64,000 nucleotides of DNA, taken from positions 1-64,000 of the forward strand of contig JAOUHV010000003.1 in assembly GCA_029884425.1 (NCBI GenBank), read 5' to 3'. The DNA is from Gammaproteobacteria bacterium (GTDB lineage Bacteria; Pseudomonadota; Gammaproteobacteria; S012-40). Position numbers and translations under genes: made by a program. Of this stretch, positions 1-64,000 are shown in pieces. Position 1 is the stretch's first letter; each line of letters begins with the position of its first letter. Below the pieces are notes generated by a model that saw nothing but the letters and a program-made list of their open reading frames with translations, made no database searches and had not been told where the DNA came from.

Positions 1-1247
1 CAGCTATCCAGAGTGAAGCGATTCCAGTAGTACTGGAAGGCCGCGATCTGATGGCATCCGCGCAAACCGGAACGGGCAAAACTGCAGCGTTTGTACTGCC
101 CGCATTAGAATTATTGACCCGCTGGGCGCGTAAACCGGGCAATGGCCCGCGCGTACTGGTGTTGACCCCGACCCGTGAACTGGCTACCCAGGTTACGGAT
201 AACATTCGCCTGTTCAGCCGCTTTAGCCGTGTGTTTTCCGGCAGCCTGGTTGGCGGCGTGCCATACCCACCACAAATTCGCATGCTGGCCAAGCCGCAGG
301 ACATCCTGGTTGCTACACCAGGTCGTCTGAAAGACCATATGGAACGCGGCCGCATTGATTTTTCCCGCATTGAAATGCTGATTCTGGATGAAGCCGATCG
401 CATGCTCGACATGGGATTTGTTGATGAAGTGCGTGAAATCGCGGCAGCCATGCCTGCACAACGTCAAACGCTGTTGTTCTCTGCGACTCTGGAAGGTCGC
501 GTTGATAACATCGCTCGTTCGTTGATGAAAGATCCTGTGCGTATTCAGCAGGTGTCTTCGCAATCGGTCCATGCGTCGATTACGCAACATGTTCACCAGG
601 CCGATGACATTAGCCACAAACATCGTTTGCTGCGTCACTTCCTGCAAAATGATGACTTAGGACAGGCGGTTATTTTTACTGCGACCAAACAAGGCGCGGA
701 TATGCTGGCGCAGAATTTGGCTGAACAAGGTCATCAGGTTGCAGCATTGCACGGCGACATGAGTCAGCACGTACGTCGTCGTACGGTTGAAAACATGCGT
801 ATGGGCAAGCATCGTCTGCTGGTTGCTACTGACGTAGCAGCGCGCGGTCTGGACATCAAAGGTATTTCGCACGTAATCAACTTTGATCTGCCGATGGTAG
901 CTGAAGATTACATTCACCGCATTGGCCGTACCGGTCGTGGCGGCGCAACGGGTATCGCCATTTCTCTGGTTGGTCCAGATGATTGGTCGAAACTGCGTGG
1001 CATCGAGCGTCTGACTGGCAGCAAGCTGGCTCGCGAAATCGTGCCTGGCCTGGAGCCTGTGAAGCCTGAACCCGGTTTTTCTCGCGGCAAGCCATTTGCC
1101 AAAGGTAAAGGCAAGGGCGGCGGTAATTACCGTGGTAACAGTGCCAAGCCTGGTGCGGGCGGTGGTTGGAAAGGCCGTAGTGCTGACCAAACACGTCGTC
1201 CACAAGGTGGCGGCCACGGCAGCCCGCGTCGCGGCGCGACTGCCTAA
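1..1247 (+). CDS. DEAD-box ATP-dependent RNA helicase (5' end missing)
   Basis: An RNA helicase that uses ATP to unwind RNA duplexes, probably in ribosome assembly or mRNA turnover. The reading frame is open from base 3, before any start codon, and begins with Q-motif residues (AIQSEAIP), so the true start lies outside the window. Visible motifs in order are AQTGTGKT (motif I), PTRELATQ (Ia), LDEADRML (II, DEAD), FSATLEG (III), VATDVAARGLD (V) and HRIGRTGR (VI). The C-terminal 60 residues are Gly/Lys/Arg-rich and probably bind RNA. It resembles the RhlE/SrmB group, but I cannot choose between them, so no symbol is given. The next gene starts one base after its stop. Confidence 0.95.
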   Translation, partial: AIQSEAIPVVLEGRDLMASAQTGTGKTAAFVLPALELLTRWARKPGNGPRVLVLTPTRELATQVTDNIRLFSRFSRVFSGSLVGGVPYPPQIRMLAKPQDILVATPGRLKDHMERGRIDFSRIEMLILDEADRMLDMGFVDEVREIAAAMPAQRQTLLFSATLEGRVDNIARSLMKDPVRIQQVSSQSVHASITQHVHQADDISHKHRLLRHFLQNDDLGQAVIFTATKQGADMLAQNLAEQGHQVAALHGDMSQHVRRRTVENMRMGKHRLLVATDVAARGLDIKGISHVINFDLPMVAEDYIHRIGRTGRGGATGIAISLVGPDDWSKLRGIERLTGSKLAREIVPGLEPVKPEPGFSRGKPFAKGKGKGGGNYRGNSAKPGAGGGWKGRSADQTRRPQGGGHGSPRRGATA

Positions 1248-1248
1248 T

Positions 1249-1512
1249 ATGCAATGCCGGGAGGGCTGCGGCGCGTGTTGTATTGCACCGTCGATCAGTT
1301 CTCCCATTCCAGGTATGCCGGCGGGGAAACCCGCCGGTGTACGCTGTGTTCAGCTCGATCCTCAAAACTATTGTCTCGTCTTTGGTCAGACTCAACGTCC
1401 GGCTATCTGTATCAGCTATGCAGCCAGCCACGAATTTTGTGGTGAGAATAAGCAGCAGGCGCTGCACCGCTTGCAACAGCTTGAGCAATTGACCACCTGC
1501 CACATCGAATAA
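1249..1512 (+). CDS. YkgJ-family cysteine-cluster protein (UPF0153-like)
   Basis: A small protein of 87 residues with the CREGCGACC cluster near the N-terminus and further cysteines spaced through the chain (RCVQLD, YCLVF, AICISY, EFCG). This is the pattern of the YkgJ/zinc- or iron-chelating family, whose cellular role is poorly known. The open frame extends upstream inside the helicase gene, but the ATG at 1249 lies one base after the helicase stop and directly precedes the Cys cluster, so it is chosen as the start. Translation is probably coupled to the helicase gene. Confidence 0.8.
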   Translation: MQCREGCGACCIAPSISSPIPGMPAGKPAGVRCVQLDPQNYCLVFGQTQRPAICISYAASHEFCGENKQQALHRLQQLEQLTTCHIE

Positions 1513-1590
1513 CTTTACCTCTGCCTCTGTGGGCTAAAGAATTTCTCGTTTACACTGAAATACTAAGGAAGCATTTAGTGGAAACTGAAG

Positions 1591-2565
1591 ATGAGTCAGC
1601 TATGCAGCTATCGTAATCCTAAGGGCATTGCCTGCGGCAATGAGGCCGAGCACAATGGTTTGTGCTGCTGGCACGATGACAGCGTCGAGAAAAGGGGCGA
1701 GCAGTGGCGTCAGCGGTTGCAGGAATACGCACGCAGTGGCGCATCCATGTCGGGCTTTAAGTTACGCCACGCGAATTTGGCCGAAATTGATTTGGTCAAT
1801 CACCACCACAAGCAGGGTCTGGATATGTCGTATGCCGACCTCTATCGAGCCGATCTGCAGCATAGTCATCTATTCAAACTGAATTTGTACGGCGCATCCT
1901 TGATGAAAGCCAACTTGTCCCACGCAAATTTGCATTACGCTGATTTGGAAAATGTAAATTTGCTGGGCATCAATTTATTTGGCGCCAAAATTGAACACGT
2001 CAACTGGGGCGATTGTCTGTTGCAAGAGCAGCAGGCGCGACAGGCGCTGGACAATGGCAACATCAAACTGGCTACCGATCTGTTTGAAGAATGCGAAGAA
2101 ATATATCGCCATGTGCGCAAGCTGGCGGAACAGCATGGTTTGTTTGATCAGGCCGGGCTGTTTTTTTATCACGAAATGGTTGCACGCAGAATGCAAATGA
2201 CCAAGTGGTCGGTGCGGCGGTTTTTGTCAAAAACTGTGGATCTGATCTGCGGCTATGGCGAAAAGCCGTTGAATGTGGTGCTGTCGTCAATGGTGATGAT
2301 ATTCGGCTGTGCGCTGCTGTACTGGATGCTCGGTGTAACCGAAGGCGGTAAACCGATTGCGATGGCGAATGCGGCCAATATCGATATGGCGTTATACGAT
2401 TTCGCGCAATGCGTGTATTACAGCATTGTTACATTTACCACGCTGGGATACGGCGATATTACGCCCATCGGTTATAGTCGCTTGGTTGCAGCGATTGAAG
2501 CATTTGTTGGCACTTTTTCAACAGCGATATTCGTCGTGGTTTTCGTGAAAAAAATGACCCGTTAG
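1591..2565 (+). CDS. Pentapeptide-repeat protein with C-terminal K+-channel pore
   Basis: 324 residues in three parts. Residues 5-30 hold Cys5, Cys15, Cys25, Cys26 and His28, a likely small zinc-binding knuckle. Residues 55-135 are pentapeptide repeats of the A(D/N)LxxA type (ANLSHANL, ADLYRADL), which fold as a right-handed quadrilateral helix. Residues 228-320 contain two membrane spans around the selectivity-filter sequence TLGYGD (284-289), typical of two-TM potassium channels (Ion_trans_2). The Cys/His-pentapeptide-channel arrangement is known among bacterial pentapeptide proteins; the ligand and function are not. The start ATG at 1591 has only a weak upstream purine stretch. It is probably an inner-membrane cation channel with a large cytosolic sensor domain. 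Confidence 0.85.
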   Translation: MSQLCSYRNPKGIACGNEAEHNGLCCWHDDSVEKRGEQWRQRLQEYARSGASMSGFKLRHANLAEIDLVNHHHKQGLDMSYADLYRADLQHSHLFKLNLYGASLMKANLSHANLHYADLENVNLLGINLFGAKIEHVNWGDCLLQEQQARQALDNGNIKLATDLFEECEEIYRHVRKLAEQHGLFDQAGLFFYHEMVARRMQMTKWSVRRFLSKTVDLICGYGEKPLNVVLSSMVMIFGCALLYWMLGVTEGGKPIAMANAANIDMALYDFAQCVYYSIVTFTTLGYGDITPIGYSRLVAAIEAFVGTFSTAIFVVVFVKKMTR

Positions 2566-2793
2566 CTCGAATTATTTCGGCGGTTGCCGCGTAATGTGAG
2601 CTGGTTCAAGAGAGGGAAGTGGGTTCACCTGGCGAAGGTGGTGTTTGAAAAATACTTTATCAGTAACAGCTCTGAGCCTTTATTCGAGAAACATATTCTT
2701 TGCACGCTGGGTATCGACCGTTTGGAAGATACGAAATAAACCGTACCCCAAAAGTCCATGGCATTGCTGAATTTCCGGCATGCCACGGCAATT
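2566..2793. other. Convergent intergenic spacer
   Basis: 228 bases between the 3' ends of the channel gene and cheW. No open frame is convincing. An imperfect inverted repeat around CATGGCATTGC / GGCATGCCACGG (about 2758-2788) could serve as a weak terminator for cheW on the minus strand; it has no T-tract. Confidence 0.3.
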
Positions 2794-3306
2794 TTATTTT
2801 GCGTTTAACGCCTGTTGAGTCGCGGCGGGAACTGCGTTTTGCAAAAGCTTGTCAATCTCCAGTAGTACTACCATTTTTTCATTCATGGTGGCGACTGCGC
2901 GAATAAAACTGACATCAACGCCACTTCCCAGATTGGGTGTTGGCTGCATCATCGATTCCTCAATGTTATACACTTCGGATACAGCGTCGGCAACGATGCC
3001 AATGATGGACTGGTCTGTTTCTGTCTGTACGCGAAGCACAATGACAACGGTTGTGCCTGTTTTGCTGTTGAGGGGCATTCCCAGACGTTCTCGCAAGCAG
3101 ATAATGGGAATTACCTGACCTCGCAGATTAATAACTCCCTTGATGTACGACGGTAGATTTGGAATGCTTCTGACCGCTTCCCAGCCTTTAACCTCCTGGA
3201 CCCGCAAAATTTCAACTCCGTACTCTTCATTTCCAAGCATAAAAGTAAGGTATTGATTGACGTGATCGGTCAGGGAATCAATGTTTTTCGTATGTGCTGC
3301 GTCCAT
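2794..3306 (-). CDS. CheW-like chemotaxis scaffold protein
   Basis: 170 residues, almost entirely one CheW domain: YLTFMLGNEEYGVEILRVQEV near the N-terminus, the hydrophobic strand set IKGVINLRGQVIPII (about 55-75), and VSEVYNIEESMMQPTP later. CheW proteins link methyl-accepting receptors to the CheA kinase at the cytoplasmic membrane. The ATG at 3306 has a good ribosome site, GGGGAG, about nine bases upstream. No receptor or kinase gene is adjacent, so it may serve a chemosensory array encoded elsewhere. CheV at 7049 is the nearest related gene. Confidence 0.9.
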   Translation of the reverse strand: MDAAHTKNIDSLTDHVNQYLTFMLGNEEYGVEILRVQEVKGWEAVRSIPNLPSYIKGVINLRGQVIPIICLRERLGMPLNSKTGTTVVIVLRVQTETDQSIIGIVADAVSEVYNIEESMMQPTPNLGSGVDVSFIRAVATMNEKMVVLLEIDKLLQNAVPAATQQALNAK

Positions 3307-3504
3307 CTCAATTACTCCCCAAGGTAGGGAAAATCGGCTGTTTGATTGTCTTTGCCTCCCAGTTTGGCGTCTTTTTCACCCGTTTCTTTAGACTGTGATG
3401 CTAACACTAAGCCTTATAAAGGATATTTTAATCTTGAAGTGTCAAAATTCTGTCACAAATAGACGATACACTTGATACGGACCTAATTGACAAAGGGGGA
3501 CGGA

Positions 3505-3915
3505 ATGAAAAGCAAGGGCTACTTTTTTCCACAACTGGTGGTTACCGAAGAGGCAGCTAAGAAGCTGCTGCAGCTAAAATCTGAGCTGAAGCACCCTTTG
3601 TCGTTTTTGCTGGAGCGCCAGAAAGACTCAAAAACCTATTTTTCGGTGGTGCCTTCTCAGTGGGTTAGTGGGTTTTGTGTCGAAGTGAATGGGGTTGCTA
3701 TTGCTCTGGCAAAATCCTTATTGTCGGAGTATATGTCGTTGCATATCGGTTTTATGCGAGACAGTCAGGATGATGAAAAAGGCTCATTTATACTGAGTGA
3801 GAATGATCTCATTGTCGCAACGTTGCCACTGGACAATTTGTCTGGGCACCTGTATCACGAAGCCGCCGAGTGGGAAAATGACGATGACTGGGAAAATTAT
3901 GCGGGCATTGCTTGA
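3505..3915 (+). CDS. Hypothetical protein, 136 aa
   Basis: I do not recognise this protein. The frame could start at TTG 3487, but the ATG at 3505 has a clear ribosome site (AAGGGGGACGG) just upstream and is preferred. The sequence is soluble and mixed alpha/beta in character, with Lys/Leu-rich helices early (about residues 15-35) and a strongly acidic C-terminal end (EWENDDDWENYAGIA). No signal peptide or membrane span is seen. It diverges from cheW and ends just before a shared terminator with the NfeD gene. Confidence 0.65.
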   Translation: MKSKGYFFPQLVVTEEAAKKLLQLKSELKHPLSFLLERQKDSKTYFSVVPSQWVSGFCVEVNGVAIALAKSLLSEYMSLHIGFMRDSQDDEKGSFILSENDLIVATLPLDNLSGHLYHEAAEWENDDDWENYAGIA

Positions 3916-3936
3916 TTTCGTGGCAAAGCACACACG

Positions 3937-3963
3937 AAAAAGGAGACTCTAAGTCTCCTTTTT
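3937..3963. terminator. Bidirectional intrinsic terminator
   Basis: A perfect 12-bp stem, AAAAAGGAGACT (3937-3948) with AGTCTCCTTTTT (3952-3963), and a 3-base loop. The T-rich side follows on both strands, so it can end the hypothetical gene at 3505 and, overlapping its stop codon, the NfeD gene on the minus strand. Confidence 0.85.
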
Positions 3964-4425
3964 CTTTTCGGGTAGTGGGTAGACAACCAGAATAGAGCCA
4001 TCGACTCCAACAACACGCACTCTCTTGCCTGCTTTGGTATCAGGACCTTTGAGTTCCCAGCTAATGTCATCTAGTTCTGCTTCACCAAATCCATTTTGCA
4101 AAGGTAATTTCAAAACAAATTCTTTACCCACTTGGGCGCGCGCTTTGCCCTTGGTGGCAATGTCCTGGTTTTCGGCTTCGCTGACCTTGAAAATCTTGCG
4201 CCAGATGAAGGTAACTACCACAGTAATGGTGGCAAAAATACCCAGTTGAGCTTCCCAGGAAAGTGCCGGGAAATTAATTTTTATTGCGCCAGTAATTGCG
4301 CCGGATACCGCAATACCCACAAAAATGCCAGAGGGAATTAACGCTTCCAGAACGACAAATATTAGGGCTATTGCCCACCAGTGCCAGGCAAGCAGTTCAA
4401 ATTCTTGTAACCGGGAAAAATCCAT
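3949..4425 (-). CDS. NfeD-family membrane protein
   Basis: 158 residues. Two or three hydrophobic spans lie in the N-terminal half (WWAIALIFVVLEALIPSGIF; LGIFATITVVVTFIW). A soluble C-terminal OB-fold-like domain with the typical Gly/Val pattern (GKRVRVVGVDGSILVV) follows. This is the short NfeD1b-like form, which partners with SPFH/stomatin proteins in membrane quality control; no stomatin gene is adjacent here. The gene ends inside the terminator it shares with its convergent neighbour. Confidence 0.8.
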   Translation of the reverse strand: MDFSRLQEFELLAWHWWAIALIFVVLEALIPSGIFVGIAVSGAITGAIKINFPALSWEAQLGIFATITVVVTFIWRKIFKVSEAENQDIATKGKARAQVGKEFVLKLPLQNGFGEAELDDISWELKGPDTKAGKRVRVVGVDGSILVVYPLPEKKKET

Positions 4426-4491
4426 ACGCTGTGTTTCCTAGGAAAACCATCACTGGCAGAAAACTATCAACAAAATCGACCTGTTTCAAGA

Positions 4492-4523
4492 ACTACGCGG
4501 TGGCCAATTGGCTGCCGCGTAGT
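4492..4523. terminator. Strong hairpin downstream of NYN gene
   Basis: ACTACGCGG (4492-4500) pairs with CCGCGTAGT (4515-4523), and the loop itself contains the palindrome GCCAATTGGC (4503-4512). It lies just after the stop of the minus-strand NYN gene but lacks a T-tract, so factor-independent termination is uncertain. Confidence 0.5.
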
Positions 4524-4526
4524 GAA

Positions 4527-5087
4527 TTAGGCGGTGGTAGGTGCGATTGATTTAGACTCGGTATTAATGCTGTGTTTGGGGCGTAATGTAAACCAGTATT
4601 CACGGCCAATGCGATGGAAGTGATCTGCTTCTTCGACGAGCATGCCTGACGTAGAGCTAGGGATGGCAGCAATTTCAACGCGGACGCCTTCGGATTTCAG
4701 GTGTCTGACCAGTTCAATGAAATCAGAATCACCTGACATGATGATAATGGTGTCAACTTTACTGGCCAGCTGCATCGCCTTAATGGTTAAAGGTATATCC
4801 GCATTTTTGTGACAAGGCCGCACAGAACCGTGATAGAACAAATGCAACCGTTCTTGTAGCTTGGAAGAAATGCTTTTGCCTTCGCGGAAATAAATTAAGC
4901 GGTTTAAGCCCCGATTGTCTAATAGCGTGGGAATCAGCGTATCGAAATTCAGCATGGTTTGTGGATCGCCGGTTTCGTCGTGAATGCTACGCTCGATATT
5001 GTTGCCATCGACCAAAATGGCGACGGATTGGCTGATAGTGACGTGATCGGTTGGACGTGTATTATTACGTGAGTATTGGTCTTTCAT
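4527..5087 (-). CDS. NYN-domain (LabA/DUF88-like) predicted ribonuclease
   Basis: 186 residues with the NYN/PIN-like fold signature. The first acidic residue is in ILVDGNNIE (about residue 27), and the second acidic pair is in IIMSGDSDFIELV (about 118-125). Alternating beta strands and helices lie between, with EGVRVEI after. NYN proteins of the LabA group are predicted metal-dependent RNases. The N-terminal 20 and C-terminal 20 residues are polar and probably unstructured. A TATAAT-like -10 sequence on the minus strand (5134-5139) is suitably placed for a promoter. Confidence 0.85.
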   Translation of the reverse strand: MKDQYSRNNTRPTDHVTISQSVAILVDGNNIERSIHDETGDPQTMLNFDTLIPTLLDNRGLNRLIYFREGKSISSKLQERLHLFYHGSVRPCHKNADIPLTIKAMQLASKVDTIIIMSGDSDFIELVRHLKSEGVRVEIAAIPSSTSGMLVEEADHFHRIGREYWFTLRPKHSINTESKSIAPTTA

Positions 5088-5133
5088 AATCTATATAGTG
5101 TTCCGTTGGTTAATAACAGCAAAATAGGCGTTC

Positions 5134-5139
5134 ATTATA
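5134..5139 (-). promoter_or_regulatory. Likely -10 element of the NYN gene
   Basis: The minus strand reads TATAAT here, about 47 bases before the NYN start codon. No good -35 hexamer stands 16-18 bases upstream, so this is a partial promoter call. Confidence 0.4.
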
Positions 5140-5243
5140 GTGACAACTCCTTGGGAAATAAAAGACTTGTTTCTCGAAAGAAGAGGTGATGACGATAGAT
5201 GATTGTCGCTACGTTTGCTTGTTGGAAGCGAAGAGATTAAATG

Positions 5244-5283
5244 TTGACATTAATCAAAGTGTGCATGTGCAAATGGATATAAT
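5244..5283 (+). promoter_or_regulatory. FNR/Anr-type box and -10 element (class II arrangement)
   Basis: TTGAC-ATTA-ATCAA (5244-5257) matches the FNR/Anr consensus TTGAT-N4-ATCAA except for one base. A perfect TATAAT lies at 5278-5283. With transcription starting about 5290-5292, the box is centred close to -41, the standard class II position for FNR activation. There is no consensus -35 at the right distance, which fits an activator-dependent promoter. It would drive the outer-membrane protein gene at 5371 with a leader of about 80 bases. Confidence 0.6.
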
Positions 5284-5370
5284 GGGCTGTTGGGCGTTTG
5301 CAATTGAGTGAGTATAGCGTTACATTCAGTGGGGTTTGTCTAAACTTGTAACAACCGATAGGAGAAAGCA

Positions 5371-5913
5371 ATGAAAAAAAAATGGTTAGTGGTGGCATTA
5401 GTCGCGTCAGCCGGAGTTTCTCAGAGTGCATTGGCTGAAGGTTGGACATTTTTAGCGGGTTCAAAAGAAGGGTATAAAGCAGAGCCCATCGCCTCTGTTT
5501 TGTACGGCAGCATGGATATTGATGGCACATCCGGTGCGATCACAGGCGTGGAGATGTCACTGAACTGCCCATTGTTGCAGCCACCCACCAATCGTATTCG
5601 CCAGCAGGCCAGTATTACTACCTGGGATGAAAGCGGTGCAGCAGTAACCAATATCGAAATCAATCCTCACTATGTGGTTAAAGTGGCTGATGATTTGGAA
5701 GTGGGTGGTGGAGTAGGTTTTGGATACATGCTCAGCGATGACATTCCCGATCAGTTAGGTTTCCAGATTGGCGCCAGCGTTCATTACACCGGTTTGCCTG
5801 TGTTTGTCGGTGCTGAGTGGCGCATGCAGACAACCAGTCCTGCTGATCCTGATGCACCTGATGTAGATGCTGATAACACACGCTGGGCAGTTAAAGTCGG
5901 TTATGCGTTTTAA
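5371..5913 (+). CDS. Small outer-membrane beta-barrel-like protein
   Basis: 180 residues. A signal peptide of about 22 residues ends in SALA before EGW. The mature part has alternating strands with aromatic girdle residues (NIEINPHYVVKVADDLEVGGGVGFGYML; WAVKVGYAF) and ends in Phe, the outer-membrane sorting signal recognised by the BAM machinery. The size suits an eight-strand barrel. I cannot assign it to OmpW or another named family. The ribosome site AGGAG precedes the ATG. The promoter carries an FNR-like box, which suggests induction under low oxygen. Two cysteines or fewer are present, as expected for an envelope protein. Confidence 0.65.
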   Translation: MKKKWLVVALVASAGVSQSALAEGWTFLAGSKEGYKAEPIASVLYGSMDIDGTSGAITGVEMSLNCPLLQPPTNRIRQQASITTWDESGAAVTNIEINPHYVVKVADDLEVGGGVGFGYMLSDDIPDQLGFQIGASVHYTGLPVFVGAEWRMQTTSPADPDAPDVDADNTRWAVKVGYAF

Positions 5914-5940
5914 CGAGTAATTGTTGCAGAAACAAAATAA

Positions 5941-5967
5941 AACGGCCCATTATGGGCCGTTTTTTTA
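5941..5967. terminator. Bidirectional intrinsic terminator
   Basis: AACGGCCCAT (5941-5950) and ATGGGCCGTT (5952-5961) form a stem followed by a T run on the + strand; an A run (5935-5942) gives the T-tract for the minus strand. It serves the outer-membrane protein gene and mtgA, which converge here. Confidence 0.85.
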
Positions 5968-6822
5968 TTCTACTGGCTGCTCTGTTGGTTGCTCTATTTG
6001 TTGCTCAATTGTCTGTTCAGTTTGTTGTTCAATAACTTGCTCAGTTTGCTCCGTTAGTTCTGTTTGTTGTTTTGCTGGTTGCTCCATGCCTATACGGGCA
6101 TTACGCATTATTTTGTTTTTCTTTTTGTTGAAAAACTTGGTTCGTGTTGCCGGATTATGTTTCTTGGGCGCAGGTAGGGTGGCTGCCAATTCAGCGGCTT
6201 GTTCCTGGGTTAATGCGCTGGCCGACTTGCCATAATAGCGACGTGATGCGGCCTCTATACCATAAATGCCTTCGCCAAACTCTGCGACGTTCAGGTAAAG
6301 CTCAAGTATGCGGCGTTTGCTCAATTCGTTTTCCATGAAAAAGGTAAAAACTAGCTCATGCCATTTGCGCAATGGATCACGGGAGGGGCTTAAAAACATG
6401 TTTTTCACGGTTTGTTGCGAAATTGTGCTGCCACCAAATACAAAACGTTTTTGATCCCAGTTGTATTCCATGGCCTCACGGAAAGCGTCCGTATCAATAC
6501 CGTCGTGCTCGTAGAAACGTGCATCCTCAGCAATCAAAAATATGCGCGGGACGGATTTGGGAATGTCCCGAATGCGTACCGGGCGCCAGCGTAATTTGGG
6601 CAATGATTTGTCGGCATGGCTCTTGGCTTCATAGTCCAAAATGAACTTTGATTTTGGTACGCTTCCTTGTGCATATCGCTCCCAGTCCGGCCAGATGGCC
6701 AACATGTAGCCGATATCTATCAATAAAACGATAATTGCGATGCGCCAGCTCCACTTGAACAAAGTGCGAAACTTAGATGGAGATTTCGATCTCTTTGACG
6801 CGGAAGTTCTTGTTCGTGACAT
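5965..6822 (-). CDS. mtgA: Monofunctional peptidoglycan transglycosylase MtgA, with repeat tail
   Basis: Polymerises lipid II into glycan strands at the periplasmic face of the inner membrane. 285 residues. One N-terminal span (IAIIVLLIDIGYMLAIW) is followed by the GT51 domain with catalytic-region motifs AEDARFYEHDG, FGGSTISQQ, KRRILELYLN and FGEGIYGIEAASR. The family usually ends near 230-245 residues; here about 40 further residues follow, built from repeats of TEQ/IEQQ (Gln, Glu, Thr and Pro only). The tail is in frame and ends directly before the terminator, so it is not a sequencing fusion with another gene. The N-terminus is Arg/Lys/Ser-rich. Confidence 0.93.
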   Translation of the reverse strand: MSRTRTSASKRSKSPSKFRTLFKWSWRIAIIVLLIDIGYMLAIWPDWERYAQGSVPKSKFILDYEAKSHADKSLPKLRWRPVRIRDIPKSVPRIFLIAEDARFYEHDGIDTDAFREAMEYNWDQKRFVFGGSTISQQTVKNMFLSPSRDPLRKWHELVFTFFMENELSKRRILELYLNVAEFGEGIYGIEAASRRYYGKSASALTQEQAAELAATLPAPKKHNPATRTKFFNKKKNKIMRNARIGMEQPAKQQTELTEQTEQVIEQQTEQTIEQQIEQPTEQPVE

Positions 6823-6971
6823 GTAAATTTCCAGTTATTGCTACGCGAGTATGTCGATCAATGGGGGAGTCCGCTTAAGCGACGGCGTGATTTTTGCTGA
6901 TGCAGTGTTGTTTTTACAGGGTATGCAAAACTACCTTAGGCATAGTGCGAGTTTTGCCTGCCGCAAACCGT

Positions 6972-6998
6972 TTAGTGCCGCAGTAGGGATGTCGATAG
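6972..6998 (+). promoter_or_regulatory. Possible sigma-28 (flagellar) promoter of cheV
   Basis: GTCGATAG (6991-6998) resembles the sigma-28 -10 GCCGATAA at six of eight positions and stands 15 bases after TTAG (consensus TAAA). The match in the -35 part is poor; the call leans on the gene downstream being a chemotaxis gene. Confidence 0.3.
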
Positions 6999-7048
6999 AC
7001 AGTTGAAGTGCCGCTACCCGTTGGTGATATTCGAAGCAAGGTAAAATC

Positions 7049-7993
7049 ATGGAAACCTTTATTAAATCAGTTGATGAACGCACGAAACTGGCGGGCGCAA
7101 ACCGTTTGGAAGTTTTGTTGTTCAGTCTGGGATTTGACAAAAACATCGGTCGTGAAGAGGTATTTGGGATAAATGTGTTCAAGGTCAGGGAGGTAATGCA
7201 CGCGCCGGTAATCACTCACGCACCGGACATGCCGCCTTCGGTTGAAGGACTGGTGAGTCTGCGTGGTGTAATGGTTCCTGTGATCAATGTAGCGAAGTTT
7301 TGCGGCATGAACGTGGAAGACAAGGCGGGCATCCTCATTGTGACCGAATACAACCGCCAAACCCAGGGATTATTGGTGCACTCAGTTGAGCATATCCTAC
7401 GCATGGAATGGAGCGAAATCAAGGTCCCGCCGCCGATGCTGGCGCACCGCATGGGGGGGTTGGTGACCGCGGTGACCGAGCTGCAAGACAAGCGGATTGT
7501 CATGGTGTTGGATGTGGAGCGCATCCTTGCTGAAGCCGCGTCGCATGGCAGTGATATTGACGAATTCCGTGATATTGAAGAGCTGCAGAAGCACTTTACC
7601 ATCCTCTATGCCGATGATTCCTCCATGGCACGCAAGCAAATCGAGAAGACCCTGGATAAATTAGGGGTGAAGTATGTCGCTGCGCGCAATGGCAAGGAGG
7701 CCTGGGCAAAGATTTCTGAAATTGCCGCGGAAGCGGCGGCGAGTGGCGGTAAATTCACCGATCGCATTCAGGCGATTCTGACTGACGTGGAAATGCCCGA
7801 AATGGATGGTTACGTGCTTACCCGTAAAATCAAAAATGATCCTCGAACTCAGACGGTTCCTGTGCTGATGCATTCGTCGCTGTCAGCGGATGCCAATGTC
7901 GCCATGGGGAAAAACGTCGGGGCGGACATCTATGTACCCAAATTTGACCCCAAGGAACTGGCTGCGGCAATCAAACCTTTGCTGGAAAAGTAA
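7049..7993 (+). CDS. cheV: Chemotaxis protein CheV (CheW domain + receiver)
   Basis: 314 residues. Residues about 15-165 form a CheW domain (GREEVFGINVFKVREV, EGLVSLRGVMVPVINV). Residues about 190-314 form a response-regulator receiver (ILYADDSSMARKQI, phospho-acceptor Asp in ILTDVEMPEMDGY, and the conserved Ser/Lys region VLMHSSLS ... YVPKFD). CheV couples receptors to CheA and is modulated by phosphorylation, acting in adaptation. The ATG at 7049 follows AAGGT. No other chemotaxis genes adjoin it. Confidence 0.93.
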   Translation: METFIKSVDERTKLAGANRLEVLLFSLGFDKNIGREEVFGINVFKVREVMHAPVITHAPDMPPSVEGLVSLRGVMVPVINVAKFCGMNVEDKAGILIVTEYNRQTQGLLVHSVEHILRMEWSEIKVPPPMLAHRMGGLVTAVTELQDKRIVMVLDVERILAEAASHGSDIDEFRDIEELQKHFTILYADDSSMARKQIEKTLDKLGVKYVAARNGKEAWAKISEIAAEAAASGGKFTDRIQAILTDVEMPEMDGYVLTRKIKNDPRTQTVPVLMHSSLSADANVAMGKNVGADIYVPKFDPKELAAAIKPLLEK

Positions 7994-8014
7994 GCCAGAG
8001 CAAATGCTTAGGCT

Positions 8015-8040
8015 TGCCTAATTAGGCATTTAAAAAAGAT
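8015..8040 (+). terminator. Weak hairpin after cheV
   Basis: A 14-base palindrome TGCCTAATTAGGCA (8015-8028) followed by TTTAAAAAAG. The T-tract is short, so termination would be weak. Confidence 0.35.
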
Positions 8041-8077
8041 TTGCCTGGCGCCAGACGGCGACGACAAGGGCGGTTTG

Positions 8078-8086
8078 TGCTAAACT
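8078..8086 (+). promoter_or_regulatory. Possible extended -10 promoter for the pdxJ run
   Basis: TGCTAAACT matches an extended -10 (TGn + TAAACT). No -35 is seen. It lies about 48 bases before the pdxJ start. Confidence 0.35.
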
Positions 8087-8133
8087 CACCGCCCATTTTG
8101 TTTGTTCCGGTCGCTGCGGAAGGTAAAGGCTCA

Positions 8134-8871
8134 ATGAATCTCTCCACTGATTTGCTGCTTGGCGTCAATATTGACCACGTTGCAACGCTGCGCCAGGCGC
8201 GCGGAACCCGCTATCCAGACCCGATCCAGGCGGCAATTGAGGCCGAACAAGCTGGTGCGGATGCCGTGACCCTGCATCTGCGTGAAGACCGTCGCCATAT
8301 TCAAGATCGCGATGTGGAGATGCTCAAAGGTATTCTCCAGACCCGCATGAATCTGGAAATGGCCGTAACCGATGAGATGCTGGACATCGCCGAGCGTATC
8401 CGCCCCGAGGAAGCCTGTTTGGTGCCAGAACGCCGTGAAGAGTTGACCACCGAGGGTGGTCTGGACGTGGTGGGGCATTTTGATCGCGTGGCTGAGGCTT
8501 GCCGTCGTCTGGCGGCGGTGGGCACGCGAGCGTCGTTGTTTATCGCTGCCGACGAAGAACAAATCCGCGCTGCCGTGGCATGTGCGGCCCCAGTCATCGA
8601 AATCCATACCGGCCATTACGCCGAATATTCCGGGGACGCCCAGCGCGAGGAATTTGAGCGCATTCGTGCCGCCGCCAGTTTTGCCCACGCCCAGGGTTTG
8701 TATGTCAACGCCGGCCACGGTCTGCATTACCACAACGTGAAGCCGATTGCCCAATTGCCGGAATTTCGTGAACTGAACATCGGTCACGCCATTATTGCTC
8801 GAGCGGTATTTGTTGGCTTGCAGACGGCGGTTAGAGAAATGAAGCAACTGATGCGTGAGGCCAGAGCTTGA
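8134..8871 (+). CDS. pdxJ: Pyridoxine 5'-phosphate synthase
   Basis: Condenses 1-deoxyxylulose 5-phosphate with 3-amino-2-oxopropyl phosphate to form pyridoxine 5'-phosphate, the last step in making the B6 ring. 245 residues, the usual size. Conserved stretches are [58 protein letters not shown] and [12 protein letters not shown]. The open frame runs upstream to 8041, but the ATG at 8134 begins the conserved N-terminus and has GGAAGG upstream. Its stop overlaps the TTG start of acpS. Confidence 0.97.
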
Positions 8872-9248
8872 TCGTAGGCATTGGCACCGACATCGTGCAC
8901 ATCCCGCGAATCGCTGCCGGTTTGGCGCGTCATTCGCGTCGATTTGCGGCCCGGATTCTGGCCGATGGCGAGTTAACCGAGTTCGACAAAGCTACCCGCC
9001 CGGAAGCCTATCTGGCCAAGCGGTTTGCGGTCAAGGAGGCGGTAGCCAAGGCGTTTGGCACCGGATTCCGCGACGGGCTGTCACTCAAGCATATTTGCGT
9101 TGCCAACGATTCTTTGGGGCGTCCTCATGTGGCGCTGTTTGCGAAAGCTCAAGAACTTGCTCAGCAGCGTCAGGTTGCCGCTGTACACGTCAGTCTGGCG
9201 GATGAGCAGGAATATGCCATTGCCTACGTGGTCATGGAATCGAGATAA
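8868..9248 (+). CDS. acpS: Holo-[acyl-carrier-protein] synthase
   Basis: Transfers 4'-phosphopantetheine from CoA to the acyl carrier protein. 126 residues with the two family signatures: [12 protein letters not shown] at the N-terminus and [14 protein letters not shown] (catalytic Glu and Lys). It starts with TTG at 8868, overlapping the pdxJ stop (TTGA). There is no separate ribosome site, so translation is probably coupled to pdxJ, the same neighbour order as in many gammaproteobacteria. Confidence 0.95.
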
Positions 9249-9251
9249 ATT

Positions 9252-10094
9252 ATGTCCCTTTGTTACGATCTACACGCCCACAGCACGTTTTCTGATGGCA
9301 CGTTGTCTCCTGAAGATTTGGTCGCCCGCGCGCAGGAAAAAGGTGTGAATGTCCTGGCCTTGACCGATCACGATACTGTGGCCGGTGTGGCAAGAGCCCA
9401 GGCTGCGGCCAAGGAGCAGGGGATTGAACTCATCCCCGGCGTCGAGATTTCGGTGAGCTGGCGCAATACCACGATCCACATCGTGGGTTTGAATGTTGAC
9501 CCTTTCAATGAGCGTCTGCTCGCGGGCCTGGATTCGTTACGGCAATTACGCGAACTTCGCGCACAACGCATTGCTCACAAACTCGAAAAACAGGGTTTTG
9601 AAAACGCCCTGGCGGATACCATCGCGCTGGCCGGCTGTGAAGCTGTCACCCGTACCCACTTTGCGCGTTTGATTATTGCCCGGGGGCGGGAGTCCGACAT
9701 GGAGTCGGTGTTCAAAAAATGGCTGGGTCGCAAGGGCAAGGCTTATGTGGCAGGTGAGTGGGCCAGTTTGCCTGATGCCCTGGACTGGATTCAGCAAGCG
9801 GGTGGACAGGCGGTTATCGCTCATCCTGCGCGCTATGACATGACCAACACCAAGCTGGGTGAGCTGATCGCTGATTTTAAACAACACGGCGGCGTGGCCA
9901 TGGAAGTGGCGAGTAGCAGTCATAACGTGGCGGAAAAAGCCCGCATGGCGGGCTGTGCTCGTCGTCACGACTTGCTGGCCTCGGTTGGCTCGGATTTCCA
10001 TAGCCCCGGCAATCCACGTATCGAACTGGGCGCATATCTCCAATTGCCCGAAGGCACTGAACCCGTCTGGCGCGACTGGTCTCTGTCACACTAA
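9252..10094 (+). CDS. PHP-domain phosphoesterase (RNase AM/YciV-type)
   Basis: 280 residues. The PHP metal-binding motifs are DLHAHSTFSDG (residues 5-15), LTDHDTVAGV, GVEISV, VIAHPARY and GSDFHSPG. Members of this group (YciV/TrpH) hydrolyse 3',5'-bisphosphonucleotides and trim RNA 5' ends. It starts three bases after acpS. Which substrate it uses here cannot be told from sequence. Confidence 0.9.
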   Translation: MSLCYDLHAHSTFSDGTLSPEDLVARAQEKGVNVLALTDHDTVAGVARAQAAAKEQGIELIPGVEISVSWRNTTIHIVGLNVDPFNERLLAGLDSLRQLRELRAQRIAHKLEKQGFENALADTIALAGCEAVTRTHFARLIIARGRESDMESVFKKWLGRKGKAYVAGEWASLPDALDWIQQAGGQAVIAHPARYDMTNTKLGELIADFKQHGGVAMEVASSSHNVAEKARMAGCARRHDLLASVGSDFHSPGNPRIELGAYLQLPEGTEPVWRDWSLSH

Positions 10095-10123
10095 TCCCTT
10101 ATTTTTGAAGTGGCGTAAACCGC

Positions 10124-10741
10124 ATGAGTCAGTTTTTTCAAATTCACCCGGAAAATCCGCAGCAACGACTGATTAATCAGGCGGTAGAGATTATTCGTGG
10201 CGGTGGCGTGGTCATTTATCCCACCGACTCATGTTACGCGCTGGGTTGTCACATCGGCGACAAGCACGCGCTGGAGCGGATAATGCGAATCCGCAAAGTG
10301 GACAGCAAGCATAATTTTACCTTGCTGTGCAGTAATCTGGCAGAAATTGGCACCTACGCCAAACTGGATAATCAGGCGTTTCGTCTGATAAAAAACGTCA
10401 CGCCGGGCGCATACACGTTTATCATGAATGCCACCGGCGAAGTGCCACGTCGACTGGTACATCCCAAGCGCAAAACCATTGGCCTGCGTATTCCTGATAG
10501 TCCGATTGCTTTGGCGTTGCTACAGACCCTGGGTGAGCCATTGATGACATCAACCCTGATTCTGCCGGGTGAAGAATGGCCTATGATTGACCCTTACGAA
10601 ATGCGTGATGTTTTGGGAAATCAGGTGGATCTCGTCATTGACGGCGGATACTGTGGCATGGAGCCAACAACCGTGGTTGACCTGACATCGGAGACGCCGG
10701 AGGTCATACGCGTCGGCAAGGGCGATCCAGCGGGACTGTGA
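10124..10741 (+). CDS. YciO/Sua5-family threonylcarbamoyl-AMP synthase-like protein
   Basis: 205 residues of the YrdC/Sua5/YciO double-stranded-RNA-binding fold: IIRGGGVVIYPTDSCYALGC, RIRKVDSKHNFTLLC, PGAYTFIMNAT and KTIGLRIPDSPIALALL. The sequence looks most like the YciO branch, whose exact activity is less certain than that of TsaC. Its position next to the PHP gene and before trpS repeats a common gammaproteobacterial order. Confidence 0.88.
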   Translation: MSQFFQIHPENPQQRLINQAVEIIRGGGVVIYPTDSCYALGCHIGDKHALERIMRIRKVDSKHNFTLLCSNLAEIGTYAKLDNQAFRLIKNVTPGAYTFIMNATGEVPRRLVHPKRKTIGLRIPDSPIALALLQTLGEPLMTSTLILPGEEWPMIDPYEMRDVLGNQVDLVIDGGYCGMEPTTVVDLTSETPEVIRVGKGDPAGL

Positions 10742-10760
10742 GAACAAGTTTGAGGTAGCC

Positions 10761-11417
10761 ATGGGCGAGCAATTAACCACCATTCAAATCATCGCCGTTG
10801 CCATTCTGCCAGTACTGTTCGCCATTACAGTCCACGAAGTGGCGCATGGTTGGATGGCCAAGCAGTTGGGGGATCGCACTGCGCAGATGCTGGGGCGATT
10901 GACCCTCAACCCGATCAAGCACATTGACCCGGTGGGAACGTTGCTCGTGCCTGGGGTGTTGATGGTGATGGGGGCTCCCGTGATGGGTTGGGCTAAACCT
11001 GTACCGGTGAACTGGGAGAATCTGGGCAATCCCCGCCGTGATATTGCGCTGGTGGCCGTTGCCGGCCCCATGGCCAATTTGCTCATGGCCATTTTTTGGC
11101 TGCTCATCATGAAGCTGTCGCTGATGATGAATATCCAGCCGGGCTCCATGGCCTATGGCCTGTTTTTGATGGCCGACATTGGCATTTCGATAAATTTGGT
11201 GCTTATGGTGCTGAATTTGTTGCCTATTTTGCCGCTGGATGGCGGTCGTATTTTGACCAGTCTGTTGCCCGGTCCCTGGGCCTGGAAATTCAGCCGGCTG
11301 GAGCCTTACGGGTTATTTATTGTACTGGGATTGTTTGCGTTGGGCGTTTTGTCGCCATTAATCGGGGAGCCAGTATCCCTGATGCGCACGGTTCTGTATC
11401 ATATGGCGGGTTTATAA
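10761..11417 (+). CDS. Site-2-protease-like membrane metalloprotease (M50)
   Basis: 218 residues, about six membrane spans. The zinc-binding motif HEVAHG (HExxH) lies in the first span region and the second motif, PLDGGRIL, near residue 158. These are the active-site elements of intramembrane M50 proteases. The substrate is unknown. It lies between the YciO-like gene and trpS and has a clear GAGGTAGCC ribosome site. Confidence 0.9.
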   Translation: MGEQLTTIQIIAVAILPVLFAITVHEVAHGWMAKQLGDRTAQMLGRLTLNPIKHIDPVGTLLVPGVLMVMGAPVMGWAKPVPVNWENLGNPRRDIALVAVAGPMANLLMAIFWLLIMKLSLMMNIQPGSMAYGLFLMADIGISINLVLMVLNLLPILPLDGGRILTSLLPGPWAWKFSRLEPYGLFIVLGLFALGVLSPLIGEPVSLMRTVLYHMAGL

Positions 11418-11426
11418 GGAGGAATT

Positions 11427-12644
11427 GTGACCCCGGTGCCAAGTCATCATCAGCGCGTTTTGTCCGGTATGCGTACTACCGGTAAGCTCCATTTGGGGCA
11501 TTACCACGGGGTGCTCAAGAACTGGGTTGAGTTGCAACACGAATACGAGTGTTTTTTCTTCGCCGCCGATTGGCACGCGCTGACGACCCACTATGAAGAT
11601 CCCGCCATCATCCAGGACAGCGTCTGGGATATGGTGATTGACTGGCTTGCTGCGGGCGTAAATCCCAATAATGCCACGATTTTCATTCAGTCACGCGTAC
11701 CAGAACACGCAGAATTGCATGTGCTGTTGTCGATGATTACCCCGCTGGGCTGGCTGGAACGCGTTCCAACCTTCAAAGACCAACAGGAAAAACTGCGTGA
11801 CAAGGATCTGGCCACCTACGGATTTTTGGGCTATCCCTTGCTGCAGAGTGCGGACATCCTGGTCTACAAGGCCGGTCTGGTGCCGGTGGGCGAAGACCAG
11901 ATGTCGCACGTCGAACTGACCCGCGAAGTAGCGCGCCGCTTTAACCACATCTACGGCCGCGAAAAAGATTTCGAAGAAAAAGCCGAAGCTGCCATCAAAA
12001 AAATGGGGCGCAAAAACGCCAGTCTGTACGCGGACTTGCGCAAATCCTACCAGCAACAGGGCGACGAAGCTGCACTGGAAACCGGTCGCGCATTGATCGA
12101 ATCCCAGCACAATTTGTCTGTGGGCGATCGTGAGCGTCTGTTCGGTTATCTGGAAGGTGGCGGTCGGATTATCCTGCCGGAACCGCAGGCTTTGTTGACG
12201 GCCGCGTCCAAAGTGCCGGGCCTGGATGGACAAAAAATGTCCAAGTCCTACGGCAATACCATTTCGCTGCGCGAAGAACCCGAGTCGATCGAGAAAAAAG
12301 TCCGCATTATGCCGACTGACCCTGCACGGGTTCGTCGCACTGACCCAGGTGACCCGGCCAATTGTCCGGTCTGGCAATTCCATGTGCTGTATTCCGATAC
12401 CGACGTGAAAGAATGGGTTCAGGAAGGCTGCCGAACTGCGGGTATTGGTTGCATTGAGTGCAAGCAGCGCGTGGTTGAAGGCATGCTCAAAGAACTCAAG
12501 CCGATTCATGAGCGCGCCAAGGAATACCTGGAAGATCCCAAACTGGTGCGCAACATTGTCGCTGAAGGCTGTGAAGCCGCGCGCGATGTGGCTCGTGACA
12601 CGCTGGAAGAAGTTCGTCAGGCGATGGGGTTGTTGTACCGTTGA
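11427..12644 (+). CDS. trpS: Tryptophanyl-tRNA synthetase
   Basis: Charges tRNA-Trp. 405 residues, longer than the 334-residue E. coli enzyme because of an extra segment between the catalytic halves (about residues 180-250), as found in other long-form proteobacterial enzymes. Class I signatures are KLHLGHYHG (HIGH-like) and KMSKSYGN (KMSKS). It starts with GTG at 11427 behind a strong AAGGAGG ribosome site. Its stop overlaps the TTG start of scpA. Confidence 0.96.
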   Translation: MTPVPSHHQRVLSGMRTTGKLHLGHYHGVLKNWVELQHEYECFFFAADWHALTTHYEDPAIIQDSVWDMVIDWLAAGVNPNNATIFIQSRVPEHAELHVLLSMITPLGWLERVPTFKDQQEKLRDKDLATYGFLGYPLLQSADILVYKAGLVPVGEDQMSHVELTREVARRFNHIYGREKDFEEKAEAAIKKMGRKNASLYADLRKSYQQQGDEAALETGRALIESQHNLSVGDRERLFGYLEGGGRIILPEPQALLTAASKVPGLDGQKMSKSYGNTISLREEPESIEKKVRIMPTDPARVRRTDPGDPANCPVWQFHVLYSDTDVKEWVQEGCRTAGIGCIECKQRVVEGMLKELKPIHERAKEYLEDPKLVRNIVAEGCEAARDVARDTLEEVRQAMGLLYR

Positions 12645-13468
12645 GCGAGCAATCAGATATTCAGCAAGCAGAGTCCCTGGCGGAGCTTCCTCCCGAGCCG
12701 AGGGCCACGTTTGCCAAGGTTAACGGTGAGTCGGTAACGCAGTTGCCGCAGGATTTATATATCCCGCCGGATGCGCTCGAGGTGTTTCTCGACGCCTTCG
12801 AAGGCCCGCTGGACTTGTTGCTGTATCTGATCAAAAAACAGAACCTGGATATTCTTGATATTCCCATTGCCGAAATCACCCGGCAGTACATGGCCTATGT
12901 CGATCTGATGAAAGAAATTCATCTGGAATTGGCTGCGGAATATCTGGTGATGGCTGCAGTGCTGGCGGAAATCAAATCCCGCATGATGCTGCCGCGCGTG
13001 ACCGAGGAAGAAGAGGAAGTTGATCCTCGTGCAGAACTGATTCGTCGCTTGCAGGAATACGAGCGTTTCAAAAAGGCCGCTGAAGATATTGATGCGCTGC
13101 CACGCGAAGGTCGCGAGTTTTATCTCACGGAAGCCGTTTTCGTTGACAAGGTAGTTGCGCGTAAACCGCCTGAAGTGGATTTGGCTGAACTGCTATCGGC
13201 ACTCAAGGATGTGATGAAGCGCGCTGAGCTGTTCACCCATCACCAAATTCAGCGTGATGCACTGTCGGTGCGTGAACGCATGGCTAACGTGATGAGTGTG
13301 CTCAGCCCTGAGCGGTTCACACCGTTTGAGTCGTTGTTCACCGTGGAAGAAGGTCGCGCTGGGGTAGTGGTGACGTTTCTGGCGGTGCTGGAATTGATCA
13401 AGGCGTCGCTGGTTGAACTGATCCAGGCCCAGCCTTATGGTCCCATACATGTAAAGGCTAGACAATGA
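12641..13468 (+). CDS. scpA: Segregation and condensation protein A
   Basis: The kleisin subunit that bridges SMC heads in bacterial condensin. 275 residues: an N-terminal part with FEGPLDLLLYLIKKQNLDILDIPIAEIT, a central acidic helical stretch, and a C-terminal winged-helix (VVTFLAVLELIKASLVEL). It starts at TTG 12641, overlapping the trpS stop, and ends with an ATGA overlap into scpB. About 45 extra polar residues precede the conserved start. Confidence 0.95.
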   Translation: MSEQSDIQQAESLAELPPEPRATFAKVNGESVTQLPQDLYIPPDALEVFLDAFEGPLDLLLYLIKKQNLDILDIPIAEITRQYMAYVDLMKEIHLELAAEYLVMAAVLAEIKSRMMLPRVTEEEEEVDPRAELIRRLQEYERFKKAAEDIDALPREGREFYLTEAVFVDKVVARKPPEVDLAELLSALKDVMKRAELFTHHQIQRDALSVRERMANVMSVLSPERFTPFESLFTVEEGRAGVVVTFLAVLELIKASLVELIQAQPYGPIHVKARQ

Positions 13469-14244
13469 GTCCAGAGTTGTTAAAAAAAATTGTCGAAGCA
13501 GCCCTGTTTGCCTATGGCAAACCCATGACCGTGGATATGCTGCTCAAGCTGTTTGCTGAAGAAGAACTGCCCAGTCGTGAACAGATTCAGGACGTGTTGG
13601 CGCAGTTGCAGCAGGAGTGGCAGGGACGTGGTACCGAACTGGTCCAAGTGGCGTCTGGCTATCGTTTTCAAGCCGCGGTGGAAGTGACTCCCTGGGTTGC
13701 GCGGTTGTGGGAGGAAAAACCTGCCAAGTATTCCCGTGCGATTCTCGAGACCATGGCGCTGATTGCTTATCGCCAGCCGATTACGCGCAGTGAAATTGAA
13801 GAAATTCGTGGCGTCAGTGTCAGCAGTCAAATCGTGAAGACCTTGCTGGAACGCGAATGGGTTCGTGTGGTGGGAACCAAAGACGTTCCCGGACGGCCCG
13901 CGTTGTACGCCACGACCCGCCAGTTTTTGGATTATTTTAACTTTCGCAGTTTGGAGGAGTTGCCTCCGCTAGCGGAAATTCGTGATCTGGATGTCATTGC
14001 CCAGGAATTTGACATGGATCAAGACGACAAGGTTGAAGCTGCATTGCGCGAATTGCGCGATGACAATGACGAAGTCAATCTGCCTCTGGATGAAGAGGTA
14101 GAATTTGCTGATGAACATCCTGTCGCGCGTTCCATCGATGAGCCCGAGGCGAATGAGCCGGAGTCGTCACTGGTGGATGCAGCCCTGAAAGAATGGCTTG
14201 TCGATGACGATGAGCCCACTACTGTGCCCGAAGAAGAACATTGA
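13465..14244 (+). CDS. scpB: Segregation and condensation protein B
   Basis: Winged-helix partner of ScpA in the SMC complex. 259 residues. The conserved body spans residues 1-165 (LKKIVEAALFAYGKPM, ALIAYRQPITRSEIEEIRGV, LYATTRQFLDYF). The last 75 residues are very acidic (Asp/Glu-rich) and probably flexible. Overlaps scpA by four bases and rluB by one. Confidence 0.95.
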   Translation: MSPELLKKIVEAALFAYGKPMTVDMLLKLFAEEELPSREQIQDVLAQLQQEWQGRGTELVQVASGYRFQAAVEVTPWVARLWEEKPAKYSRAILETMALIAYRQPITRSEIEEIRGVSVSSQIVKTLLEREWVRVVGTKDVPGRPALYATTRQFLDYFNFRSLEELPPLAEIRDLDVIAQEFDMDQDDKVEAALRELRDDNDEVNLPLDEEVEFADEHPVARSIDEPEANEPESSLVDAALKEWLVDDDEPTTVPEEEH

Positions 14245-15068
14245 TGACTTTTCCCCGTAAAAAAATTTCCATAAAGAAAAAAACTTCGTCGGTGCGTCGC
14301 CCGCACAAGTCCGAAGATGCTGCGTCAGCGGCTGCGACCAAGCCTGAGCGCGCGCAAAAAGTGCTGGCACAAGGCGGTTTTGGTTCGCGCCGTGAAATTG
14401 AAAAATGGATCGAAGAAGGTCGCGTGCAAATCAATGGCAAAGTGGCCGTGCTTGGTGATTTGATTTCGCCCGGAGACAAGGTCATTGTCGATGGCAAACA
14501 AGTGACCGCGACGCGTCTGGAACCGCAAAAACATCGCTATTTGATGTATCACAAGCCTTTGGGTGAAGTGTGTACCCGTTCTGATCCTGAGGGTCGACGC
14601 ACGGTGTTTGAGTCTTTGCCACAACTGCGCAACACCCGTTGGGTTGGCGTGGGTCGCCTTGACTTGAATACGTCTGGTTTGATGATTTTCACTACCGATG
14701 GTGATCTGGCCAACAAACTGATGCATCCCAGTCGTGAGATTGAACGCGAGTACGCTGTGCGCGTGCTGGGCACGGTCACTGACGAGCAAATGGCCGCACT
14801 GAGCACCGGCGTTATGCTGGAAGATGGCATGGCCAAATTTGATCAGATCATTGATGCCGGTGGTGAAGGCGCCAATCACTGGTACCACGTGGTGTTGCGC
14901 GAAGGACGTAATCGCGAGGTTCGTCGTTTGTGGGAATCGCAAGGACTGAAAGTCAGTCGTCTGCAGCGTGTGCGTTATGGCAGCGTACAGTTGCCACGCA
15001 GCTTGCGTCCTGGCAAATTCCAGGATTTGACACCGCAGGAAATCAAAGCCCTACAGGGCAGTGTCTAA
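14244..15068 (+). CDS. rluB: 23S rRNA pseudouridine synthase RluB
   Basis: Isomerises a uridine in helix 89 region of 23S rRNA (U2605 in E. coli). About 274 residues: a basic N-terminal tail, an S4 RNA-binding domain (ERAQKVLAQGGFGSRREIEKWI), then the RsuA-family catalytic part with GRLDLNTSGLMIFTTDGDLANKLMHP (catalytic Asp in GRLD). The ATG at 14244 overlaps the scpB stop (TGATG); a TTG one codon earlier is possible. Confidence 0.93.
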   Translation: MTFPRKKISIKKKTSSVRRPHKSEDAASAAATKPERAQKVLAQGGFGSRREIEKWIEEGRVQINGKVAVLGDLISPGDKVIVDGKQVTATRLEPQKHRYLMYHKPLGEVCTRSDPEGRRTVFESLPQLRNTRWVGVGRLDLNTSGLMIFTTDGDLANKLMHPSREIEREYAVRVLGTVTDEQMAALSTGVMLEDGMAKFDQIIDAGGEGANHWYHVVLREGRNREVRRLWESQGLKVSRLQRVRYGSVQLPRSLRPGKFQDLTPQEIKALQGSV

Positions 15069-15747
15069 GGGGCGATTCTTGCACCCGCTGATCCATGTCG
15101 TTTCGTTGTTGGTTCTCAGTTTGGGACTGGCACTGAGCCGGGGACCCCATTGGGGATGGCTGTTGCTGTTTTTGCCGGTGTACTGGTTGATCTGCGGTCA
15201 TGGCCCCGGAAGCTCGGCCTGGTCGATGCTCAAGCGCTTGCGCTGGTTTTTACTGTCCATTGTGGTCGTTTATTCCTGGTTTACCCCCGGATTATGGATT
15301 GTGTCCGACTGGCAGCGCTGGTCGCCCACGGTGGAAGGCGCTCAATTGGCGCTGCACCGTTTGGTGGTGTTGATTGCGATTGTTCTGGCGGTGGCAACGC
15401 TGCTGAAAACCCTGGATCGGGAGCAGTTGATGGCGGCACTTCGGCAATTGGTGCTGCCGTTACGGCGGTTTGGATTTCCCGCCGACCGGTTTGCGTTGTT
15501 GCTCACCTTGACCCTGATTGCCAGCCGAAAGCTGGCAGCGTTAGGTAGCCCGATTGACATGCCAAAAGCGAACAGCATTAAACAGCGTTTGTTGCACGTG
15601 GTGGACAGGCTATATTTTCGTTTTCGTGAGGCACTGATAGTAGACGGCCTCGCCAAGCAAATTGAAATTCCCGCGCTGGTTGCTCCGCCGGTTTGGCAGT
15701 GGGCCTGGCCCGGTTTGATTTTGACCGCCGTAGTGCTGGTGAATTGA
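15061..15747 (+). CDS. CbiQ/EcfT-like membrane protein
   Basis: Up to 228 residues with about five hydrophobic spans, a central cytoplasmic region (LLKTLDREQLMAALRQLVLPLRR) and a final C-terminal span. This is the layout of the transmembrane T component of energy-coupling-factor transporters, but I see no clear Ala-Arg-Gly coupling motif, and no ATPase or substrate subunit is nearby. The first possible start is GTG 15061 inside the rluB end; TTG 15079, with AAGGGG about seven bases upstream, is a better-supported start. Transport function is an inference. Confidence 0.6.
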   Translation: MSKGRFLHPLIHVVSLLVLSLGLALSRGPHWGWLLLFLPVYWLICGHGPGSSAWSMLKRLRWFLLSIVVVYSWFTPGLWIVSDWQRWSPTVEGAQLALHRLVVLIAIVLAVATLLKTLDREQLMAALRQLVLPLRRFGFPADRFALLLTLTLIASRKLAALGSPIDMPKANSIKQRLLHVVDRLYFRFREALIVDGLAKQIEIPALVAPPVWQWAWPGLILTAVVLVN

Positions 15748-15754
15748 GGTAAAC

Positions 15755-16537
15755 ATGCGAATTGCGATGGCGGTGGAATATGACGGCGCGTCATTTTTTG
15801 GCTGGCAGGTGCAACTGCACTCGGAAAATACCGTGCAGGCGGTGGTCGAACGGGCGATTTCACGGGTAGCCAACGAACCCATTCGCGTCGTTTGCGCCGG
15901 TCGCACCGACACTGGCGTGCATGGCAGCGGGCAGGTGATTCATTTTGATACCCAGGCGCAGCGTGATATGCATCAGTGGGTGTTTGGTGCCAATGCGAAT
16001 CTGCCCAAGAGTGTGGCAGTGTTGTGGGCGCAACCCGTTGATGAGGATTTTCATGCGCGGTTTTCGGCCATCAGCCGGCGTTATCAGTACGTTATCGTTA
16101 ATCGTCCGGTTCGGCCTACCTTTTTGCAGCATCGCACCACCTGGGAGTTTCGCCCTTTGGATGAAACCCGCATGATCGAAGCTGCGCGTTATCTGGTGGG
16201 GCAACATGATTTCACTTCGTATCGCGCCCAGGCCTGTCAGGCCAAAAGCCCGGTGCGCAACGTGACGGAATTGACGGTGACTCGCCGTGGCCCGTATGTG
16301 ATCATCGATATTGAGGCCAATGGCTTCTTGCACCACATGGTGCGCAATATCAGCGGCGTGCTGATGGACATTGGTGCAGGCAAGCATGAGCCGATCTGGG
16401 CGAAGGAAATTCTGGAGCATCGCGACCGCAAACTGGGCGGGGTGACTGCACCTCCGGCCGGTCTGTACCTGACCCATGTGGGCTACCCGGACAAATTTGG
16501 CTTGCCAGCGCTTTCCTGGTCGGCACCAGTTTGGTAA
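15755..16537 (+). CDS. truA: tRNA pseudouridine(38-40) synthase
   Basis: Makes pseudouridine in the anticodon arm of tRNAs. 260 residues with the catalytic motif CAGRTDTGVHG (catalytic Asp in RTDTG), the N-terminal VEYDGASFFGWQ and the C-terminal NGFLHHMVRNI. The ATG at 15755 follows GAGGTAAAC. Confidence 0.97.
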   Translation: MRIAMAVEYDGASFFGWQVQLHSENTVQAVVERAISRVANEPIRVVCAGRTDTGVHGSGQVIHFDTQAQRDMHQWVFGANANLPKSVAVLWAQPVDEDFHARFSAISRRYQYVIVNRPVRPTFLQHRTTWEFRPLDETRMIEAARYLVGQHDFTSYRAQACQAKSPVRNVTELTVTRRGPYVIIDIEANGFLHHMVRNISGVLMDIGAGKHEPIWAKEILEHRDRKLGGVTAPPAGLYLTHVGYPDKFGLPALSWSAPVW

Positions 16538-16562
16538 ATTACGCTTTTTTTCAAGCGATTAG

Positions 16563-17210
16563 ATGAATCATCAAACCCGAATCAAGATCTGTGGCATTAC
16601 CCGGCTCGAAGACGCGCAAGCGGCGTTGGCGCTGGGTGCCGATGCGTTGGGCTTGGTGTTTGTCAAAAAAAGTCCCCGCTACATTGATCCACCGCAGGCA
16701 AGGGCCATCCTGGAACAACTGCCCCCCTTTGTGACCGTGGTAGGCTTGTTCATGGATCATACAGCGGCTGACGTGGCCGCGATACTGCGCAGTGTACCCT
16801 TGAATTTGTTACAGTTTCATGGCGATGAGCCGGCTGAATTTTGCGAAAATTTTGAGCTGCCGTACATCAAGGCCATCCCCATGGGCGCCGGCGTAGACCC
16901 GCTGGCCTATGCCGCCCTCCACCCCGCAGCCAAGGCGTTTTTGCTGGACAGTCATGGCGGTGGAAAATCCGGTGGCAGTGGCACAACTTTCGATTGGGCG
17001 GCAATCCCCAGAGATTTTCCCCGGCCGCTGATTTTGGCGGGCGGACTGGATGCAAATAACGTAGAATCCGCGATTACAACAATACGCCCCTATGCAGTGG
17101 ATATCAGCAGCGGGGTTGAGGCTGCCAAGGGCATCAAAGATGCCGGCAAGATGGCGGCCTTTATTGCAGCAGTAAGAAAAGGTGACAGGATAAATGCAAA
17201 CCCTACCTGA
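16563..17210 (+). CDS. trpF: Phosphoribosylanthranilate isomerase
   Basis: Converts phosphoribosylanthranilate to CdRP in tryptophan synthesis. 215 residues, a (beta-alpha)8 barrel with [11 protein letters not shown] (catalytic Cys), [29 protein letters not shown] and VDISSGVE. It overlaps the start of trpB by 17 bases, and truA precedes it as in many gammaproteobacteria. trpC and trpD are not in the window. Confidence 0.96.
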
Positions 17211-18396
17211 AATGCCCGATCGTAACGGCCACTTTGGCGTTTATGGCGGTCAGTTTGTGGCAGAGACGCTGATGGCGCCTCTGGAAGAACTGCGTCAGGC
17301 GTATGAAAAATATCGTAATGATCCCGAATTCATCAAGGAACTGGATTATGACCTGACCCATTTTGTCGGTCGTCCCAGTCCTGTGTATTTTGCCGAGCGC
17401 TGGAGCCAGCAGATTGGCGGCGCCAACATCTACCTCAAGCGTGAAGATCTCAATCACACCGGCGCGCACAAAGTAAACAACACCATCGGCCAGGCATTGT
17501 TGGCCAAGCGGATGGGCAAGACGCGCATTATCGCCGAAACCGGCGCCGGTCAGCACGGCGTTGCCAGTGCGACAGTGGCTGCGCGCATGGGCCTGGAATG
17601 CGTGGTCTACATGGGCGAAGAAGACGTCAAGCGTCAGGCGCTGAACGTTTACCGTATGCGTTTGCTGGGCGCGACGGTGGTTGCCGTTCAGTCTGGCACC
17701 AAAACCCTGAAAGACGCCATGAACGAGGCGATGCGCGATTGGGTGACCAACGTTGACAACACCTACTACATCATCGGCACTGCAAGTGGCCCCCATCCCT
17801 ATCCAGCGATGGTGCGTGATTTTCAGACCATCATTGGCCGCGAAGCGCGTCGCCAGATGCAGGAACTGACCGGTCGCTTGCCTGATGCGCTGGTCGCCTG
17901 CGTTGGCGGTGGTTCCAATGCCATTGGTTTGTTCCATCCGTTTTTGAATGATGCCAGCGTGGCGATGTACGGCGTGGAAGCGGGCGGTCATGGCATTGCG
18001 AGCGGTGAACATGCAGCGCGCTTTGCCACCGGTAAGCGCGGTGTGTTCCAAGGCGTACGCACCTATTTGCTTGAAGACGAGAATGGTCAGATTCTCGAAA
18101 CCCATTCGATTTCCGCTGGTCTGGATTACGCCGGCGTGGGTCCCGAACATGCCTGGTTGCACGATCAGGGGCGGGTGAAATACACCTATGCCACCGACGA
18201 TGAAGCCTTGGCAGCGTTTCATGGTTTGACCCGTGGTGAAGGCATTATGCCGGCGCTGGAGTCCAGCCATGGTTTGGCGTATGCCGTCAAACTGGCCAAA
18301 GAACTGGGGCCAGGCAAAAATATTTTGGTCAATCTTTCCGGACGGGGAGACAAAGATATCCACACGGTAGCCGCGTTGGAAGGGATCAAAGTATGA
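17194..18396 (+). CDS. trpB: Tryptophan synthase beta chain
   Basis: The PLP-dependent subunit that condenses indole with serine. 400 residues. Key motifs are [27 protein letters not shown] (PLP lysine within HKVNN), [10 protein letters not shown] and [10 protein letters not shown] (phosphate binding). The start ATG 17194 lies inside trpF; ATG 17212 six codons later is an alternative. It ends in an ATGA overlap with trpA, so the two subunits are probably made in step. Confidence 0.97.
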
Positions 18397-19205
18397 GCAG
18401 ATTAAGCAAGCGTTTTGATGCGTTGCGGGTCAATGGCCGCAAGGCACTGATCCCCTACATCACGGCAGGCGATCCTTTGCCGTGGGTAACCGTGCCGTTG
18501 ATGCATGCGATGGTAAATTCGGGCGCTGACGTTATCGAGTTGGGCGTGCCATTTTCTGATCCGATGGCCGATGGTCCGGTGATTCAGGCCGCCTGCGAAC
18601 GCGCATTAAAAAACAAAATCACGCTGAAAAAAGTATTGGCGATGGTGGCGGAGTTTCGTCAAAAAGATCACAACACCCCGGTGGTGTTGATGGGCTACCT
18701 CAATCCGGTTGAGGTGATGGGTTACGAGACTTTCGCCAAAGCTGCAGCCGAGGCGGGCGTGGACGGCGTGCTGACGGTGGATATGCCACCGGAAGAAGCC
18801 CAGGAGTTTGTGCCGATCATGCGCAGTCATGGTCTGGATTCTATTTTCCTGATGGCACCCAATAGTACTCCGGAGCGCATGCGCAAGGTCGCGGAAATTG
18901 CGCAAGGATTTGTGTACTATGTATCGTTCAAAGGGGTGACTGGCGCTAATTCGCTGGATACTACCGAAGTGGCAACCAAAGTTGCCGAGTTGCGCAAACA
19001 TATTTCGCTGCCGATCGGCGTAGGTTTTGGTATTCGCGACGCGCAATCTGCTGCTGCCGTGTCACGAGTAGCGGATGCCGTGGTGGTAGGTAGTGCACTG
19101 GTGAGTCGCATTGGTGAAGACGTAAAAGTCCCCGATCGCGTACTGGTGCGTGTTCCTCAATTTTTGAAGGAACTGCGCATGGCTATTGATAAAGCAAATT
19201 CTTAA
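18393..19205 (+). CDS. trpA: Tryptophan synthase alpha chain
   Basis: Cleaves indole-3-glycerol phosphate to indole, which is channelled to TrpB. 270 residues, a TIM barrel with [17 protein letters not shown] (catalytic Glu), [10 protein letters not shown] (catalytic Asp), [13 protein letters not shown] and GVGFGI. It overlaps trpB by four bases. Confidence 0.97.
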
Positions 19206-19220
19206 TACGGATTCGACACT

Positions 19221-20093
19221 ATGAGCTGGTTTAAAAAACTGACAACGTCACGTATTCGCACCGAAGGTAGCGAAGCAAGCAAGCGCACGGTTCCTGAAGG
19301 TCTGTGGACAAAATGCAATGGCTGCGAAGCGGTATTGTTTAAATCGGAACTGGAACGTAGCCAGGATGTTTGCCCCAAGTGTGGCCATCACGGTCGTATC
19401 GGCGCGCGCAAACGTTTGAACTGGTTTTTGGACGAAGCGGGTCGTGAAGAAATCGGCGCCAATCTGGAACCCGATGACGTATTGAAATTCAAGGACAGCA
19501 AAAAATACAAAGACCGTATCGTTCAGGCGCAAAAAGCCACCGGCGAAAAAGATGCACTGATTGCGATGAAAGGATTTTTGCACGGCAATCCGGTTGTTGC
19601 GGTCGCGTTTGAATTTAGCTTCATGGGCGGCTCCATGGGCTCGGTTGTAGGTGAGCGTTTTACCCAGGCGGCCAATCGTTGTCTGCAAGAAAACATCCCG
19701 CTGATTTGTTTTTCCGCGAGCGGTGGTGCGCGTATGCAAGAGGCACTGTTCTCGCTGATGCAAATGGCCAAAACCAGTGCGGTACTGGCCAAAATGCGTG
19801 ATCGCGGCATTCCTTACATTTCGGTAATGACCGATCCTACCATGGGCGGTGTGTCGGCCAGTTTTGCGATGTTGGGCGATTTGAATATCGGTGAACCCAA
19901 CGCGTTGATTGGTTTTGCCGGCCCACGTGTTATTCAGCAGACTGTACGCGAAACCTTGCCCGAAGGGTTCCAGCGCAGTGAATTTTTGCTGGAGCACGGT
20001 GCGATTGATTTGATCATCGATCGCCGCGAGATGAAGGATCGTTTGGCCAGTATTTTGGCCATACTGACAAACAAACCGGCGTTGTCGGCATAA
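19221..20093 (+). CDS. accD: Acetyl-CoA carboxylase carboxyltransferase subunit beta
   Basis: Half of the carboxyltransferase that forms malonyl-CoA for fatty-acid synthesis. 290 residues: an N-terminal Cys4 zinc ribbon (CNGC ... CPKC, residues about 33-55), then the crotonase-like domain with [25 protein letters not shown] and [12 protein letters not shown]. It stands in the trpA-accD-folC order usual in gammaproteobacteria. Confidence 0.97.
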
Positions 20094-20096
20094 CCG

Positions 20097-21371
20097 ATGC
20101 GATTTAATCATGTGCAGGCTTGGCTAGATTGGCAGCTTGGCCTGCACGCCACTGCCATCGATCTTGGACTGGAGCGCGTGCGCCAGGTCTATGATCGATT
20201 GGCTGTGGGCAAACCTGCTCCCGTGGTGTTCACGGTGGCAGGAACCAATGGCAAGGGTTCTACGGTTGCGATGTTACGCGCTACCTTGCTTGCTGCCGGA
20301 TATCGTGTCGGCTGTTATACCTCTCCCCATGTTCTGCGCTACAACGAACGTATTTCGATAAATCATCAGCAAGTTGAAGACGCCGCGTTGTGTGAGGCAT
20401 TCGAGCGCGTTGATCAGGCGCGCGGTGAAATATCGCTGACATTTTTTGAATTCGGCACACTGGCTGCGTTGGATATTTTTGCTCGCTCGGCACTGGATGT
20501 GGTGGTGCTGGAAACCGGTTTGGGTGGTCGACTGGATGCTGTCAATATTATTGACGCCGACGTGGCGATTATCACCAGCATCGACATGGATCACATGGAC
20601 TGGTTGGGTGACACCCGCGAAAAAATTGCCTTGGAAAAAATGGGCATCGGTCGTGCGGGAGCGCCACTGGTGATCGCTGATCCGTCACCTCCGGAACTGA
20701 TGTTGCAGCAAGCCACTGCGGCGGGAATGCAACTGCGCTGTCTTGGTCAGGATTACGGATTTGTGCAGCATGATGGCATCTGGGATTGGTGGGGAAGCGC
20801 TGGTGAAAAACGTTTGAGTTTACCGCTACCAAATCTGCGCGGCGTGCAGCAGTTGTACAATGCCTCGGCGGTGTTGCAGGCGCTAAGTGAAATGAAAACA
20901 GCGCTGCCCTTGTCGCAAAGCCAAATCCGCGAAGGTCTGCAGAGTATCGTGATTCCTGCGCGATTTGAAATTCGTCAGGATCGTTATCGTTTGATTCTGG
21001 ATGTCGCACATAATCCGCAGGCCGGCGAATTTCTCGCGCGAAACTTACGTTCGCTTCATCCGCTGGGTGCCAAACGTGCTCTGCTGGGAATGATGCGTGA
21101 TAAAAATATTGCCGATACGCTTAAACCATTATTGCCGCTGGTGGGCGAATGGTATTTGACGAATTTACCCGAAGCCCGTGCCGCCAGTGCCGAAGAAATT
21201 CGTGATATTTTGTTGGGCCTTGGCGTGGCGGAACAACAGCTGCATTGTTTCCGCGACGCGAATGATGCCCGACACGCGGCGGAGTTGGATATGCACGGCG
21301 ATGATATTTTGTTGGTCTTCGGTTCATTTTTTACTCTAAACGCGTTTTTGCAGGCGGCGACGCATGAGTGA
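20097..21371 (+). CDS. folC: Folylpolyglutamate/dihydrofolate synthase
   Basis: Adds glutamate to dihydropteroate and to folates. 424 residues of the Mur-ligase fold: P-loop VAGTNGKGSTVAM, YTSPHVLRYNERI, GLGGRLDAVN and DVAHNPQAG. It begins three bases after accD and overlaps the SPOR gene by eight bases. Confidence 0.95.
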   Translation: MRFNHVQAWLDWQLGLHATAIDLGLERVRQVYDRLAVGKPAPVVFTVAGTNGKGSTVAMLRATLLAAGYRVGCYTSPHVLRYNERISINHQQVEDAALCEAFERVDQARGEISLTFFEFGTLAALDIFARSALDVVVLETGLGGRLDAVNIIDADVAIITSIDMDHMDWLGDTREKIALEKMGIGRAGAPLVIADPSPPELMLQQATAAGMQLRCLGQDYGFVQHDGIWDWWGSAGEKRLSLPLPNLRGVQQLYNASAVLQALSEMKTALPLSQSQIREGLQSIVIPARFEIRQDRYRLILDVAHNPQAGEFLARNLRSLHPLGAKRALLGMMRDKNIADTLKPLLPLVGEWYLTNLPEARAASAEEIRDILLGLGVAEQQLHCFRDANDARHAAELDMHGDDILLVFGSFFTLNAFLQAATHE

Positions 21372-21990
21372 TACAACTTCAATGAAACATCGCATCCTCG
21401 GTACCTTGGTGCTGGTATCGTTGGCAGTGATTTTTTTACCCATGTTGTTTTCGAACAATGAAGATATTCCAGGCGAGGGCGAATTTATACCGTCGCCGCC
21501 GGACAAATTAAAAACCATCATCTATCGCCTGGATGACGAGGGTGTGTTCAAGCTCAATGGTCAGCCCGATACAACGGGTGAGCCTGGGGCGATAGTCAGG
21601 GAAGTCGAGTCCGATCCAGCGACCAGCACTAATCCGCCTGTTGTTGCTGCACCGGTCGAAACGACCGCTGCTCTGACCAAGGAAGCGACCACCGCACAAC
21701 CGCTGGAAACTGCTGAGGACAGCGGCAATGCGACCCCCAATCTGCCCGACGGCCTCAAACGCTGGGTGGCCCAGGTGGGGAGCTTTTCCCAGGAAGCCAA
21801 TGCCACACAATTGCGCGATAAAATTCGCGGTTTGGGCTACTCGGCATATGTGGATAAGCGCGAGGCCAACGGCAAAACCATCTGGCGAGTGAAGGTGGGG
21901 CCGTATGTTGTTGAACAGGAAGCACAAACCGCCATGCAAACGCTGCAAAAAAAACTGGGCGTCAATGGCATTGTTATGCGTCACCAATAA
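21364..21990 (+). CDS. SPOR-domain protein (DedD-like)
   Basis: 208 residues. There is one N-terminal span (LGTLVLVSLAVIFLPMLF), a polar Pro/Thr/Ala-rich linker, and a C-terminal SPOR domain (RWVAQVGSFSQEANATQLRDKI, about 135-208) that binds denuded glycan strands at the division septum. Position between folC and cvpA matches DedD of E. coli; the linker is poorly conserved in this family. Confidence 0.85.
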   Translation: MSDTTSMKHRILGTLVLVSLAVIFLPMLFSNNEDIPGEGEFIPSPPDKLKTIIYRLDDEGVFKLNGQPDTTGEPGAIVREVESDPATSTNPPVVAAPVETTAALTKEATTAQPLETAEDSGNATPNLPDGLKRWVAQVGSFSQEANATQLRDKIRGLGYSAYVDKREANGKTIWRVKVGPYVVEQEAQTAMQTLQKKLGVNGIVMRHQ

Positions 21991-22008
21991 GGCGAGCCTT
22001 GGGTTTTT

Positions 22009-22017
22009 TGCTATAAT
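22009..22017 (+). promoter_or_regulatory. Extended -10 promoter of cvpA-purF
   Basis: TGCTATAAT is a perfect extended -10 (TGn + TATAAT), 58 bases before the cvpA start. No -35 hexamer is seen at the usual distance, as is normal for this class. Confidence 0.6.
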
Positions 22018-22074
22018 CGCGCCGTCGCAGGCCGGCCCGGATTTGAAATCAGGTTTACGGAGATTCGACAAACC

Positions 22075-22581
22075 GTGAGTGCGGTAGACTACATTGTCCT
22101 GAGTATTGTGCTGGTGTCGGCGGTAATAAGCCTGTTTCGCGGATTTGTTCGCGAAGTTCTGTCGCTGGCCGCATGGCTGGTGTCGTTTTGGGTGGCAATC
22201 AGTTACACCCCCAAATTGGCGTCCTGGCTGCAACCGCACATGGAAAGTGAGGCGCTGCGCATTGGTGCGAGTTTTCTTGCGCTGTTTATTACCTGTCTGG
22301 TGTTGGCCGCGCTGATAAACCGCCTGGTTGGCCAGTTGGTCAAGCATTCCGGTTTAAGTGGCACCGACCGCGCGCTGGGCGTGGTGTTTGGAATTATTCG
22401 TGGAAGCCTGGTTGTGGTTCTGCTGGTTTGGTTGGCGGGCATGACGAAACTTCCGCAGTCGGATTGGTGGAAGCAGTCCCTGTTACTTGAACAATTTGAG
22501 CGGTTGGCATTGGCGATTAATGACTCTTTGCCGACCCAATACGGGCAGTATTTTGCTTACCAGTTGCCCAAGCGCAATTGA
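22075..22581 (+). CDS. cvpA: CvpA-family membrane protein
   Basis: 168 residues, four membrane spans (VDYIVLSIVLVSAVISLFRG, LSLAAWLVSFWVAISYTP, ASFLALFITCLVLAALI, GSLVVVLLVWLAGM). CvpA is needed for colicin V production in E. coli and contributes to envelope homeostasis. It starts with GTG at 22075 and lies directly ahead of purF, as in enterobacteria. Confidence 0.92.
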   Translation: MSAVDYIVLSIVLVSAVISLFRGFVREVLSLAAWLVSFWVAISYTPKLASWLQPHMESEALRIGASFLALFITCLVLAALINRLVGQLVKHSGLSGTDRALGVVFGIIRGSLVVVLLVWLAGMTKLPQSDWWKQSLLLEQFERLALAINDSLPTQYGQYFAYQLPKRN

Positions 22582-22608
22582 TTAGACGCTATTCTGGAGA
22601 ATCGAACT

Positions 22609-24120
22609 ATGTGTGGTATTGTTGGCATTGTTGCGCAAAGCAATGTTAACCAAATGATTTATGATGCGCTGACGGTGCTCCAGCATCGCGGTCAGGATGC
22701 GGCGGGAATTGTGACTTGTGACAATGGTCGCCTGCATCTGCGCAAAGACAATGGTTTGGTTCGCGATGTATTCCATACCCGTCACATGTTGCGCCTGGTT
22801 GGCGACATGGGGATTGGTCACGTGCGTTATCCGACGGCGGGTTCTTCGTCGTCCTCCGAGGCACAACCGTTTTATGTGAATTCTCCTTACGGCATTACGC
22901 TGGCGCACAATGGTAATTTGACCAACGCCGAAAAGTTGGGCGAAGAAATTTTCCGCGATGACTTGCGTCACGTAAACACGGACTCGGATTCTGAAATTCT
23001 GTTGAATGTGTTCGCCCATGAACTGCAGGTTCGCGGCAAACTCAAGCTGGAAGTGTCGGATGTTTTCGCTGCTGTTTCTGGTGTGCACAAGCGTTGTTTG
23101 GGTGGTTATGCCGCGGTGGCAATGATCACCGGTTACGGTATCGTTGGTTTTCGTGATCCCTACGGTATTCGACCGCTGGTGGTAGGCAAACGTGACGGTG
23201 AGCATGGCATTGAATACATGCTGGCTTCAGAGAGCGTTGCGCTCGACACGGCAGGTTTTGAACTGATTGGCGACTTGGCGCCGGGTGAAGCGGTGTACGT
23301 CGGTCGCGATGGTACTTTTGAGCGCAAGCAATGCGCGGACAAACCGCAATATTCTCCGTGTATTTTTGAATACGTGTATTTTGCTCGCCCCGATTCGATC
23401 ATGGATGGCATCTCGGTGTACAAGGCAAGATTGCGTATGGGCGAATACCTGGCGCGCAAGATTCAGCGCCTGCACCCGGATCATGAAATCGATGTGGTTA
23501 TTCCCATTCCCGATACCAGTCGTACCACTGCGTTGCAGTTGTCGTACACGCTGGATGTGAAGTACCGCGAAGGATTTATCAAGAACCGTTACATTGGCCG
23601 GACGTTCATTATGCCCGGACAAACGCAGCGTAAAAAATCCGTAAAGCAAAAATTGAATGCCATCGAACTCGAATTCCGCGGCAAAAATGTGTTGCTGGTG
23701 GATGACTCGATTGTGCGCGGCACTACGTCGCAGCAAATCATTCAGATGGCGCGTGAAGCCGGTGCGAATAAAGTATTTTTTGCCTCCGCTGCGCCACCGG
23801 TTCGTTACCCCAATGTGTACGGTATCGATATGCCGACCAAGGCAGAGCTGATCGGTTACAACCGTGACGAGGATCAAATTGCTGAAGCGATCGGCGCGGA
23901 CTGGTTGGTGTATCAGGATCTTGATGATCTGATCGAAGCAGTGCGTCACAAGCGTGGCAATGTTGCCAACTTTGATTGTTCATGTTTTAACGGCGAATAC
24001 GTTACGCCTGACGTCACTCCAGAGTATCTGGCGAGACTGGAAGCCAAACGCAACGACTCGGTCAAAGAGAAGAAGTCCTCCAAAGATAACGAGGTTATGG
24101 GATTACACAATAATGGCTAA
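22609..24120 (+). CDS. purF: Amidophosphoribosyltransferase
   Basis: First committed step of purine synthesis: PRPP plus glutamine to phosphoribosylamine. 503 residues. Cys2 (MCGIVGIV) is the N-terminal nucleophile of the glutaminase domain, with HRGQDAAG and [10 protein letters not shown] following. The C-terminal PRTase domain has the PRPP loop [13 protein letters not shown]. The ribosome site GGAG precedes the ATG. Confidence 0.97.
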
Positions 24121-24225
24121 CTTTTAGTCATTATTGTAAATCCGCCTATATAGTCCGCCCTGAAGGGTGCCGATAAGGGGTAGAGCTGTTGTGACCCGTT
24201 GTCTGCGCCCTCAGGGAGTCTTTAG

Positions 24226-24684
24226 GTGGAACGCGTATCCGAAAAAGTTATCGCCCGCGCCAAAGCGGTACAAATTCTAAAAAAACTGCCCGTTTTTGAT
24301 GGCTTGCTGGATGACGAGCATTTCAAGGTCATTGGCATGTGCAGTAGTACCACCTTGAAAAAAGGGGAAATACTCTTCCGTCAGGGAGAAGACGGCCAGG
24401 TTTGCTACATTTTGCTCAGCGGTGCCATCAACATCAATGTCGAAGGGGTGGGCACCATCCACGTGATGAAGCCCGGCGAGGTATTGGGCGAAATCGGTCT
24501 GGTGACCAAAACCCAGCGCACGGCCACTGCCGTTGCCAAGGAAGACTCGGTGATGTTGCGATTGTATTCCGACATTCTGCACGAAGTGGTCAAAAAACAT
24601 CCTCGGATTGGCTACGTCATCATGCTGAATATTGCCAAAATCCTGGCTGAGCGACTCAAGGCTCAAAATAACGCCAGAAAATAA
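24226..24684 (+). CDS. Cyclic nucleotide-binding domain protein
   Basis: 152 residues, essentially a single cNMP-binding domain: FRQGEDGQVCYILLSGAI, then the phosphate-binding-cassette region GEVLGEIGLVTKTQRTATAVA. No DNA-binding, kinase or transport domain is attached, so it is probably a regulatory module that acts on a partner protein. It starts with GTG 24226, 105 bases after purF. Ligand (cAMP or cGMP) cannot be told; the Arg of the cassette is present (QRTAT). Confidence 0.8.
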   Translation: MERVSEKVIARAKAVQILKKLPVFDGLLDDEHFKVIGMCSSTTLKKGEILFRQGEDGQVCYILLSGAININVEGVGTIHVMKPGEVLGEIGLVTKTQRTATAVAKEDSVMLRLYSDILHEVVKKHPRIGYVIMLNIAKILAERLKAQNNARK

Positions 24685-25308
24685 CTAGGGTCTGGGCAAC
24701 CGCCTGAGTAGCGGCCAGATCAGCACGCCTGCCAACGCACCGTACAGATGTGCTTCAGTCAGCACCGGACCACCGGCCATTTCCTCGGAACCGGGTAAGG
24801 CGCCAAACACCTGCTCCCACACCAGTTTTGCCGCTACAGCCGTTAGAAATAACCAGCCTTCCAGCGGTCTGACCCGGATGTTTGCCAGCCCGCCAACAAC
24901 GAACAAGCTATGCAACACCCCTGATAAACCTACGTACCAGAGAATCTCTGGATTCAGCCAAAGAATCATGCCGGCGATGAACAGGCAGCCCACCGCAAAG
25001 CTGATGATCCAGCCCAAGGCACTCAGACAACTGCCGAAGAAAAACAGCACCAGCAACGCGCCCAGCGCGTTCATAATGTAGTGTCCCCAGCCCAGGTGGA
25101 CTACATTGGCACTGAGCAGCCGCCACCATTCGCCGGCCAAAATCCCTTCGCGATCAAAACGCAGCCAATCAACCTGTTCGGGGCTAAGGAACATCAGCAG
25201 CAACGACACCAGCAGCAAGCTGGAAAAGCTCAAGGTGGTGGCAGAGGGTTTGGCAAGTTGTAGCATGCAGATAACTCTGGGTGGCGAAGCGGCGACATAC
25301 ACGCTCAT
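24685..25308 (-). CDS. rrtA: Rhombosortase (rhomboid-family intramembrane protease)
   Basis: 207 residues (193 from the internal ATG at 25266), about six spans. Rhomboid active-site elements are WWRLLSANVVHLGWGHYIMN (rhomboid HxxxN region), GLSGVLHSLF (GxSG nucleophile Ser) and EAHLYGALAG (catalytic His). The small size and the WWRLLSANVVHLGWGH style fit rhombosortases, which cleave GlyGly-CTERM tails of surface proteins. No such substrate was seen in the window. Neither possible start has a good ribosome site, so the exact N-terminus is open. It converges with the cNMP gene with no spacer. Confidence 0.8.
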   Translation of the reverse strand: MSVYVAASPPRVICMLQLAKPSATTLSFSSLLLVSLLLMFLSPEQVDWLRFDREGILAGEWWRLLSANVVHLGWGHYIMNALGALLVLFFFGSCLSALGWIISFAVGCLFIAGMILWLNPEILWYVGLSGVLHSLFVVGGLANIRVRPLEGWLFLTAVAAKLVWEQVFGALPGSEEMAGGPVLTEAHLYGALAGVLIWPLLRRLPRP

Positions 25309-25398
25309 AGGTACTGGAATAATATCAGAATTTTGTCAGACGAGGAGGGCGGGCTGCCACTGCTGGACAAAAGTTGGCAGAAATCGACCGGTGCGAAT

Positions 25399-25443
25399 CG
25401 GTATTGGCGGTGCCTTTTGTTACAATGCCTGTCGCCAATACCG
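25399..25443 (+). promoter_or_regulatory. Inverted repeat around an extended -10 element
   Basis: CGGTATTGGCG (25399-25409) and CGCCAATACCG (25433-25443) are perfect 11-bp inverted arms with a 23-base gap. TGTTACAAT (25418-25426), an extended -10, sits in the middle of the gap. The arrangement suggests a repressor or activator operator over the promoter of the GlrK-type kinase gene at 25476; a transcript hairpin is less likely because the first arm lies upstream of the start site. Confidence 0.5.
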
Positions 25444-25475
25444 GCATAGCGTAATGCTGAAAAGAATTCAGGACC

Positions 25476-26954
25476 ATGGAATCGCTTAAAAAACGCCTAT
25501 TATCCCAGCTGAGCTTTATCAATCCGCGTTCTTACGTGGAGTTGGTCATCGCTGGATTTTCGTTGGTAGCCTTGCCGCTGTTGATTGCGTTTGTGACGGG
25601 GGTTTTTTACGTCGACAAATTAACCCAGCAAAGTCAGCAGGCGCTGTATCGAGCGGTGCAGACAACCAACAGCAGCCGGGAAATCATGGAGCTGACCAAC
25701 GCCATGGAGCGCAGTACGCGGCAGTTTCTGGTGTTGAATGATAGCCAATTGTACAAGGTCTACCGTGAACAATACCTGAACTACCAAGCCACATCCCAGG
25801 AGCTCTCTGATTTTTTGGTGGATGAGCAGCTTCGCTTGCGCTTGAAAAAACTGGATGAATTGACGGCGGATTTGTTTGTGCGGATGCAGGCGTATTACGA
25901 TGGCGTGTCTGCCGAGCCGGTTAAGGCCCACGAATTTTCTGCCATGACCGAACTGTCGCAAAACCTGTTTCGTGACACCAATCGGCTGATTGATAGTGAA
26001 ATGGCGATCTTGCGTGAAATATCAGATAAGGCACGCAACATCATTTTCTGGGAGCTGGCGGCCCTGGTTCCCGGTGTGATTATTTTTATCCTGGTGTTTG
26101 TGGTGCTGTTATCTCGACCCATCCGCGAACTTGAGCAAGGCATCAAGCAGATCGGCGAGGGCAGGTTTGACGAAGAAATCCACGTGACCGGTCCGCGGGA
26201 CCTGGTGTCACTGGGGACGCAACTGGAATGGCTGCGTAATCGCCTGAAATACCTGGAAGAGAAAAAAACCAAATTCCTCCACTACGTGTCCCATGAACTG
26301 AAGACACCGCTGGCGGCAATACGCGAGGGCAGCGAATTGCTGGCCGAAGGAGTCACCGGCCCCTTGTCGGAACATCAGCAAGAAGTGGCGGATATTCTCA
26401 AGAAAAACAGCATCAGTCTGCAGCAAATGATTGAAAAACTGCTGAGTTTTAACATGCCCAGCGAAGCCGGGTCTGATCAGTTGAAAGAACTGAAATTATG
26501 GGGACTGATTGACACGGTGGTTGCTGACCATAGACCGGTTTTGCTGGCCAAACACATTAATTTGACCCTGGACTATGATAAGAATCTGGTCATGCAGGGT
26601 GTGGAAGAGAAATTCCGCGTCATTGTGGATAATTTATTGTCCAATGCCATCAAGTTTACCCCCGAAAATGGTACGGTGAGTTTGCAACTCCGGGATGAGG
26701 AAGGTCATGTGGTACTCCGGGTTTTTGATACGGGACCGGGGATTGATAAGGACGATGCACTGCATGTGTTTGACGCCTTCTATCGTGGAAAGCAACAAGG
26801 GGCCGGGGTTATCCGTGGCAGTGGTCTGGGTTTGTCCATTGTGAAAGAGTTTGTTGAGGCCCATCACGGCAGTATTCGGCTGCTTCAGCCAGGATCAGCC
26901 ATTGGTGCCTGTTTTGAAGTGATTTTTCCCCGTAAAAAAGTAATAAGTGCGTAA
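25476..26954 (+). CDS. glrK: Sensor histidine kinase (GlrK/QseE-like)
   Basis: 492 residues. Two membrane spans (about 24-46 and 192-212) enclose a helical periplasmic sensor. A HAMP linker follows, then HisKA with the phospho-acceptor in YVSHELKTPLAAIREG, and an ATPase domain with DNLLSNAIKFTP (N box), FDTGPGID (G1) and GSGLGLSIV (G2). The order kinase-lipoprotein-sigma54 regulator is that of glrK-qseG-glrR in enterobacteria, where the system controls glmY sRNA and rpoE. The same role here is an inference. Confidence 0.88.
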   Translation: MESLKKRLLSQLSFINPRSYVELVIAGFSLVALPLLIAFVTGVFYVDKLTQQSQQALYRAVQTTNSSREIMELTNAMERSTRQFLVLNDSQLYKVYREQYLNYQATSQELSDFLVDEQLRLRLKKLDELTADLFVRMQAYYDGVSAEPVKAHEFSAMTELSQNLFRDTNRLIDSEMAILREISDKARNIIFWELAALVPGVIIFILVFVVLLSRPIRELEQGIKQIGEGRFDEEIHVTGPRDLVSLGTQLEWLRNRLKYLEEKKTKFLHYVSHELKTPLAAIREGSELLAEGVTGPLSEHQQEVADILKKNSISLQQMIEKLLSFNMPSEAGSDQLKELKLWGLIDTVVADHRPVLLAKHINLTLDYDKNLVMQGVEEKFRVIVDNLLSNAIKFTPENGTVSLQLRDEEGHVVLRVFDTGPGIDKDDALHVFDAFYRGKQQGAGVIRGSGLGLSIVKEFVEAHHGSIRLLQPGSAIGACFEVIFPRKKVISA

Positions 26955-26960
26955 ACCAGG

Positions 26961-27536
26961 ATGTCTGTTATGAAACGAGTAATTGTACTGATTTTGATCA
27001 TCGTGCCGTGGCTTTCCGGCTGCGCGGTCACGTCCCTGTTTAGTTCCGATCCCTATCGCTACCGGGACAGTAGTCGTGAATTGACCAGTGCAGAGCAGCA
27101 GGAAGCCGCCATTCTGGCTTATTGGATCGATTATTCGCTACACAGCCAGCATTTCACTGCGGATGAACGCAAAACAGAATACTTCCGACTAAAAGGTGCT
27201 AAAAGCCTGGAAGGCAAGGGCAGGCTGGTCCTTTTGCTGGCGTCGTCAGGCGTACCCGCCCAGCAGGAACAGGCCGCCAAACTGGCCAATGAGCAAATCC
27301 AAACCGCTCAGCGCTCAAAGCAAATGATATTGGCAAATTTTCTGCAACTGGTAGCCGCACAAATCAAATCGCAACGGGATGCCCAGGGCTTGTCCGCCAA
27401 AAATCGGCAGCTCCAGGCGCAGCTACAGCAACAGGAAGAACACGCAAATCTGTTGAAAAAACAGATTAACGCGTTGAAATCAATAGAGAAAAGCATTTAT
27501 GAACGCGAGTATGGCTTTACAAACAGCGCCGAATAA
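26961..27536 (+). CDS. QseG-like lipoprotein
   Basis: 191 residues. The lipobox LSGC gives a lipid-anchored Cys at about residue 21. The mature protein is Gln/Ala-rich with a long predicted coiled coil at 120-180 (LQAQLQQQEEHANLLKKQ). By position it matches QseG, the outer-membrane lipoprotein that stimulates the GlrK kinase; sequence similarity to QseG is not obvious by eye. It overlaps the regulator gene by 38 bases. Confidence 0.7.
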   Translation: MSVMKRVIVLILIIVPWLSGCAVTSLFSSDPYRYRDSSRELTSAEQQEAAILAYWIDYSLHSQHFTADERKTEYFRLKGAKSLEGKGRLVLLLASSGVPAQQEQAAKLANEQIQTAQRSKQMILANFLQLVAAQIKSQRDAQGLSAKNRQLQAQLQQQEEHANLLKKQINALKSIEKSIYEREYGFTNSAE

Positions 27537-28902
27537 TCTGGTTCAGAATCAAACGATCCTGCTGGTCGACGATGACCACGATCTGCTCAAGCTCTTTTCT
27601 ATGCGCCTCAAAGCGTCGGGATATGACGTCATCGCCGTGGACAGCGGCGAGAAGGCGCTGGTCGAAGTCTCCATCCATCACCCCAAAGTGGTCATCACCG
27701 ATTTGCGTATGGATGGCATGGACGGTATGGCGCTGTTCAACGCGATTCACAAAATCAATTCCAGCCTGCCGGTTATCATCCTGACAGCGCACGGCACAAT
27801 CCCCGAGGCCATTGAGGCAACCAAGCAAGGTGTTTTCGGGTTTATTACCAAACCGTTTGATCCCAAACAATTATTGGAACAAATTCAGCGCGCAATGACG
27901 GTGTCCGTGGGTGACAGTCATGCGGCCGACGAAAATGACGCGACTACCCAGGCTTGGCGCAAAAGCATTATTACCCAAAGCCCGGCGATGGAAGAGCTGT
28001 TGAGTCAGGCAAACATGGTGGCTGGCAGTGATGCCAGTGTGTTTATCCATGGTCAAAGTGGTACGGGCAAGGAGTTATTGGCCAAGGCAGTACACGCGGC
28101 CAGTCCCCGTCGGGATCGCCCGTTTGTGGCGGTAAATTGTGCGGCTATTCCCGAGCACCTGCTGGAATCAGAGCTGTTTGGTCACGTCAAAGGCGCGTTC
28201 ACTGGCGCGGCGGGCAACTACGAAGGTCTGTTCAAAGCCGCCGATGGCGGCACCATTTTCCTCGACGAAATCGGCGACATGCCGCTGTCGTTGCAGGTGA
28301 AATTACTGCGTGTCTTGCAAGAGCGACAAATCCGTCCCGTGGGTTCGACCCGCTCGACCTATGTCGATGTGCGCATCATTTCTGCGACCCACTGTGACAT
28401 TGACGAGGAAGTGCGTCTGGGCAATTTCCGCGAGGATTTGTACTACCGCCTGAACGTGGTGATGCTTGAGCTTCCCGCACTGGCAGAGCGTCGCCAGGAT
28501 ATCCCATTGCTGGCCAAGCACTTTTTAGAAAAACTGGCCAAGGACTCTTCCACCAAGGTTAAGTCCTTTGCGCCAGAGGCCATGGAAATGTTGATGACGG
28601 CACCGTGGCCGGGCAACATTCGCCAGCTGCAAAATGTGGTCGAGCAGAGCTTCGCACTTTGCCCATCGCCAGTGGTTCCCGCCCGTCTGGTTCTGAAGGC
28701 ATTGCGCGGCAAGTCGGGCGAGGTAATGCCGTTGACGGAAGCCAAGCGCCAGTTCGAGTACGATTATCTGCTCAAACTGCTCCAGCTAACCAGCGGCAAC
28801 GTGTCACAGGCAGCACGCCTGGCCAGCCGGAATCGCACCGAATTTTATAAATTGCTGCACCGCCATTCGCTAAACCCTGCTGTGTTTAAGACCCGGCGAT
28901 AA
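27499..28902 (+). CDS. glrR: Sigma-54-dependent response regulator (GlrR-like)
   Basis: 467 residues. Receiver domain with [11 protein letters not shown] and phospho-acceptor in [16 protein letters not shown]+ domain with Walker A GQSGTGKE, the sigma-54 contact loop GAFTGA ([12 protein letters not shown]) and Walker [13 protein letters not shown]-terminal Fis-type helix-turn-helix ([18 protein letters not shown]). It activates RNA polymerase bound to sigma-54. Starts at ATG 27499 or ATG 27511, both inside the lipoprotein gene. No -24/-12 promoter was found next to it. Confidence 0.9.
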
Positions 28903-28917
28903 TGCTGTCGCCTTTTT

Positions 28918-28948
28918 GAGACATGGCAAGCCGGGCTTGCCATGTCTC
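28918..28948. terminator. Perfect 14-bp hairpin after glrR
   Basis: GAGACATGGCAAGC (28918-28931) pairs with GCTTGCCATGTCTC (28935-28948) across a 3-base loop. A TTTTT run precedes it on the + strand and no T-tract follows, so as a plus-strand terminator it is incomplete; on the minus strand an A run follows. It may stabilise the glrR transcript 3' end instead. Confidence 0.5.
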
Positions 28949-29124
28949 TGCAAACTTCATCAGAACTTTTCCATTTCCGCTACTGCCATGCATTTCAGTC
29001 TGGGCGATATTTTGAGCTAAGAAGGCAGATTTAGATCGTGATGGAGTCGATTGAAGTTCAAGAAAATTTGTTCAGCGTCGATTAAATAAACACGATCAAT
29101 TAACACAAAAGGAGCACGCTTTTT

Positions 29125-29202
29125 ATGAAAGTATTGGTCAGCACACTTATCGTTGGCGTCACCATGTTTTACGTTGCCAGCTACGCCGCCATTATCGGTT
29201 AA
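29125..29202 (+). CDS. Small single-span membrane peptide, 25 aa
   Basis: An ATG at 29125 with a strong AAAAGGAG ribosome site ten bases upstream opens a 25-codon frame ending in TAA. The product is almost wholly hydrophobic after one Lys (MKVLVSTLIVGVTMFYVA and on), a single predicted membrane span. No relatives are known to me. The strong ribosome site and the hydrophobic, uninterrupted content support it; the short length makes chance possible. Lies alone between glrR and the NifU-like gene. Confidence 0.5.
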   Translation: MKVLVSTLIVGVTMFYVASYAAIIG

Positions 29203-29403
29203 TCGCTAAAGTTGGCGTTTCGCGAGTTTTTTCCTGGATTCACTTGCCGTTCGGCTGGCGGATTCAGGGGAAATGCTCCATTGCTTTCTCTCCTGCAACA
29301 ATCCGGGCTATATGGTCTGATTTTTCAATTAAACAAATAGGTTGCGTGACGCCTGTCTGCTTGGCGGTTTAGAATGTCGTAGACAGTGTTTGGAGCGAAT
29401 CAC
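29203..29403. other. Intergenic spacer upstream of NifU-like gene
   Basis: About 200 bases without a convincing frame. An imperfect hairpin (CCTGGATTC ... GATTCAGG, about 29234-29270) may end the small peptide transcript. TGTCGTAGACA (29375-29385) is a small palindrome just upstream of the next gene. Confidence 0.3.
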
Positions 29404-29805
29404 GTGACAGGAACAAAACTTCCCCTGCTGCAAGACCTGGTTTCGACCGACCCAGCCCACCAATACACCGAAGACGAACTTGATGCCATTGAGCAAATCG
29501 ATGCGGCGATGGCATTGCGTTTGGCGCGTGCGCAGCATCTGGCGCAGCAAAATCGGCAGGAAGCGCCGTCGGATCAGACCATCGACGAGGCTCAGGTCCG
29601 GTTGGCCATTGATGAAGCCAGAGCCATCCTTGCACAAGATGGCGGTGACCTGGAACTCATTGAAATTCAAGGACGTACCGTTAAGGTTCGCTTAAAGGGG
29701 GCTTGTGTAGGATGCCCCAATGCCACACTGGATCTACGCAATGTAGTGGAGCGGATCATCAAAAGACGCTCACCGGGTGTGCATGAGGTACAAAATACTT
29801 TTTAA
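29404..29805 (+). CDS. NifU C-terminal-domain protein
   Basis: 133 residues. The C-terminal half is a NifU-like scaffold domain with the CVGC motif (GACVGCPNATLDLRNVVERII), which holds or transfers an Fe-S cluster. The N-terminal 55 residues are helical and acidic. GTG 29404 with GGAG about eight bases upstream is the preferred start; GTG 29386 is possible. It precedes the haem-FGE gene by 101 bases, so the two may act together in cofactor handling, but that is inference. Confidence 0.85.
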   Translation: MTGTKLPLLQDLVSTDPAHQYTEDELDAIEQIDAAMALRLARAQHLAQQNRQEAPSDQTIDEAQVRLAIDEARAILAQDGGDLELIEIQGRTVKVRLKGACVGCPNATLDLRNVVERIIKRRSPGVHEVQNTF

Positions 29806-29906
29806 ACCAACGCAGAACACAGCAAAACGCAAATAGCAGCTTGCTGGGAAATAACATAAAAACAAGAAGCGTCCCTCAAACACCGAGGGAACATAGGTAA
29901 GCCGTA

Positions 29907-30905
29907 ATGAAAAAAAACAATCTTAAACGACGTATCCTGTTGGTTTTGGGGGGATGCCTGATTTCTTTCGCCGCTGCGGCGGTTGGTCAGACACTGGATG
30001 ATTGTGCTCACTGCCATCCGGACTTCAAACACAAGCAAGTGAAATTAACGGCAAAAGACAAGTGCCTGACTTGTCATGGCAGCCTTGAAGCCCACGATAA
30101 AAAGAAAGCCAGTGCCGGAGATCAGGCACGGATAACTGCTTTACGGGATGAACTCAAAGCCGCGCTGAAATACGAGGAGTTTTATTCGCCGTCGCGGTTG
30201 GGGGATGCGCCTAACGAAATGATTCGAATTCCGGCAGGGCAGTTCATTAAGGGCACCAATGACCGCTTGCCGGACGAAGGGCCACAGCATTTGGCTGAAG
30301 TCCGCCAGGATTATTTGATCGATAAATTTGAAGTAACCAACGCACAGTACAAACGTTTTATCGATGAAACCAAGCATCGCTCGCCCAAGCATTTCCAGAA
30401 CCGTACCTATCCCGAAGGCAAGGCCGATCATCCGGTGGTGTTTGTTTCCTGGGATGACGCGAAGGATTACTGTACATGGGCAGGCAAACGCCTTCCCAGC
30501 CAGGAGGAATGGGAAAAAGCCGCGCGCGGCGAAGACGGTCGGACTTATCCCTGGGGCAACGATTTTGACCTGAAGAATGCCAACACCCCACAGCGGTGGG
30601 CGGCTCTGGATCAGCCTGGAGATACGTTGCCCGTGGGGTCATTTGAGGCAGGACGCAGTGTTTATGGGTTGTACGATGTGTCCGGCAATGTCTGGGAGTG
30701 GACCGACTCCTGGTACGATGCCTACCCGGGCAATACCCACATTACGGAAAACTACGGGGAAAAATACAAGGTACTCAAAGGTGGTTCATGGTGGGATTGT
30801 TCGTTCTATAGCTGCGGCATTTCCGCACCGACGTTTAACCGTAGTTTTTTCACCCGCTCGACCAAAAACAACAGCTTTGGTTTTCGTTGCGCCAAAGACG
30901 CCTGA
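29907..30905 (+). CDS. Dihaem c-type domain fused to formylglycine-generating-enzyme domain
   Basis: 332 residues. A signal peptide (to about Ala25) exports it. Two haem-binding motifs follow: CAHCH (33-37) and CLTCH (53-57). Residues 103-330 form an FGE/sulfatase-modifying domain: MIRIPAGQFIKGT, FEVTNAQYKRFI, PVVFVSWDDAKDYC, RLPSQEEWEKAARG, NVWEW (261-265) and GFRCA (325-329). Cys298 and Cys303 have the C-x4-C spacing of the copper-binding catalytic pair of true FGE, which most FGE-like proteins lack. A periplasmic oxidase or maturation role is possible. The substrate is unknown; no sulfatase gene is nearby. Confidence 0.85.
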   Translation: MKKNNLKRRILLVLGGCLISFAAAAVGQTLDDCAHCHPDFKHKQVKLTAKDKCLTCHGSLEAHDKKKASAGDQARITALRDELKAALKYEEFYSPSRLGDAPNEMIRIPAGQFIKGTNDRLPDEGPQHLAEVRQDYLIDKFEVTNAQYKRFIDETKHRSPKHFQNRTYPEGKADHPVVFVSWDDAKDYCTWAGKRLPSQEEWEKAARGEDGRTYPWGNDFDLKNANTPQRWAALDQPGDTLPVGSFEAGRSVYGLYDVSGNVWEWTDSWYDAYPGNTHITENYGEKYKVLKGGSWWDCSFYSCGISAPTFNRSFFTRSTKNNSFGFRCAKDA

Positions 30906-30912
30906 TTCATCA

Positions 30913-30944
30913 ACCGGTTGCCCTGATTCACCAGGGCGACCGGT
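30913..30944 (+). terminator. Stem-loop after the dihaem-FGE gene
   Basis: ACCGGT-T-GCCCTG (30913-30925) pairs with CAGGGC-G-ACCGGT (30932-30944), with one T-G wobble. It starts eight bases after the stop codon. No T-tract follows. Confidence 0.5.
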
Positions 30945-31348
30945 CTCCAATCCCACAATTAATTCCTCGATAATACAAATTTTGCCGGAACGCAAAAATA
31001 GCGTTGCATAGTTAAAAAAAGATTGGTAAATATGCGTCTGAATTTGATATGGCGCGTCGCTCAAAACTTGAACAACCTCCCTAAAAACAATTGGTTGTAC
31101 GCTTTTTGAGAACTGTTGAAGACCCTCTCCAACCGACTGCAGTTCTCCTCTTCCGAGAGGGAAAGGGCGCGCAGCTCAATAAATTACCCTGATCCGTGAT
31201 TAATATTTTCAATGTATTAGTGCCGTTGAGGGGTTAAAAAAAATCCCTGATTGCGGATATATAGTGACAGAGCAGTCACTGTTTTGCTGAGCAGGTGGTA
31301 ATACGAAGAATAGGTTTAAAGCACGCAGAGCTAGGAATGAGGTGTGTT
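30945..31348. other. Gene-free stretch before the PA3496-like gene
   Basis: About 400 bases with no supported gene. It is AT-rich in its middle. A possible promoter is TTAAAA (31234-31239) with TATATA (31258-31263), spacing 18. A small palindrome AGTGAC-N6-GTCACT lies just after (31263-31280). None of this is strong. Confidence 0.3.
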
Positions 31349-31561
31349 ATGGGTGGTAGCAGTAAATTTGTGAATGCCAGTCAGAGTGAAGATCTGGAAC
31401 CAAGCGGGTTCGAAGAAACCGGGATTGGCCCAATCGACGAAAAAGAGTTGCCCAAAGGCGCCAACAGCGGCAAGGCTCGCAAAGCCATCGAACAGTTGCT
31501 CGAAGAAAAGCGTTTACGGGAACTGTTAAAAGACGATTTTGACGACTCCTTCGAAGCCTGA
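31349..31561 (+). CDS. PA3496-family small protein
   Basis: 70 residues from ATG 31349 (GAGG about six bases upstream). The frame is open from 31295, with another ATG at 31337. The C-terminal ARKAIEQLLEEKRLRELLKDDF is the recognisable signature of the PA3496-like family, annotated as putative envelope-integrity proteins. The N-terminal part is polar, with Gly, Ser and Glu. Function is not known. Confidence 0.7.
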   Translation: MGGSSKFVNASQSEDLEPSGFEETGIGPIDEKELPKGANSGKARKAIEQLLEEKRLRELLKDDFDDSFEA

Positions 31562-31584
31562 TCTGTTCTGGCTTGGAAGGAAAC

Positions 31585-31626
31585 AAGGCCCTGCAGGAAA
31601 ATATTCCGCAGGGCCTTTGTGTTTTT
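31585..31626. terminator. Bidirectional intrinsic terminator
   Basis: AAGGCCCTGC (31585-31594) pairs with GCAGGGCCTT (31608-31617), with an inner GGAA/TTCC helix. T-rich sequence follows on the + strand (TTTGTGTTTTT). It separates the PA3496-like gene and gpmI, which converge. Confidence 0.8.
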
Positions 31627-33187
31627 AGGCGATTCGGGATTGCGCGCTTGCGTGCTGAAAGTGCAGTAATGGGTGGCTCGACATGCCGTTGGGTACGCTC
31701 AAACCCATCAGCTGCAATATCGCCGGGGCAATTTGGGATAGGCCACCGCCATCGGTCAGTTTGATCACATCACTGTCGATGACAGCGCAAGGCACAGGGT
31801 TGGTGGTGTGCTGGGTATGCGGCTGGCCGCTGATCGGATCTTGCAGCATTTCACAATTGCCGTGATCGGCCGTGACGATAACGCTGTAATCGCACTGTGC
31901 CGCTGCCGCCAGGACACGGTTCAGTTCCTGATCCAGCGCCTCTACCGCGCGAATCACAGCATCGCGCGCGGCGGTGTGACCCACCATGTCGCCGTTGGCG
32001 AAGTTGACCACAATAAATCCCATCTCCCGAGCCTTCATGGCATCGATAACTGTATCAGCCACACGTGATGCGCTCATTTCCGGTTTGAGGTCGTAGGTTG
32101 CGACCTCAGGGGAGTTGATCATGATGCGTTCCTCGCCGGGGAAGGGTTGTTCCAGCCCGCCGTTAAAGAAAAACGTCACGTGCGCATATTTTTCTGTTTC
32201 CGCGCAATGCAGCTGCTGGATGCCCGCATCGGCAATAACCTTGGCCAGGGTTGTTTTGGGATAGTCCGCCGGAAAGGCAATGGGCAAATCCAGCTGCGGA
32301 TCGTATTCGGTCAGGCAAGTGAGTGGCAGTGGATCAAAAACGCCACGATCAAAGGGCTTAAATTCGGCGCCAGCGAATACGTAGGTCAGTTGTCTTGCCC
32401 GATCATTGCGGAAGTTAAAAAACACCACTTGATCGTGATTGTGAATAATCCATTGGGCATCGATCACTGTGGGGGAAATGAATTCATCCCCTACGTTGGC
32501 GGCATAGGCGTTTTCCACGGCTTTGCGCGCAGTGGGAGCCTTACTGCCTTCGCCATAACACATGGCTCGCCAAGCCGCGTGAGTGCGTTCCCAGCGCTTG
32601 TCACGGTCCATGGCATAGTATCTGCCGCTGAGGGTGGCGATGTGACCATTGGCGGCCTGTAGGGCCGGTTCCAATTGGTCCAGATAGTTCATAACCGAGC
32701 GGGGCGCGGTATCACGGCCATCTGAAATCATATGCACAACGGGAATCACCTGGTGCTGGGCACACAGCGTAATCAGGGCAAGCAGGTGGTTGATGTGGCT
32801 GTGCACTCCGCCGTCGGAAACCAAACCGACCAGGTGCAAAGGACGGCCAGTCTGCTGGCAATGGCCAATGGCCTGCAACAGGGCGGAATTTTGAAAGAAG
32901 CTGCCATCCTTGATGGAGTGGTCTATCCGCACCAGATCCTGGCGAAGAATGGTGCCACAGCCCAGCGTAAGATGGCCTACTTCCGAGTTGCCCATTTGGC
33001 CATCGGGCAGGCCAACCGCGCCACCGCTGGCTTCCAGGGTGGTGTAGGCCCGGCTCTGAAACAGCTTGTCCAAGGTTGGGGTTCGGGCCAGATCAACGGC
33101 ATTGTTACTGCCCGGCTCGCCGATGCCGACGCCGTCCATAATGACCAACAACGTTGGTTTTCGTGGTGGCATGTTGGGGTGTGTCAC
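31625..33187 (-). CDS. gpmI: 2,3-bisphosphoglycerate-independent phosphoglycerate mutase
   Basis: Interconverts 3- and 2-phosphoglycerate. 520 residues of the alkaline-phosphatase superfamily: VIMDGVGIGEPG (metal Asp), MGNSEVGHLTLG (catalytic Ser), VGLVSDGGVHSHINH, HMISDGRDTAP, TVEN-like metal site regions and VTADHGNCEMLQDP. The start is GTG 33187 with AAGGAG about six bases upstream. It is last in a minus-strand run with ppsA, a DUF4139 gene and pgm. Confidence 0.96.
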   Translation of the reverse strand: MTHPNMPPRKPTLLVIMDGVGIGEPGSNNAVDLARTPTLDKLFQSRAYTTLEASGGAVGLPDGQMGNSEVGHLTLGCGTILRQDLVRIDHSIKDGSFFQNSALLQAIGHCQQTGRPLHLVGLVSDGGVHSHINHLLALITLCAQHQVIPVVHMISDGRDTAPRSVMNYLDQLEPALQAANGHIATLSGRYYAMDRDKRWERTHAAWRAMCYGEGSKAPTARKAVENAYAANVGDEFISPTVIDAQWIIHNHDQVVFFNFRNDRARQLTYVFAGAEFKPFDRGVFDPLPLTCLTEYDPQLDLPIAFPADYPKTTLAKVIADAGIQQLHCAETEKYAHVTFFFNGGLEQPFPGEERIMINSPEVATYDLKPEMSASRVADTVIDAMKAREMGFIVVNFANGDMVGHTAARDAVIRAVEALDQELNRVLAAAAQCDYSVIVTADHGNCEMLQDPISGQPHTQHTTNPVPCAVIDSDVIKLTDGGGLSQIAPAILQLMGLSVPNGMSSHPLLHFQHASAQSRIA

Positions 33188-33265
33188 AAAACTCTCCTTG
33201 GGAATCGCGTTGCAAAAAAATGCTGCAGGCGATTATCGACATTTCCCGGCAAAAATCCAGCGTTG

Positions 33266-35668
33266 TTAATGCGACTTGACCTCTTCCTCTGCCCGCAGGA
33301 CTTCCTGTGTCATGCTTAAAATGCTGTCCGGGTTCAGTGAAATGGACTCAATCCCGCGTTGTACCAGCCAACGGGTGATTTCCGGGTAGTCGGAAGGAGC
33401 CTGACCGCAAATGCCAATGTATTTATTCGCCTTTTGGCAGGCGCGAATGGCCATGTCCATCAGTGCCAGCACAGCCTCATTGCGCTCATCAAAATCATGG
33501 CTGACCATGGACGAATCGCGGTCAACGCCCAGTGTCAGCTGCGTCAAATCGTTTGAGCCAATGGAAAAGCCGTCGAACTCCTGGAGGAATTGATCGGCCA
33601 ACAATGCATTGGCAGGAATTTCACACATCAGGTACACCTTAAGACCTTTTTCACCGCGACGCAGACCATTTTCTGCCAGCAGCGCAGTAACCTTGCGTGC
33701 CTCGTCGATGGTGCGCACAAACGGAATCATCAGCGCGACATTATCTAGGCCCATTTCCTCGCGCACTTTGCGCATGGCGGCGCACTCCAGCGCAAAACAT
33801 TGGGCAAACTGCGCTGAAGGGTAGCGCGAGGCACCGCGGAAACCAATCATCGGGTTTTCTTCTTGCGGCTCGAATTGTTGGCCGCCAAGTAGGGACGCGT
33901 ATTCGTTGGATTTGAAATCGCTCAGACGCACGATAACCGGCCGAGGGTAAAATGCGGCCGCGATGGTGCCCACACCTTCGGCAAGACGATCGACGTAAAA
34001 CGACACTTTGTCCGCATAGCCAAAGGTGATGTGATTAATCTTCTGCTGGGTCGCGGCATCCAGCTCATTGAATTTGAGCAGGGCTTGGGGGTGAATGCCG
34101 ATGCTGTTGTTGATGATGAATTCCAGTCTGGCCAGACCGACGCCCGCGACCGGCATTTGCGACAATTTGAAGGCCTGCTCGGGATTCCCCAGGTTCAGCA
34201 TCAGTTTGGTGCGAGGCTTGGCGGCCAGGGAGAGATCCACTTCGGTGATCTTGTAGCGCAGCTGGCCTGAGTAAACATAGCCGGTATCGCCCTGGGCGCA
34301 AGATAGTGTGACTTCAGCATCATCCTCGATAGTGCGGGTGGCGGTGTTGCAACCAACCACCGCAGGAATGCCCAATTCGCGCGCAACAATGGCAGCATGG
34401 CAGGTTCGTCCACCACGATTGGTGATGATGCCGGCGGCCCGTTTCATGATCGGTTCCCAATCGGGATCGGTGATGTCGGTGACCAGAACTTCGCCCGGTT
34501 GCAGTTCGTTCATCTGACTGGGATCGAGAATCACCCGTGCGCGACCACTCGCAATTTTGTGACCGACTGATTTCCCTTCAACCAACACGGTTCCATGTTC
34601 TTGCAGTTCATAATTTTGCTGCACGCCGGGTTTGCGCTGTGATTCCACCGTTTCGGGTCTGGCTTGGACGATGTACAACTCACCGTCTTCACCATCTTTG
34701 GCCCACTCGATGTCCATGGGCTGTTTGCGGCCATTTTTCTTCGAGTAATGATCTTCGATGGCAATGGCATAACTGGCCAGTTGCAGCACTTCGTTGTCGG
34801 TAATCGCAAAGCGCTCGCGATCTTCAATGCTCACCGGAACGTTGCGGGTGGAGTGCCCGGGAATGACTTCATTGGTGTACACCATTTTCATCGCTTTATC
34901 GCCGCGCTGGCGTTTCAGAATGGCACGATGCTGGGTGCGAAGCGTGGGTTTGAATACGTAATATTCGTCGGGATTGACCGCACCCTGCACAATGTTTTCA
35001 CCCAAACCGTAGGCCGCCGTGATGAAAACGACATCGTTAAATCCAGATTCGGTGTCGATGGTAAACATGACGCCGGAAGCAGCTTTGTCGGAGCGCACCA
35101 TTTTTTGTACGCCCACGGAAATGCCAATGCTCATGTGATCAAAGCCCTGGTGTTCGCGGTAGGCAATGGCGCGATCGGTGAACAGCGAGGCAAACACCTG
35201 CTGGCAGGTGTGAATCAGGTTAAGGCTGCCGCGAATATTCAGATAGCTTTCTTGTTGGCCGGCAAAGGACGCATTGGGCAAATCTTCGGCAGTAGCTGAA
35301 CTACGCACGGCAACATCGGGGTTGGGCCCATACTGTTCTTCCAGTGCCTTGTAAGCCTGGCGAATTTCATCTGCCAGCTCGGGTGGCATCTTGGCGTGAC
35401 GAATCCAATGTCTGATTTTGGCACCACAACGAGCCAGTGATTGGGTATCGTTGATATCCAAGGTGTCGAGTTCATTTTTTAAGCGTTGGCGCAGATCGTT
35501 TTTATCGAGGAAGTGGAAATAAGCCTGTGCGGTGAGCGCAAAACCATTGGGAATATTGACGCCGGTATGATTCAGTCCCTGGTACATTTCACCAAGTGAC
35601 GCATTTTTACCCCCCACCGAGCCAATGTCGCTCAGGTTGATTTCCGCAAACTTTTTTGTAAAGGCCAT
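33266..35668 (-). CDS. ppsA: Phosphoenolpyruvate synthase
   Basis: Makes PEP from pyruvate and ATP for gluconeogenesis. 800 residues. Domain order: N-terminal ATP-grasp (VGGKNASLGEMY, VRSSATAEDLPNASFAGQQESYLN), the swivelling His domain with GGRTCHAAIVARELGIPAVVG (phospho-His), and the PEP-binding barrel (GFSIGSNDLTQL, ICGQAPSDYPE). The frame extends upstream to 35806, but Met47 of that frame (MAFTKKFAE, 35668) has CGGAG upstream and matches the family start. Confidence 0.96.
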   Translation of the reverse strand: MAFTKKFAEINLSDIGSVGGKNASLGEMYQGLNHTGVNIPNGFALTAQAYFHFLDKNDLRQRLKNELDTLDINDTQSLARCGAKIRHWIRHAKMPPELADEIRQAYKALEEQYGPNPDVAVRSSATAEDLPNASFAGQQESYLNIRGSLNLIHTCQQVFASLFTDRAIAYREHQGFDHMSIGISVGVQKMVRSDKAASGVMFTIDTESGFNDVVFITAAYGLGENIVQGAVNPDEYYVFKPTLRTQHRAILKRQRGDKAMKMVYTNEVIPGHSTRNVPVSIEDRERFAITDNEVLQLASYAIAIEDHYSKKNGRKQPMDIEWAKDGEDGELYIVQARPETVESQRKPGVQQNYELQEHGTVLVEGKSVGHKIASGRARVILDPSQMNELQPGEVLVTDITDPDWEPIMKRAAGIITNRGGRTCHAAIVARELGIPAVVGCNTATRTIEDDAEVTLSCAQGDTGYVYSGQLRYKITEVDLSLAAKPRTKLMLNLGNPEQAFKLSQMPVAGVGLARLEFIINNSIGIHPQALLKFNELDAATQQKINHITFGYADKVSFYVDRLAEGVGTIAAAFYPRPVIVRLSDFKSNEYASLLGGQQFEPQEENPMIGFRGASRYPSAQFAQCFALECAAMRKVREEMGLDNVALMIPFVRTIDEARKVTALLAENGLRRGEKGLKVYLMCEIPANALLADQFLQEFDGFSIGSNDLTQLTLGVDRDSSMVSHDFDERNEAVLALMDMAIRACQKANKYIGICGQAPSDYPEITRWLVQRGIESISLNPDSILSMTQEVLRAEEEVKSH

Positions 35669-35733
35669 TTCGAACTCCGGCTGTTGCAATATCGCTACAT
35701 CATAGACGAAAGGAGGGGCTGGCGATAGCCAGG

Positions 35734-37161
35734 CTAGTGGGCTTGTCGAATCCTGACGCGGTAGTTTAACACCTGCTCTTGTTTGGGCGGAACGCTGAGC
35801 CGCCACCGGGCAGTAGGAGTACGATCAGATTGGGCCGGATGAGATGAGGAAAGCAACTGCCAATCGCCAGGAATAGGCTCGGCAATCGTCACGCTGACAG
35901 CCTCATTGCTGCTATTGCGCAGCCGAATGCTATATGCGCTTTCCGTCTGTGCAACGCCGTTGACGGCAGGGAGTTGCTTGAAATCGGTTTGTTGATAGAC
36001 CGCTTGAATGTCAAACGCCCGACCCAGGCCAATTTCAACCTGGCGTTGCTCCGGTTGGGCATCTATGAGAGATTCGCCCAAAAAAAGCAGTGGCTGGGCT
36101 GAGCGTTGATAAACACGGAACGCACCTTTGGGCATCGGGAATCCAAGCTGATTATCGGCGCGATTGGCAAATGCAATTTTGATCAATGCATGTTGCGTTT
36201 CTGGCTCGCTGGAAGCATGTCTATAGTATCGCTGTCCATTGCCCATCAACTCATAATTTTTTTGCACCGCGACCTGACGGGCATTAAACAACAGCAGTTG
36301 TTTTTGCTGGCGATCAGCCAGATTCGTTGGTTCTGTGATGCTAAACAAATGGTAGTCAGAACCTGCATCGGTAATGGGAGGCGCAGATTCCGCCATTGCG
36401 ACATTCATCAGCGTTTTGCTGCGCATGTCATAATTTCTTGGTTGATGAATTTGGCCAACGTCACCAGCGACCAGTCGCAATGTTGCGCGTGAAAAATCCG
36501 CATCACTGGTGTTGTACACGGTCGCCCATGCGGTCAAATCAAGATGCTTACCATCAGCGGCCAGTTCAGCAACGTAATTGGCTTGCCAGCGCATTCCTTT
36601 GGAGAGATAGCTTAGCTCCACGAGTTGTGCTTGCTGTTTGGGGTTGTCGAGTAAAATGTCGATGGCGGGTGTAGGCGTTAATTCAATGGGGACGTCGGGA
36701 AATATCAATCGGCCAGGGACAGTGGCTTCAATGTGGCGTTGGGTTTTTAACACGATGCCTTGCTGTGTGGAAACGATGGTGACCAGTTCTGCGGTTTCTT
36801 CGCCAGTGGTCGGGTGCGTTTTGATTAGTTTGGCTTCTCGACCGCGAAAATTCTCCAGCAAACTTTTAGGAGTCAGCAATTGAGTATTCAGGGTTTGCTC
36901 AAGCACCTTTGGCGCATTTGTCGAAACCAGCGGACGTATCAGCAGGGTATCAGCCTGCATTTGCGGACTGACATCGGCCAAGCGCAAATTGACACGCCCT
37001 TCGGGGAGGATGAGTAGACGTTGTTCATTGACATGAAACAAATCAGTTTCGTATACCGTCACGGTCAGCTGTTTTTGGTCTGCCGCTTCAGAACGAACGG
37101 ACACTTCCTTCGCATTCGCCGCACCGGCGAACAATGCCAAAACCAACACCCATCCTCGCAT
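35734..37161 (-). CDS. DUF4139-domain exported protein
   Basis: 475 residues. A signal peptide ends in AANA (about residue 17). The body resembles DUF4139 proteins: an N-terminal beta domain about decorating Leu/Ile strands (LLILPEGRVNLRLADVSPQM), then the conserved stretch VELSYLSKGMRWQANYVAEL (about 180-200), a central AFANRADNQLGFPMPKGAFRVYQ, and the final WRLSVPPKQEQVLNYRVRI. The role is unknown; the family is sometimes linked to envelope or mucoidy. It lies between pgm and ppsA, likely cotranscribed (17-base and 65-base gaps). Confidence 0.8.
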   Translation of the reverse strand: MRGWVLVLALFAGAANAKEVSVRSEAADQKQLTVTVYETDLFHVNEQRLLILPEGRVNLRLADVSPQMQADTLLIRPLVSTNAPKVLEQTLNTQLLTPKSLLENFRGREAKLIKTHPTTGEETAELVTIVSTQQGIVLKTQRHIEATVPGRLIFPDVPIELTPTPAIDILLDNPKQQAQLVELSYLSKGMRWQANYVAELAADGKHLDLTAWATVYNTSDADFSRATLRLVAGDVGQIHQPRNYDMRSKTLMNVAMAESAPPITDAGSDYHLFSITEPTNLADRQQKQLLLFNARQVAVQKNYELMGNGQRYYRHASSEPETQHALIKIAFANRADNQLGFPMPKGAFRVYQRSAQPLLFLGESLIDAQPEQRQVEIGLGRAFDIQAVYQQTDFKQLPAVNGVAQTESAYSIRLRNSSNEAVSVTIAEPIPGDWQLLSSSHPAQSDRTPTARWRLSVPPKQEQVLNYRVRIRQAH

Positions 37162-37178
37162 GATGTGCGCTCCAGAAT

Positions 37179-38846
<1,668 letters not shown>

Positions 38847-38882
38847 TCAAGCATAAAGGCTGAAGAAATTTATGTCTATGGT

Positions 38883-38908
38883 CTTGAATTTTTCATCCAT
38901 GCCCCCAT
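38883..38908 (+). promoter_or_regulatory. Sigma-32 heat-shock promoter of htpG
   Basis: CTTGAA (38883-38888), 14-base spacer, CCCCAT (38903-38908): the core of the sigma-32 consensus on both elements at an allowed spacing. Transcription would start near 38915, giving a leader of about 35 bases to the chosen htpG start. It fits the known heat-shock control of htpG. Confidence 0.8.
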
Positions 38909-38948
38909 AACCGGCTGTATCAGTCAAAACAACAGAGGAGTGGTGGTG

Positions 38949-40832
38949 GTGACAACCGCACAAGCACAAAAAGAAACCTTGGGTTTCCAGACCGAGGTCA
39001 AACAGCTGCTCAAGCTGATGATTCATTCGCTGTATTCAAACAAGGAAATCTTCCTCCGCGAATTGATTTCCAATGCTTCCGATGCCTGCGACAAGCTTCG
39101 CTTTGAAGGCTTGAAAGATCAGGCATTGTATGAAAATGATTCTGATCTGGGAATTTATGTAGGTATCGACAAAGATGCTCGCACCCTGACCATTCGTGAC
39201 AACGGTATTGGCATGAGTCGCGAAGAGGTGATTGATAATATCGGCACCATTGCCAAGTCCGGAACCAAACAATTTTTTGATGCACTGAGCGGCGATCAAG
39301 CCAAAGACGCCCAACTGATTGGCCAGTTTGGCGTTGGTTTTTATTCTGCATTTATTGTTGCCGACAAGGTGACGCTGCGTACGCGCCGTGCGGGAATGGG
39401 AATTGAGCACGGCGTTGAATGGGAGTCCAGCGGTGAGGGCGACTATACCTTACAAACCATCGAAAAGGCGACGCGCGGTACCGAGATTGTTTTGCATTTG
39501 CGCGCAGATGACGATGAATTCCTTGAGTCCTACCGGGTACGCAGTATTATTCGCCGTTATTCCGACCACATTTCATTGCCCATCACCATGGACAAGCAAG
39601 GCGATGAGGCCGGCACAGAAACCGTAAACCAGGCATCCGCACTGTGGAAACGAGCAAAATCCGATATTTCTGAAGCGGATTACAACGAGTTCTACAAACA
39701 TTTATCCCACGATTATGAAGATCCCTTGGCGCATGTTCACACCCATGTCGAAGGCAATCAGAGCTACAGCTCATTGTTTTATATTCCGGAGCATGCGCCC
39801 TTTGATTTGTGGGATAGAGAACAACGCAAGGGCATTAAACTTTACGTCAAACGCGTTTTCATCATGGATGAAAGCGAGCACCTCATGCCGGCGTATTTGC
39901 GCTTTGTGCGCGGTCTGGTTGACTCGGATGATTTACCGCTGAACGTATCGCGGGAAATTCTGCAACGCAATAAAAATATTGATGCCATTCGTGGCGCGTC
40001 GGTGAAAAAAGTGTTGGGCCTGTTGGAAACACTTAGCCAGAGCGACGCGGAAAAATACGCCAGTTTCTGGAAAGAATTTGGCAATGTCTTGAAAGAAGGG
40101 CCTGCAGAGGACCCAAGCAGCCGTGACCGAATTGCCAAGTTGCTGCGTTTTGCGTCTACCCAAAGTGGCAGCGAAGAACAGACTGTGAGTTTGGCTGATT
40201 ACCTCGGACGGATGAAAGAGGGGCAGGACAAGATTTACTACATCACAGCCGACAGTTACGCAGCGGCGAAAAACAGTCCTCACTTGGAAGTTTTCCGCAA
40301 AAAAGGGCTGGAAGTGTTGTTGATGTCGGATCGCGTCGACGAGTGGCTGATGAGCTACCTGACCGAATTTGAAGGCAAGTCATTCCAGTCCGTTGCCAAA
40401 GGCGACCTAGATTTGGGCAAGCTGGAGGATGAAGCAGAGAAGGCTCAGCACGAAAAAGAGGCCAAGCAAGCAGAAAGTGTTGTTAAACGTCTTCAAACGG
40501 CTTTGGGAGACAAGGTCAAGGAAGTTCGTGTAACGCATCGTTTGACCAACTCGCCGACCTGCTTGGTGGTACAGGAACAGGACATGGCGGCGAATCTGCA
40601 GCGAATGCTCAAGGCAGCAGGGCATGCAGTTCCAACAAGTTTGCCCACCCTGGAAGTCAATCCGACTCACCCGCTTATTTTGCGGCTGGATTCGATGAGC
40701 GACGAAAGTCAATTCGGTGACTGGGCGCAGATTTTGTTCGATCAGGCGATTCTTGCCGAGGGTGGTCAGTTGGAAGACCCGACCAGTTTCGTCAGTCGAC
40801 TAAACCTGTTACTGGTCAATGCGACCGCGTAA
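38949..40832 (+). CDS. htpG: Chaperone HtpG (bacterial Hsp90)
   Basis: An ATP-dependent chaperone dimer. From GTG 38949 the product has 627 residues (E. coli: 624). GHKL ATPase motifs: [23 protein letters not shown]-type helix (catalytic Glu in FLREL), DNGIGM and [11 protein letters not shown]. Middle and C-terminal parts match. The frame is open to 38700 within pgm, but the heat-shock promoter at 38883-38908 and GAGGAG at 38935-38940 place the start downstream. Four GTG codons run in tandem (38940-38951); the last is best spaced. Confidence 0.95.
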
Positions 40833-40845
40833 TAAACGTGAAATC

Positions 40846-40872
40846 AAAAAGGGCGCTAAAAGCGCCCTTTTT
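40846..40872 (+). terminator. Intrinsic terminator of htpG
   Basis: AAAAAGGGCGCT (40846-40857) and AGCGCCCTTTTT (40861-40872) form a perfect 12-bp stem with loop AAA, ending in a T run. It can also act on the minus strand for the small gene at 40901. Confidence 0.9.
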
Positions 40873-40900
40873 CATACAACCCCTCTTGAAAGGAACTGCG

Positions 40901-40981
40901 TTATACTGAAGCCAACGGTAGAATTGCAAACAACAGTACGGATAGAACAAACAACGTAATTGCAACGCCAGCATTACTCAC
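40901..40981 (-). CDS. Small single-span membrane peptide, 26 aa
   Basis: On the minus strand GTG at 40981 is preceded by GAGAGGAG (ribosome site about nine bases away) and opens 26 codons to TAA. The product starts MSNAGVAITLFVLSV, one hydrophobic span, and ends with PLASV. A shared terminator with htpG lies 30 bases beyond its stop. The strong ribosome site, clean hydrophobic span and own terminator support a real gene. It is not obviously related to the two peptides at 41446 and 41828. Confidence 0.55.
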   Translation of the reverse strand: MSNAGVAITLFVLSVLLFAILPLASV

Positions 40982-41056
40982 GAGTACTTCTCCTCTCTAA
41001 AATACAAAACTTCTGTATTCAAACCGCCAAGGGAATGAATCGAACTCAAACGCATG

Positions 41057-41062
41057 TATAAT
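41057..41062 (+). promoter_or_regulatory. -10 element upstream of ycgL
   Basis: A perfect TATAAT, 85 bases before the ycgL ATG. The -35 region (around 41034-41039) does not match well. No other promoter element is seen. Confidence 0.45.
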
Positions 41063-41146
41063 ACGCGCCCATGGGGTACCTCTCAGTACGCCCACAGGCC
41101 CATAACCTTATAGAATGTCCCAAATCGACGCAAGTTTTAATATCAC

Positions 41147-41392
41147 ATGCAATGTAATATTTATAAAAGCCTAAAAAAACCAGACACTTACGTTTTTATT
41201 GACAGCGATGCGAAGCTTGAAGAAGTGCTGCCGCCAACACTGAAACCCATCTTGGGTATATTGGAATTAGCAATGGTTTTGGATATTTATCCAGAAAAGA
41301 AGCTAGCTAGGGCACCGGCAACAGAAGTATTAGCCAATATAAAAAAGCAAGGATTCCATTTACAGCTGCCTCCCGAAAGGTTGCAACCGTAA
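41147..41392 (+). CDS. ycgL: YcgL-domain protein
   Basis: 81 residues, the size of the YcgL domain. Conserved elements: an N-terminal CNIYKSLKKPDTYVFI, the central PPTLKPILG and the C-terminal LANIKKQGFHLQLPP. YcgL is common in gammaproteobacteria and of unknown function. A strong terminator follows six bases after its stop. Confidence 0.85.
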   Translation: MQCNIYKSLKKPDTYVFIDSDAKLEEVLPPTLKPILGILELAMVLDIYPEKKLARAPATEVLANIKKQGFHLQLPPERLQP

Positions 41393-41397
41393 AACAG

Positions 41398-41424
41398 AAA
41401 GGGGGCGATGTAATCGCCCCCTTT
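41398..41424. terminator. Bidirectional terminator between ycgL and small peptide gene
   Basis: AAAGGGGGCGAT (41398-41409) and ATCGCCCCCTTT (41413-41424), a perfect 12-bp stem with loop GTA. It stands between the stops of ycgL (+) and the 33-aa peptide gene (-). Confidence 0.85.
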
Positions 41425-41445
41425 AGCATGGTCTGCGGTAAAAAA

Positions 41446-41547
41446 TCAGGCCAAGGACATGCCGACAAACATCAGCGCCATGCAAAAGCCAAACAGGAAG
41501 AACACGTAAACTGAGTCATCACTGGAAATATCGCGTCTTTGTGCCAT
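41446..41547 (-). CDS. Small membrane peptide, 33 aa (paralogue A)
   Basis: On the minus strand ATG 41547 with GGAGAAA about nine bases upstream opens 33 codons to TGA. A charged N-terminus (MAQRRDISSDDS) is followed by one hydrophobic span and ends GMSLA. It aligns without gaps to the peptide at 41828: D-x2-YV-x3... L... C... VG-x-SLA, about 10 identities in the last 23 residues. The homology between two such short frames, both with ribosome sites and terminators, is good evidence both are genes. Function unknown. Confidence 0.75.
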   Translation of the reverse strand: MAQRRDISSDDSVYVFFLFGFCMALMFVGMSLA

Positions 41548-41570
41548 CTCATTTTCTCCACATTATTGTT

Positions 41571-41810
41571 TCTTGTTGGTTTGTTTGCCAGGTAAGCAAG
41601 CAACCATAAAAGTAGCGGACGTGGCACCAAGAAATCAATAGCAATCCCATAGAATGTTTATGGGTTAACGATAAAAGAAATCTATCGCTATTAGAGGCGG
41701 GGATTGGTTGGGGGCGGTATCTGCAAAGGGAGGAGGATATCCTCCTCCCTTTAATTTCGCTCACATGTCCGGTGATTTCGCTTGTTTACCTGGCAAACAA
41801 ACCAACGAGA
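41571..41810. repeat. 240-bp element with 31-bp terminal inverted repeats
   Basis: The left arm (41571-41601, beginning TCTTGTTGGTTTGTTTGCC) matches the reverse complement of the right arm (41780-41810) at 29 of 31 positions. The arms enclose 178 bases with no supported gene and a perfect 28-base palindrome near the right side. The element sits exactly between the two homologous small-peptide genes. It looks like a miniature inverted-repeat element or the trace of an inverted duplication; no clear target-site duplication was seen. Confidence 0.7.
41725..41752. terminator. Perfect 28-base palindrome (terminator-like)
   Basis: AAAGGGAGGAGGAT (41725-41738) is followed at once by its exact complement (41739-41752), ending TTTAATTT on the + strand. 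The strong GC stem and short T-tract suit a terminator for the 34-aa peptide gene on the minus strand, but its lack of any loop is unusual. Confidence 0.6.
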
Positions 41811-41827
41811 CCAGAGCTTGCAGGCAA

Positions 41828-41932
41828 TTAGGCCAAGCTTACGCCTACGATGCCCAGCACAGCACACATGATTGTCAAGTATGCAACGTACAGCAGGTCA
41901 TGTTTCATAATGTGGTTGTCAGTTTTGCTCAT
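41828..41932 (-). CDS. Small membrane peptide, 34 aa (paralogue B)
   Basis: On the minus strand ATG 41932, with AGGGGAA about six bases upstream, opens 34 codons to TAA. The N-terminal 12 residues are polar (MSKTDNHIMKHD), then comes one hydrophobic span, and the peptide ends GVSLA. It is homologous to the peptide at 41446 (shared D-x2-YV, a Cys in mid-span, VG-x-SLA end). It has its own promoter at 41952-41979. Function unknown. Confidence 0.75.
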   Translation of the reverse strand: MSKTDNHIMKHDLLYVAYLTIMCAVLGIVGVSLA

Positions 41933-41951
41933 TGCAGTTCCCCTGTTTTTT

Positions 41952-41979
41952 ATTATGCCCAGTTGCGCAACGGTGTGAA
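41952..41979 (-). promoter_or_regulatory. Sigma-70-like promoter of the 34-aa peptide gene
   Basis: On the minus strand: TTCACA (41979-41974; consensus TTGACA), 16-base spacer, CATAAT (41957-41952; consensus TATAAT). Transcription would start about 41945, giving a leader of some 13 bases that just holds the ribosome site. Confidence 0.55.
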
Positions 41980-42495
41980 TGGGTGCGCGGCCCAACATTA
42001 CCAAAAAATAAAAACATAATGCAATAGTTTTTTAGTCAGGAATAACCATTGCATTAATGTGTGTAATTATTATCCAACTGGTTGATTTATTGGAGTAAAA
42101 GAATAACTTATTAATTTCATAGGGAAATCTGAACTGCAGACGGATTTTAACTATCTACCTTGTAAATAAAATGGTTTATAAAAAACTATTTCGTCGATAA
42201 ATTTGTGCAATTCGGAACAGAATGTGCCTGCAGGTTTATATTGATGAAGCCACGAGCCTTAGATGGGCTTAAGGCGTGACTTAGTATGCTATTGGGAATA
42301 ATGTTCTGGTAAAACTCAATAAGTTACGATGTTGATGCAAACGGCTGATGTGATAGAGTTAGGTCAGTGTGATCGGTTAAAACTCTTCTAAAATGTTAAC
42401 GATGTACGTTTGAAAATTGACGGTTCCACTGGAAAATATGAGCCGTTTGGAGCCAGGAATTCAGATAGCTCACCATTAATTTTAAGGACAGACGC
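41980..42495. other. AT-rich gene-free stretch, 516 bases
   Basis: No supported frame on either strand. It carries an inverted repeat, TAATGCAAT (42017-42025) and ATTGCATTA (42048-42056), 22 bases apart, which could be an operator. The part next to 42495 is the leader of the response-regulator gene. Base composition is clearly more AT-rich than the neighbouring genes. Confidence 0.4.
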
Positions 42496-43209
42496 GTGAA
42501 AATTGCACTGCTTGAAGATGATGCCTATCAGGGCCAGTTGATGCAGCTTTGGTTGGAGGGAGCAGATCTCGAATGTGACTTGTTTGAAACCGGTGAAGCA
42601 CTGCTCGAGCGCATAAAGCGTGAGGATTATCACCTGTACATTCTTGATTGGGTATTGCCGGGTATGTCCGGAGACAAAGTCATGGAATGGGTCCGTAAAG
42701 AAAAGGGCTGGGATGTTCCAATCATTTTCGTAACCCAGCGAGACAGTCAAGAAGACATCGTGACAGCATTGCGTGCTGGGGCAGATGATTACATGATCAA
42801 GCCGGTGAAAGAGCCGGAATTGCTCGCACGGGTTGAAGCATTGTATCGTCGCATCAGCAAGGTCCAGCCTGAAGTACAAAAAATTGAATACGGAAATTAC
42901 GAGCTTGACCGAGACACACGCACGTTCCGCTGGAAGAATGAGGTCATCGGGTTGACTCAAAAAGAATTTGATCTCGCCTGGCACCTTTTCAGCCGTATTG
43001 GTGAAATCACCGAACGCACCGAGATTATGAAGACAGTATGGGATACCAGTGCTGATTTAAAAACCCGTACGGTGGATATTCACATCAGCCGGCTGCGCAA
43101 GAAACTGGGCCTGAATGGCGAGGATGGTTTGCGTTTGACGGGGATATATAATCACGGTTATCGCTTGGAGAAAATACGCACCCCGGAAGTAGTAAGCAAA
43201 CAAGCGTAG
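42496..43209 (+). CDS. OmpR/PhoB-type response regulator (orphan)
   Basis: 237 residues. Receiver domain with IALLEDDAYQ, phospho-acceptor Asp in YILDWVLPGMSGD (about residue 51) and the conserved IKPVKEPEL (Lys about 102). A winged-helix DNA-binding domain follows (LTQKEFDLAWHLFSRIG, RTVDIHISRLRKKLGL). It starts with GTG 42496 behind TAAGGA. No histidine kinase gene adjoins it, so its partner is elsewhere. Confidence 0.9.
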   Translation: MKIALLEDDAYQGQLMQLWLEGADLECDLFETGEALLERIKREDYHLYILDWVLPGMSGDKVMEWVRKEKGWDVPIIFVTQRDSQEDIVTALRAGADDYMIKPVKEPELLARVEALYRRISKVQPEVQKIEYGNYELDRDTRTFRWKNEVIGLTQKEFDLAWHLFSRIGEITERTEIMKTVWDTSADLKTRTVDIHISRLRKKLGLNGEDGLRLTGIYNHGYRLEKIRTPEVVSKQA

Positions 43210-43232
43210 TTTCACGACACAACGTACAATGC

Positions 43233-43268
43233 CAAACAGCGGCTTGGAAAGGCCGCTGTTTGTTTTTC
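43233..43268 (+). terminator. Intrinsic terminator of the response-regulator gene
   Basis: CAAACAGCGGC (43233-43243) pairs with GCCGCTGTTTG (43252-43262), loop of eight bases, followed by TTTTT. Confidence 0.85.
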
Positions 43269-43284
43269 CACAGTAAGAACTTCG

Positions 43285-45231
43285 ATGGCACAGCATCAGA
43301 TCAGTCAACCGACATTGACCTGGCAGGACGGTGAACCTTTTTCCGAGGCCTATGGCGATATCTATTTTTCGCGAAGCAATGGCCTAGAGGAAAGTCGGCA
43401 CATTTTTATTCACAACAGCGAACTGCCATCACGCTGGCATCGAAGTGGTCATTTTTGTATTGCTGAAACCGGCTTCGGTACTGGACTGAATTTCCTCGCC
43501 ACCCTAGAAGCATGGTTTTCCCAAGATTTTCCATCAACGAAACGCTTGACCTATCTGTCAGTCGAACTTCACCCATTGAGTTTTCACGACTTAAAACGAG
43601 CGGTCGCCCATCGTCCTGAGCTAGCCCGTTTTGCGGATGAGCTGCTGCGCGTGTATCCAACGGTTCACGTCAATGGTTGGCAGTGTTTGCTAATGTTCGA
43701 CGGACAAGTGACTTTGATGCTTGGGTTAGGTGATGCCGCTGACATGTATGAGCAGATGGATGTTGCCGTAGATGCCTGGTTTTTAGATGGCTTCGCGCCG
43801 GGGAAAAATCCACGCATGTGGTCAGATGCTTTGTTTGCCCAAATTGGTCGACTGAGCAAGGAAGGCACAAGCGTTGCGAGTTTTACCGTTGCGGGAACAG
43901 TGCGACGTGGATTGCAGCAGCATAATTTTTCGTTGCGAAAACCGGCTGGATTCGGCGGCAAACGTGAAAATCTTGCAGGCGTGAAATTGGCTGATACGCA
44001 GACTTCTATGATGAATACACCTTGGTTTGCCCGACCAATCACGCCTTTGCCGATTAACAAAAAAATTATTGTTGTTGGCGGAGGTATTGCTGGTGTAACG
44101 ACGGCTCATCTGTTGAGTCTTCGTGGATTTGAGGTGCATTTGTTTGAACAGTACGATCGTCTGGCCACACAGGGCTCTGGCAATCGTGCTGGGTTGGTGT
44201 TGCCCAAGCTGACCAATCAGCCCGATGTTATCGGTATGTTTTACTTACACGCATTTCTGCAAACAGTGCAGTGGCTTGATGATTTGAAAGCCCGGTTTTC
44301 GGATCTATCGTGGCATAAAACGGGTGTACTATTGCGCCCAGACAAAAACCGATTTGAACACTCGCCAGCGTGGTTGCAAGAAGTTGGCGTATTGCGCGAA
44401 ATGCGAGAGCAAGATTTTCCCTGGCTTGCGCATGATGACGCAACTTCGCTGCAATTATGCGAACAGGCAGGTTGGTTGCAACCTTCATCGTTGATCAATA
44501 AATTGATAGAAACCTCACCCTCATCACTACAGGTTAAAACCAATATTGAGGTGCGTGAAATACAATATGACCCTCAGTGCTGGACGCTGTTCACGTCTCA
44601 GGGTGAGCATCATGCCGATGCTATCGTGTTGGCCAATGCGAGCGGAATTGAGCGTTTATCGGCGGGAGAGCAATTGCCACTGTTTCGAAATTTAGGGCAA
44701 TTGGCGTATTTGCCGGACAATGCCCAGGTGTCGATGCCTGTTTCCGCGAATGGCTATATTATCCCCGGTGTAGATGGCAACTGTGTTTTAGGCGCAAGTT
44801 ACGAACATAATTTAAATAACATTGATCCACAAGAAAAACATCGGCAAACCTTACGCGGTCACTGGCAGCAATTGGTCGATGCGTCATTGGCCGATGGCAA
44901 TCATTGGCAAGATCGGGTAGGAGAACGATTTACCAGTCGCGACCATTTGCCGTTGGTGGGACCATTGGCGAACGTAAACGATTTTATGCAACAGTTCGCT
45001 GCAATATCTCAGGGTAAAACCGCTCGCTATTTTGAACCTAGCCGCTATCTGCCTAATTTGTACGTGAATGTTGCACATGGTTCACGCGGTCTGGTTACGG
45101 CGTATTTTTCAGCGCTATATTTGGCGGAGCTAATTTCCTGTGGGCAATCGATCTGGCCGAGGGCGACTGAACATCTGTTGCATCCATCGCGATTTTGGGT
45201 GAGAGAGTTGCGGAAAGGGCCGCGCAATTAA
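43285..45231 (+). CDS. mnmC: Bifunctional tRNA mnm5s2U methyltransferase / FAD oxidoreductase
   Basis: Completes 5-methylaminomethyl-2-thiouridine at tRNA wobble position 34. 648 residues. The N-terminal SAM-dependent methyltransferase has ETGFGTGLNFLA (SAM loop) and AWFLDGFAPGKNP. The C-terminal part has IIVVGGGIAGVTTAHLL (FAD Rossmann motif) and GSGNRAGLVLPKL. Its stop codon interlocks with that of bpt on the other strand. Confidence 0.95.
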   Translation: MAQHQISQPTLTWQDGEPFSEAYGDIYFSRSNGLEESRHIFIHNSELPSRWHRSGHFCIAETGFGTGLNFLATLEAWFSQDFPSTKRLTYLSVELHPLSFHDLKRAVAHRPELARFADELLRVYPTVHVNGWQCLLMFDGQVTLMLGLGDAADMYEQMDVAVDAWFLDGFAPGKNPRMWSDALFAQIGRLSKEGTSVASFTVAGTVRRGLQQHNFSLRKPAGFGGKRENLAGVKLADTQTSMMNTPWFARPITPLPINKKIIVVGGGIAGVTTAHLLSLRGFEVHLFEQYDRLATQGSGNRAGLVLPKLTNQPDVIGMFYLHAFLQTVQWLDDLKARFSDLSWHKTGVLLRPDKNRFEHSPAWLQEVGVLREMREQDFPWLAHDDATSLQLCEQAGWLQPSSLINKLIETSPSSLQVKTNIEVREIQYDPQCWTLFTSQGEHHADAIVLANASGIERLSAGEQLPLFRNLGQLAYLPDNAQVSMPVSANGYIIPGVDGNCVLGASYEHNLNNIDPQEKHRQTLRGHWQQLVDASLADGNHWQDRVGERFTSRDHLPLVGPLANVNDFMQQFAAISQGKTARYFEPSRYLPNLYVNVAHGSRGLVTAYFSALYLAELISCGQSIWPRATEHLLHPSRFWVRELRKGPRN

Positions 45232-45929
45232 AAATCAATCCAGCGCTCACCCTGAAATTGTTCAAGGGGCTGGTATTCTGATTTGTAGTTCATTTTTGCG
45301 CAATCTTTGATCCAGTAACCTAGATACAAATATTCACTTTGAGCAGCGCGAGCCAGCTCAACTTGTCTTAGAATCGCGTAACGCCCCAAACTTCTATCAT
45401 GGCTGAGTTCGGGATCAAAAAAAGTATAAAACGCTGACCATCCCTGTTGAACAATATCCGTCACCGCTACCGCAATTAATTTATCTTGCAGGTAGGTCTC
45501 GATAAAAACCGTGTTGCACCAATCGCTGGTCAGGAATTGGCGAAATTGTATTTCGTCAGTTTTGTCCATTGCACCACCGGCATGTCGCGATGAAATATAG
45601 CGCTGATACAACTCAAAATGTTCAGTTGTCAGCGCAGAACTAACGTTTAGCCGTAAATCCTGATTGCGTTTGAGGGTGCGTTTTTGATTGCGGTTTGGTT
45701 CAAATCGAGCAAGCGGAATGCGTAACGGGATGCATTCATCGCAGCCGGGACAATAGGGACGATAGACGTGCTCACCGCTGCGGCGAAAACCGTGGTCAAT
45801 GAGTACACTGTAAATATTTGGGTTTAGCTGCGCGTCAGGATCGGCAAACAACGATACCGACGATCGATGCGGAAGATAGCCGCAACTGTGCTCGGCGCTG
45901 GCGTAAAATTTTAATTGTTGTACCGTCAT
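45228..45929 (-). CDS. bpt: Aspartate/glutamate leucyltransferase Bpt
   Basis: Adds Leu from Leu-tRNA to proteins with N-terminal Asp or Glu, marking them for ClpS-ClpAP. About 233 residues. Conserved: EHSCGYLPHRSSVSLFADP, YRPYCPGCDECIPLRIP, YISSRHAGGAMD and FYTFFDPELSHDRSLGRYAI. The frame is open to 45971, but the ATG at 45929 overlaps the aat stop (ATGA) and fits the family start. It follows aat directly, an operon of two N-degron transferases. Confidence 0.94.
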   Translation of the reverse strand: MTVQQLKFYASAEHSCGYLPHRSSVSLFADPDAQLNPNIYSVLIDHGFRRSGEHVYRPYCPGCDECIPLRIPLARFEPNRNQKRTLKRNQDLRLNVSSALTTEHFELYQRYISSRHAGGAMDKTDEIQFRQFLTSDWCNTVFIETYLQDKLIAVAVTDIVQQGWSAFYTFFDPELSHDRSLGRYAILRQVELARAAQSEYLYLGYWIKDCAKMNYKSEYQPLEQFQGERWIDF

Positions 45930-46630
45930 ACGCCAGACCTGTTCCACACCGAGGCTTGTTGGCGACACCATTTGTGTAGCAGTGTGGAAAATTCTCGTCG
46001 GCTAACATTTTCTGCACCCAGGCTCAATAGGTGGTTGGTTGTCACCTGACAATCCACCAGCTTGCCGCCCCATTGCTTGAATTGTTCAATAAAGGACACG
46101 AACGCAAATTTCGATGCATTGCTGCGACGACTGAACATCGACTCGCCAAAGAAAACTTTGCCTAAACAAACGCCGTAAAGACCGCCGATCAGCTCATCCT
46201 CATCCCAGCATTCGATGGAGTGGGCGATTCCCATTTGATGCAATTGCAGATAGGCGTTAACCATATCTTCGGTAATCCAGGTGCCATTTTGTCCGGCGCG
46301 GGGATCACTGCAAGCACGCATGACGTGCTCAAAGGCTTGGTCAAAAGTAATTTGCCATGTGCTGCTGCGACAAAACTTTTTTAGCGAACGCGAAACATGC
46401 AGGCGTTCCGGAAAAAGCAGCAGTCGTGGATTGGGTGACCACCACAGAATCGGTTGGTCATGAGAAAACCAGGGGAATATACCTTGCTGATACGCCGCAA
46501 TCAGTCGCTGTGGCGATAAATCGCCACCAACCGCCAATAACCCGTCTGGATCAGTCATCGCCAATTCCACATCGGGAAAAACGACGGGGTCGTTGGGTTT
46601 TAAGTAGAGGGGGATGGATAACCTGGTCAT
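45926..46630 (-). CDS. aat: Leucyl/phenylalanyl-tRNA-protein transferase
   Basis: Adds Leu or Phe to proteins with N-terminal Lys or Arg. 234 residues: FPDVELAMTDPDGLLAVGGDLSPQRLIAAYQQGIFPW, PILWWSPNPRLLLFPE, RAGQNGTWITEDMVNAYLQLHQMGIAHSIE-type core (short segments only quoted) and GKVFFGESMFSR. Its ATG at 46630 lies one base after the T-tract of the trxB terminator, with no ribosome site between, so initiation is unusual. Confidence 0.93.
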   Translation of the reverse strand: MTRLSIPLYLKPNDPVVFPDVELAMTDPDGLLAVGGDLSPQRLIAAYQQGIFPWFSHDQPILWWSPNPRLLLFPERLHVSRSLKKFCRSSTWQITFDQAFEHVMRACSDPRAGQNGTWITEDMVNAYLQLHQMGIAHSIECWDEDELIGGLYGVCLGKVFFGESMFSRRSNASKFAFVSFIEQFKQWGGKLVDCQVTTNHLLSLGAENVSRREFSTLLHKWCRQQASVWNRSGV

Positions 46631-46658
46631 TAAAAAAGCGCCGGGTTATCCCGGCGCC
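46631..46658 (-). terminator. Intrinsic terminator of trxB
   Basis: On the minus strand GCGCCGGG (46638-46645) pairs with CCCGGCGC (46650-46657), loop of four, followed by a T run (46637-46632). It ends trxB transcripts immediately before the aat start codon. Confidence 0.85.
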
Positions 46659-46667
46659 AATGTCATT

Positions 46668-47636
<969 letters not shown>

Positions 47637-47658
47637 TCATAAACTCCCGAACCTGAAA

Positions 47659-47676
47659 TTACCCAAGCGGGTAATG
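47659..47676. promoter_or_regulatory. Palindromic operator-like site between trxB and ald
   Basis: ATTACCC-AAGC-GGGTAAT, a perfect 7-bp inverted repeat with a 4-base centre, midway between two divergent starts. GATAAT (47696-47701) stands just downstream as a possible -10 for ald. The binding protein is unknown. Confidence 0.45.
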
Positions 47677-47736
47677 TAATTAAAAATTTTTGCCGATAAT
47701 ACTAACCAAGTTGACCACAACGGTAAAGGAAGGAAA

Positions 47737-48807
47737 ATGAAAATCGGGATTCCTACTGAGATTAAAACGCTCGAAGCGCGTGTTGGTTTGGTGCCGGCGG
47801 CGTGCGCGGCACTGGTCGAGGCCGGTCATGAGGTGTTTTTGCAAAAGGATGCGGGAAAACTGAGTGGCTATGACGACAAAGAGTACACCAATGTCGGCGT
47901 GAAAATATTGCCGGATGCCAAGGCTGTCTACGGCACCGCCGAGATGATTGTGAAGGTTAAAGAGCCGATCGGGCCCGAGCTGGATCTACTCAAGGCGCAC
48001 CACCTGTTGTTTAGCTATCTGCACCTGGCGGCAGAACCAGCGTTGGCCAGAAGCCTGCAAAAAATCGGGCTGACCGCTGTCGCTTTTGAAACGGTTGAAG
48101 AACAGGGTCGTTTGCCACTGCTGGCACCAATGAGTGACATCGCCGGACGTCTGGCAGTACAAATTGGCGCCAATTTGCTACAACGACCCCACGGTGGCAA
48201 GGGCCTGCTGCTGGGCGGATTACCCGCTGCCGAGCGTGGTCATGTGGTAGTGTTGGGTGCTGGTCTGGCAGGCGGTAATTCCACCATCATGGCTGCCGGC
48301 ATGGGCGCAAGGGTGACCGTATTTGATCATAAACGTGAACGCCTGGAAGCCATGCGTGCGATCGGTCCCAACGTAACCGCGCTTTATCCCTACCCGGATT
48401 CCATTCGCAAAGCAGTCATCAGTGCCGATCTGGTGGTGGGTGCGGTATTGCGCACCGGCTATCGTGCACCTCACATTGTAACCACTGAGATGGTGAAGCA
48501 AATGGCACCGGGAAGCGTCATTGTCGACATTTCAGTGGATCAAGGCGGCTGTGTCGAAACCACGCGACCAACCAATTACCAAAATCCAACTTATGTTGAG
48601 CACGGCGTGGTTCACTTCGCGGTCACCAACATGCCGGGAGCGGTGCCGCGTTCGTCTTCGCAAGCCTTGTCGGCGAGCCTGATTCCGTATGTGTTAGAAT
48701 TGGCAGCAGGCCAGTGGCGCAAAAACCCCGCGCTGGTGGCAGGTATCAACGTCGAGAAAGGCAAATTGGTTCATCCTGCGTTGATACACGATTTGGGGCA
48801 AGGTTGA
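47737..48807 (+). CDS. ald: Alanine dehydrogenase
   Basis: Interconverts alanine and pyruvate plus ammonia with NAD. 356 residues (usual about 370). KIGIPTEIKTLEARVGLVP at the N-terminus, MIVKVKEPIGPE (pyruvate-binding Lys), LLFSYLHLAAEP (catalytic His), VVLGAGLAGGNSTIMAAGMGA (NAD fold) and VIVDISVDQGG (catalytic Asp). The ribosome site AAGGAAGG precedes the ATG. Confidence 0.95.
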   Translation: MKIGIPTEIKTLEARVGLVPAACAALVEAGHEVFLQKDAGKLSGYDDKEYTNVGVKILPDAKAVYGTAEMIVKVKEPIGPELDLLKAHHLLFSYLHLAAEPALARSLQKIGLTAVAFETVEEQGRLPLLAPMSDIAGRLAVQIGANLLQRPHGGKGLLLGGLPAAERGHVVVLGAGLAGGNSTIMAAGMGARVTVFDHKRERLEAMRAIGPNVTALYPYPDSIRKAVISADLVVGAVLRTGYRAPHIVTTEMVKQMAPGSVIVDISVDQGGCVETTRPTNYQNPTYVEHGVVHFAVTNMPGAVPRSSSQALSASLIPYVLELAAGQWRKNPALVAGINVEKGKLVHPALIHDLGQG

Positions 48808-48881
48808 CCGATGTGATGCAGCTTGATGATTAACCTGCTACCATCGGATTTGATTAGGTTTTTCTAGAAAGGGTTGTACCT

Positions 48882-51131
48882 ATCAACGCGAATATCCAGC
48901 GCGGCCTGCGAGAGGCCGCGCTTATCCTTTTAGGGGCTGTCGCCCTGTACTTGCTGGTGGCGCTGGTTACCCACGACATTTCCGATCCCGCGTGGTCGCA
49001 CCGTACCAATTCGACTGAAACGCACAACATGGGCGGGGCTTTCGGTGCTTGGTTTGCCGATGTTGTATTTTTCCTGTTTGGCTACCTCGGATTTTTGTTG
49101 CCAGTGATGGTGGCAGGAGCGGGCTGGCTGGCGTTTAAAGGGCCGGCGGAAAACCAGGGCAAGTGGCCAAAATACATTCGCACGACCGGGGCGCTCATGG
49201 TGTTGTTTGCCGGCACCGGCTTACTGTCGCAACACATCCACCTGACAGAAGGTGCCATGCCTGCCGCCGCCGGGGGCGTGCTTGGTTCATTGGTCAGCCA
49301 GGTGCTGATCGCAAGCATCAGCGGCGTGGGCAGTACACTGATTTTGCTGGCGCTGCTGATGACCGGCGTCAGTTTGGCCAGTGGTTTGTCTTGGTTGAAA
49401 TTGTCTGAAACCCTCGGCCAGCAGATACTGGTTCAGTACAGTCGTTTTCGCAGTCGCGCTAAAGAAGCCAAGGCTGCCAAACAGGCTGTGGAGCAGCGCC
49501 GTACCTTGGTGCAACAGCAGGAAATTAAAATCGCTGATCGCACTCCGCCCAAAATCGAAACTCCTGCACCCAAACCGCCCCAAACCTCCGAACGCGAGGA
49601 AAAAGAAAAGCAAATGGTGCTGTTTGAGGCACCTGGCGATGTTGCCTTGCCCTCGCTGGGACTGCTCGACGAGCCTGTACCGCACACCCGAAAAATGTCC
49701 GCCGAATCGCTGGAGGCCATGGCCCGTCTGGTTGAGTTAAAGCTCAAGGATTTCAACATTGATGTGACCGTGGTCGCGGTATACCCCGGCCCGGTGGTTA
49801 CCCGCTATGAAATGCAGCCAGCCCCTGGGGTCAAAGTCAGTCAGATCAGCAATCTGGCCAAAGACCTGGCGCGCAGCCTGTCAGTGATCAGCGTGCGCAT
49901 CGTGGATGTTATCCCCGGAAAATCAGTTATTGGTCTGGAAATTCCCAACGAAGACCGCGAAATGGTGCGACTGGTCGAAATTCTTCGCGCTCCGGTGTAC
50001 AGCTCGGCAGGTTCGCCGCTGACCCTGGGGCTGGGCAAGGACATCAGTGGTCAGCCCGCAGTTGCCGATCTGGCGAAAATGCCCCATCTGTTGGTGGCCG
50101 GTACGACTGGCTCGGGCAAATCGGTGGCAGTAAACGCCATGATACTCAGCCTGTTGTACAACGCTTCGCCGAGCGATGTACGGCTGATCATGATTGATCC
50201 CAAGATGCTCGAGTTATCGGTTTACGATGAAATTCCGCACCTGTTGACCCCGGTGGTCACCGACATGAACGAAGCCGCCACCGCATTGCGCTGGTCAGTG
50301 GCGGAAATGGAACGTCGCTACAAATTGATGGCGACCATGGGCGTGCGCAACATTGCTGGTTTTAATCGCAAACTCAAAGACGCCAAAGACAAAAACGAAC
50401 CGATTCTCGATCCGTTTTTCAAACCCGAGGCCGAAGGGGAGACCGCGCCTGAGCTGGAGCATTTGCCCTACATCGTCATCATCGTTGACGAGTTGGCGGA
50501 CATGATGATGGTGGTGGGCAAAAAGGTGGAAGAATACATCGCCCGTCTGGCGCAAAAAGCCCGTGCCGCCGGCATCCATCTGATTCTGGCAACCCAGCGC
50601 CCATCGGTAGACGTGTTGACCGGTCTGATCAAGGCCAATATTCCCACCCGGATATCCTTCCAGGTATCCTCGAAAATTGATTCGCGCACCATCATCGATC
50701 AAATGGGCGCGGAAAGTCTGCTTGGCCATGGCGACATGCTGTACGTGCCGGCAGGCACCAGTGTGCCCATCCGTGTGCACGGCGCGTTTGTGGATGATGC
50801 CGAGGTGCATCGCGTGGTTGCCGATCTGAAAAAACGTGGTCGTCCCAACTACAACGAAGACATTCTCAATGGCGAAGGTGTGCTGGATGGCGTGCCCGGC
50901 GAAAGTGGCGCAGCCGATGGCGATATCGATCCGGAAAGTGATCCGCTGTACGACCGCGCCGTGGCGATTGTGCTTGAATCGCGTCGCGCTTCTATCTCCA
51001 ACGTTCAGCGCCGGCTGAAAATTGGCTACAACCGTGCCGCACGATTAGTCGAGGCCATGGAAGCGGCCGGACTGGTCAGTGCCCCCAGCCACAATGGTCA
51101 GCGGGAAGTGTTGGTACAGCACAGCCAATAA
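48882..51131 (+). CDS. ftsK: DNA translocase FtsK
   Basis: Anchors at the septum and pumps DNA to resolve chromosome dimers. About 749 residues if begun at 48882, shorter than E. coli FtsK because the linker is short. Four N-terminal spans, an Arg/Pro/Glu-rich linker, then the motor with [14 protein letters not shown] (Walker A), [13 protein letters not shown] (Walker B) and the C-terminal gamma winged helix ([22 protein letters not shown]). The conserved first span begins about 48905, but the first ATG/GTG/TTG in frame is TTG 48951, inside that span. ATC 48882, about nine bases after AAAGGG, is the start assumed here; it is unconfirmed. Confidence 0.9.
48898..48922 (+). promoter_or_regulatory. 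Perfect hairpin at the beginning of ftsK
   Basis: AGCGCGGCCT (48898-48907) pairs with AGGCCGCGCT (48913-48922), loop of five, followed by TATCCTTTT. It lies inside the conserved ftsK frame, 18 bases after the ribosome-site-like AAAGGG. It could end ald transcripts or limit ftsK translation. Confidence 0.5.
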
Positions 51132-51137
51132 CGGTGT

Positions 51138-51166
51138 TTGACAGCTGACAAAATTGCTTATACTGT
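51138..51166 (+). promoter_or_regulatory. lexA promoter
   Basis: TTGACA (51138-51143), a perfect -35, with TACTGT (51161-51166) at a 17-base spacing or TATACT (51159-51164) at 15. The -10 region overlaps the first SOS box, so LexA binding would block polymerase. Confidence 0.75.
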
Positions 51167-51196
51167 ATCTATGAACAGGTCTGGATATAGGTACAG
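51163..51196 (+). promoter_or_regulatory. Two tandem LexA (SOS) boxes
   Basis: Box 1, CTGT-N8-ACAG (51163-51178), is an exact match to the gammaproteobacterial consensus ends. Box 2, CTGG-N8-ACAG (51181-51196), has one mismatch. Tandem boxes before lexA are also known in E. coli and allow tight autoregulation. Confidence 0.85.
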
Positions 51197-51201
51197 TCAT
51201 C

Positions 51202-51807
51202 ATGGATAAACTTACGCCGCGTCAATTGGAAATCTACTACCTCATCAAGGAGTACATGAAGGAGACCGGATCTCCACCCACCCGCGCAGAAATCGCCAGA
51301 GATCTCGGTTTTCGCTCCGCCAATGCGGCGGAGGAACATTTGCGTGCATTAGCGCGCAAAGGTTACATCGACCTAGTCCCCGGCGCGTCGCGAGGCATTC
51401 GCATTCTGTCTGAAGAACCCGAAGGCGTACCGCTGGTGGGTAAGGTCGCCGCCGGATTTCCTATCCTGTCGGAAGAATACATCGAAAAGCGCTACACCAT
51501 TCCCGCTGATATGTTTACACCGCAGGCGGATTTCCTGTTGGAGGTTCGGGGGATGAGTATGAAAAATGCCGGAATTTTGGACGGAGATCTGCTGGCGGTG
51601 CATCAAACGGCGGATGTGCGGAAAAACCAGATCGTGGTTGCCCGGGTGAATCACGACGAAGTGACGGTCAAGCGCTTCGAGAAAAAAGGCAACATCGTTT
51701 ATTTGCACCCCGAAAATGAAGACTTTGAAACTATTCAGGTAGACCTCAACAGCGAACCTTTTGAAATTGAAGGCATCGCAGTAGGTGTTATTCGCAGCCG
51801 CTTGTAA
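51202..51807 (+). CDS. lexA: SOS repressor LexA
   Basis: Represses DNA-repair genes and self-cleaves when RecA filaments form. 201 residues. The N-terminal winged helix is [20 protein letters not shown] and [22 protein letters not shown]. The cleavage site is VAAGFP (E. coli has AG), and the catalytic Ser-Lys pair lies in [11 protein letters not shown] and [15 protein letters not shown]. Two SOS boxes precede it. Confidence 0.97.
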
Positions 51808-51901
51808 TACACTTCGCATCCAGTTGCCGGGCATTAATTTCCGGCAACTGAGTTGACATGGATGCTCAATGGGATCCATATTTTTTGCGTTGGAATTTTA
51901 G

Positions 51902-52510
51902 ATGGCTGTAACCACAACGATTGACCTCATCCGCCACGGGGAACCAGTGGGGGGTAAAAAATATCGCGGACAAATCGATGATCCGCTGAGCGGCAAAGGC
52001 TGGAAACAAATGCGGGCGGCCGTGGGCGACGCTTGCCCCTGGAACAGAATCATTTCCTCAAGTCTTAGCCGCTGTGCCGATTTCGCCCAGGAATTAGCAC
52101 AGCGCCATCAGTTGCCTCTGGAGCTGGATAGCCGCCTGACTGAAATTGGCTTTGGCGTTTGGGAAGGCAAAACGGCAGAAGAAATCATGGCCGAAGACCC
52201 ACAAGCGCTGATCAATTTTTGGCAAGATCCTGCGGGATATCGTCCCGAAGGTGCGGAAGCGTTGCCGGATTTTGCCCAACGAGTCATCGCCGGATTTGAT
52301 CAGGCCGTAGCGCAATACCCCGGGCAACATTTACTCATGGTTGGCCACGCTGGCATGATGCGCATGATATTGCGCCATGTTCTGGATATGCCATTAGAGG
52401 CTATGTTTAAAATTGAAGTACCCAATGCCGGCATCAGCCGGATCAAGATTGACCATCATGATCAAGGAACATTGATGCGCCTGTGCTTTCACGCGGGGAA
52501 GTTATGCTAA
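51902..52510 (+). CDS. cobC: Histidine phosphatase (CobC, alpha-ribazole phosphatase-like)
   Basis: 202 residues, with the phosphoglycerate-mutase-type active site DLIRHGEP (catalytic His in RHG) and VGHAGMMRM (second His). The order before cobS, with a seven-base overlap (ATGCTAA), supports alpha-ribazole-5'-phosphate phosphatase, which removes phosphate in the cobalamin lower-ligand pathway. Histidine phosphatases are hard to tell apart by sequence alone. Confidence 0.85.
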   Translation: MAVTTTIDLIRHGEPVGGKKYRGQIDDPLSGKGWKQMRAAVGDACPWNRIISSSLSRCADFAQELAQRHQLPLELDSRLTEIGFGVWEGKTAEEIMAEDPQALINFWQDPAGYRPEGAEALPDFAQRVIAGFDQAVAQYPGQHLLMVGHAGMMRMILRHVLDMPLEAMFKIEVPNAGISRIKIDHHDQGTLMRLCFHAGKLC

Positions 52511-53259
52511 ATCCACCGTTGGTTGCTTTTTTTATTGCCTTGCAGTTTTTGACGCGGATACCGTTACCGCCGATTCCCGGCAGTAGCGAAAGTCGCAATT
52601 TTGCGCGAGCCACCCTGGCGTTTCCGCTGATTGGATTGGTCATTGGCTTGATTCTGGTGTTGTCCCAGTGGGTATTCAACGGTTTTTCTGAAATGCTGCA
52701 AGCCGCCCTGGTTGTCACCGTGTGGGTATGGATTACCGGCAATCTGCACCTCGACGGCCTGGCCGACAGCGCCGATGCCTGGATAGGTGGGCAGGGCAGC
52801 AAGGAACGCACGCTGGAGATCATGAAAGACCCCACGTCCGGCCCTACGGCCATTTCGGCCGTTGTGTTGACCATCCTGTTGAAATTCACTGCGGTTTATG
52901 CGGTGCTGGAAATTAATCCCTGGCTGTTGATTCTGCCACCGATTATTGCGCGTACATTGTTGTTGCCGTGGTTCATGACTGCGCCATACGTACGGCACGA
53001 TGGGTTGGCATCGGTATTTGTGCGTGATTTGAACTCGTCCCATGCCTGGCTGGCGGCCAGTTTGACGGCATTGGTTCTGATGTTGCTGTTTGGCGGCGAT
53101 TTGATCTATGTGATTGCGGTAGCGGCAGGCGTGATGGCACTGTGGCGTTATCTGGGAATGCGCCGGATTGGTGGTTTTACCGGAGACACCTCCGGTGCCA
53201 TGGTGGAGATGGTGGAAGTCGCGGTGTTAATTCTGGTGCTCTCCATGGGAATTGGTTAG
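52504..53259 (+). CDS. cobS: Adenosylcobinamide-GDP ribazoletransferase
   Basis: Joins alpha-ribazole to adenosylcobinamide-GDP, the final step of cobalamin assembly, in the inner membrane. 251 residues with about six spans and the conserved HLDGLADSADAWIGG (metal Asp residues) and MKDPTSGPTAISA. ATG 52504 with GGGGAA just upstream is preferred over GTG 52483. No other corrin genes are near, so this may serve cobinamide salvage. The last 33 bases overlap a gene on the other strand. Confidence 0.92.
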   Translation: MLNPPLVAFFIALQFLTRIPLPPIPGSSESRNFARATLAFPLIGLVIGLILVLSQWVFNGFSEMLQAALVVTVWVWITGNLHLDGLADSADAWIGGQGSKERTLEIMKDPTSGPTAISAVVLTILLKFTAVYAVLEINPWLLILPPIIARTLLLPWFMTAPYVRHDGLASVFVRDLNSSHAWLAASLTALVLMLLFGGDLIYVIAVAAGVMALWRYLGMRRIGGFTGDTSGAMVEMVEVAVLILVLSMGIG

Positions 53260-53940
53260 ACACTGCGAAATTTGATCGCGATAGGTTTTATAAAAATCGA
53301 TCAACAGTGGCACAAAGTCGGGTTCGATCAGTCTAAGGTGATGCTCCACCAGGAATTTGGCGGTGTTGCCATTGAGCTGCATGGATGAATCGGATTTTTG
53401 TTGTGACTGATGCTTGCTCATGGCATACAACAGCGCAAAATCTTCGACATGCGCCAGAGGATGCGCACGCTGCGCCGCGAATTGATGCAGCAATTTTAAT
53501 ATTTGCCTATCGCTGATCGCCAGCCATTGTCCGGGAACAAATTCAGCCGCGGATAGCTGCTCCAATGCCTGTGCCAGAGGCGCGGAAAAAACCTGATAGT
53601 AGTCCCGATTGTAGTGGATGTGATTTAGCTGGCGCATCTCGTTGAAGACAAAATTTAAATCCAGTTGCACACCCGCCTGACGTGCTTGCTGGACAATTTT
53701 ACTGGCCACGCCCAGGGCAGCCTCAGCATTGTGCAGATAGGCTTCGGGAAAATACCAAGGCTCCAGTTGCTGACTGATGTCGCCATGACGATTGATCAGT
53801 TCAAACAGCAAGGTGGCCTCGAAGCTAAAATGAATTTCAGCCGCCTGTCCGTCAATTGAAGAAGACTTGGCCGCGCCCGTGCGTTTGCTGACTCCGTTGC
53901 CGGGGGTTAGGTGACGTTGTCCGGTGGCTCGTACTTGCAT
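53227..53940 (-). CDS. Hypothetical protein, 237 aa
   Basis: I do not recognise this protein. It has no signal peptide or membrane span. The first 30 residues are polar and Gly/Ser/Lys-rich. The rest is helical and rich in Gln, Leu and His (LEPWYFPEAYLHNAEAALGV; NHIHYNRDYYQVF). The ATG at 53940 has CCAGGATC at a good distance. Its 3' end overlaps that of cobS by 33 bases, which is unusual for convergent genes but keeps both frames intact. Confidence 0.65.
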   Translation of the reverse strand: MQVRATGQRHLTPGNGVSKRTGAAKSSSIDGQAAEIHFSFEATLLFELINRHGDISQQLEPWYFPEAYLHNAEAALGVASKIVQQARQAGVQLDLNFVFNEMRQLNHIHYNRDYYQVFSAPLAQALEQLSAAEFVPGQWLAISDRQILKLLHQFAAQRAHPLAHVEDFALLYAMSKHQSQQKSDSSMQLNGNTAKFLVEHHLRLIEPDFVPLLIDFYKTYRDQISQCLTNSHGEHQN

Positions 53941-54107
53941 GGTCAGATCCTGGTAAACAGTTGATCAATTTCGAAGCAGATTTTAGGCCATTTTTTAACC
54001 ACCCATCAAACGTGGGGCAACAATGAAAATTTGGCCAGCACATGCACTAAAAATTGCCAACAGGGCAGAAGGAGTGGCCAGTTCATGCCAGATGAGGTGA
54101 ACCCCTA

Positions 54108-56342
54108 GTGAACAATTTGCAGAGCATTCGTCTATCCATCGGCGGCATGAGTTGCGCTGGTTGCGTTTCTGCTGTGGAGCAGGCGCTGCACCAGGTTGCA
54201 GGCGTGGAAAAGGCCGAGGTCAACTTCGCCGATCATACTGCACTGGTACATGGAAATACCGACGCCAAAACGCTGATACAGGCGGTGATCGACGCGGGCT
54301 ATGACGCCGCCGAACTGCGTGGCGAGCAGGACCTGGATGAAAAAGAAGCCGCGGAATTAGCGCACTACCGCAAACTCAAACGCCAGGCATTAGTATCGTT
54401 TGTGGTGGGCTTGCCGCTGATGGCGTTTGGCATGACTGGCATATTGCCCATGCTGGATGACAGCAGCCGTCCGCTGTGGGCGGTGATTGCGCTGTTATCG
54501 TTGGCAGTCATGCGGTATTCCGGCAAACATTTTTTCATTGGCGCCTACAAATCGTTTCGTGCCCACAACGCCAACATGGACACGCTGGTGGCGATGGGGA
54601 CGGGCACGGCATGGTTGTATTCCAGCTTGCTGGTGGCGTTTCCTGCCATTGCCGGCGAACACGGCGGTCATGTTTATTTTGAAGCCGCGGTGGTCATCAT
54701 CGCGTTTTTAAACCTTGGCTCTGCGCTTGAAATGCGGGCGAGGGGAAAGACCTCCCAAGCCATCAAACGCCTCATCGGCCTGCAACCCAAAACCGCTCGG
54801 GTGATTCGCGATGGTGTGGAGCGGGATGTCCCCCTCGCTGAGGTCGGCCTGAACGAAACCATCCGCGTCCGTCCCGGCGAAAAAATCCCAGTGGACGGCA
54901 TCATCATTGACGGACATTCCAGCGTCGACGAATCCATGCTGACCGGCGAACCCATTCCGGTGGAAAAAAAACTCGGCGACTTCGTGACCGGCGGCTCGCT
55001 CAATGTCAGTGGCAGTTTCCTGTTTCAGGCCAAACGGATTGGGCAAGAGACCGTGCTGTCACAAATTATCGGCATGGTGAGACAGGCACAAAATTCCAAA
55101 CCGTCCATTGGTCGACTCGCCGACAAAGTGTCCAGCGTGTTTGTGCCAGTGGTGCTCATCATCGCAGCCCTCACATTCCTGGTCTGGTTTAACTGGGGAC
55201 CGGAACCGGTTGTCGATTACACGCTGCTGACCACCATGACCGTACTGATCATTGCTTGTCCTTGCGCGCTGGGGCTGGCTACGCCGATTTCCATCATGGT
55301 CGGTGTGGGCAAGGCAGCAGAATATGGCGTGCTGATTCGCAACGGCGAGGCTCTGCAGCGTTCCAGTCAAATTGAAGTGGTCGTGCTGGATAAGACCGGC
55401 ACCATTACCGAGGGCAAGCCCAGGCTTATTGCCGTTCATGCGGCAACAGGGGCTGATGAATCGCAGGTTTTGCAGTTGGCGGCGTCACTGGAGTCTGGCT
55501 CGGAACATCCGCTGGCAGCGGCCGTGCTTGCCGGCGCCAGAGAACGTCAGCTGGATTTGTTCGCGGTGCAGGGATTTGTCGCCGTCAGTGGCCAGGGCGT
55601 TTCCGCGCAGATTAATCAGCAGCAAATTCTGCTGGGCAATCAGCGCCTGATGCAAGCCAACAATATTGATATTTCGCCATTGGCCTCGCTGGTGGAACAG
55701 TGTGCGGCAAAGGCCCAAACCCCGGTGATGCTGGCGGTGGACGGCCAGATTCGGGGCATACTTGCCATCGCTGACCCGGTCAAGGCTGATTCCAAGGCCG
55801 CCATCGCCCAATTGCAGCGGATGGGGAAAAAAGTCGTGATGCTGACAGGCGATCATCCGCGTACCGCCCAGGCCGTGGCCGCAGAAGTGGGGGTCGACGA
55901 AGTCATTGCCCAGGTTTTACCGCAGCACAAGGCAGAAAAAATTGCCGCACTGCAGCAAAACGGCACCATTGTCGCGATGGTTGGGGATGGCATCAATGAC
56001 GCCCCCGCGTTGGCGCAGGCGGACGTGGGCTTTGCCATCGGCAGTGGCACCGATGTGGCGATGGAAAGTGCCGACGTGACCTTGATGGGAGGTTCGCTCA
56101 AGGGCGTGGCCAGCGCGATTGAGATTTCCTCAGCCACGGTGCGCAACATCAAACAAAACCTGTGGGGCGCCTTTGCCTACAACAGCATCGGCATACCGGT
56201 GGCAGCGGGGGTGTTGTTCCCGTTTAGCGGAATGCTGCTTGATCCAATGATTGCTGGAGCGGCGATGGCCATGTCATCGGTCACGGTGGTCACCAATGCT
56301 AACCGTCTGCGGCTGTTTACCCCCAAGGAGGCACAGGTATGA
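54108..56342 (+). CDS. copA: Copper-translocating P1B-type ATPase
   Basis: Exports Cu(I) from the cytoplasm using ATP. 744 residues. One N-terminal heavy-metal-associated domain ([16 protein letters not shown], Cys-Ala-Gly-Cys), eight spans, the TGEPIPVEK actuator loop, the CPC ion motif ([11 protein letters not shown]), DKTGT (phosphorylated Asp) and [16 protein letters not shown]. Starts with GTG 54108; GAGG is about eight bases upstream. It overlaps the cupredoxin gene by four bases (ATGA). No CueR-type operator was seen upstream. Confidence 0.95.
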
Positions 56343-56701
56343 CAACCATCATCGGCAATGGACTCGCGCTGCTGTTTATCGGTTTGGTGGTGTACTGGTT
56401 TTGGCTAAGCAAACCCAAGGGCCACAAAGCCCGCGCCAAGGAAGTGGTGGAGATAGAAATGGCCAACGGCGTGTTTAATCCCGCGCTGCTGGAAGTTGCC
56501 GTCAACACGCCAGTGGTGTTGCGGATCGTGCGCAAAGACCCGTCACCGTGTGCCGAACAGGTGATTTTTAAGGAGCTGGGCATCGCCAGACCCTTATCGC
56601 TACAACAAGCCGAACACATTGAGTTGGTGCTGCCCCAGCCGGGTGAATATCACTTCAACTGTCAGATGGGCATGTATCAAGGACGGATTATCGCCAGATA
56701 A
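56339..56701 (+). CDS. Membrane-anchored cupredoxin-domain protein
   Basis: 120 residues. One N-terminal span ([17 protein letters not shown]), a polar linker, then a cupredoxin-like beta domain with likely copper ligands in [10 protein letters not shown] and [10 protein letters not shown] (Cys and Met residues). It is translationally coupled to copA, so it probably receives or shields copper on the periplasmic side. Similar proteins are annotated as cupredoxin or EfeO-like domains. Confidence 0.8.
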
Positions 56702-56753
56702 GACGCCCACTTTCGAGTACAATATTCAGCCTCTAACGCACCGGATTCTCTGT

Positions 56754-57380
56754 ATGCACAATATAGTCAAAACCGTCATTGCCAGTTTTTCTTTGTTTAT
56801 CGCCAGTACGTCGCTGGCGTTCGGTGCAGACGCGCTGCAAAGTTTTTTTGCTGGACTGAAAAGTTACCAAGCTGACTTCATGCAAAAGGTTAGCAATTCA
56901 CAGCTGGGATCGGTCAATCAGGCCAAAGGCAAACTGTTCATTCAGCGCCCCGGTAAATTCCGCTGGGATTATGTCCAACCGTATCAGCAGCAGATTGTCT
57001 CGGACGGCAAAAAGATCTGGATTTACGACCATGATCTGGAGCAAGTGACGGTCAAACGGGTAACCCGCTCGCTGAGTCAAACCCCTGCGATGCTACTCAG
57101 TGCCGATTACGACATTGATCAGAGCTTCGACGTCACCTCATTCATGGGTGATGACGATTTAAGCTGGTTTGAACTGATCCCCAAAGGTGGCGATACCAGT
57201 TTCACGTCGATTCGCATGGGGTTCAAATCAGACAAACTGGTGCGAATGACCCTGGAAGACAACCTTGGCCAAACCACCGAGCTGAGTTTCACCAATAGTT
57301 TGCGCAATTTGCCCTTGCCTAAAACGCTGTTTAATTTCACGCCACCCAAAGGGGTAGACGTGTTCGAGAGCGACGACTAA
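56754..57380 (+). CDS. lolA: Outer-membrane lipoprotein carrier protein LolA
   Basis: Carries lipoproteins through the periplasm from LolCDE to LolB. 208 residues from ATG 56754. A signal peptide ends in LAFG before ADAL. The conserved part has SYQADFMQKV, GKLFIQRPGKFRWDYV, QQIVSDGKKIWIYD and MTLEDNLGQTTELSF. The frame extends upstream into the cupredoxin gene, but only the chosen start gives a signal peptide. Its stop abuts rarA (TAAATG). Confidence 0.93.
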   Translation: MHNIVKTVIASFSLFIASTSLAFGADALQSFFAGLKSYQADFMQKVSNSQLGSVNQAKGKLFIQRPGKFRWDYVQPYQQQIVSDGKKIWIYDHDLEQVTVKRVTRSLSQTPAMLLSADYDIDQSFDVTSFMGDDDLSWFELIPKGGDTSFTSIRMGFKSDKLVRMTLEDNLGQTTELSFTNSLRNLPLPKTLFNFTPPKGVDVFESDD

Positions 57381-58706
57381 ATGCGGCAAGACTCGCTGTT
57401 CCAGTCGGCAGAGCGCGCGTTTCGGCCGCTGGCTGACCGCATGCGGCCACATACACTGGAAGAGTTTTGTGGCCAGCAACACATTTTGTCTCCCGGAAAA
57501 CCGTTGCGCCAGGCGCTGGAATCAGGTCATCTGCACTCGATGATTTTCTGGGGACCGCCGGGCACCGGCAAAACCACGCTGGCGCGAATGATCGCGAACA
57601 AAGTGGATGCTGAGTTCATCACTATTTCGGCGGTGCTGTCCGGCGTCAAAGAAATCCGGCAGGCTGTAGAGCAGGCCAAAACGCTACGCAATGAGCAAGG
57701 CCGCAACACGGTGCTGTTTGTGGACGAGGTACATCGTTTCAACAAATCACAGCAAGATGCTTTTTTGCCGTTCATCGAAGACGGGACGTTTGTTTTCATT
57801 GGTGCAACCACCGAGAATCCCTCGTTTGAATTGAACAACGCATTGCTGTCTCGCGCCCGAACCTATGTGCTCAAATCGCTGGCAGCGACCGACATCCGCG
57901 CGGTGATTGATCGCGCCATTTCTGACAGCGAAAAAGGCTTGGGGCAACTCGACTGGAATTTTCCTGCCGAGTTACGTGATCAGTTGGCCAATGCGATGGA
58001 TGGTGATGCACGTCGCGCACTGAATTTTGTCGAGATTCTGGCTGATCTGGCTGAAGGCGGTGAAGTCAGCAGTGAACTGTTGACAGACGTATTGCGTGGT
58101 GGTGCGTTGCGGCGTTTCGACAAGGGTGGCGAGGCGTTTTACGATCAGATTTCTGCGCTGCACAAATCCGTGCGTGGCTCAGACCCGGATGCGTCGCTGT
58201 ATTGGTATTGCCGCATGCTGGATGGCGGTTGCGATCCGCTGTACATTGCCCGTCGAGTGGTCCGCATGGCCAGCGAGGACATTGGCAATGCCGATCCTCG
58301 AGCTTTGCAACTGGCGCTGAACGCATGGGACGTGGTGGAGCGGTTGGGAAGTCCCGAGGGCGAATTGGCCATCGCGCAAGCCGTGCTGTATCTGGCCTCG
58401 GTTCCCAAAAGCAACGCTGTGTATATGGCTTACAAAGCCGCCATGAATGATGTCAAATCCAGCAGTTCGCTGGAAGTGCCGATCCATTTGCGCAACGCAC
58501 CAACCAAATTAATGGCCGAGCTGGGCTATGGCAAACACTACCGATACGCACATGACGAGCCTCATGCGTATGCCGCCGGTGAGCATTATTTTCCGGAAAA
58601 TCTGCCGCGTCGTCACTATTACGCGCCAACGGAGCGTGGTTTTGAGGGCAAAATCCGCGAGCGTCTGGCGCAACTGCGCCGCTGGGATGAGGAATCGCGT
58701 GGCTAG
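57381..58706 (+). CDS. rarA: Replication-associated recombination protein RarA (MgsA)
   Basis: AAA+ ATPase acting at stalled forks, related to clamp loaders and RuvB. 441 residues: [37 protein letters not shown] (Walker A), [20 protein letters not shown] (Walker B), [14 protein letters not shown] and a C-terminal tetramer domain (MRKVRR-like helices, [25 protein letters not shown] in parts). It starts at the base after the lolA stop. The lolA-rarA-crcB-serS order is also that of pseudomonads. Confidence 0.95.
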
Positions 58707-58775
58707 GGTATTTGCGAAACGGGGAGGCTGTCGCTATCATCCCCCCATTCCACGGCACCAACATGGGAATCTCTC

Positions 58776-59153
58776 ATGGGACATCTGTTAGCCATTGCAC
58801 TGGGCGGCGCGCTTGGGTCTGTTGCCCGCTATCTGGCATCGCAGGGCATTCACGCTTGGCTGGGCAAAGGCTTTCCGTATGGAACGCTGACCGTCAATGT
58901 TCTAGGATCATTCGTGTTTGGCGTGCTGTACGTGCTGTTACTGGAACGAATTAACGTTGCTGCCGAGTGGCGTGCATTTTTAATGATTGGTTTTCTGGGG
59001 GCGTTTACGACCTTTTCCACGTTTTCCATGGAAACCCTGAATTTATTACTCAACGGCGAATATTTTAAGGGCGTGAGTAATATTATCCTGAATGTTGTTT
59101 TGTGTGTGCTGGCTGCCTGGATAGGCGTTTGGTTGGCCAGACAATGGTCCTAA
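58776..59153 (+). CDS. crcB: Fluoride channel CrcB (Fluc)
   Basis: Lets fluoride leave the cell, as an antiparallel dimer. 125 residues, four spans. GGALGSVARYL, PYGTLTVNVLGSFVFGVL (Asn of the pore) and GFLGAFTTFSTFSMET (phenylalanine box). The 69 bases between rarA and crcB do not fold into a recognisable fluoride riboswitch. Confidence 0.94.
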   Translation: MGHLLAIALGGALGSVARYLASQGIHAWLGKGFPYGTLTVNVLGSFVFGVLYVLLLERINVAAEWRAFLMIGFLGAFTTFSTFSMETLNLLLNGEYFKGVSNIILNVVLCVLAAWIGVWLARQWS

Positions 59154-59162
59154 TGCGAGTGA

Positions 59163-60446
<1,284 letters not shown>

Positions 60447-60447
60447 A

Positions 60448-63400
60448 TTAGAGATCGAAAATGACCACGGGGTAAAAACTCGTGGTCTGTGTTCCTCCCG
60501 AATCGGTAATACTGGCACTCATCGTGTAGGTAACGATGACTTTCTTCGCATTGGGATAGTCTTGCGTCAGGGTCAGCATCAAGCGTAACGTCTCGTTGCC
60601 TGCCAACACACCATCACTGAGTATTGCTGGATTACTCACGGCTTCGACAGTGTTTATCAGATTCCCACTGCCATCAAGAATTTCGATTTCGACGTTGAAC
60701 AATCCATAATCACGTCCCGTACTATTGGCCGTGGTAATTACAAACTGGCTGCCACTCTTCAAGGTACTGCCGTCCCACAGCAGGCTCGATGATTTCTGAA
60801 TTCCTAAAGATTGGTCCAGCGAACTGACAATGCGCGAATTTTGCCGAGTGATCAGGGTCGCATCCAGGCTGTTCAGTCTAACTTCGATGTCGAGCATGCC
60901 ATTGCCATCGATATCAAGCGCGTCTAGCTTTATACCACTGAACTTAACCGTGCTGTTGGGCACACAGGCGCCCGTCAATGTTGCTGCCAATCCCGCCAAG
61001 TTGTTAATCAAAAATGGCTGATTGAGTAAGGCAACGCGATTTTTATTGATCGGCGCAACGCATAACGCGACTTGTTCATTCACCAGCACCGCATTGGGCA
61101 CGGTCCACACCAACATTTCACTGGCTTTGGTGGCGTCATCCACAACGCTGAAATTCATCGTACCGGACACGCCACCAAACGTGGCAGTGATAGTGGCATT
61201 GCCCGCCGCCAAGGTACGAATCACACCTTCCTGACCGGGTAAATTACTGACACTTACCACTGTCGGAGCGCTGCTGCTCCAAACCACACCGCTGGTTAAT
61301 GTCGCACTGGTAGATGGGAACTGCAACAACGCGGACAGTGGTAACTTCATGCCAGTGACCAGATTGGCAATATTACTGGCGCCACTGGTCGCCATGTTGA
61401 TTTGGGCAGATTGCACGATGACAGTGCTGACCGTTTCATTGGCGACAGTCAGGGTGGTGCTGGCAGCTTTACTCGCCAGCGAGGCCGAAATCGTGACTGA
61501 AGTTGCCGTGTTGGTATTGCTGCGCGCCAAGCCACCACCCAGACCGCTGTTGATCGAAACTTCCTGGTTGGCCGAACTCGATTGCCACACAACTTGATCG
61601 GTCAGGCTGTAATTCTTACCGTCGGAAAACGCACCTGTCGCGGTAAATTGTTGCTGGGCAAGGGTGTTGATCGTACTGTTCAGCGGCGCAATGGTGATGC
61701 TGTTCAGGGTGGCGTTGATTACTGAAATCGTATCGTTTGCGTGGAACGTTTGCAGTTGCGCGCTGATCGCGACATCACCCGCTGCACGTGTGACAAATTC
61801 ACCCGGCACGCCGGTAGGGGCAGCGATTTGATTGTCCGCGCTACTCCAGATGACTTGGTTAGTCACAGTCCGATAACTGCTGTCGGTGTAATAAGCCGTC
61901 GCGGTAAAGCGCGATTTCAAGCCGATAGGCAAGCTGGGATTGAGCGCAAAAATTTCCAGACGCTGCAATGCCGCGTCGCTGACAGTGATGGTGGCGCTAA
62001 CCGTTTGTCCATCGACTTGAGCACTGATAGTGGTGCTGCCCAAAGCCATGGCCGATAACAAACCTTTGCTGCCAGCGAGATTGCTCACACTCAACACGCT
62101 GCTGTCCAAACTGCTCCAAGTCGCCTTGGCCGTCAGATCACGACGCACGCCATCCGTATAGGAACCGAACAAACCGAGCTGATGTTCAACACCTTTGGCC
62201 AGCGTGGTGGGAATCACATCCAGTTCCAGACCACTGGCATTCAAGGTTGCTGAGGATACGGTGATTGCCGCGTCATCAAACAATCCTCCCAGGGATGCAC
62301 GAACGCTGGTAGAGCCCACGCTCTGGGTTTTGACCAGACCGGGTATTTGGTTGGAGACGGTCGCGATGCTGGCATTGCTCACAGACCAGGCAATTTGCGC
62401 ACTGATGTCACGCTCAGAACCATCACTGTACAAGCCCGTCGCGGACAACGTTTGCTCCAGCCCCAAAGGAAGTGTGACGACCTTGGGTTGAACGCGAATA
62501 CTCTGCAGTACAGCGGCGCTGGTTTCCACGTCGATCTGCGTTGTCATCCCGGCAAAACTGGCAACCACTTGAGTCGCCCCCAAACCTGTCGCCGTCACTC
62601 GTGCCTGCGCCTGACCCGCGCTGACGCTGGCCACGGATTGATTCAGCGTTTTCCATTGCGCGGATGAAGTCACGTCCTTGCCGGAACCGTCACTGAAGCG
62701 TGCCTGGAGCTGTACGGCTTGCCCCAAGCCCAGTGACAACTTTATTTGCGCCGGGATGATGCTGAGTTCAGACAATGTTGCAGCGCCGACGCTAACAGTT
62801 TGGTTCGCTGTTACGCTCGCCAGGCTGGCAGAAAGCTGAGTTTCACCGATTTGCAAACCGCGTAAGCGGGGTTGCAGCGAAGCATCGTAGCTGACAGTAG
62901 CAATTTGGTTGTTGCCAACGGTCAATGTCACTCGATCGGAAACATCAATCTGTGCGCCGTTGTTATATTGGCCAACGACGCTGACGGCGGCTTCAAATCC
63001 CGCCGGTTGAGTAAACGGCGTGCTGGTGAAATGCAATGACTGCAGTGTCGGCGTGTTAATTTGCAGTGTCAGACTGCCCGAAATAGCTCCCGGCATTTTG
63101 GCGCTGACGACCACAGTCCCTGCGGCAATCGCATTAAGGCGCAGGTTTTGATTTTGTCGGGCAATGTCTGCCACGTTAGGCGCATCAACACTCCAGCTGA
63201 GTTCATGAGTGATATCTCGTTTGCTGTCATCGCTGTATATACCCAGCGCATGCAGAGCCGTCGTGGTTCCGACAGGCAACGAGGTTTGATCAGCGAACAA
63301 TTCAATGCTGGTCAAGCCCGCCGCTGCGGCGGCCACCGGCCGAAATGCCAACTGACTGGTGATACCCAAATAATTGGCGCTGACCTGACTAGCATTGGCG

Positions 63401-64000
63401 CTCACGGTCAACGCAGACAAACGACCTGAACTTGTCGCGTCGTTGGTGATTGTCGCCAGCGCACTGTCAGCAACTTGCCAAATAACCTGCTCAGTCAAGT
63501 CCCATTGCTGCCCATTGGCGTACTGGGCCAGAGCAGCCAACTGAGTTTTTGTGCCCTCGGGCAGATAGTAATCGGCACTGGACAACGAAATTTGCGACAG
63601 CGCCGCATCGTGCGCAACAAGATCGTACTGCGCCGACTGATTCGCGAGTTGAGCACGGATGACTGCCGTACCTGCTTTATGGGCAAACAACTGGCCACGC
63701 TGCCCTTGTACATTTGAAACACTGATGATGTCGGGCGCGAGACTTTGCCAGACAACGTCGGCAGTCACGTCCTGCAACAAGCCATTGGCAAAACTCGCAG
63801 TGGCACGCATGCCAGACTTTTCACCCACCGGCATAGCAACCTTCGCCGCATAATCCAACTGCAACTCGGTAATATCGCTTGCCACCAGCGTCAAATCACG
63901 GCTGACCGTGAGAGTTTGGTAGGTGCCGGTAATCGTCAAATTTCCGGTTTTTTGCGCGATCAAACGAACTTCAGATCCAACCTGAACAATCGCGGCAAGA
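60448..64000 (-). CDS. Giant Ig-like (Big_2) repeat protein, 5' end missing
   Basis: At least 1,183 residues are visible and the frame is still open at the window edge, so the N-terminus lies beyond 64000. About ten bacterial Ig-like Big_2 repeats of 85-95 residues run from the N-terminal side to about residue 960. Each has a line like VIWSSADNQIA or ATWSSLDSSVLSVSN, then GSTTISAQ, preceded by LPxG...Y.DG...DLT. The last 190 residues have no such repeats and end SFYPVVIFDL, with no GlyGly-CTERM, LPXTG or autotransporter end. It is probably exported and adhesive or structural. Its 3' end is one base from serS. Confidence 0.85.
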   Translation of the reverse strand, partial: LAAIVQVGSEVRLIAQKTGNLTITGTYQTLTVSRDLTLVASDITELQLDYAAKVAMPVGEKSGMRATASFANGLLQDVTADVVWQSLAPDIISVSNVQGQRGQLFAHKAGTAVIRAQLANQSAQYDLVAHDAALSQISLSSADYYLPEGTKTQLAALAQYANGQQWDLTEQVIWQVADSALATITNDATSSGRLSALTVSANASQVSANYLGITSQLAFRPVAAAAAGLTSIELFADQTSLPVGTTTALHALGIYSDDSKRDITHELSWSVDAPNVADIARQNQNLRLNAIAAGTVVVSAKMPGAISGSLTLQINTPTLQSLHFTSTPFTQPAGFEAAVSVVGQYNNGAQIDVSDRVTLTVGNNQIATVSYDASLQPRLRGLQIGETQLSASLASVTANQTVSVGAATLSELSIIPAQIKLSLGLGQAVQLQARFSDGSGKDVTSSAQWKTLNQSVASVSAGQAQARVTATGLGATQVVASFAGMTTQIDVETSAAVLQSIRVQPKVVTLPLGLEQTLSATGLYSDGSERDISAQIAWSVSNASIATVSNQIPGLVKTQSVGSTSVRASLGGLFDDAAITVSSATLNASGLELDVIPTTLAKGVEHQLGLFGSYTDGVRRDLTAKATWSSLDSSVLSVSNLAGSKGLLSAMALGSTTISAQVDGQTVSATITVSDAALQRLEIFALNPSLPIGLKSRFTATAYYTDSSYRTVTNQVIWSSADNQIAAPTGVPGEFVTRAAGDVAISAQLQTFHANDTISVINATLNSITIAPLNSTINTLAQQQFTATGAFSDGKNYSLTDQVVWQSSSANQEVSINSGLGGGLARSNTNTATSVTISASLASKAASTTLTVANETVSTVIVQSAQINMATSGASNIANLVTGMKLPLSALLQFPSTSATLTSGVVWSSSAPTVVSVSNLPGQEGVIRTLAAGNATITATFGGVSGTMNFSVVDDATKASEMLVWTVPNAVLVNEQVALCVAPINKNRVALLNQPFLINNLAGLAATLTGACVPNSTVKFSGIKLDALDIDGNGMLDIEVRLNSLDATLITRQNSRIVSSLDQSLGIQKSSSLLWDGSTLKSGSQFVITTANSTGRDYGLFNVEIEILDGSGNLINTVEAVSNPAILSDGVLAGNETLRLMLTLTQDYPNAKKVIVTYTMSASITDSGGTQTTSFYPVVIFDL

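Follow-up and report, generated by a model that had tools for sequence, protein, structure and literature searches.

A dihaem protein of the FGE/SUMF1 fold, its partner F2 and their genomic association with OmcE-type nanowire genes

Introduction

The closest described relatives of the protein analyzed here are the SUMF1/FGE enzymes, for which structures are available from human (2aii), T. curvata (6s07) and S. coelicolor (6muj). Cys218 and Cys365 of human FGE form a structural disulfide (PMC4505483). FGE requires a two-electron reductant at each turnover, the physiological identity of which is unknown (PMC12123546). Another member of the fold, PvdO, is a periplasmic FGE-like protein of a siderophore pathway that is needed for an oxidation and whose electron partner is also unknown (PMC6206403). 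Genes for OmcE-type nanowires are widespread, and the accessory proteins that build or connect these filaments are poorly known.

We analyzed a stretch of 64,000 nucleotides of gammaproteobacterial DNA, hereafter called the window, which encodes a dihaem FGE-like protein that we call DH. DH belongs to the same fold family as SUMF1/FGE (profile E value of 1e-44 to human FGE), has the equivalents of the Cys218-Cys365 disulfide and carries a C-x4-C motif in the loop after GGS. It differs from those enzymes in adding a signal peptide and two CxxCH motifs, and also in the position and surroundings of its cysteine pair, as detailed below. Its best sequence match in the PDB is SUMF2/pFGE (1y4j; 1.4e-45), which has a loop of equal length but lacks both the cysteine pair and the haem motifs. 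The occurrence together of SUMF1, with the cysteines, and SUMF2, without them, recalls that of DH and its partner F2. Unlike DH, PvdO has no known CxxCH domain. By its sequence, DH is not a nanowire subunit of the OmcE kind.

In the literature searched, we found no paper tying FGE-like proteins to cytochromes, Gallionella or extracellular electron transfer, and the text of a survey of neutrophilic iron oxidisers mentions neither sulfatase, formylglycine nor SUMF1.

Results

Gene and domain architecture

An earlier note on this DNA had described an exported chain at 29907-30905 that combines two CxxCH motifs, an FGE-sulfatase domain and Cys298-x4-Cys303, and both the open reading frame and the PF03781 match agree with that description. 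The features of the locus are as follows.

29386..29805, + strand: gene 5' of DH, with a NifU C-terminal domain; the gene order is repeated in locus L005, and this gene is not a general DH partner
29907..30905, + strand: DH open reading frame, ATG start, 332 amino acids (PF03781, 6.5e-61; 72 loop-bearing homologues among the fetched loci)
29907..29990, + strand: predicted signal peptide of DH, Sec type, residues 1 to ~28 (KRR, then a hydrophobic stretch ending in AAAAVGQ)
30003..30017, + strand: first haem-attachment motif, CAHCH, Cys33-His37 (from sequence and conservation)
30063..30077, + strand: second haem-attachment motif, CLTCH, Cys53-His57 (from sequence and conservation)
30213..30896, + strand: FGE-sulfatase (SUMF1-like) domain, residues 103-330 (Pfam PF03781)
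30471..30473, + strand: Cys189, human FGE Cys218 by alignment; its expected partner in a structural disulfide is Cys328
30780..30842, + strand: signature loop GGSWWDC298SFYSC303GISAPTFNR (from alignment)
30798-30800, + strand: Cys298, within GGSWWDCSFYSCG
30813-30815, + strand: Cys303, within GGSWWDCSFYSCG
30888..30890, + strand: Cys328, human FGE Cys365 by alignment

The Pfam match to PF03781 scored 206.6 bits against a cut-off of 23.3, and the domain is separated from the CxxCH part by a linker of approximately 45 residues. In the CxxCH part, the Pfam model Cytochrom_c3_2 matched residues 32-69 with 22 bits, below its gathering score of 25. The NCBIfam equivalogs EgtB, SenA, PvdO and GldK all scored far under their cut-offs on DH (99 against 360 for EgtB, 94 against 420 for SenA and 74 against 500 for PvdO). 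DH is exported, probably to the periplasm. Its signal peptide is probably not of the lipoprotein type, as a lipobox-like motif was found in only 2 of 69 family members.

Conservation of the haem motifs and the cysteine pair

In the DNA of the window, the CxxCH pattern occurs at chance frequency (9 occurrences for 8.1 expected), and the case for the haem motifs therefore rests on their conservation. We assessed conservation in a set composed of 80 fetched loci plus the 64-kb window, and a whole-genome search yielded 14 further homologues. The loop GGSWxDC-x4-C was found in 72 proteins of the conservation set. Exactly two CxxCH motifs were present in 69 of them, and the remaining three end at contig edges, whereas none of the FGE-like proteins without the loop in the same set contained any CxxCH. 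Both CxxCH motifs and the cysteine pair were also found in all 14 additional homologues. The two cysteines and the two haem motifs that the earlier note had singled out are thus co-conserved in every complete homologue, across phyla.

The family was found in gamma- and betaproteobacteria, including several Gallionella and Candidatus Tenderia, in groundwater metagenome-assembled genomes of 'Deltaproteobacteria', and in Nitrospirota (Nitrospira and Candidatus Manganitrophus). We aligned the 69 complete members. As these were chosen by the motifs described above, the invariance of the motifs in this alignment is partly by construction; that of Tyr301, Ser306, Asn311, Cys189 and Cys328 is not due to the selection of rows. 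The invariant residues of the loop are Asp297, Cys298, Tyr301, Cys303, Ser306 and Asn311. Asn321, near the cysteine pair, is also invariant across phyla, and Pro308 is invariant in 16 loop-aligned rows and kept in no fewer than 90% of the 69 aligned proteins.

Mature DH proteins have eight cysteines in 67 of the 69 rows, of which four belong to the haem motifs, two match the structural disulfide of FGE and two lie in the loop. Cys298 and Cys303 are thus the only cysteines left once the haem motifs and the FGE-type disulfide are accounted for. Over query residues 28-100 of the same alignment, 24 of the 69 proteins have no His outside CxxCH before the FGE domain, and no extra His is conserved; in those 24 proteins, the axial ligands of the haems must come from elsewhere or be missing. 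Within the FGE/SUMF1 fold, DH is best read as a new subfamily, of which no description was found in the literature searched.

Comparison of the loop with that of FGE

The C-x4-C of DH had been likened in the earlier note to the copper-binding cysteines of FGE. The spacing is indeed correct, but counted from GGS the DH pair is off by one residue. The FGEs compared, one human and 14 gammaproteobacterial, have GGS-x-x-C-x4-C (GGS[FY]LC-x4-C), whereas the pair comes one residue later in DH (GGSWxDC-x4-C). Without gaps, the first FGE cysteine falls on Asp297 of DH, in a column occupied by Cys in 14/14 true FGEs. The gapped HMMER alignment sets the DH pair on human Cys341/Cys346, making the loop alignment ambiguous, and we therefore judged the register from alignments to true FGEs made without gaps or with MAFFT. 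DH has two more residues than FGEs between GGS and the next conserved Arg, and one inserted residue on each side of the pair could restore the copper position.

Other differences surround the loop. An FGE-specific insert, Y.T.AE..VF...WW..P.A.W, has invariant or near-invariant columns in the 14 FGEs and consists mostly of gaps in DH. This insert is presumed to be part of the substrate groove. An Arg common to FGEs, F2 and generic relatives is replaced by Pro308 in DH. In a tree computed without the loop columns, the true FGEs formed one clade (100/100), and DH was placed on the other side with F2 and generic proteins. A clade uniting DH and FGE was not rejected in the same comparison (p-AU 0.384), and both inheritance and separate gain of the cysteine pair are compatible with it.

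We also looked for CxPxR. It is absent from the three PF00884 proteins of the host genome in the stretches examined, at least one of which is incomplete, leaving type I sulfatases unsupported as DH substrates. It is likewise absent from the proteins of the two OmcE-type operons examined. The OmcE-like cytochromes of these two operons have no non-haem cysteine, and for both operons we therefore rejected the idea that DH makes formylglycine on a nanowire cytochrome.

With Asp297 at the column of the first cysteine, the insert missing, Arg replaced by Pro308 and no CxPxR substrate where examined, the proposed equivalence to the copper pair of FGE is not supported, and DH is probably not a genuine formylglycine enzyme. 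The departures in pair register and insert weaken the case for FGE activity, but not the case for a possible redox or metal site at the loop.

The earlier note had also proposed a periplasmic oxidative maturation reaction. COX1-family (PF00115) proteins were above cut-off in 14/14 DH genomes tested from the delta group and Nitrospirota; this Pfam family also takes in NO reductases, and all 14 genomes show long, high-scoring matches. The presence of haem-copper oxidases in these hosts makes O2-dependent chemistry possible. The catalytic interpretation of the note is thus supported in part.

The partner protein F2

In most loci, the next gene after DH codes for a second FGE-like protein, F2, in which GHY replaces the loop cysteines in 57 of 58 cases. 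In a class-wide sample of 369 genomes, the same 28 contain DH (called at E≤1e-60) and F2 (called at E≤1e-50), with none discordant. F2 is thus an obligate partner of DH. The two genes lie apart in the window's genome, where F2 is found at G000:C11:26082-27029 and is approximately 50% identical to the F2 proteins encoded next to DH. That genome has three PF03781 proteins, namely DH, F2 and one encoded in a haem-copper-oxidase-like cluster.

Some other features of these genomes were noted. A membrane-anchored FGE-like protein with neither haem motifs nor the cysteine pair is encoded at G000:C6:65819-66547 (L125:7808-8875), in a cluster that resembles a haem-copper oxidase locus. Many class-level genomes hold 2 to 5 copies of F2, often outnumbering those of DH. 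In most delta operons, a spermidine-synthase-like membrane protein is encoded between DH and F2 (for instance at L048:9023-10597; cluster c7, 11 loci).

Association with OmcE-type nanowire genes

Of the 28 class-level genomes with DH, 27 encode an OmcE-like protein (E≤1e-15), as do 20 of the 341 without DH (Fisher test, 3.6e-27), and the one DH genome with no such match is an 86%-complete assembly. As the genomes are related, such p-values overstate the independent evidence, and the family-level count and the linkage in cis in other phyla are safer supports. At the family level, OmcE-like proteins are present in 11 of 12 DH families (p of roughly 4e-10, with ~181 families assumed). MtrB/PioB, another marker of extracellular electron transfer that served as a control, was found in 4 of the 28 DH genomes and showed no association (p 0.14). 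A general richness in extracellular electron transfer is therefore unsupported as the source of the OmcE association.

OmcE-like proteins were present in 8/8 Nitrospirota and delta genomes examined. In 12 loci from these groups, DH lies within ~6.5 kb of a four-haem OmcE-like cytochrome. Two of these cytochromes were tested and match PDB 7tfs, the structure of the OmcE filament (E values of 5.9e-17 and 8.5e-22). The same 12 loci also encode NHL beta-propellers, a PPIC-type prolyl isomerase, cytochrome c7-like and monohaem cytochromes, and large exported proteins with no Pfam match, which are probably outer-membrane barrels. The genome of Candidatus Manganitrophus, a manganese oxidiser (G391, locus L071), has both DH and OmcE-like genes, with a best OmcE-like E value of 5.1e-65 at ~2.98 Mb.

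DH lies outside the OmcE operon in gamma- and betaproteobacteria, and the link there thus rests on co-occurrence. The window's genome has a comparable OmcE-type operon at G000:C22:33100-44338 (L123, L124), which codes for beta-propellers, a four-haem OmcE-like cytochrome, a PPIase, a probable outer-membrane barrel, three three-haem cytochromes and a second OmcE-like protein. This operon also includes a gene, at L123:15507-17186, for a predicted lipoprotein that has a cupredoxin-like C-H-M motif (YYQCRNHKNMGG) and only a weak At5g54830-like match in Pfam. Nanowires do not need DH, given that 13 class-level genomes, among them genus g7 from the same family as the window, have a strong OmcE match (E≤1e-40) and no DH; this number is 20 at E≤1e-15.

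Discussion

The architecture of DH, the co-conservation of its haem motifs with the cysteine-pair loop, its perfect pairing with F2 and its genomic association with OmcE-type genes are established. The explanation that we tentatively prefer, at somewhat below an even chance, is that DH acts together with F2 as a redox accessory to nanowire systems of the OmcE type, for extracellular electron transfer, in O2-respiring bacteria. Two c haems would be attached to DH and would give electrons to, or take them from, the periplasmic c-type cytochromes of that OmcE-type system. The loop, D-C-x2-Y-x-C-G-x-S-x-P-x2-N, would be a redox or metal site, either a reversible disulfide or a Cu(I) dithiolate. 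With the haems serving it, the loop may mature or protect the nanowire machinery or connect it electrically. A formylglycine product would be unnecessary and is not favoured.

A strong rival, though on balance a doubtful one, has DH simply carry electrons or provide a scaffold for docking; the FGE-like domain would then be structural, Cys298 and Cys303 would form a structural disulfide and the haems alone would do the chemistry. Catalytically empty proteins of the FGE fold do serve as structural parts, such as PorK/GldK, which are among the matches of the DH search. F2 has no cysteine pair, disulfides are favoured in the periplasm, and oxidising conditions lead to a Cys-Cys disulfide even in apo-FGE (PMC12123546). 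However, the invariant polar residues beyond the cysteines, namely Asp297, Tyr301, Ser306, Asn311 and Asn321, are more than a plain disulfide needs. DH could also be a self-reducing, haem-wired copper-thiolate oxidase of the FGE fold, with its own two-electron supply in the form of two c haems, that works extracytoplasmically, alongside an FGE-like partner lacking the cysteines, to modify or assemble OmcE-type nanowires in O2-respiring bacteria. We regard this possibility as improbable. As FGE calls for a two-electron reductant at each turnover, two haems in the DH chain make an attractive electron source.

A further reading, which goes back to the earlier note, is a periplasmic, haem-wired enzyme of the formylglycine type, in which Cu(I) on Cys298/Cys303 would activate O2 and oxidise a peptidyl cysteine, with two electrons given by the two haems at each turnover. 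The C-x4-C in the corresponding loop, the missing identity of FGE's own reductant (PMC12123546) and the haem-copper oxidases in all 14 hosts tested are consistent with it. The off-by-one register, the missing insert, Pro308, the placing of DH outside the FGE clade (even though a joint clade was not rejected, p 0.38) and the results on CxPxR and non-haem cysteines argue against it and make it very improbable. Least probable of all, in our estimate, is a copper accessory in which Cu(I) would sit on Cys298/Cys303 before its transfer to terminal oxidases or to a copper protein of this system, with its redox state set by the haems. The all-thiolate Cu(I) site of FGE does resemble those of copper chaperones (PMC12123546), and the predicted lipoprotein with the cupredoxin-like motif is encoded in the host's OmcE-type operon, but no copper-homeostasis genes were recognised beside DH within the window.

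DH and F2 are concrete candidates for accessory genes of nanowire systems, as their presence follows that of OmcE-type genes through Proteobacteria and Nitrospirota, a genome of Candidatus Manganitrophus among them. If the DH loop does bind copper beside the haems, DH would be a protein of the FGE fold with a built-in electron source, and this would bear on what reduces FGE physiologically. As a pair tied in genomes to OmcE-type genes, DH and F2 may represent a new accessory component of extracellular electron transfer.

Follow-up and report, generated by a model that had tools for sequence, protein, structure and literature searches.

Cross-complementary untranslated regions of tandem genes for single-span peptides may couple the two messages

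The strongest feature of the locus described here, missed by the initial annotation, is complementarity between untranslated regions of two neighbouring paralogous genes, A and B, on the minus strand of the 64,000-nt stretch of DNA that we analysed (the window; Table 1). Each gene encodes a single-span peptide. In the B 3′UTR lies a stretch that complements one in the A leader, and pairing between the two would apparently tie the production of the two related peptides together. Few cases of UTR-based regulation between bacterial mRNAs are known; they are one-directional, and those compared here are Gram-positive. For A and B, the compensatory changes between genera suggest that two paralogous messages, each of ∼250 nt, are wired reciprocally. 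The pair offers a compact natural system in which to ask a simple question: can two coding RNAs act as mutual antisense regulators? It also brings to light conserved single-span peptides of a multi-copy family that is absent from Pfam and NCBIfam and lies below the usual limits of gene finders.

Table 1. Features of the A and B locus, with positions in the window
Feature	Position	Strand	Basis or remark
Gene A, 33-aa single-span peptide, MAQRRDISSDDSVYVFFLFGFCMALMFVGMSLA	41446-41547	-	ORF; orthologues in 8 genomes; family codon-position bias
Gene B, 34-aa single-span peptide, MSKTDNHIMKHDLLYVAYLTIMCAVLGIVGVSLA	41828-41932	-	ORF; orthologues in 8 genomes
SD-like GGAG of A	41556-41559	-	sequence; equivalents in relatives
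SD-like AGGGGA of B	41939-41944	-	sequence; equivalents in relatives
Putative A promoter, TTGATT-N17-CTACTT	41610-41638	-	read by eye
Putative B promoter, TTGCAT-N17-GTAATG	41996-42024	-	read by eye
Pairing arm in A leader, GCTTGCTTACCTGGCAAACAAACCAACAAGA	41571-41601	-	31-nt inverted repeat, 94%
Pairing arm in B 3′UTR, TCTCGTTGGTTTGTTTGCCAGGTAAACAAGC	41780-41810	-	just upstream of terminator hairpin
Terminator-like hairpin after B, AAAGGGAGGAGGATATCCTCCTCCCTTT	41725-41752	-	perfect inverted repeat, 14-nt arms
Intrinsic terminator after A	41398-41424	-	perfect hairpin and U-rich tail; shared convergently with ycgL
Palindrome CCCATAAACATTCTATGG, candidate operator	41647-41664	-	8 nt upstream of A -35

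Both short frames were found where the initial annotation had placed them, with B transcribed first and A second. The peptide of A has a K/R-rich N-terminus and a DD that precedes the span; the N-terminus of B carries HIMKHD, and its gene is nested within a longer TTG-start frame of 58 aa. From D-x2-YV to VG-x-SLA the two peptides are identical at 11 of 23 residues, close to the ten or so identities first claimed. The ribosome sites and terminator-like hairpins attributed to both genes are likewise present, as SD-like GGAG (A) and AGGGGA (B) and as a perfect hairpin after each gene, the U-run of the B hairpin being scored on the plus strand by terminator prediction. The -35 element and N17 spacing of the putative A promoter are recognisable in G001, G002, G005, G007, G008 and G011, and the B promoter takes the form TTGCA-N17-GTATG in relatives. 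The best-scored B promoter, TTCACA/CATAAT (41979-41952), is probably not real, since relatives conserve TTGCAT-N17-GTAATG (42024-41996). Transcript ends were placed from the conserved promoter-like spacing and the terminators, from which A and B would each be transcribed as a short mRNA of their own, ∼220-270 nt long.

Single-sequence tblastn searches with A and with B, as the initial annotation had proposed, were run against 56 relatives and reached orthologues at 1.3e-4 (best for A) and 4.4e-10 (best for B), good E-values being confined to genomes of the same family. The ordered B-A pair recurs in seven further genomes of the family (G001, G002, G003, G005, G007, G008 and G011), making with the window's own genome, G000, a set of eight. 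These belong to different genera, G005 and G011 excepted, and include gammaproteobacterial metagenome-assembled genomes, two of them labelled uncultured Ectothiorhodospiraceae. The B-A orientation is constant, the gap is mostly 240-340 nt (G005 has a third copy in between), and SD sites and terminators accompany the pair in relatives as well. Type A conforms to the consensus MAKKRTDIxxDDAxYVxYLAV...LGMSLA and type B to MxxDxHIMKHDxIYVAYLAV...LGxxGxxL. Differences at codon positions 1, 2 and 3 number 96, 37 and 194 in 12 pairwise comparisons, and dN/dS is ∼0.1-0.25 where computable; substitution patterns of this kind mark A and B as protein-coding and subject to purifying selection. The frames were checked for loss of conservation or breakage in relatives and are conserved, so the view that they are genuine conserved membrane-peptide genes stood. 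Presence within the family of genomes is patchy, with no convincing member of the peptide family in G004, G006, G010 and G012, two of which are >90% complete.

The two pairing arms are 94% reverse complementary over 31 nt, as reported by a repeat finder, and because A and B share one strand they are complementary as RNA, the B 3′UTR against the A 5′ leader. The arm in the A leader begins ∼2 nt past the putative transcription start and ends 23 nt before the ATG. In the window the complementarity scores 67.5, against a shuffle mean of 19.5 (0/500); the 21-mer core of the arms is found nowhere else in the genome with up to 3 mismatches, and Rfam gave no known RNA element in the window. The same arrangement recurs, with its position conserved, in G001 (17 nt), G007 (25 nt) and G008 (15 nt), and the flanks of the core differ between genera while the pairing is retained. 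The shared core, GTTTRCCWGGYAAAC, is nearly palindromic. A reading of the eight loci suggested that the genomes without this core link A leader and B 3′UTR through other words, and that several also link the B leader with the A 3′UTR, by GGCATTCACG/CGTGAATGCC in G002 and by GCATCACGTAA/TTACGTGATGC in G003, and G003 has an identical 1-nt deletion on both pairing sides. Complementarity of the A leader to the B 3′UTR was detected in seven of the eight pair genomes (not in G011) and that of the B leader to the A 3′UTR in five (not in the window genome, G001 or G007), both directions being detected together in four. A transposon or MITE origin of the 31-nt repeat was rejected: relatives without the repeat have a similar B-A gap, the repeat occupies the same place in four genera and no target duplication was seen. 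Attenuation between B and A was rejected too, as the terminator hairpin lies clear of the arms and the complementarity of B leader and A 3′UTR would be left unexplained.

Complementarity was scored without gaps against a null of shuffled dinucleotide blocks, 500 per cell. For A leader and B 3′UTR the shuffles gave 0/500 in G000, G001, G007 and G008, 1/500 in G003, 2/500 in G002 and 11/500 in G005, with no significance in G011; for B leader and A 3′UTR they gave 0/500 in G005 and G011, 2/500 in G008, 3/500 in G003 and 7/500 in G002, with no significance in G000, G001 and G007, the exact p-values being approximate because most pairs had been seen by eye before testing and the null shuffles dinucleotide blocks. 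The controls that set each leader against its own 3′UTR, or the two 3′UTRs against each other, gave nothing beyond chance in the eight genomes, and the lowest of the 32 control cells was 6/500, for the two leaders of one genome. When partners were permuted between genomes, the sums for own partners exceeded 20000 of 20000 permutations in both directions. Among G000, G001, G007 and G008, both sides have changed at eleven column positions that still form a standard or G-U pair, some of these positions being isolated and next to unpaired ones. Cofolding of the whole predicted mRNAs of the window gave a gain of -34.7 kcal/mol with the own partner vs -5.6 to -11.6 with foreign ones; by row, the gain is highest with the own partner in five of the eight genomes, and G007, G002 and G011 fall narrowly behind a relative's partner. 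Shuffles, permutations, covariation and cofolding thus all find conserved complementarity of a 3′UTR with the leader of another mRNA, and favour pairing of RNA over a DNA operator or chance.

Since the core is nearly palindromic, part of it could also serve as a DNA operator. It is nonetheless quite improbable that the repeats are simply operators for a regulator, one copy per gene. In its favour, the core of clade 1 nearly complements itself and neither copy recurs elsewhere in the genome; against it, the window and G007 have different flanks and each flank is complementary to that of its own partner, the words of the other clade (GGCATTCACG, AAAAGCGCAATCT, CATTCNCGTTAGCG) are not palindromic, and the copies lie within the predicted transcripts, one of the two following the coding region. 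It is very improbable, again, that the complementarity arose as an evolutionary accident without regulatory effect and that the peptides serve as ordinary accessory subunits: weak or absent complementarity in some directions, and in most of the distant multi-copy genomes, would fit an accident, whereas the permutation result in two separate UTR combinations and the compensatory changes would not.

A separate candidate operator is the palindrome CCCATAAACATTCTATGG, which is found at a nearly fixed distance upstream of the A promoter in at least five genomes (G000, G002, G005, G007 and G011) and is nearly unique in each. Genome searches for a regulon returned almost only the locus itself, and that idea was dropped; one additional perfect site, in G002, is not followed by a gene for such a peptide. 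An imperfect palindrome, TAATGCAATAGTTTTT/AATAACCATTGCATTA (42017-42056), overlaps the putative -35 element of B, with a similar one in G001, and is a possible operator.

The peptides extend well beyond these eight genomes. Profile A1, built from the pair-genome members, picked up short orphan frames from further families within the class; two enlargements (A4, A5) brought it to 44 members, in which D11 and L25 are invariant. Like A and B, these have 31-41 aa, a polar N-terminus, an Asp just before a single hydrophobic span and a Leu 14 residues on. Judged by the profiles, A and B belong to a gammaproteobacterial family that had not been named before: single-span peptides of 31-41 residues, probably located in the inner membrane. 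In the class sample, 21 of 369 genomes match at E ≤ 0.003, often with 2-4 copies each, and the family reaches at least six further gammaproteobacterial families; the E-values of later members are not independent because the profiles partly include their relatives, and independent support comes from the repeated occurrence of short frames that have an SD site and, in most cases, a terminator. A phylum sample of 398 genomes yielded only the window's own genome and one weak match within a 466-aa frame. Distant copies sit beside unrelated genes (birA-coaX, a SulP-type gene assigned by eye, uvrD and others). The initial annotation had recognised no known family, and the databases agree: Pfam and NCBIfam hold no family above curated cut-off for A or B, with scattered weak matches for other members, and no PDB chain matched two profiles and one single sequence up to E = 10. 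The earlier proposal that such peptides are accessory subunits of a larger membrane complex is plausible as a prediction, and no conserved neighbour, at the family loci or beside distant members, points to a particular complex. CcoM of Pseudomonas stutzeri, an orphan small oxidase subunit of 36 aa (PMC10433244), is alike in length and as a type of small membrane-complex subunit, whereas the present peptides match no solved chain; a resemblance to CcoM was rejected since the PDB profile searches gave it no support.

Similar UTR wiring appears to exist elsewhere in this wider family, though not as a rule. In G315, a 17-nt stretch that leads up to the start codon of one paralogue and takes in the SD (TAGAGGAGTTTTCTACG) is complementary to the 3′UTR of an unlinked paralogue (p about 9e-5, one of 58 different-gene combinations of leader and 3′UTR tested in the other multi-copy genomes), and the seed is also present in the 3′UTR of a second paralogue. 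The partners are unlinked, which favours pairing in trans. This is the only pairing outside the family of genomes that survives multiple-test correction, so a general rule for distant multi-copy genomes was discarded, and 39 same-gene combinations there gave no p < 0.05.

What might such pairing do? Selection on the open reading frames, together with a predicted pairing element on the same putative transcript, would make each message a candidate dual-function RNA. We suggest that each mRNA is both the message for a peptide and an antisense element against the leader of its paralogue, with mutual repression as the likeliest outcome, a reading to which we give about an even chance. The antisense element in each 3′UTR, just before the terminator, would target the 5′ leader of the other mRNA. 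With both RNAs present, the B 3′UTR would anneal to the head of the A message, and the A 3′UTR of several relatives likewise to the B leader; the duplex would block ribosome loading or a standby site and expose the target to RNase III, so that the more abundant paralogue lowers the other, giving isoform exclusion or balancing. Hfq, which we infer to take part along with RNase III, is encoded in nine of the nine genomes tested. A wider reciprocal circuit, in which the mRNAs of tandem paralogues serve as both messenger and antisense in a toggle or balance, with the same wiring in trans elsewhere (G315 and, more weakly, G007), is a tentative extension.

The sign of the effect is where the main rival lies. 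Only the B-to-A arm was found in the window, and because it ends 23 nt before the ATG without covering the SD, position alone does not dictate repression; its effect could be to obstruct a standby site, to bring in RNase III or to protect the 5′ end. Head-to-tail duplexes could mask 5′ ends from RppH and RNase E, stabilise the partners and balance A and B, for example for a hetero-oligomer. The A arm begins within ∼5 nt of the putative transcription start and stops upstream of the SD in G000, G001, G007 and G008, A and B co-occur at the locus, and the closest published case of pairing between a 3′UTR and another mRNA's 5′UTR, hly-prsA2 as reviewed in PMC7821165, stabilises prsA2, just as vigR stabilises its targets (PMC9217812). 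These precedents come from Firmicutes, however, and there masking of 5′ ends is effective because of RNase J; RNase III can act on a duplex of 28 bp; and pairing covers the SD itself in G003 and G315, which argues for repression and makes protection without repression hard to envisage there. We favour mutual repression and regard mutual 5′-end protection as possible but rather doubtful.

Type I toxin-antitoxin systems such as zor-orz and par/fst also combine tiny hydrophobic peptide genes with short antisense complementarity to a leader. One of the present peptides might by analogy be toxic, the other gene's RNA acting mainly as antitoxin, and the short hydrophobic peptides with their own promoters and terminators, the tandem paralogues and the ∼15-30 nt of complementarity to a leader would suit this. 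We consider it unlikely: there is no separate non-coding antitoxin, the complementary RNA being the mRNA of a coding paralogue from the same strand; purifying selection acts on the conserved peptides of both RNAs, which have kept their polar N-termini and a polar Asp that never varies; several genomes show pairing in both directions; and distant single copies occur without a detected partner.

AzuCR and SgrS/SgrT are dual-function sRNAs that encode small proteins. VcdRP is another (PMC8672173). In each, as predicted for A and B, a small ORF shares a short transcript with a base-pairing segment that precedes an intrinsic terminator; these sRNAs target unrelated mRNAs, whereas the A and B RNAs would target each other. 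In the icaR mRNA of Staphylococcus aureus the 3′UTR pairs with the SD region and represses, RNase III cutting the duplex (PMC3868564). As proposed for A and B, a 3′UTR element there anneals to a 5′ leader, keeping ribosomes from loading and offering RNase III a substrate, but both ends belong to one mRNA rather than to two paralogous ones; such self-pairing is at shuffle level for A and for B in all eight genomes. The Listeria hly-prsA2 interaction, as described in the review (PMC7821165), is one-directional and joins messages for unrelated proteins, in contrast to neighbouring paralogues with both directions in several genomes. The same review describes s-SodF of Streptomyces, a 3′UTR-derived sRNA that represses the isozyme SodN via sodN; here, as in our proposal, the 3′UTR of one isoform regulates the mRNA of the alternative isoform, but as reviewed the action is one-directional, through a processed sRNA, and concerns large enzymes. 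The S. aureus regulatory mRNA vigR likewise acts in trans through its 3′UTR (PMC9217812) but has a long 3′UTR and unrelated targets, paired in their coding regions. Reciprocity between paralogues is seen in none of icaR, hly-prsA2, s-SodF and vigR, as these sources describe them.

Some features of the surroundings may be added. The main recurrent neighbours within the family are ycgL, convergent to A in five genomes (the window, G002, G005, G007 and G011), and htpG, nearby in six. Between htpG and ycgL in the window lies a 26-residue hydrophobic frame with a GTG start, MSNAGVAITLFVLSVLLFAILPLASV (40901-40981, minus strand), which matches no family. Extra copies comprise two A-type in G005 and one unlinked B-type in G007 (L033 10280-10390, L034 10087-10197, L037 7376-7477), and the leader of the G007 copy is weakly complementary to the 3′UTR of the locus's own B (p about 0.01). 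Absent from the window, a modABC-like operon adjoins B divergently in G002, G007 and G011, and was called as a molybdate transporter from sequence alone (L031 1592-4085, L036 6537-8208, L039 1-2213).
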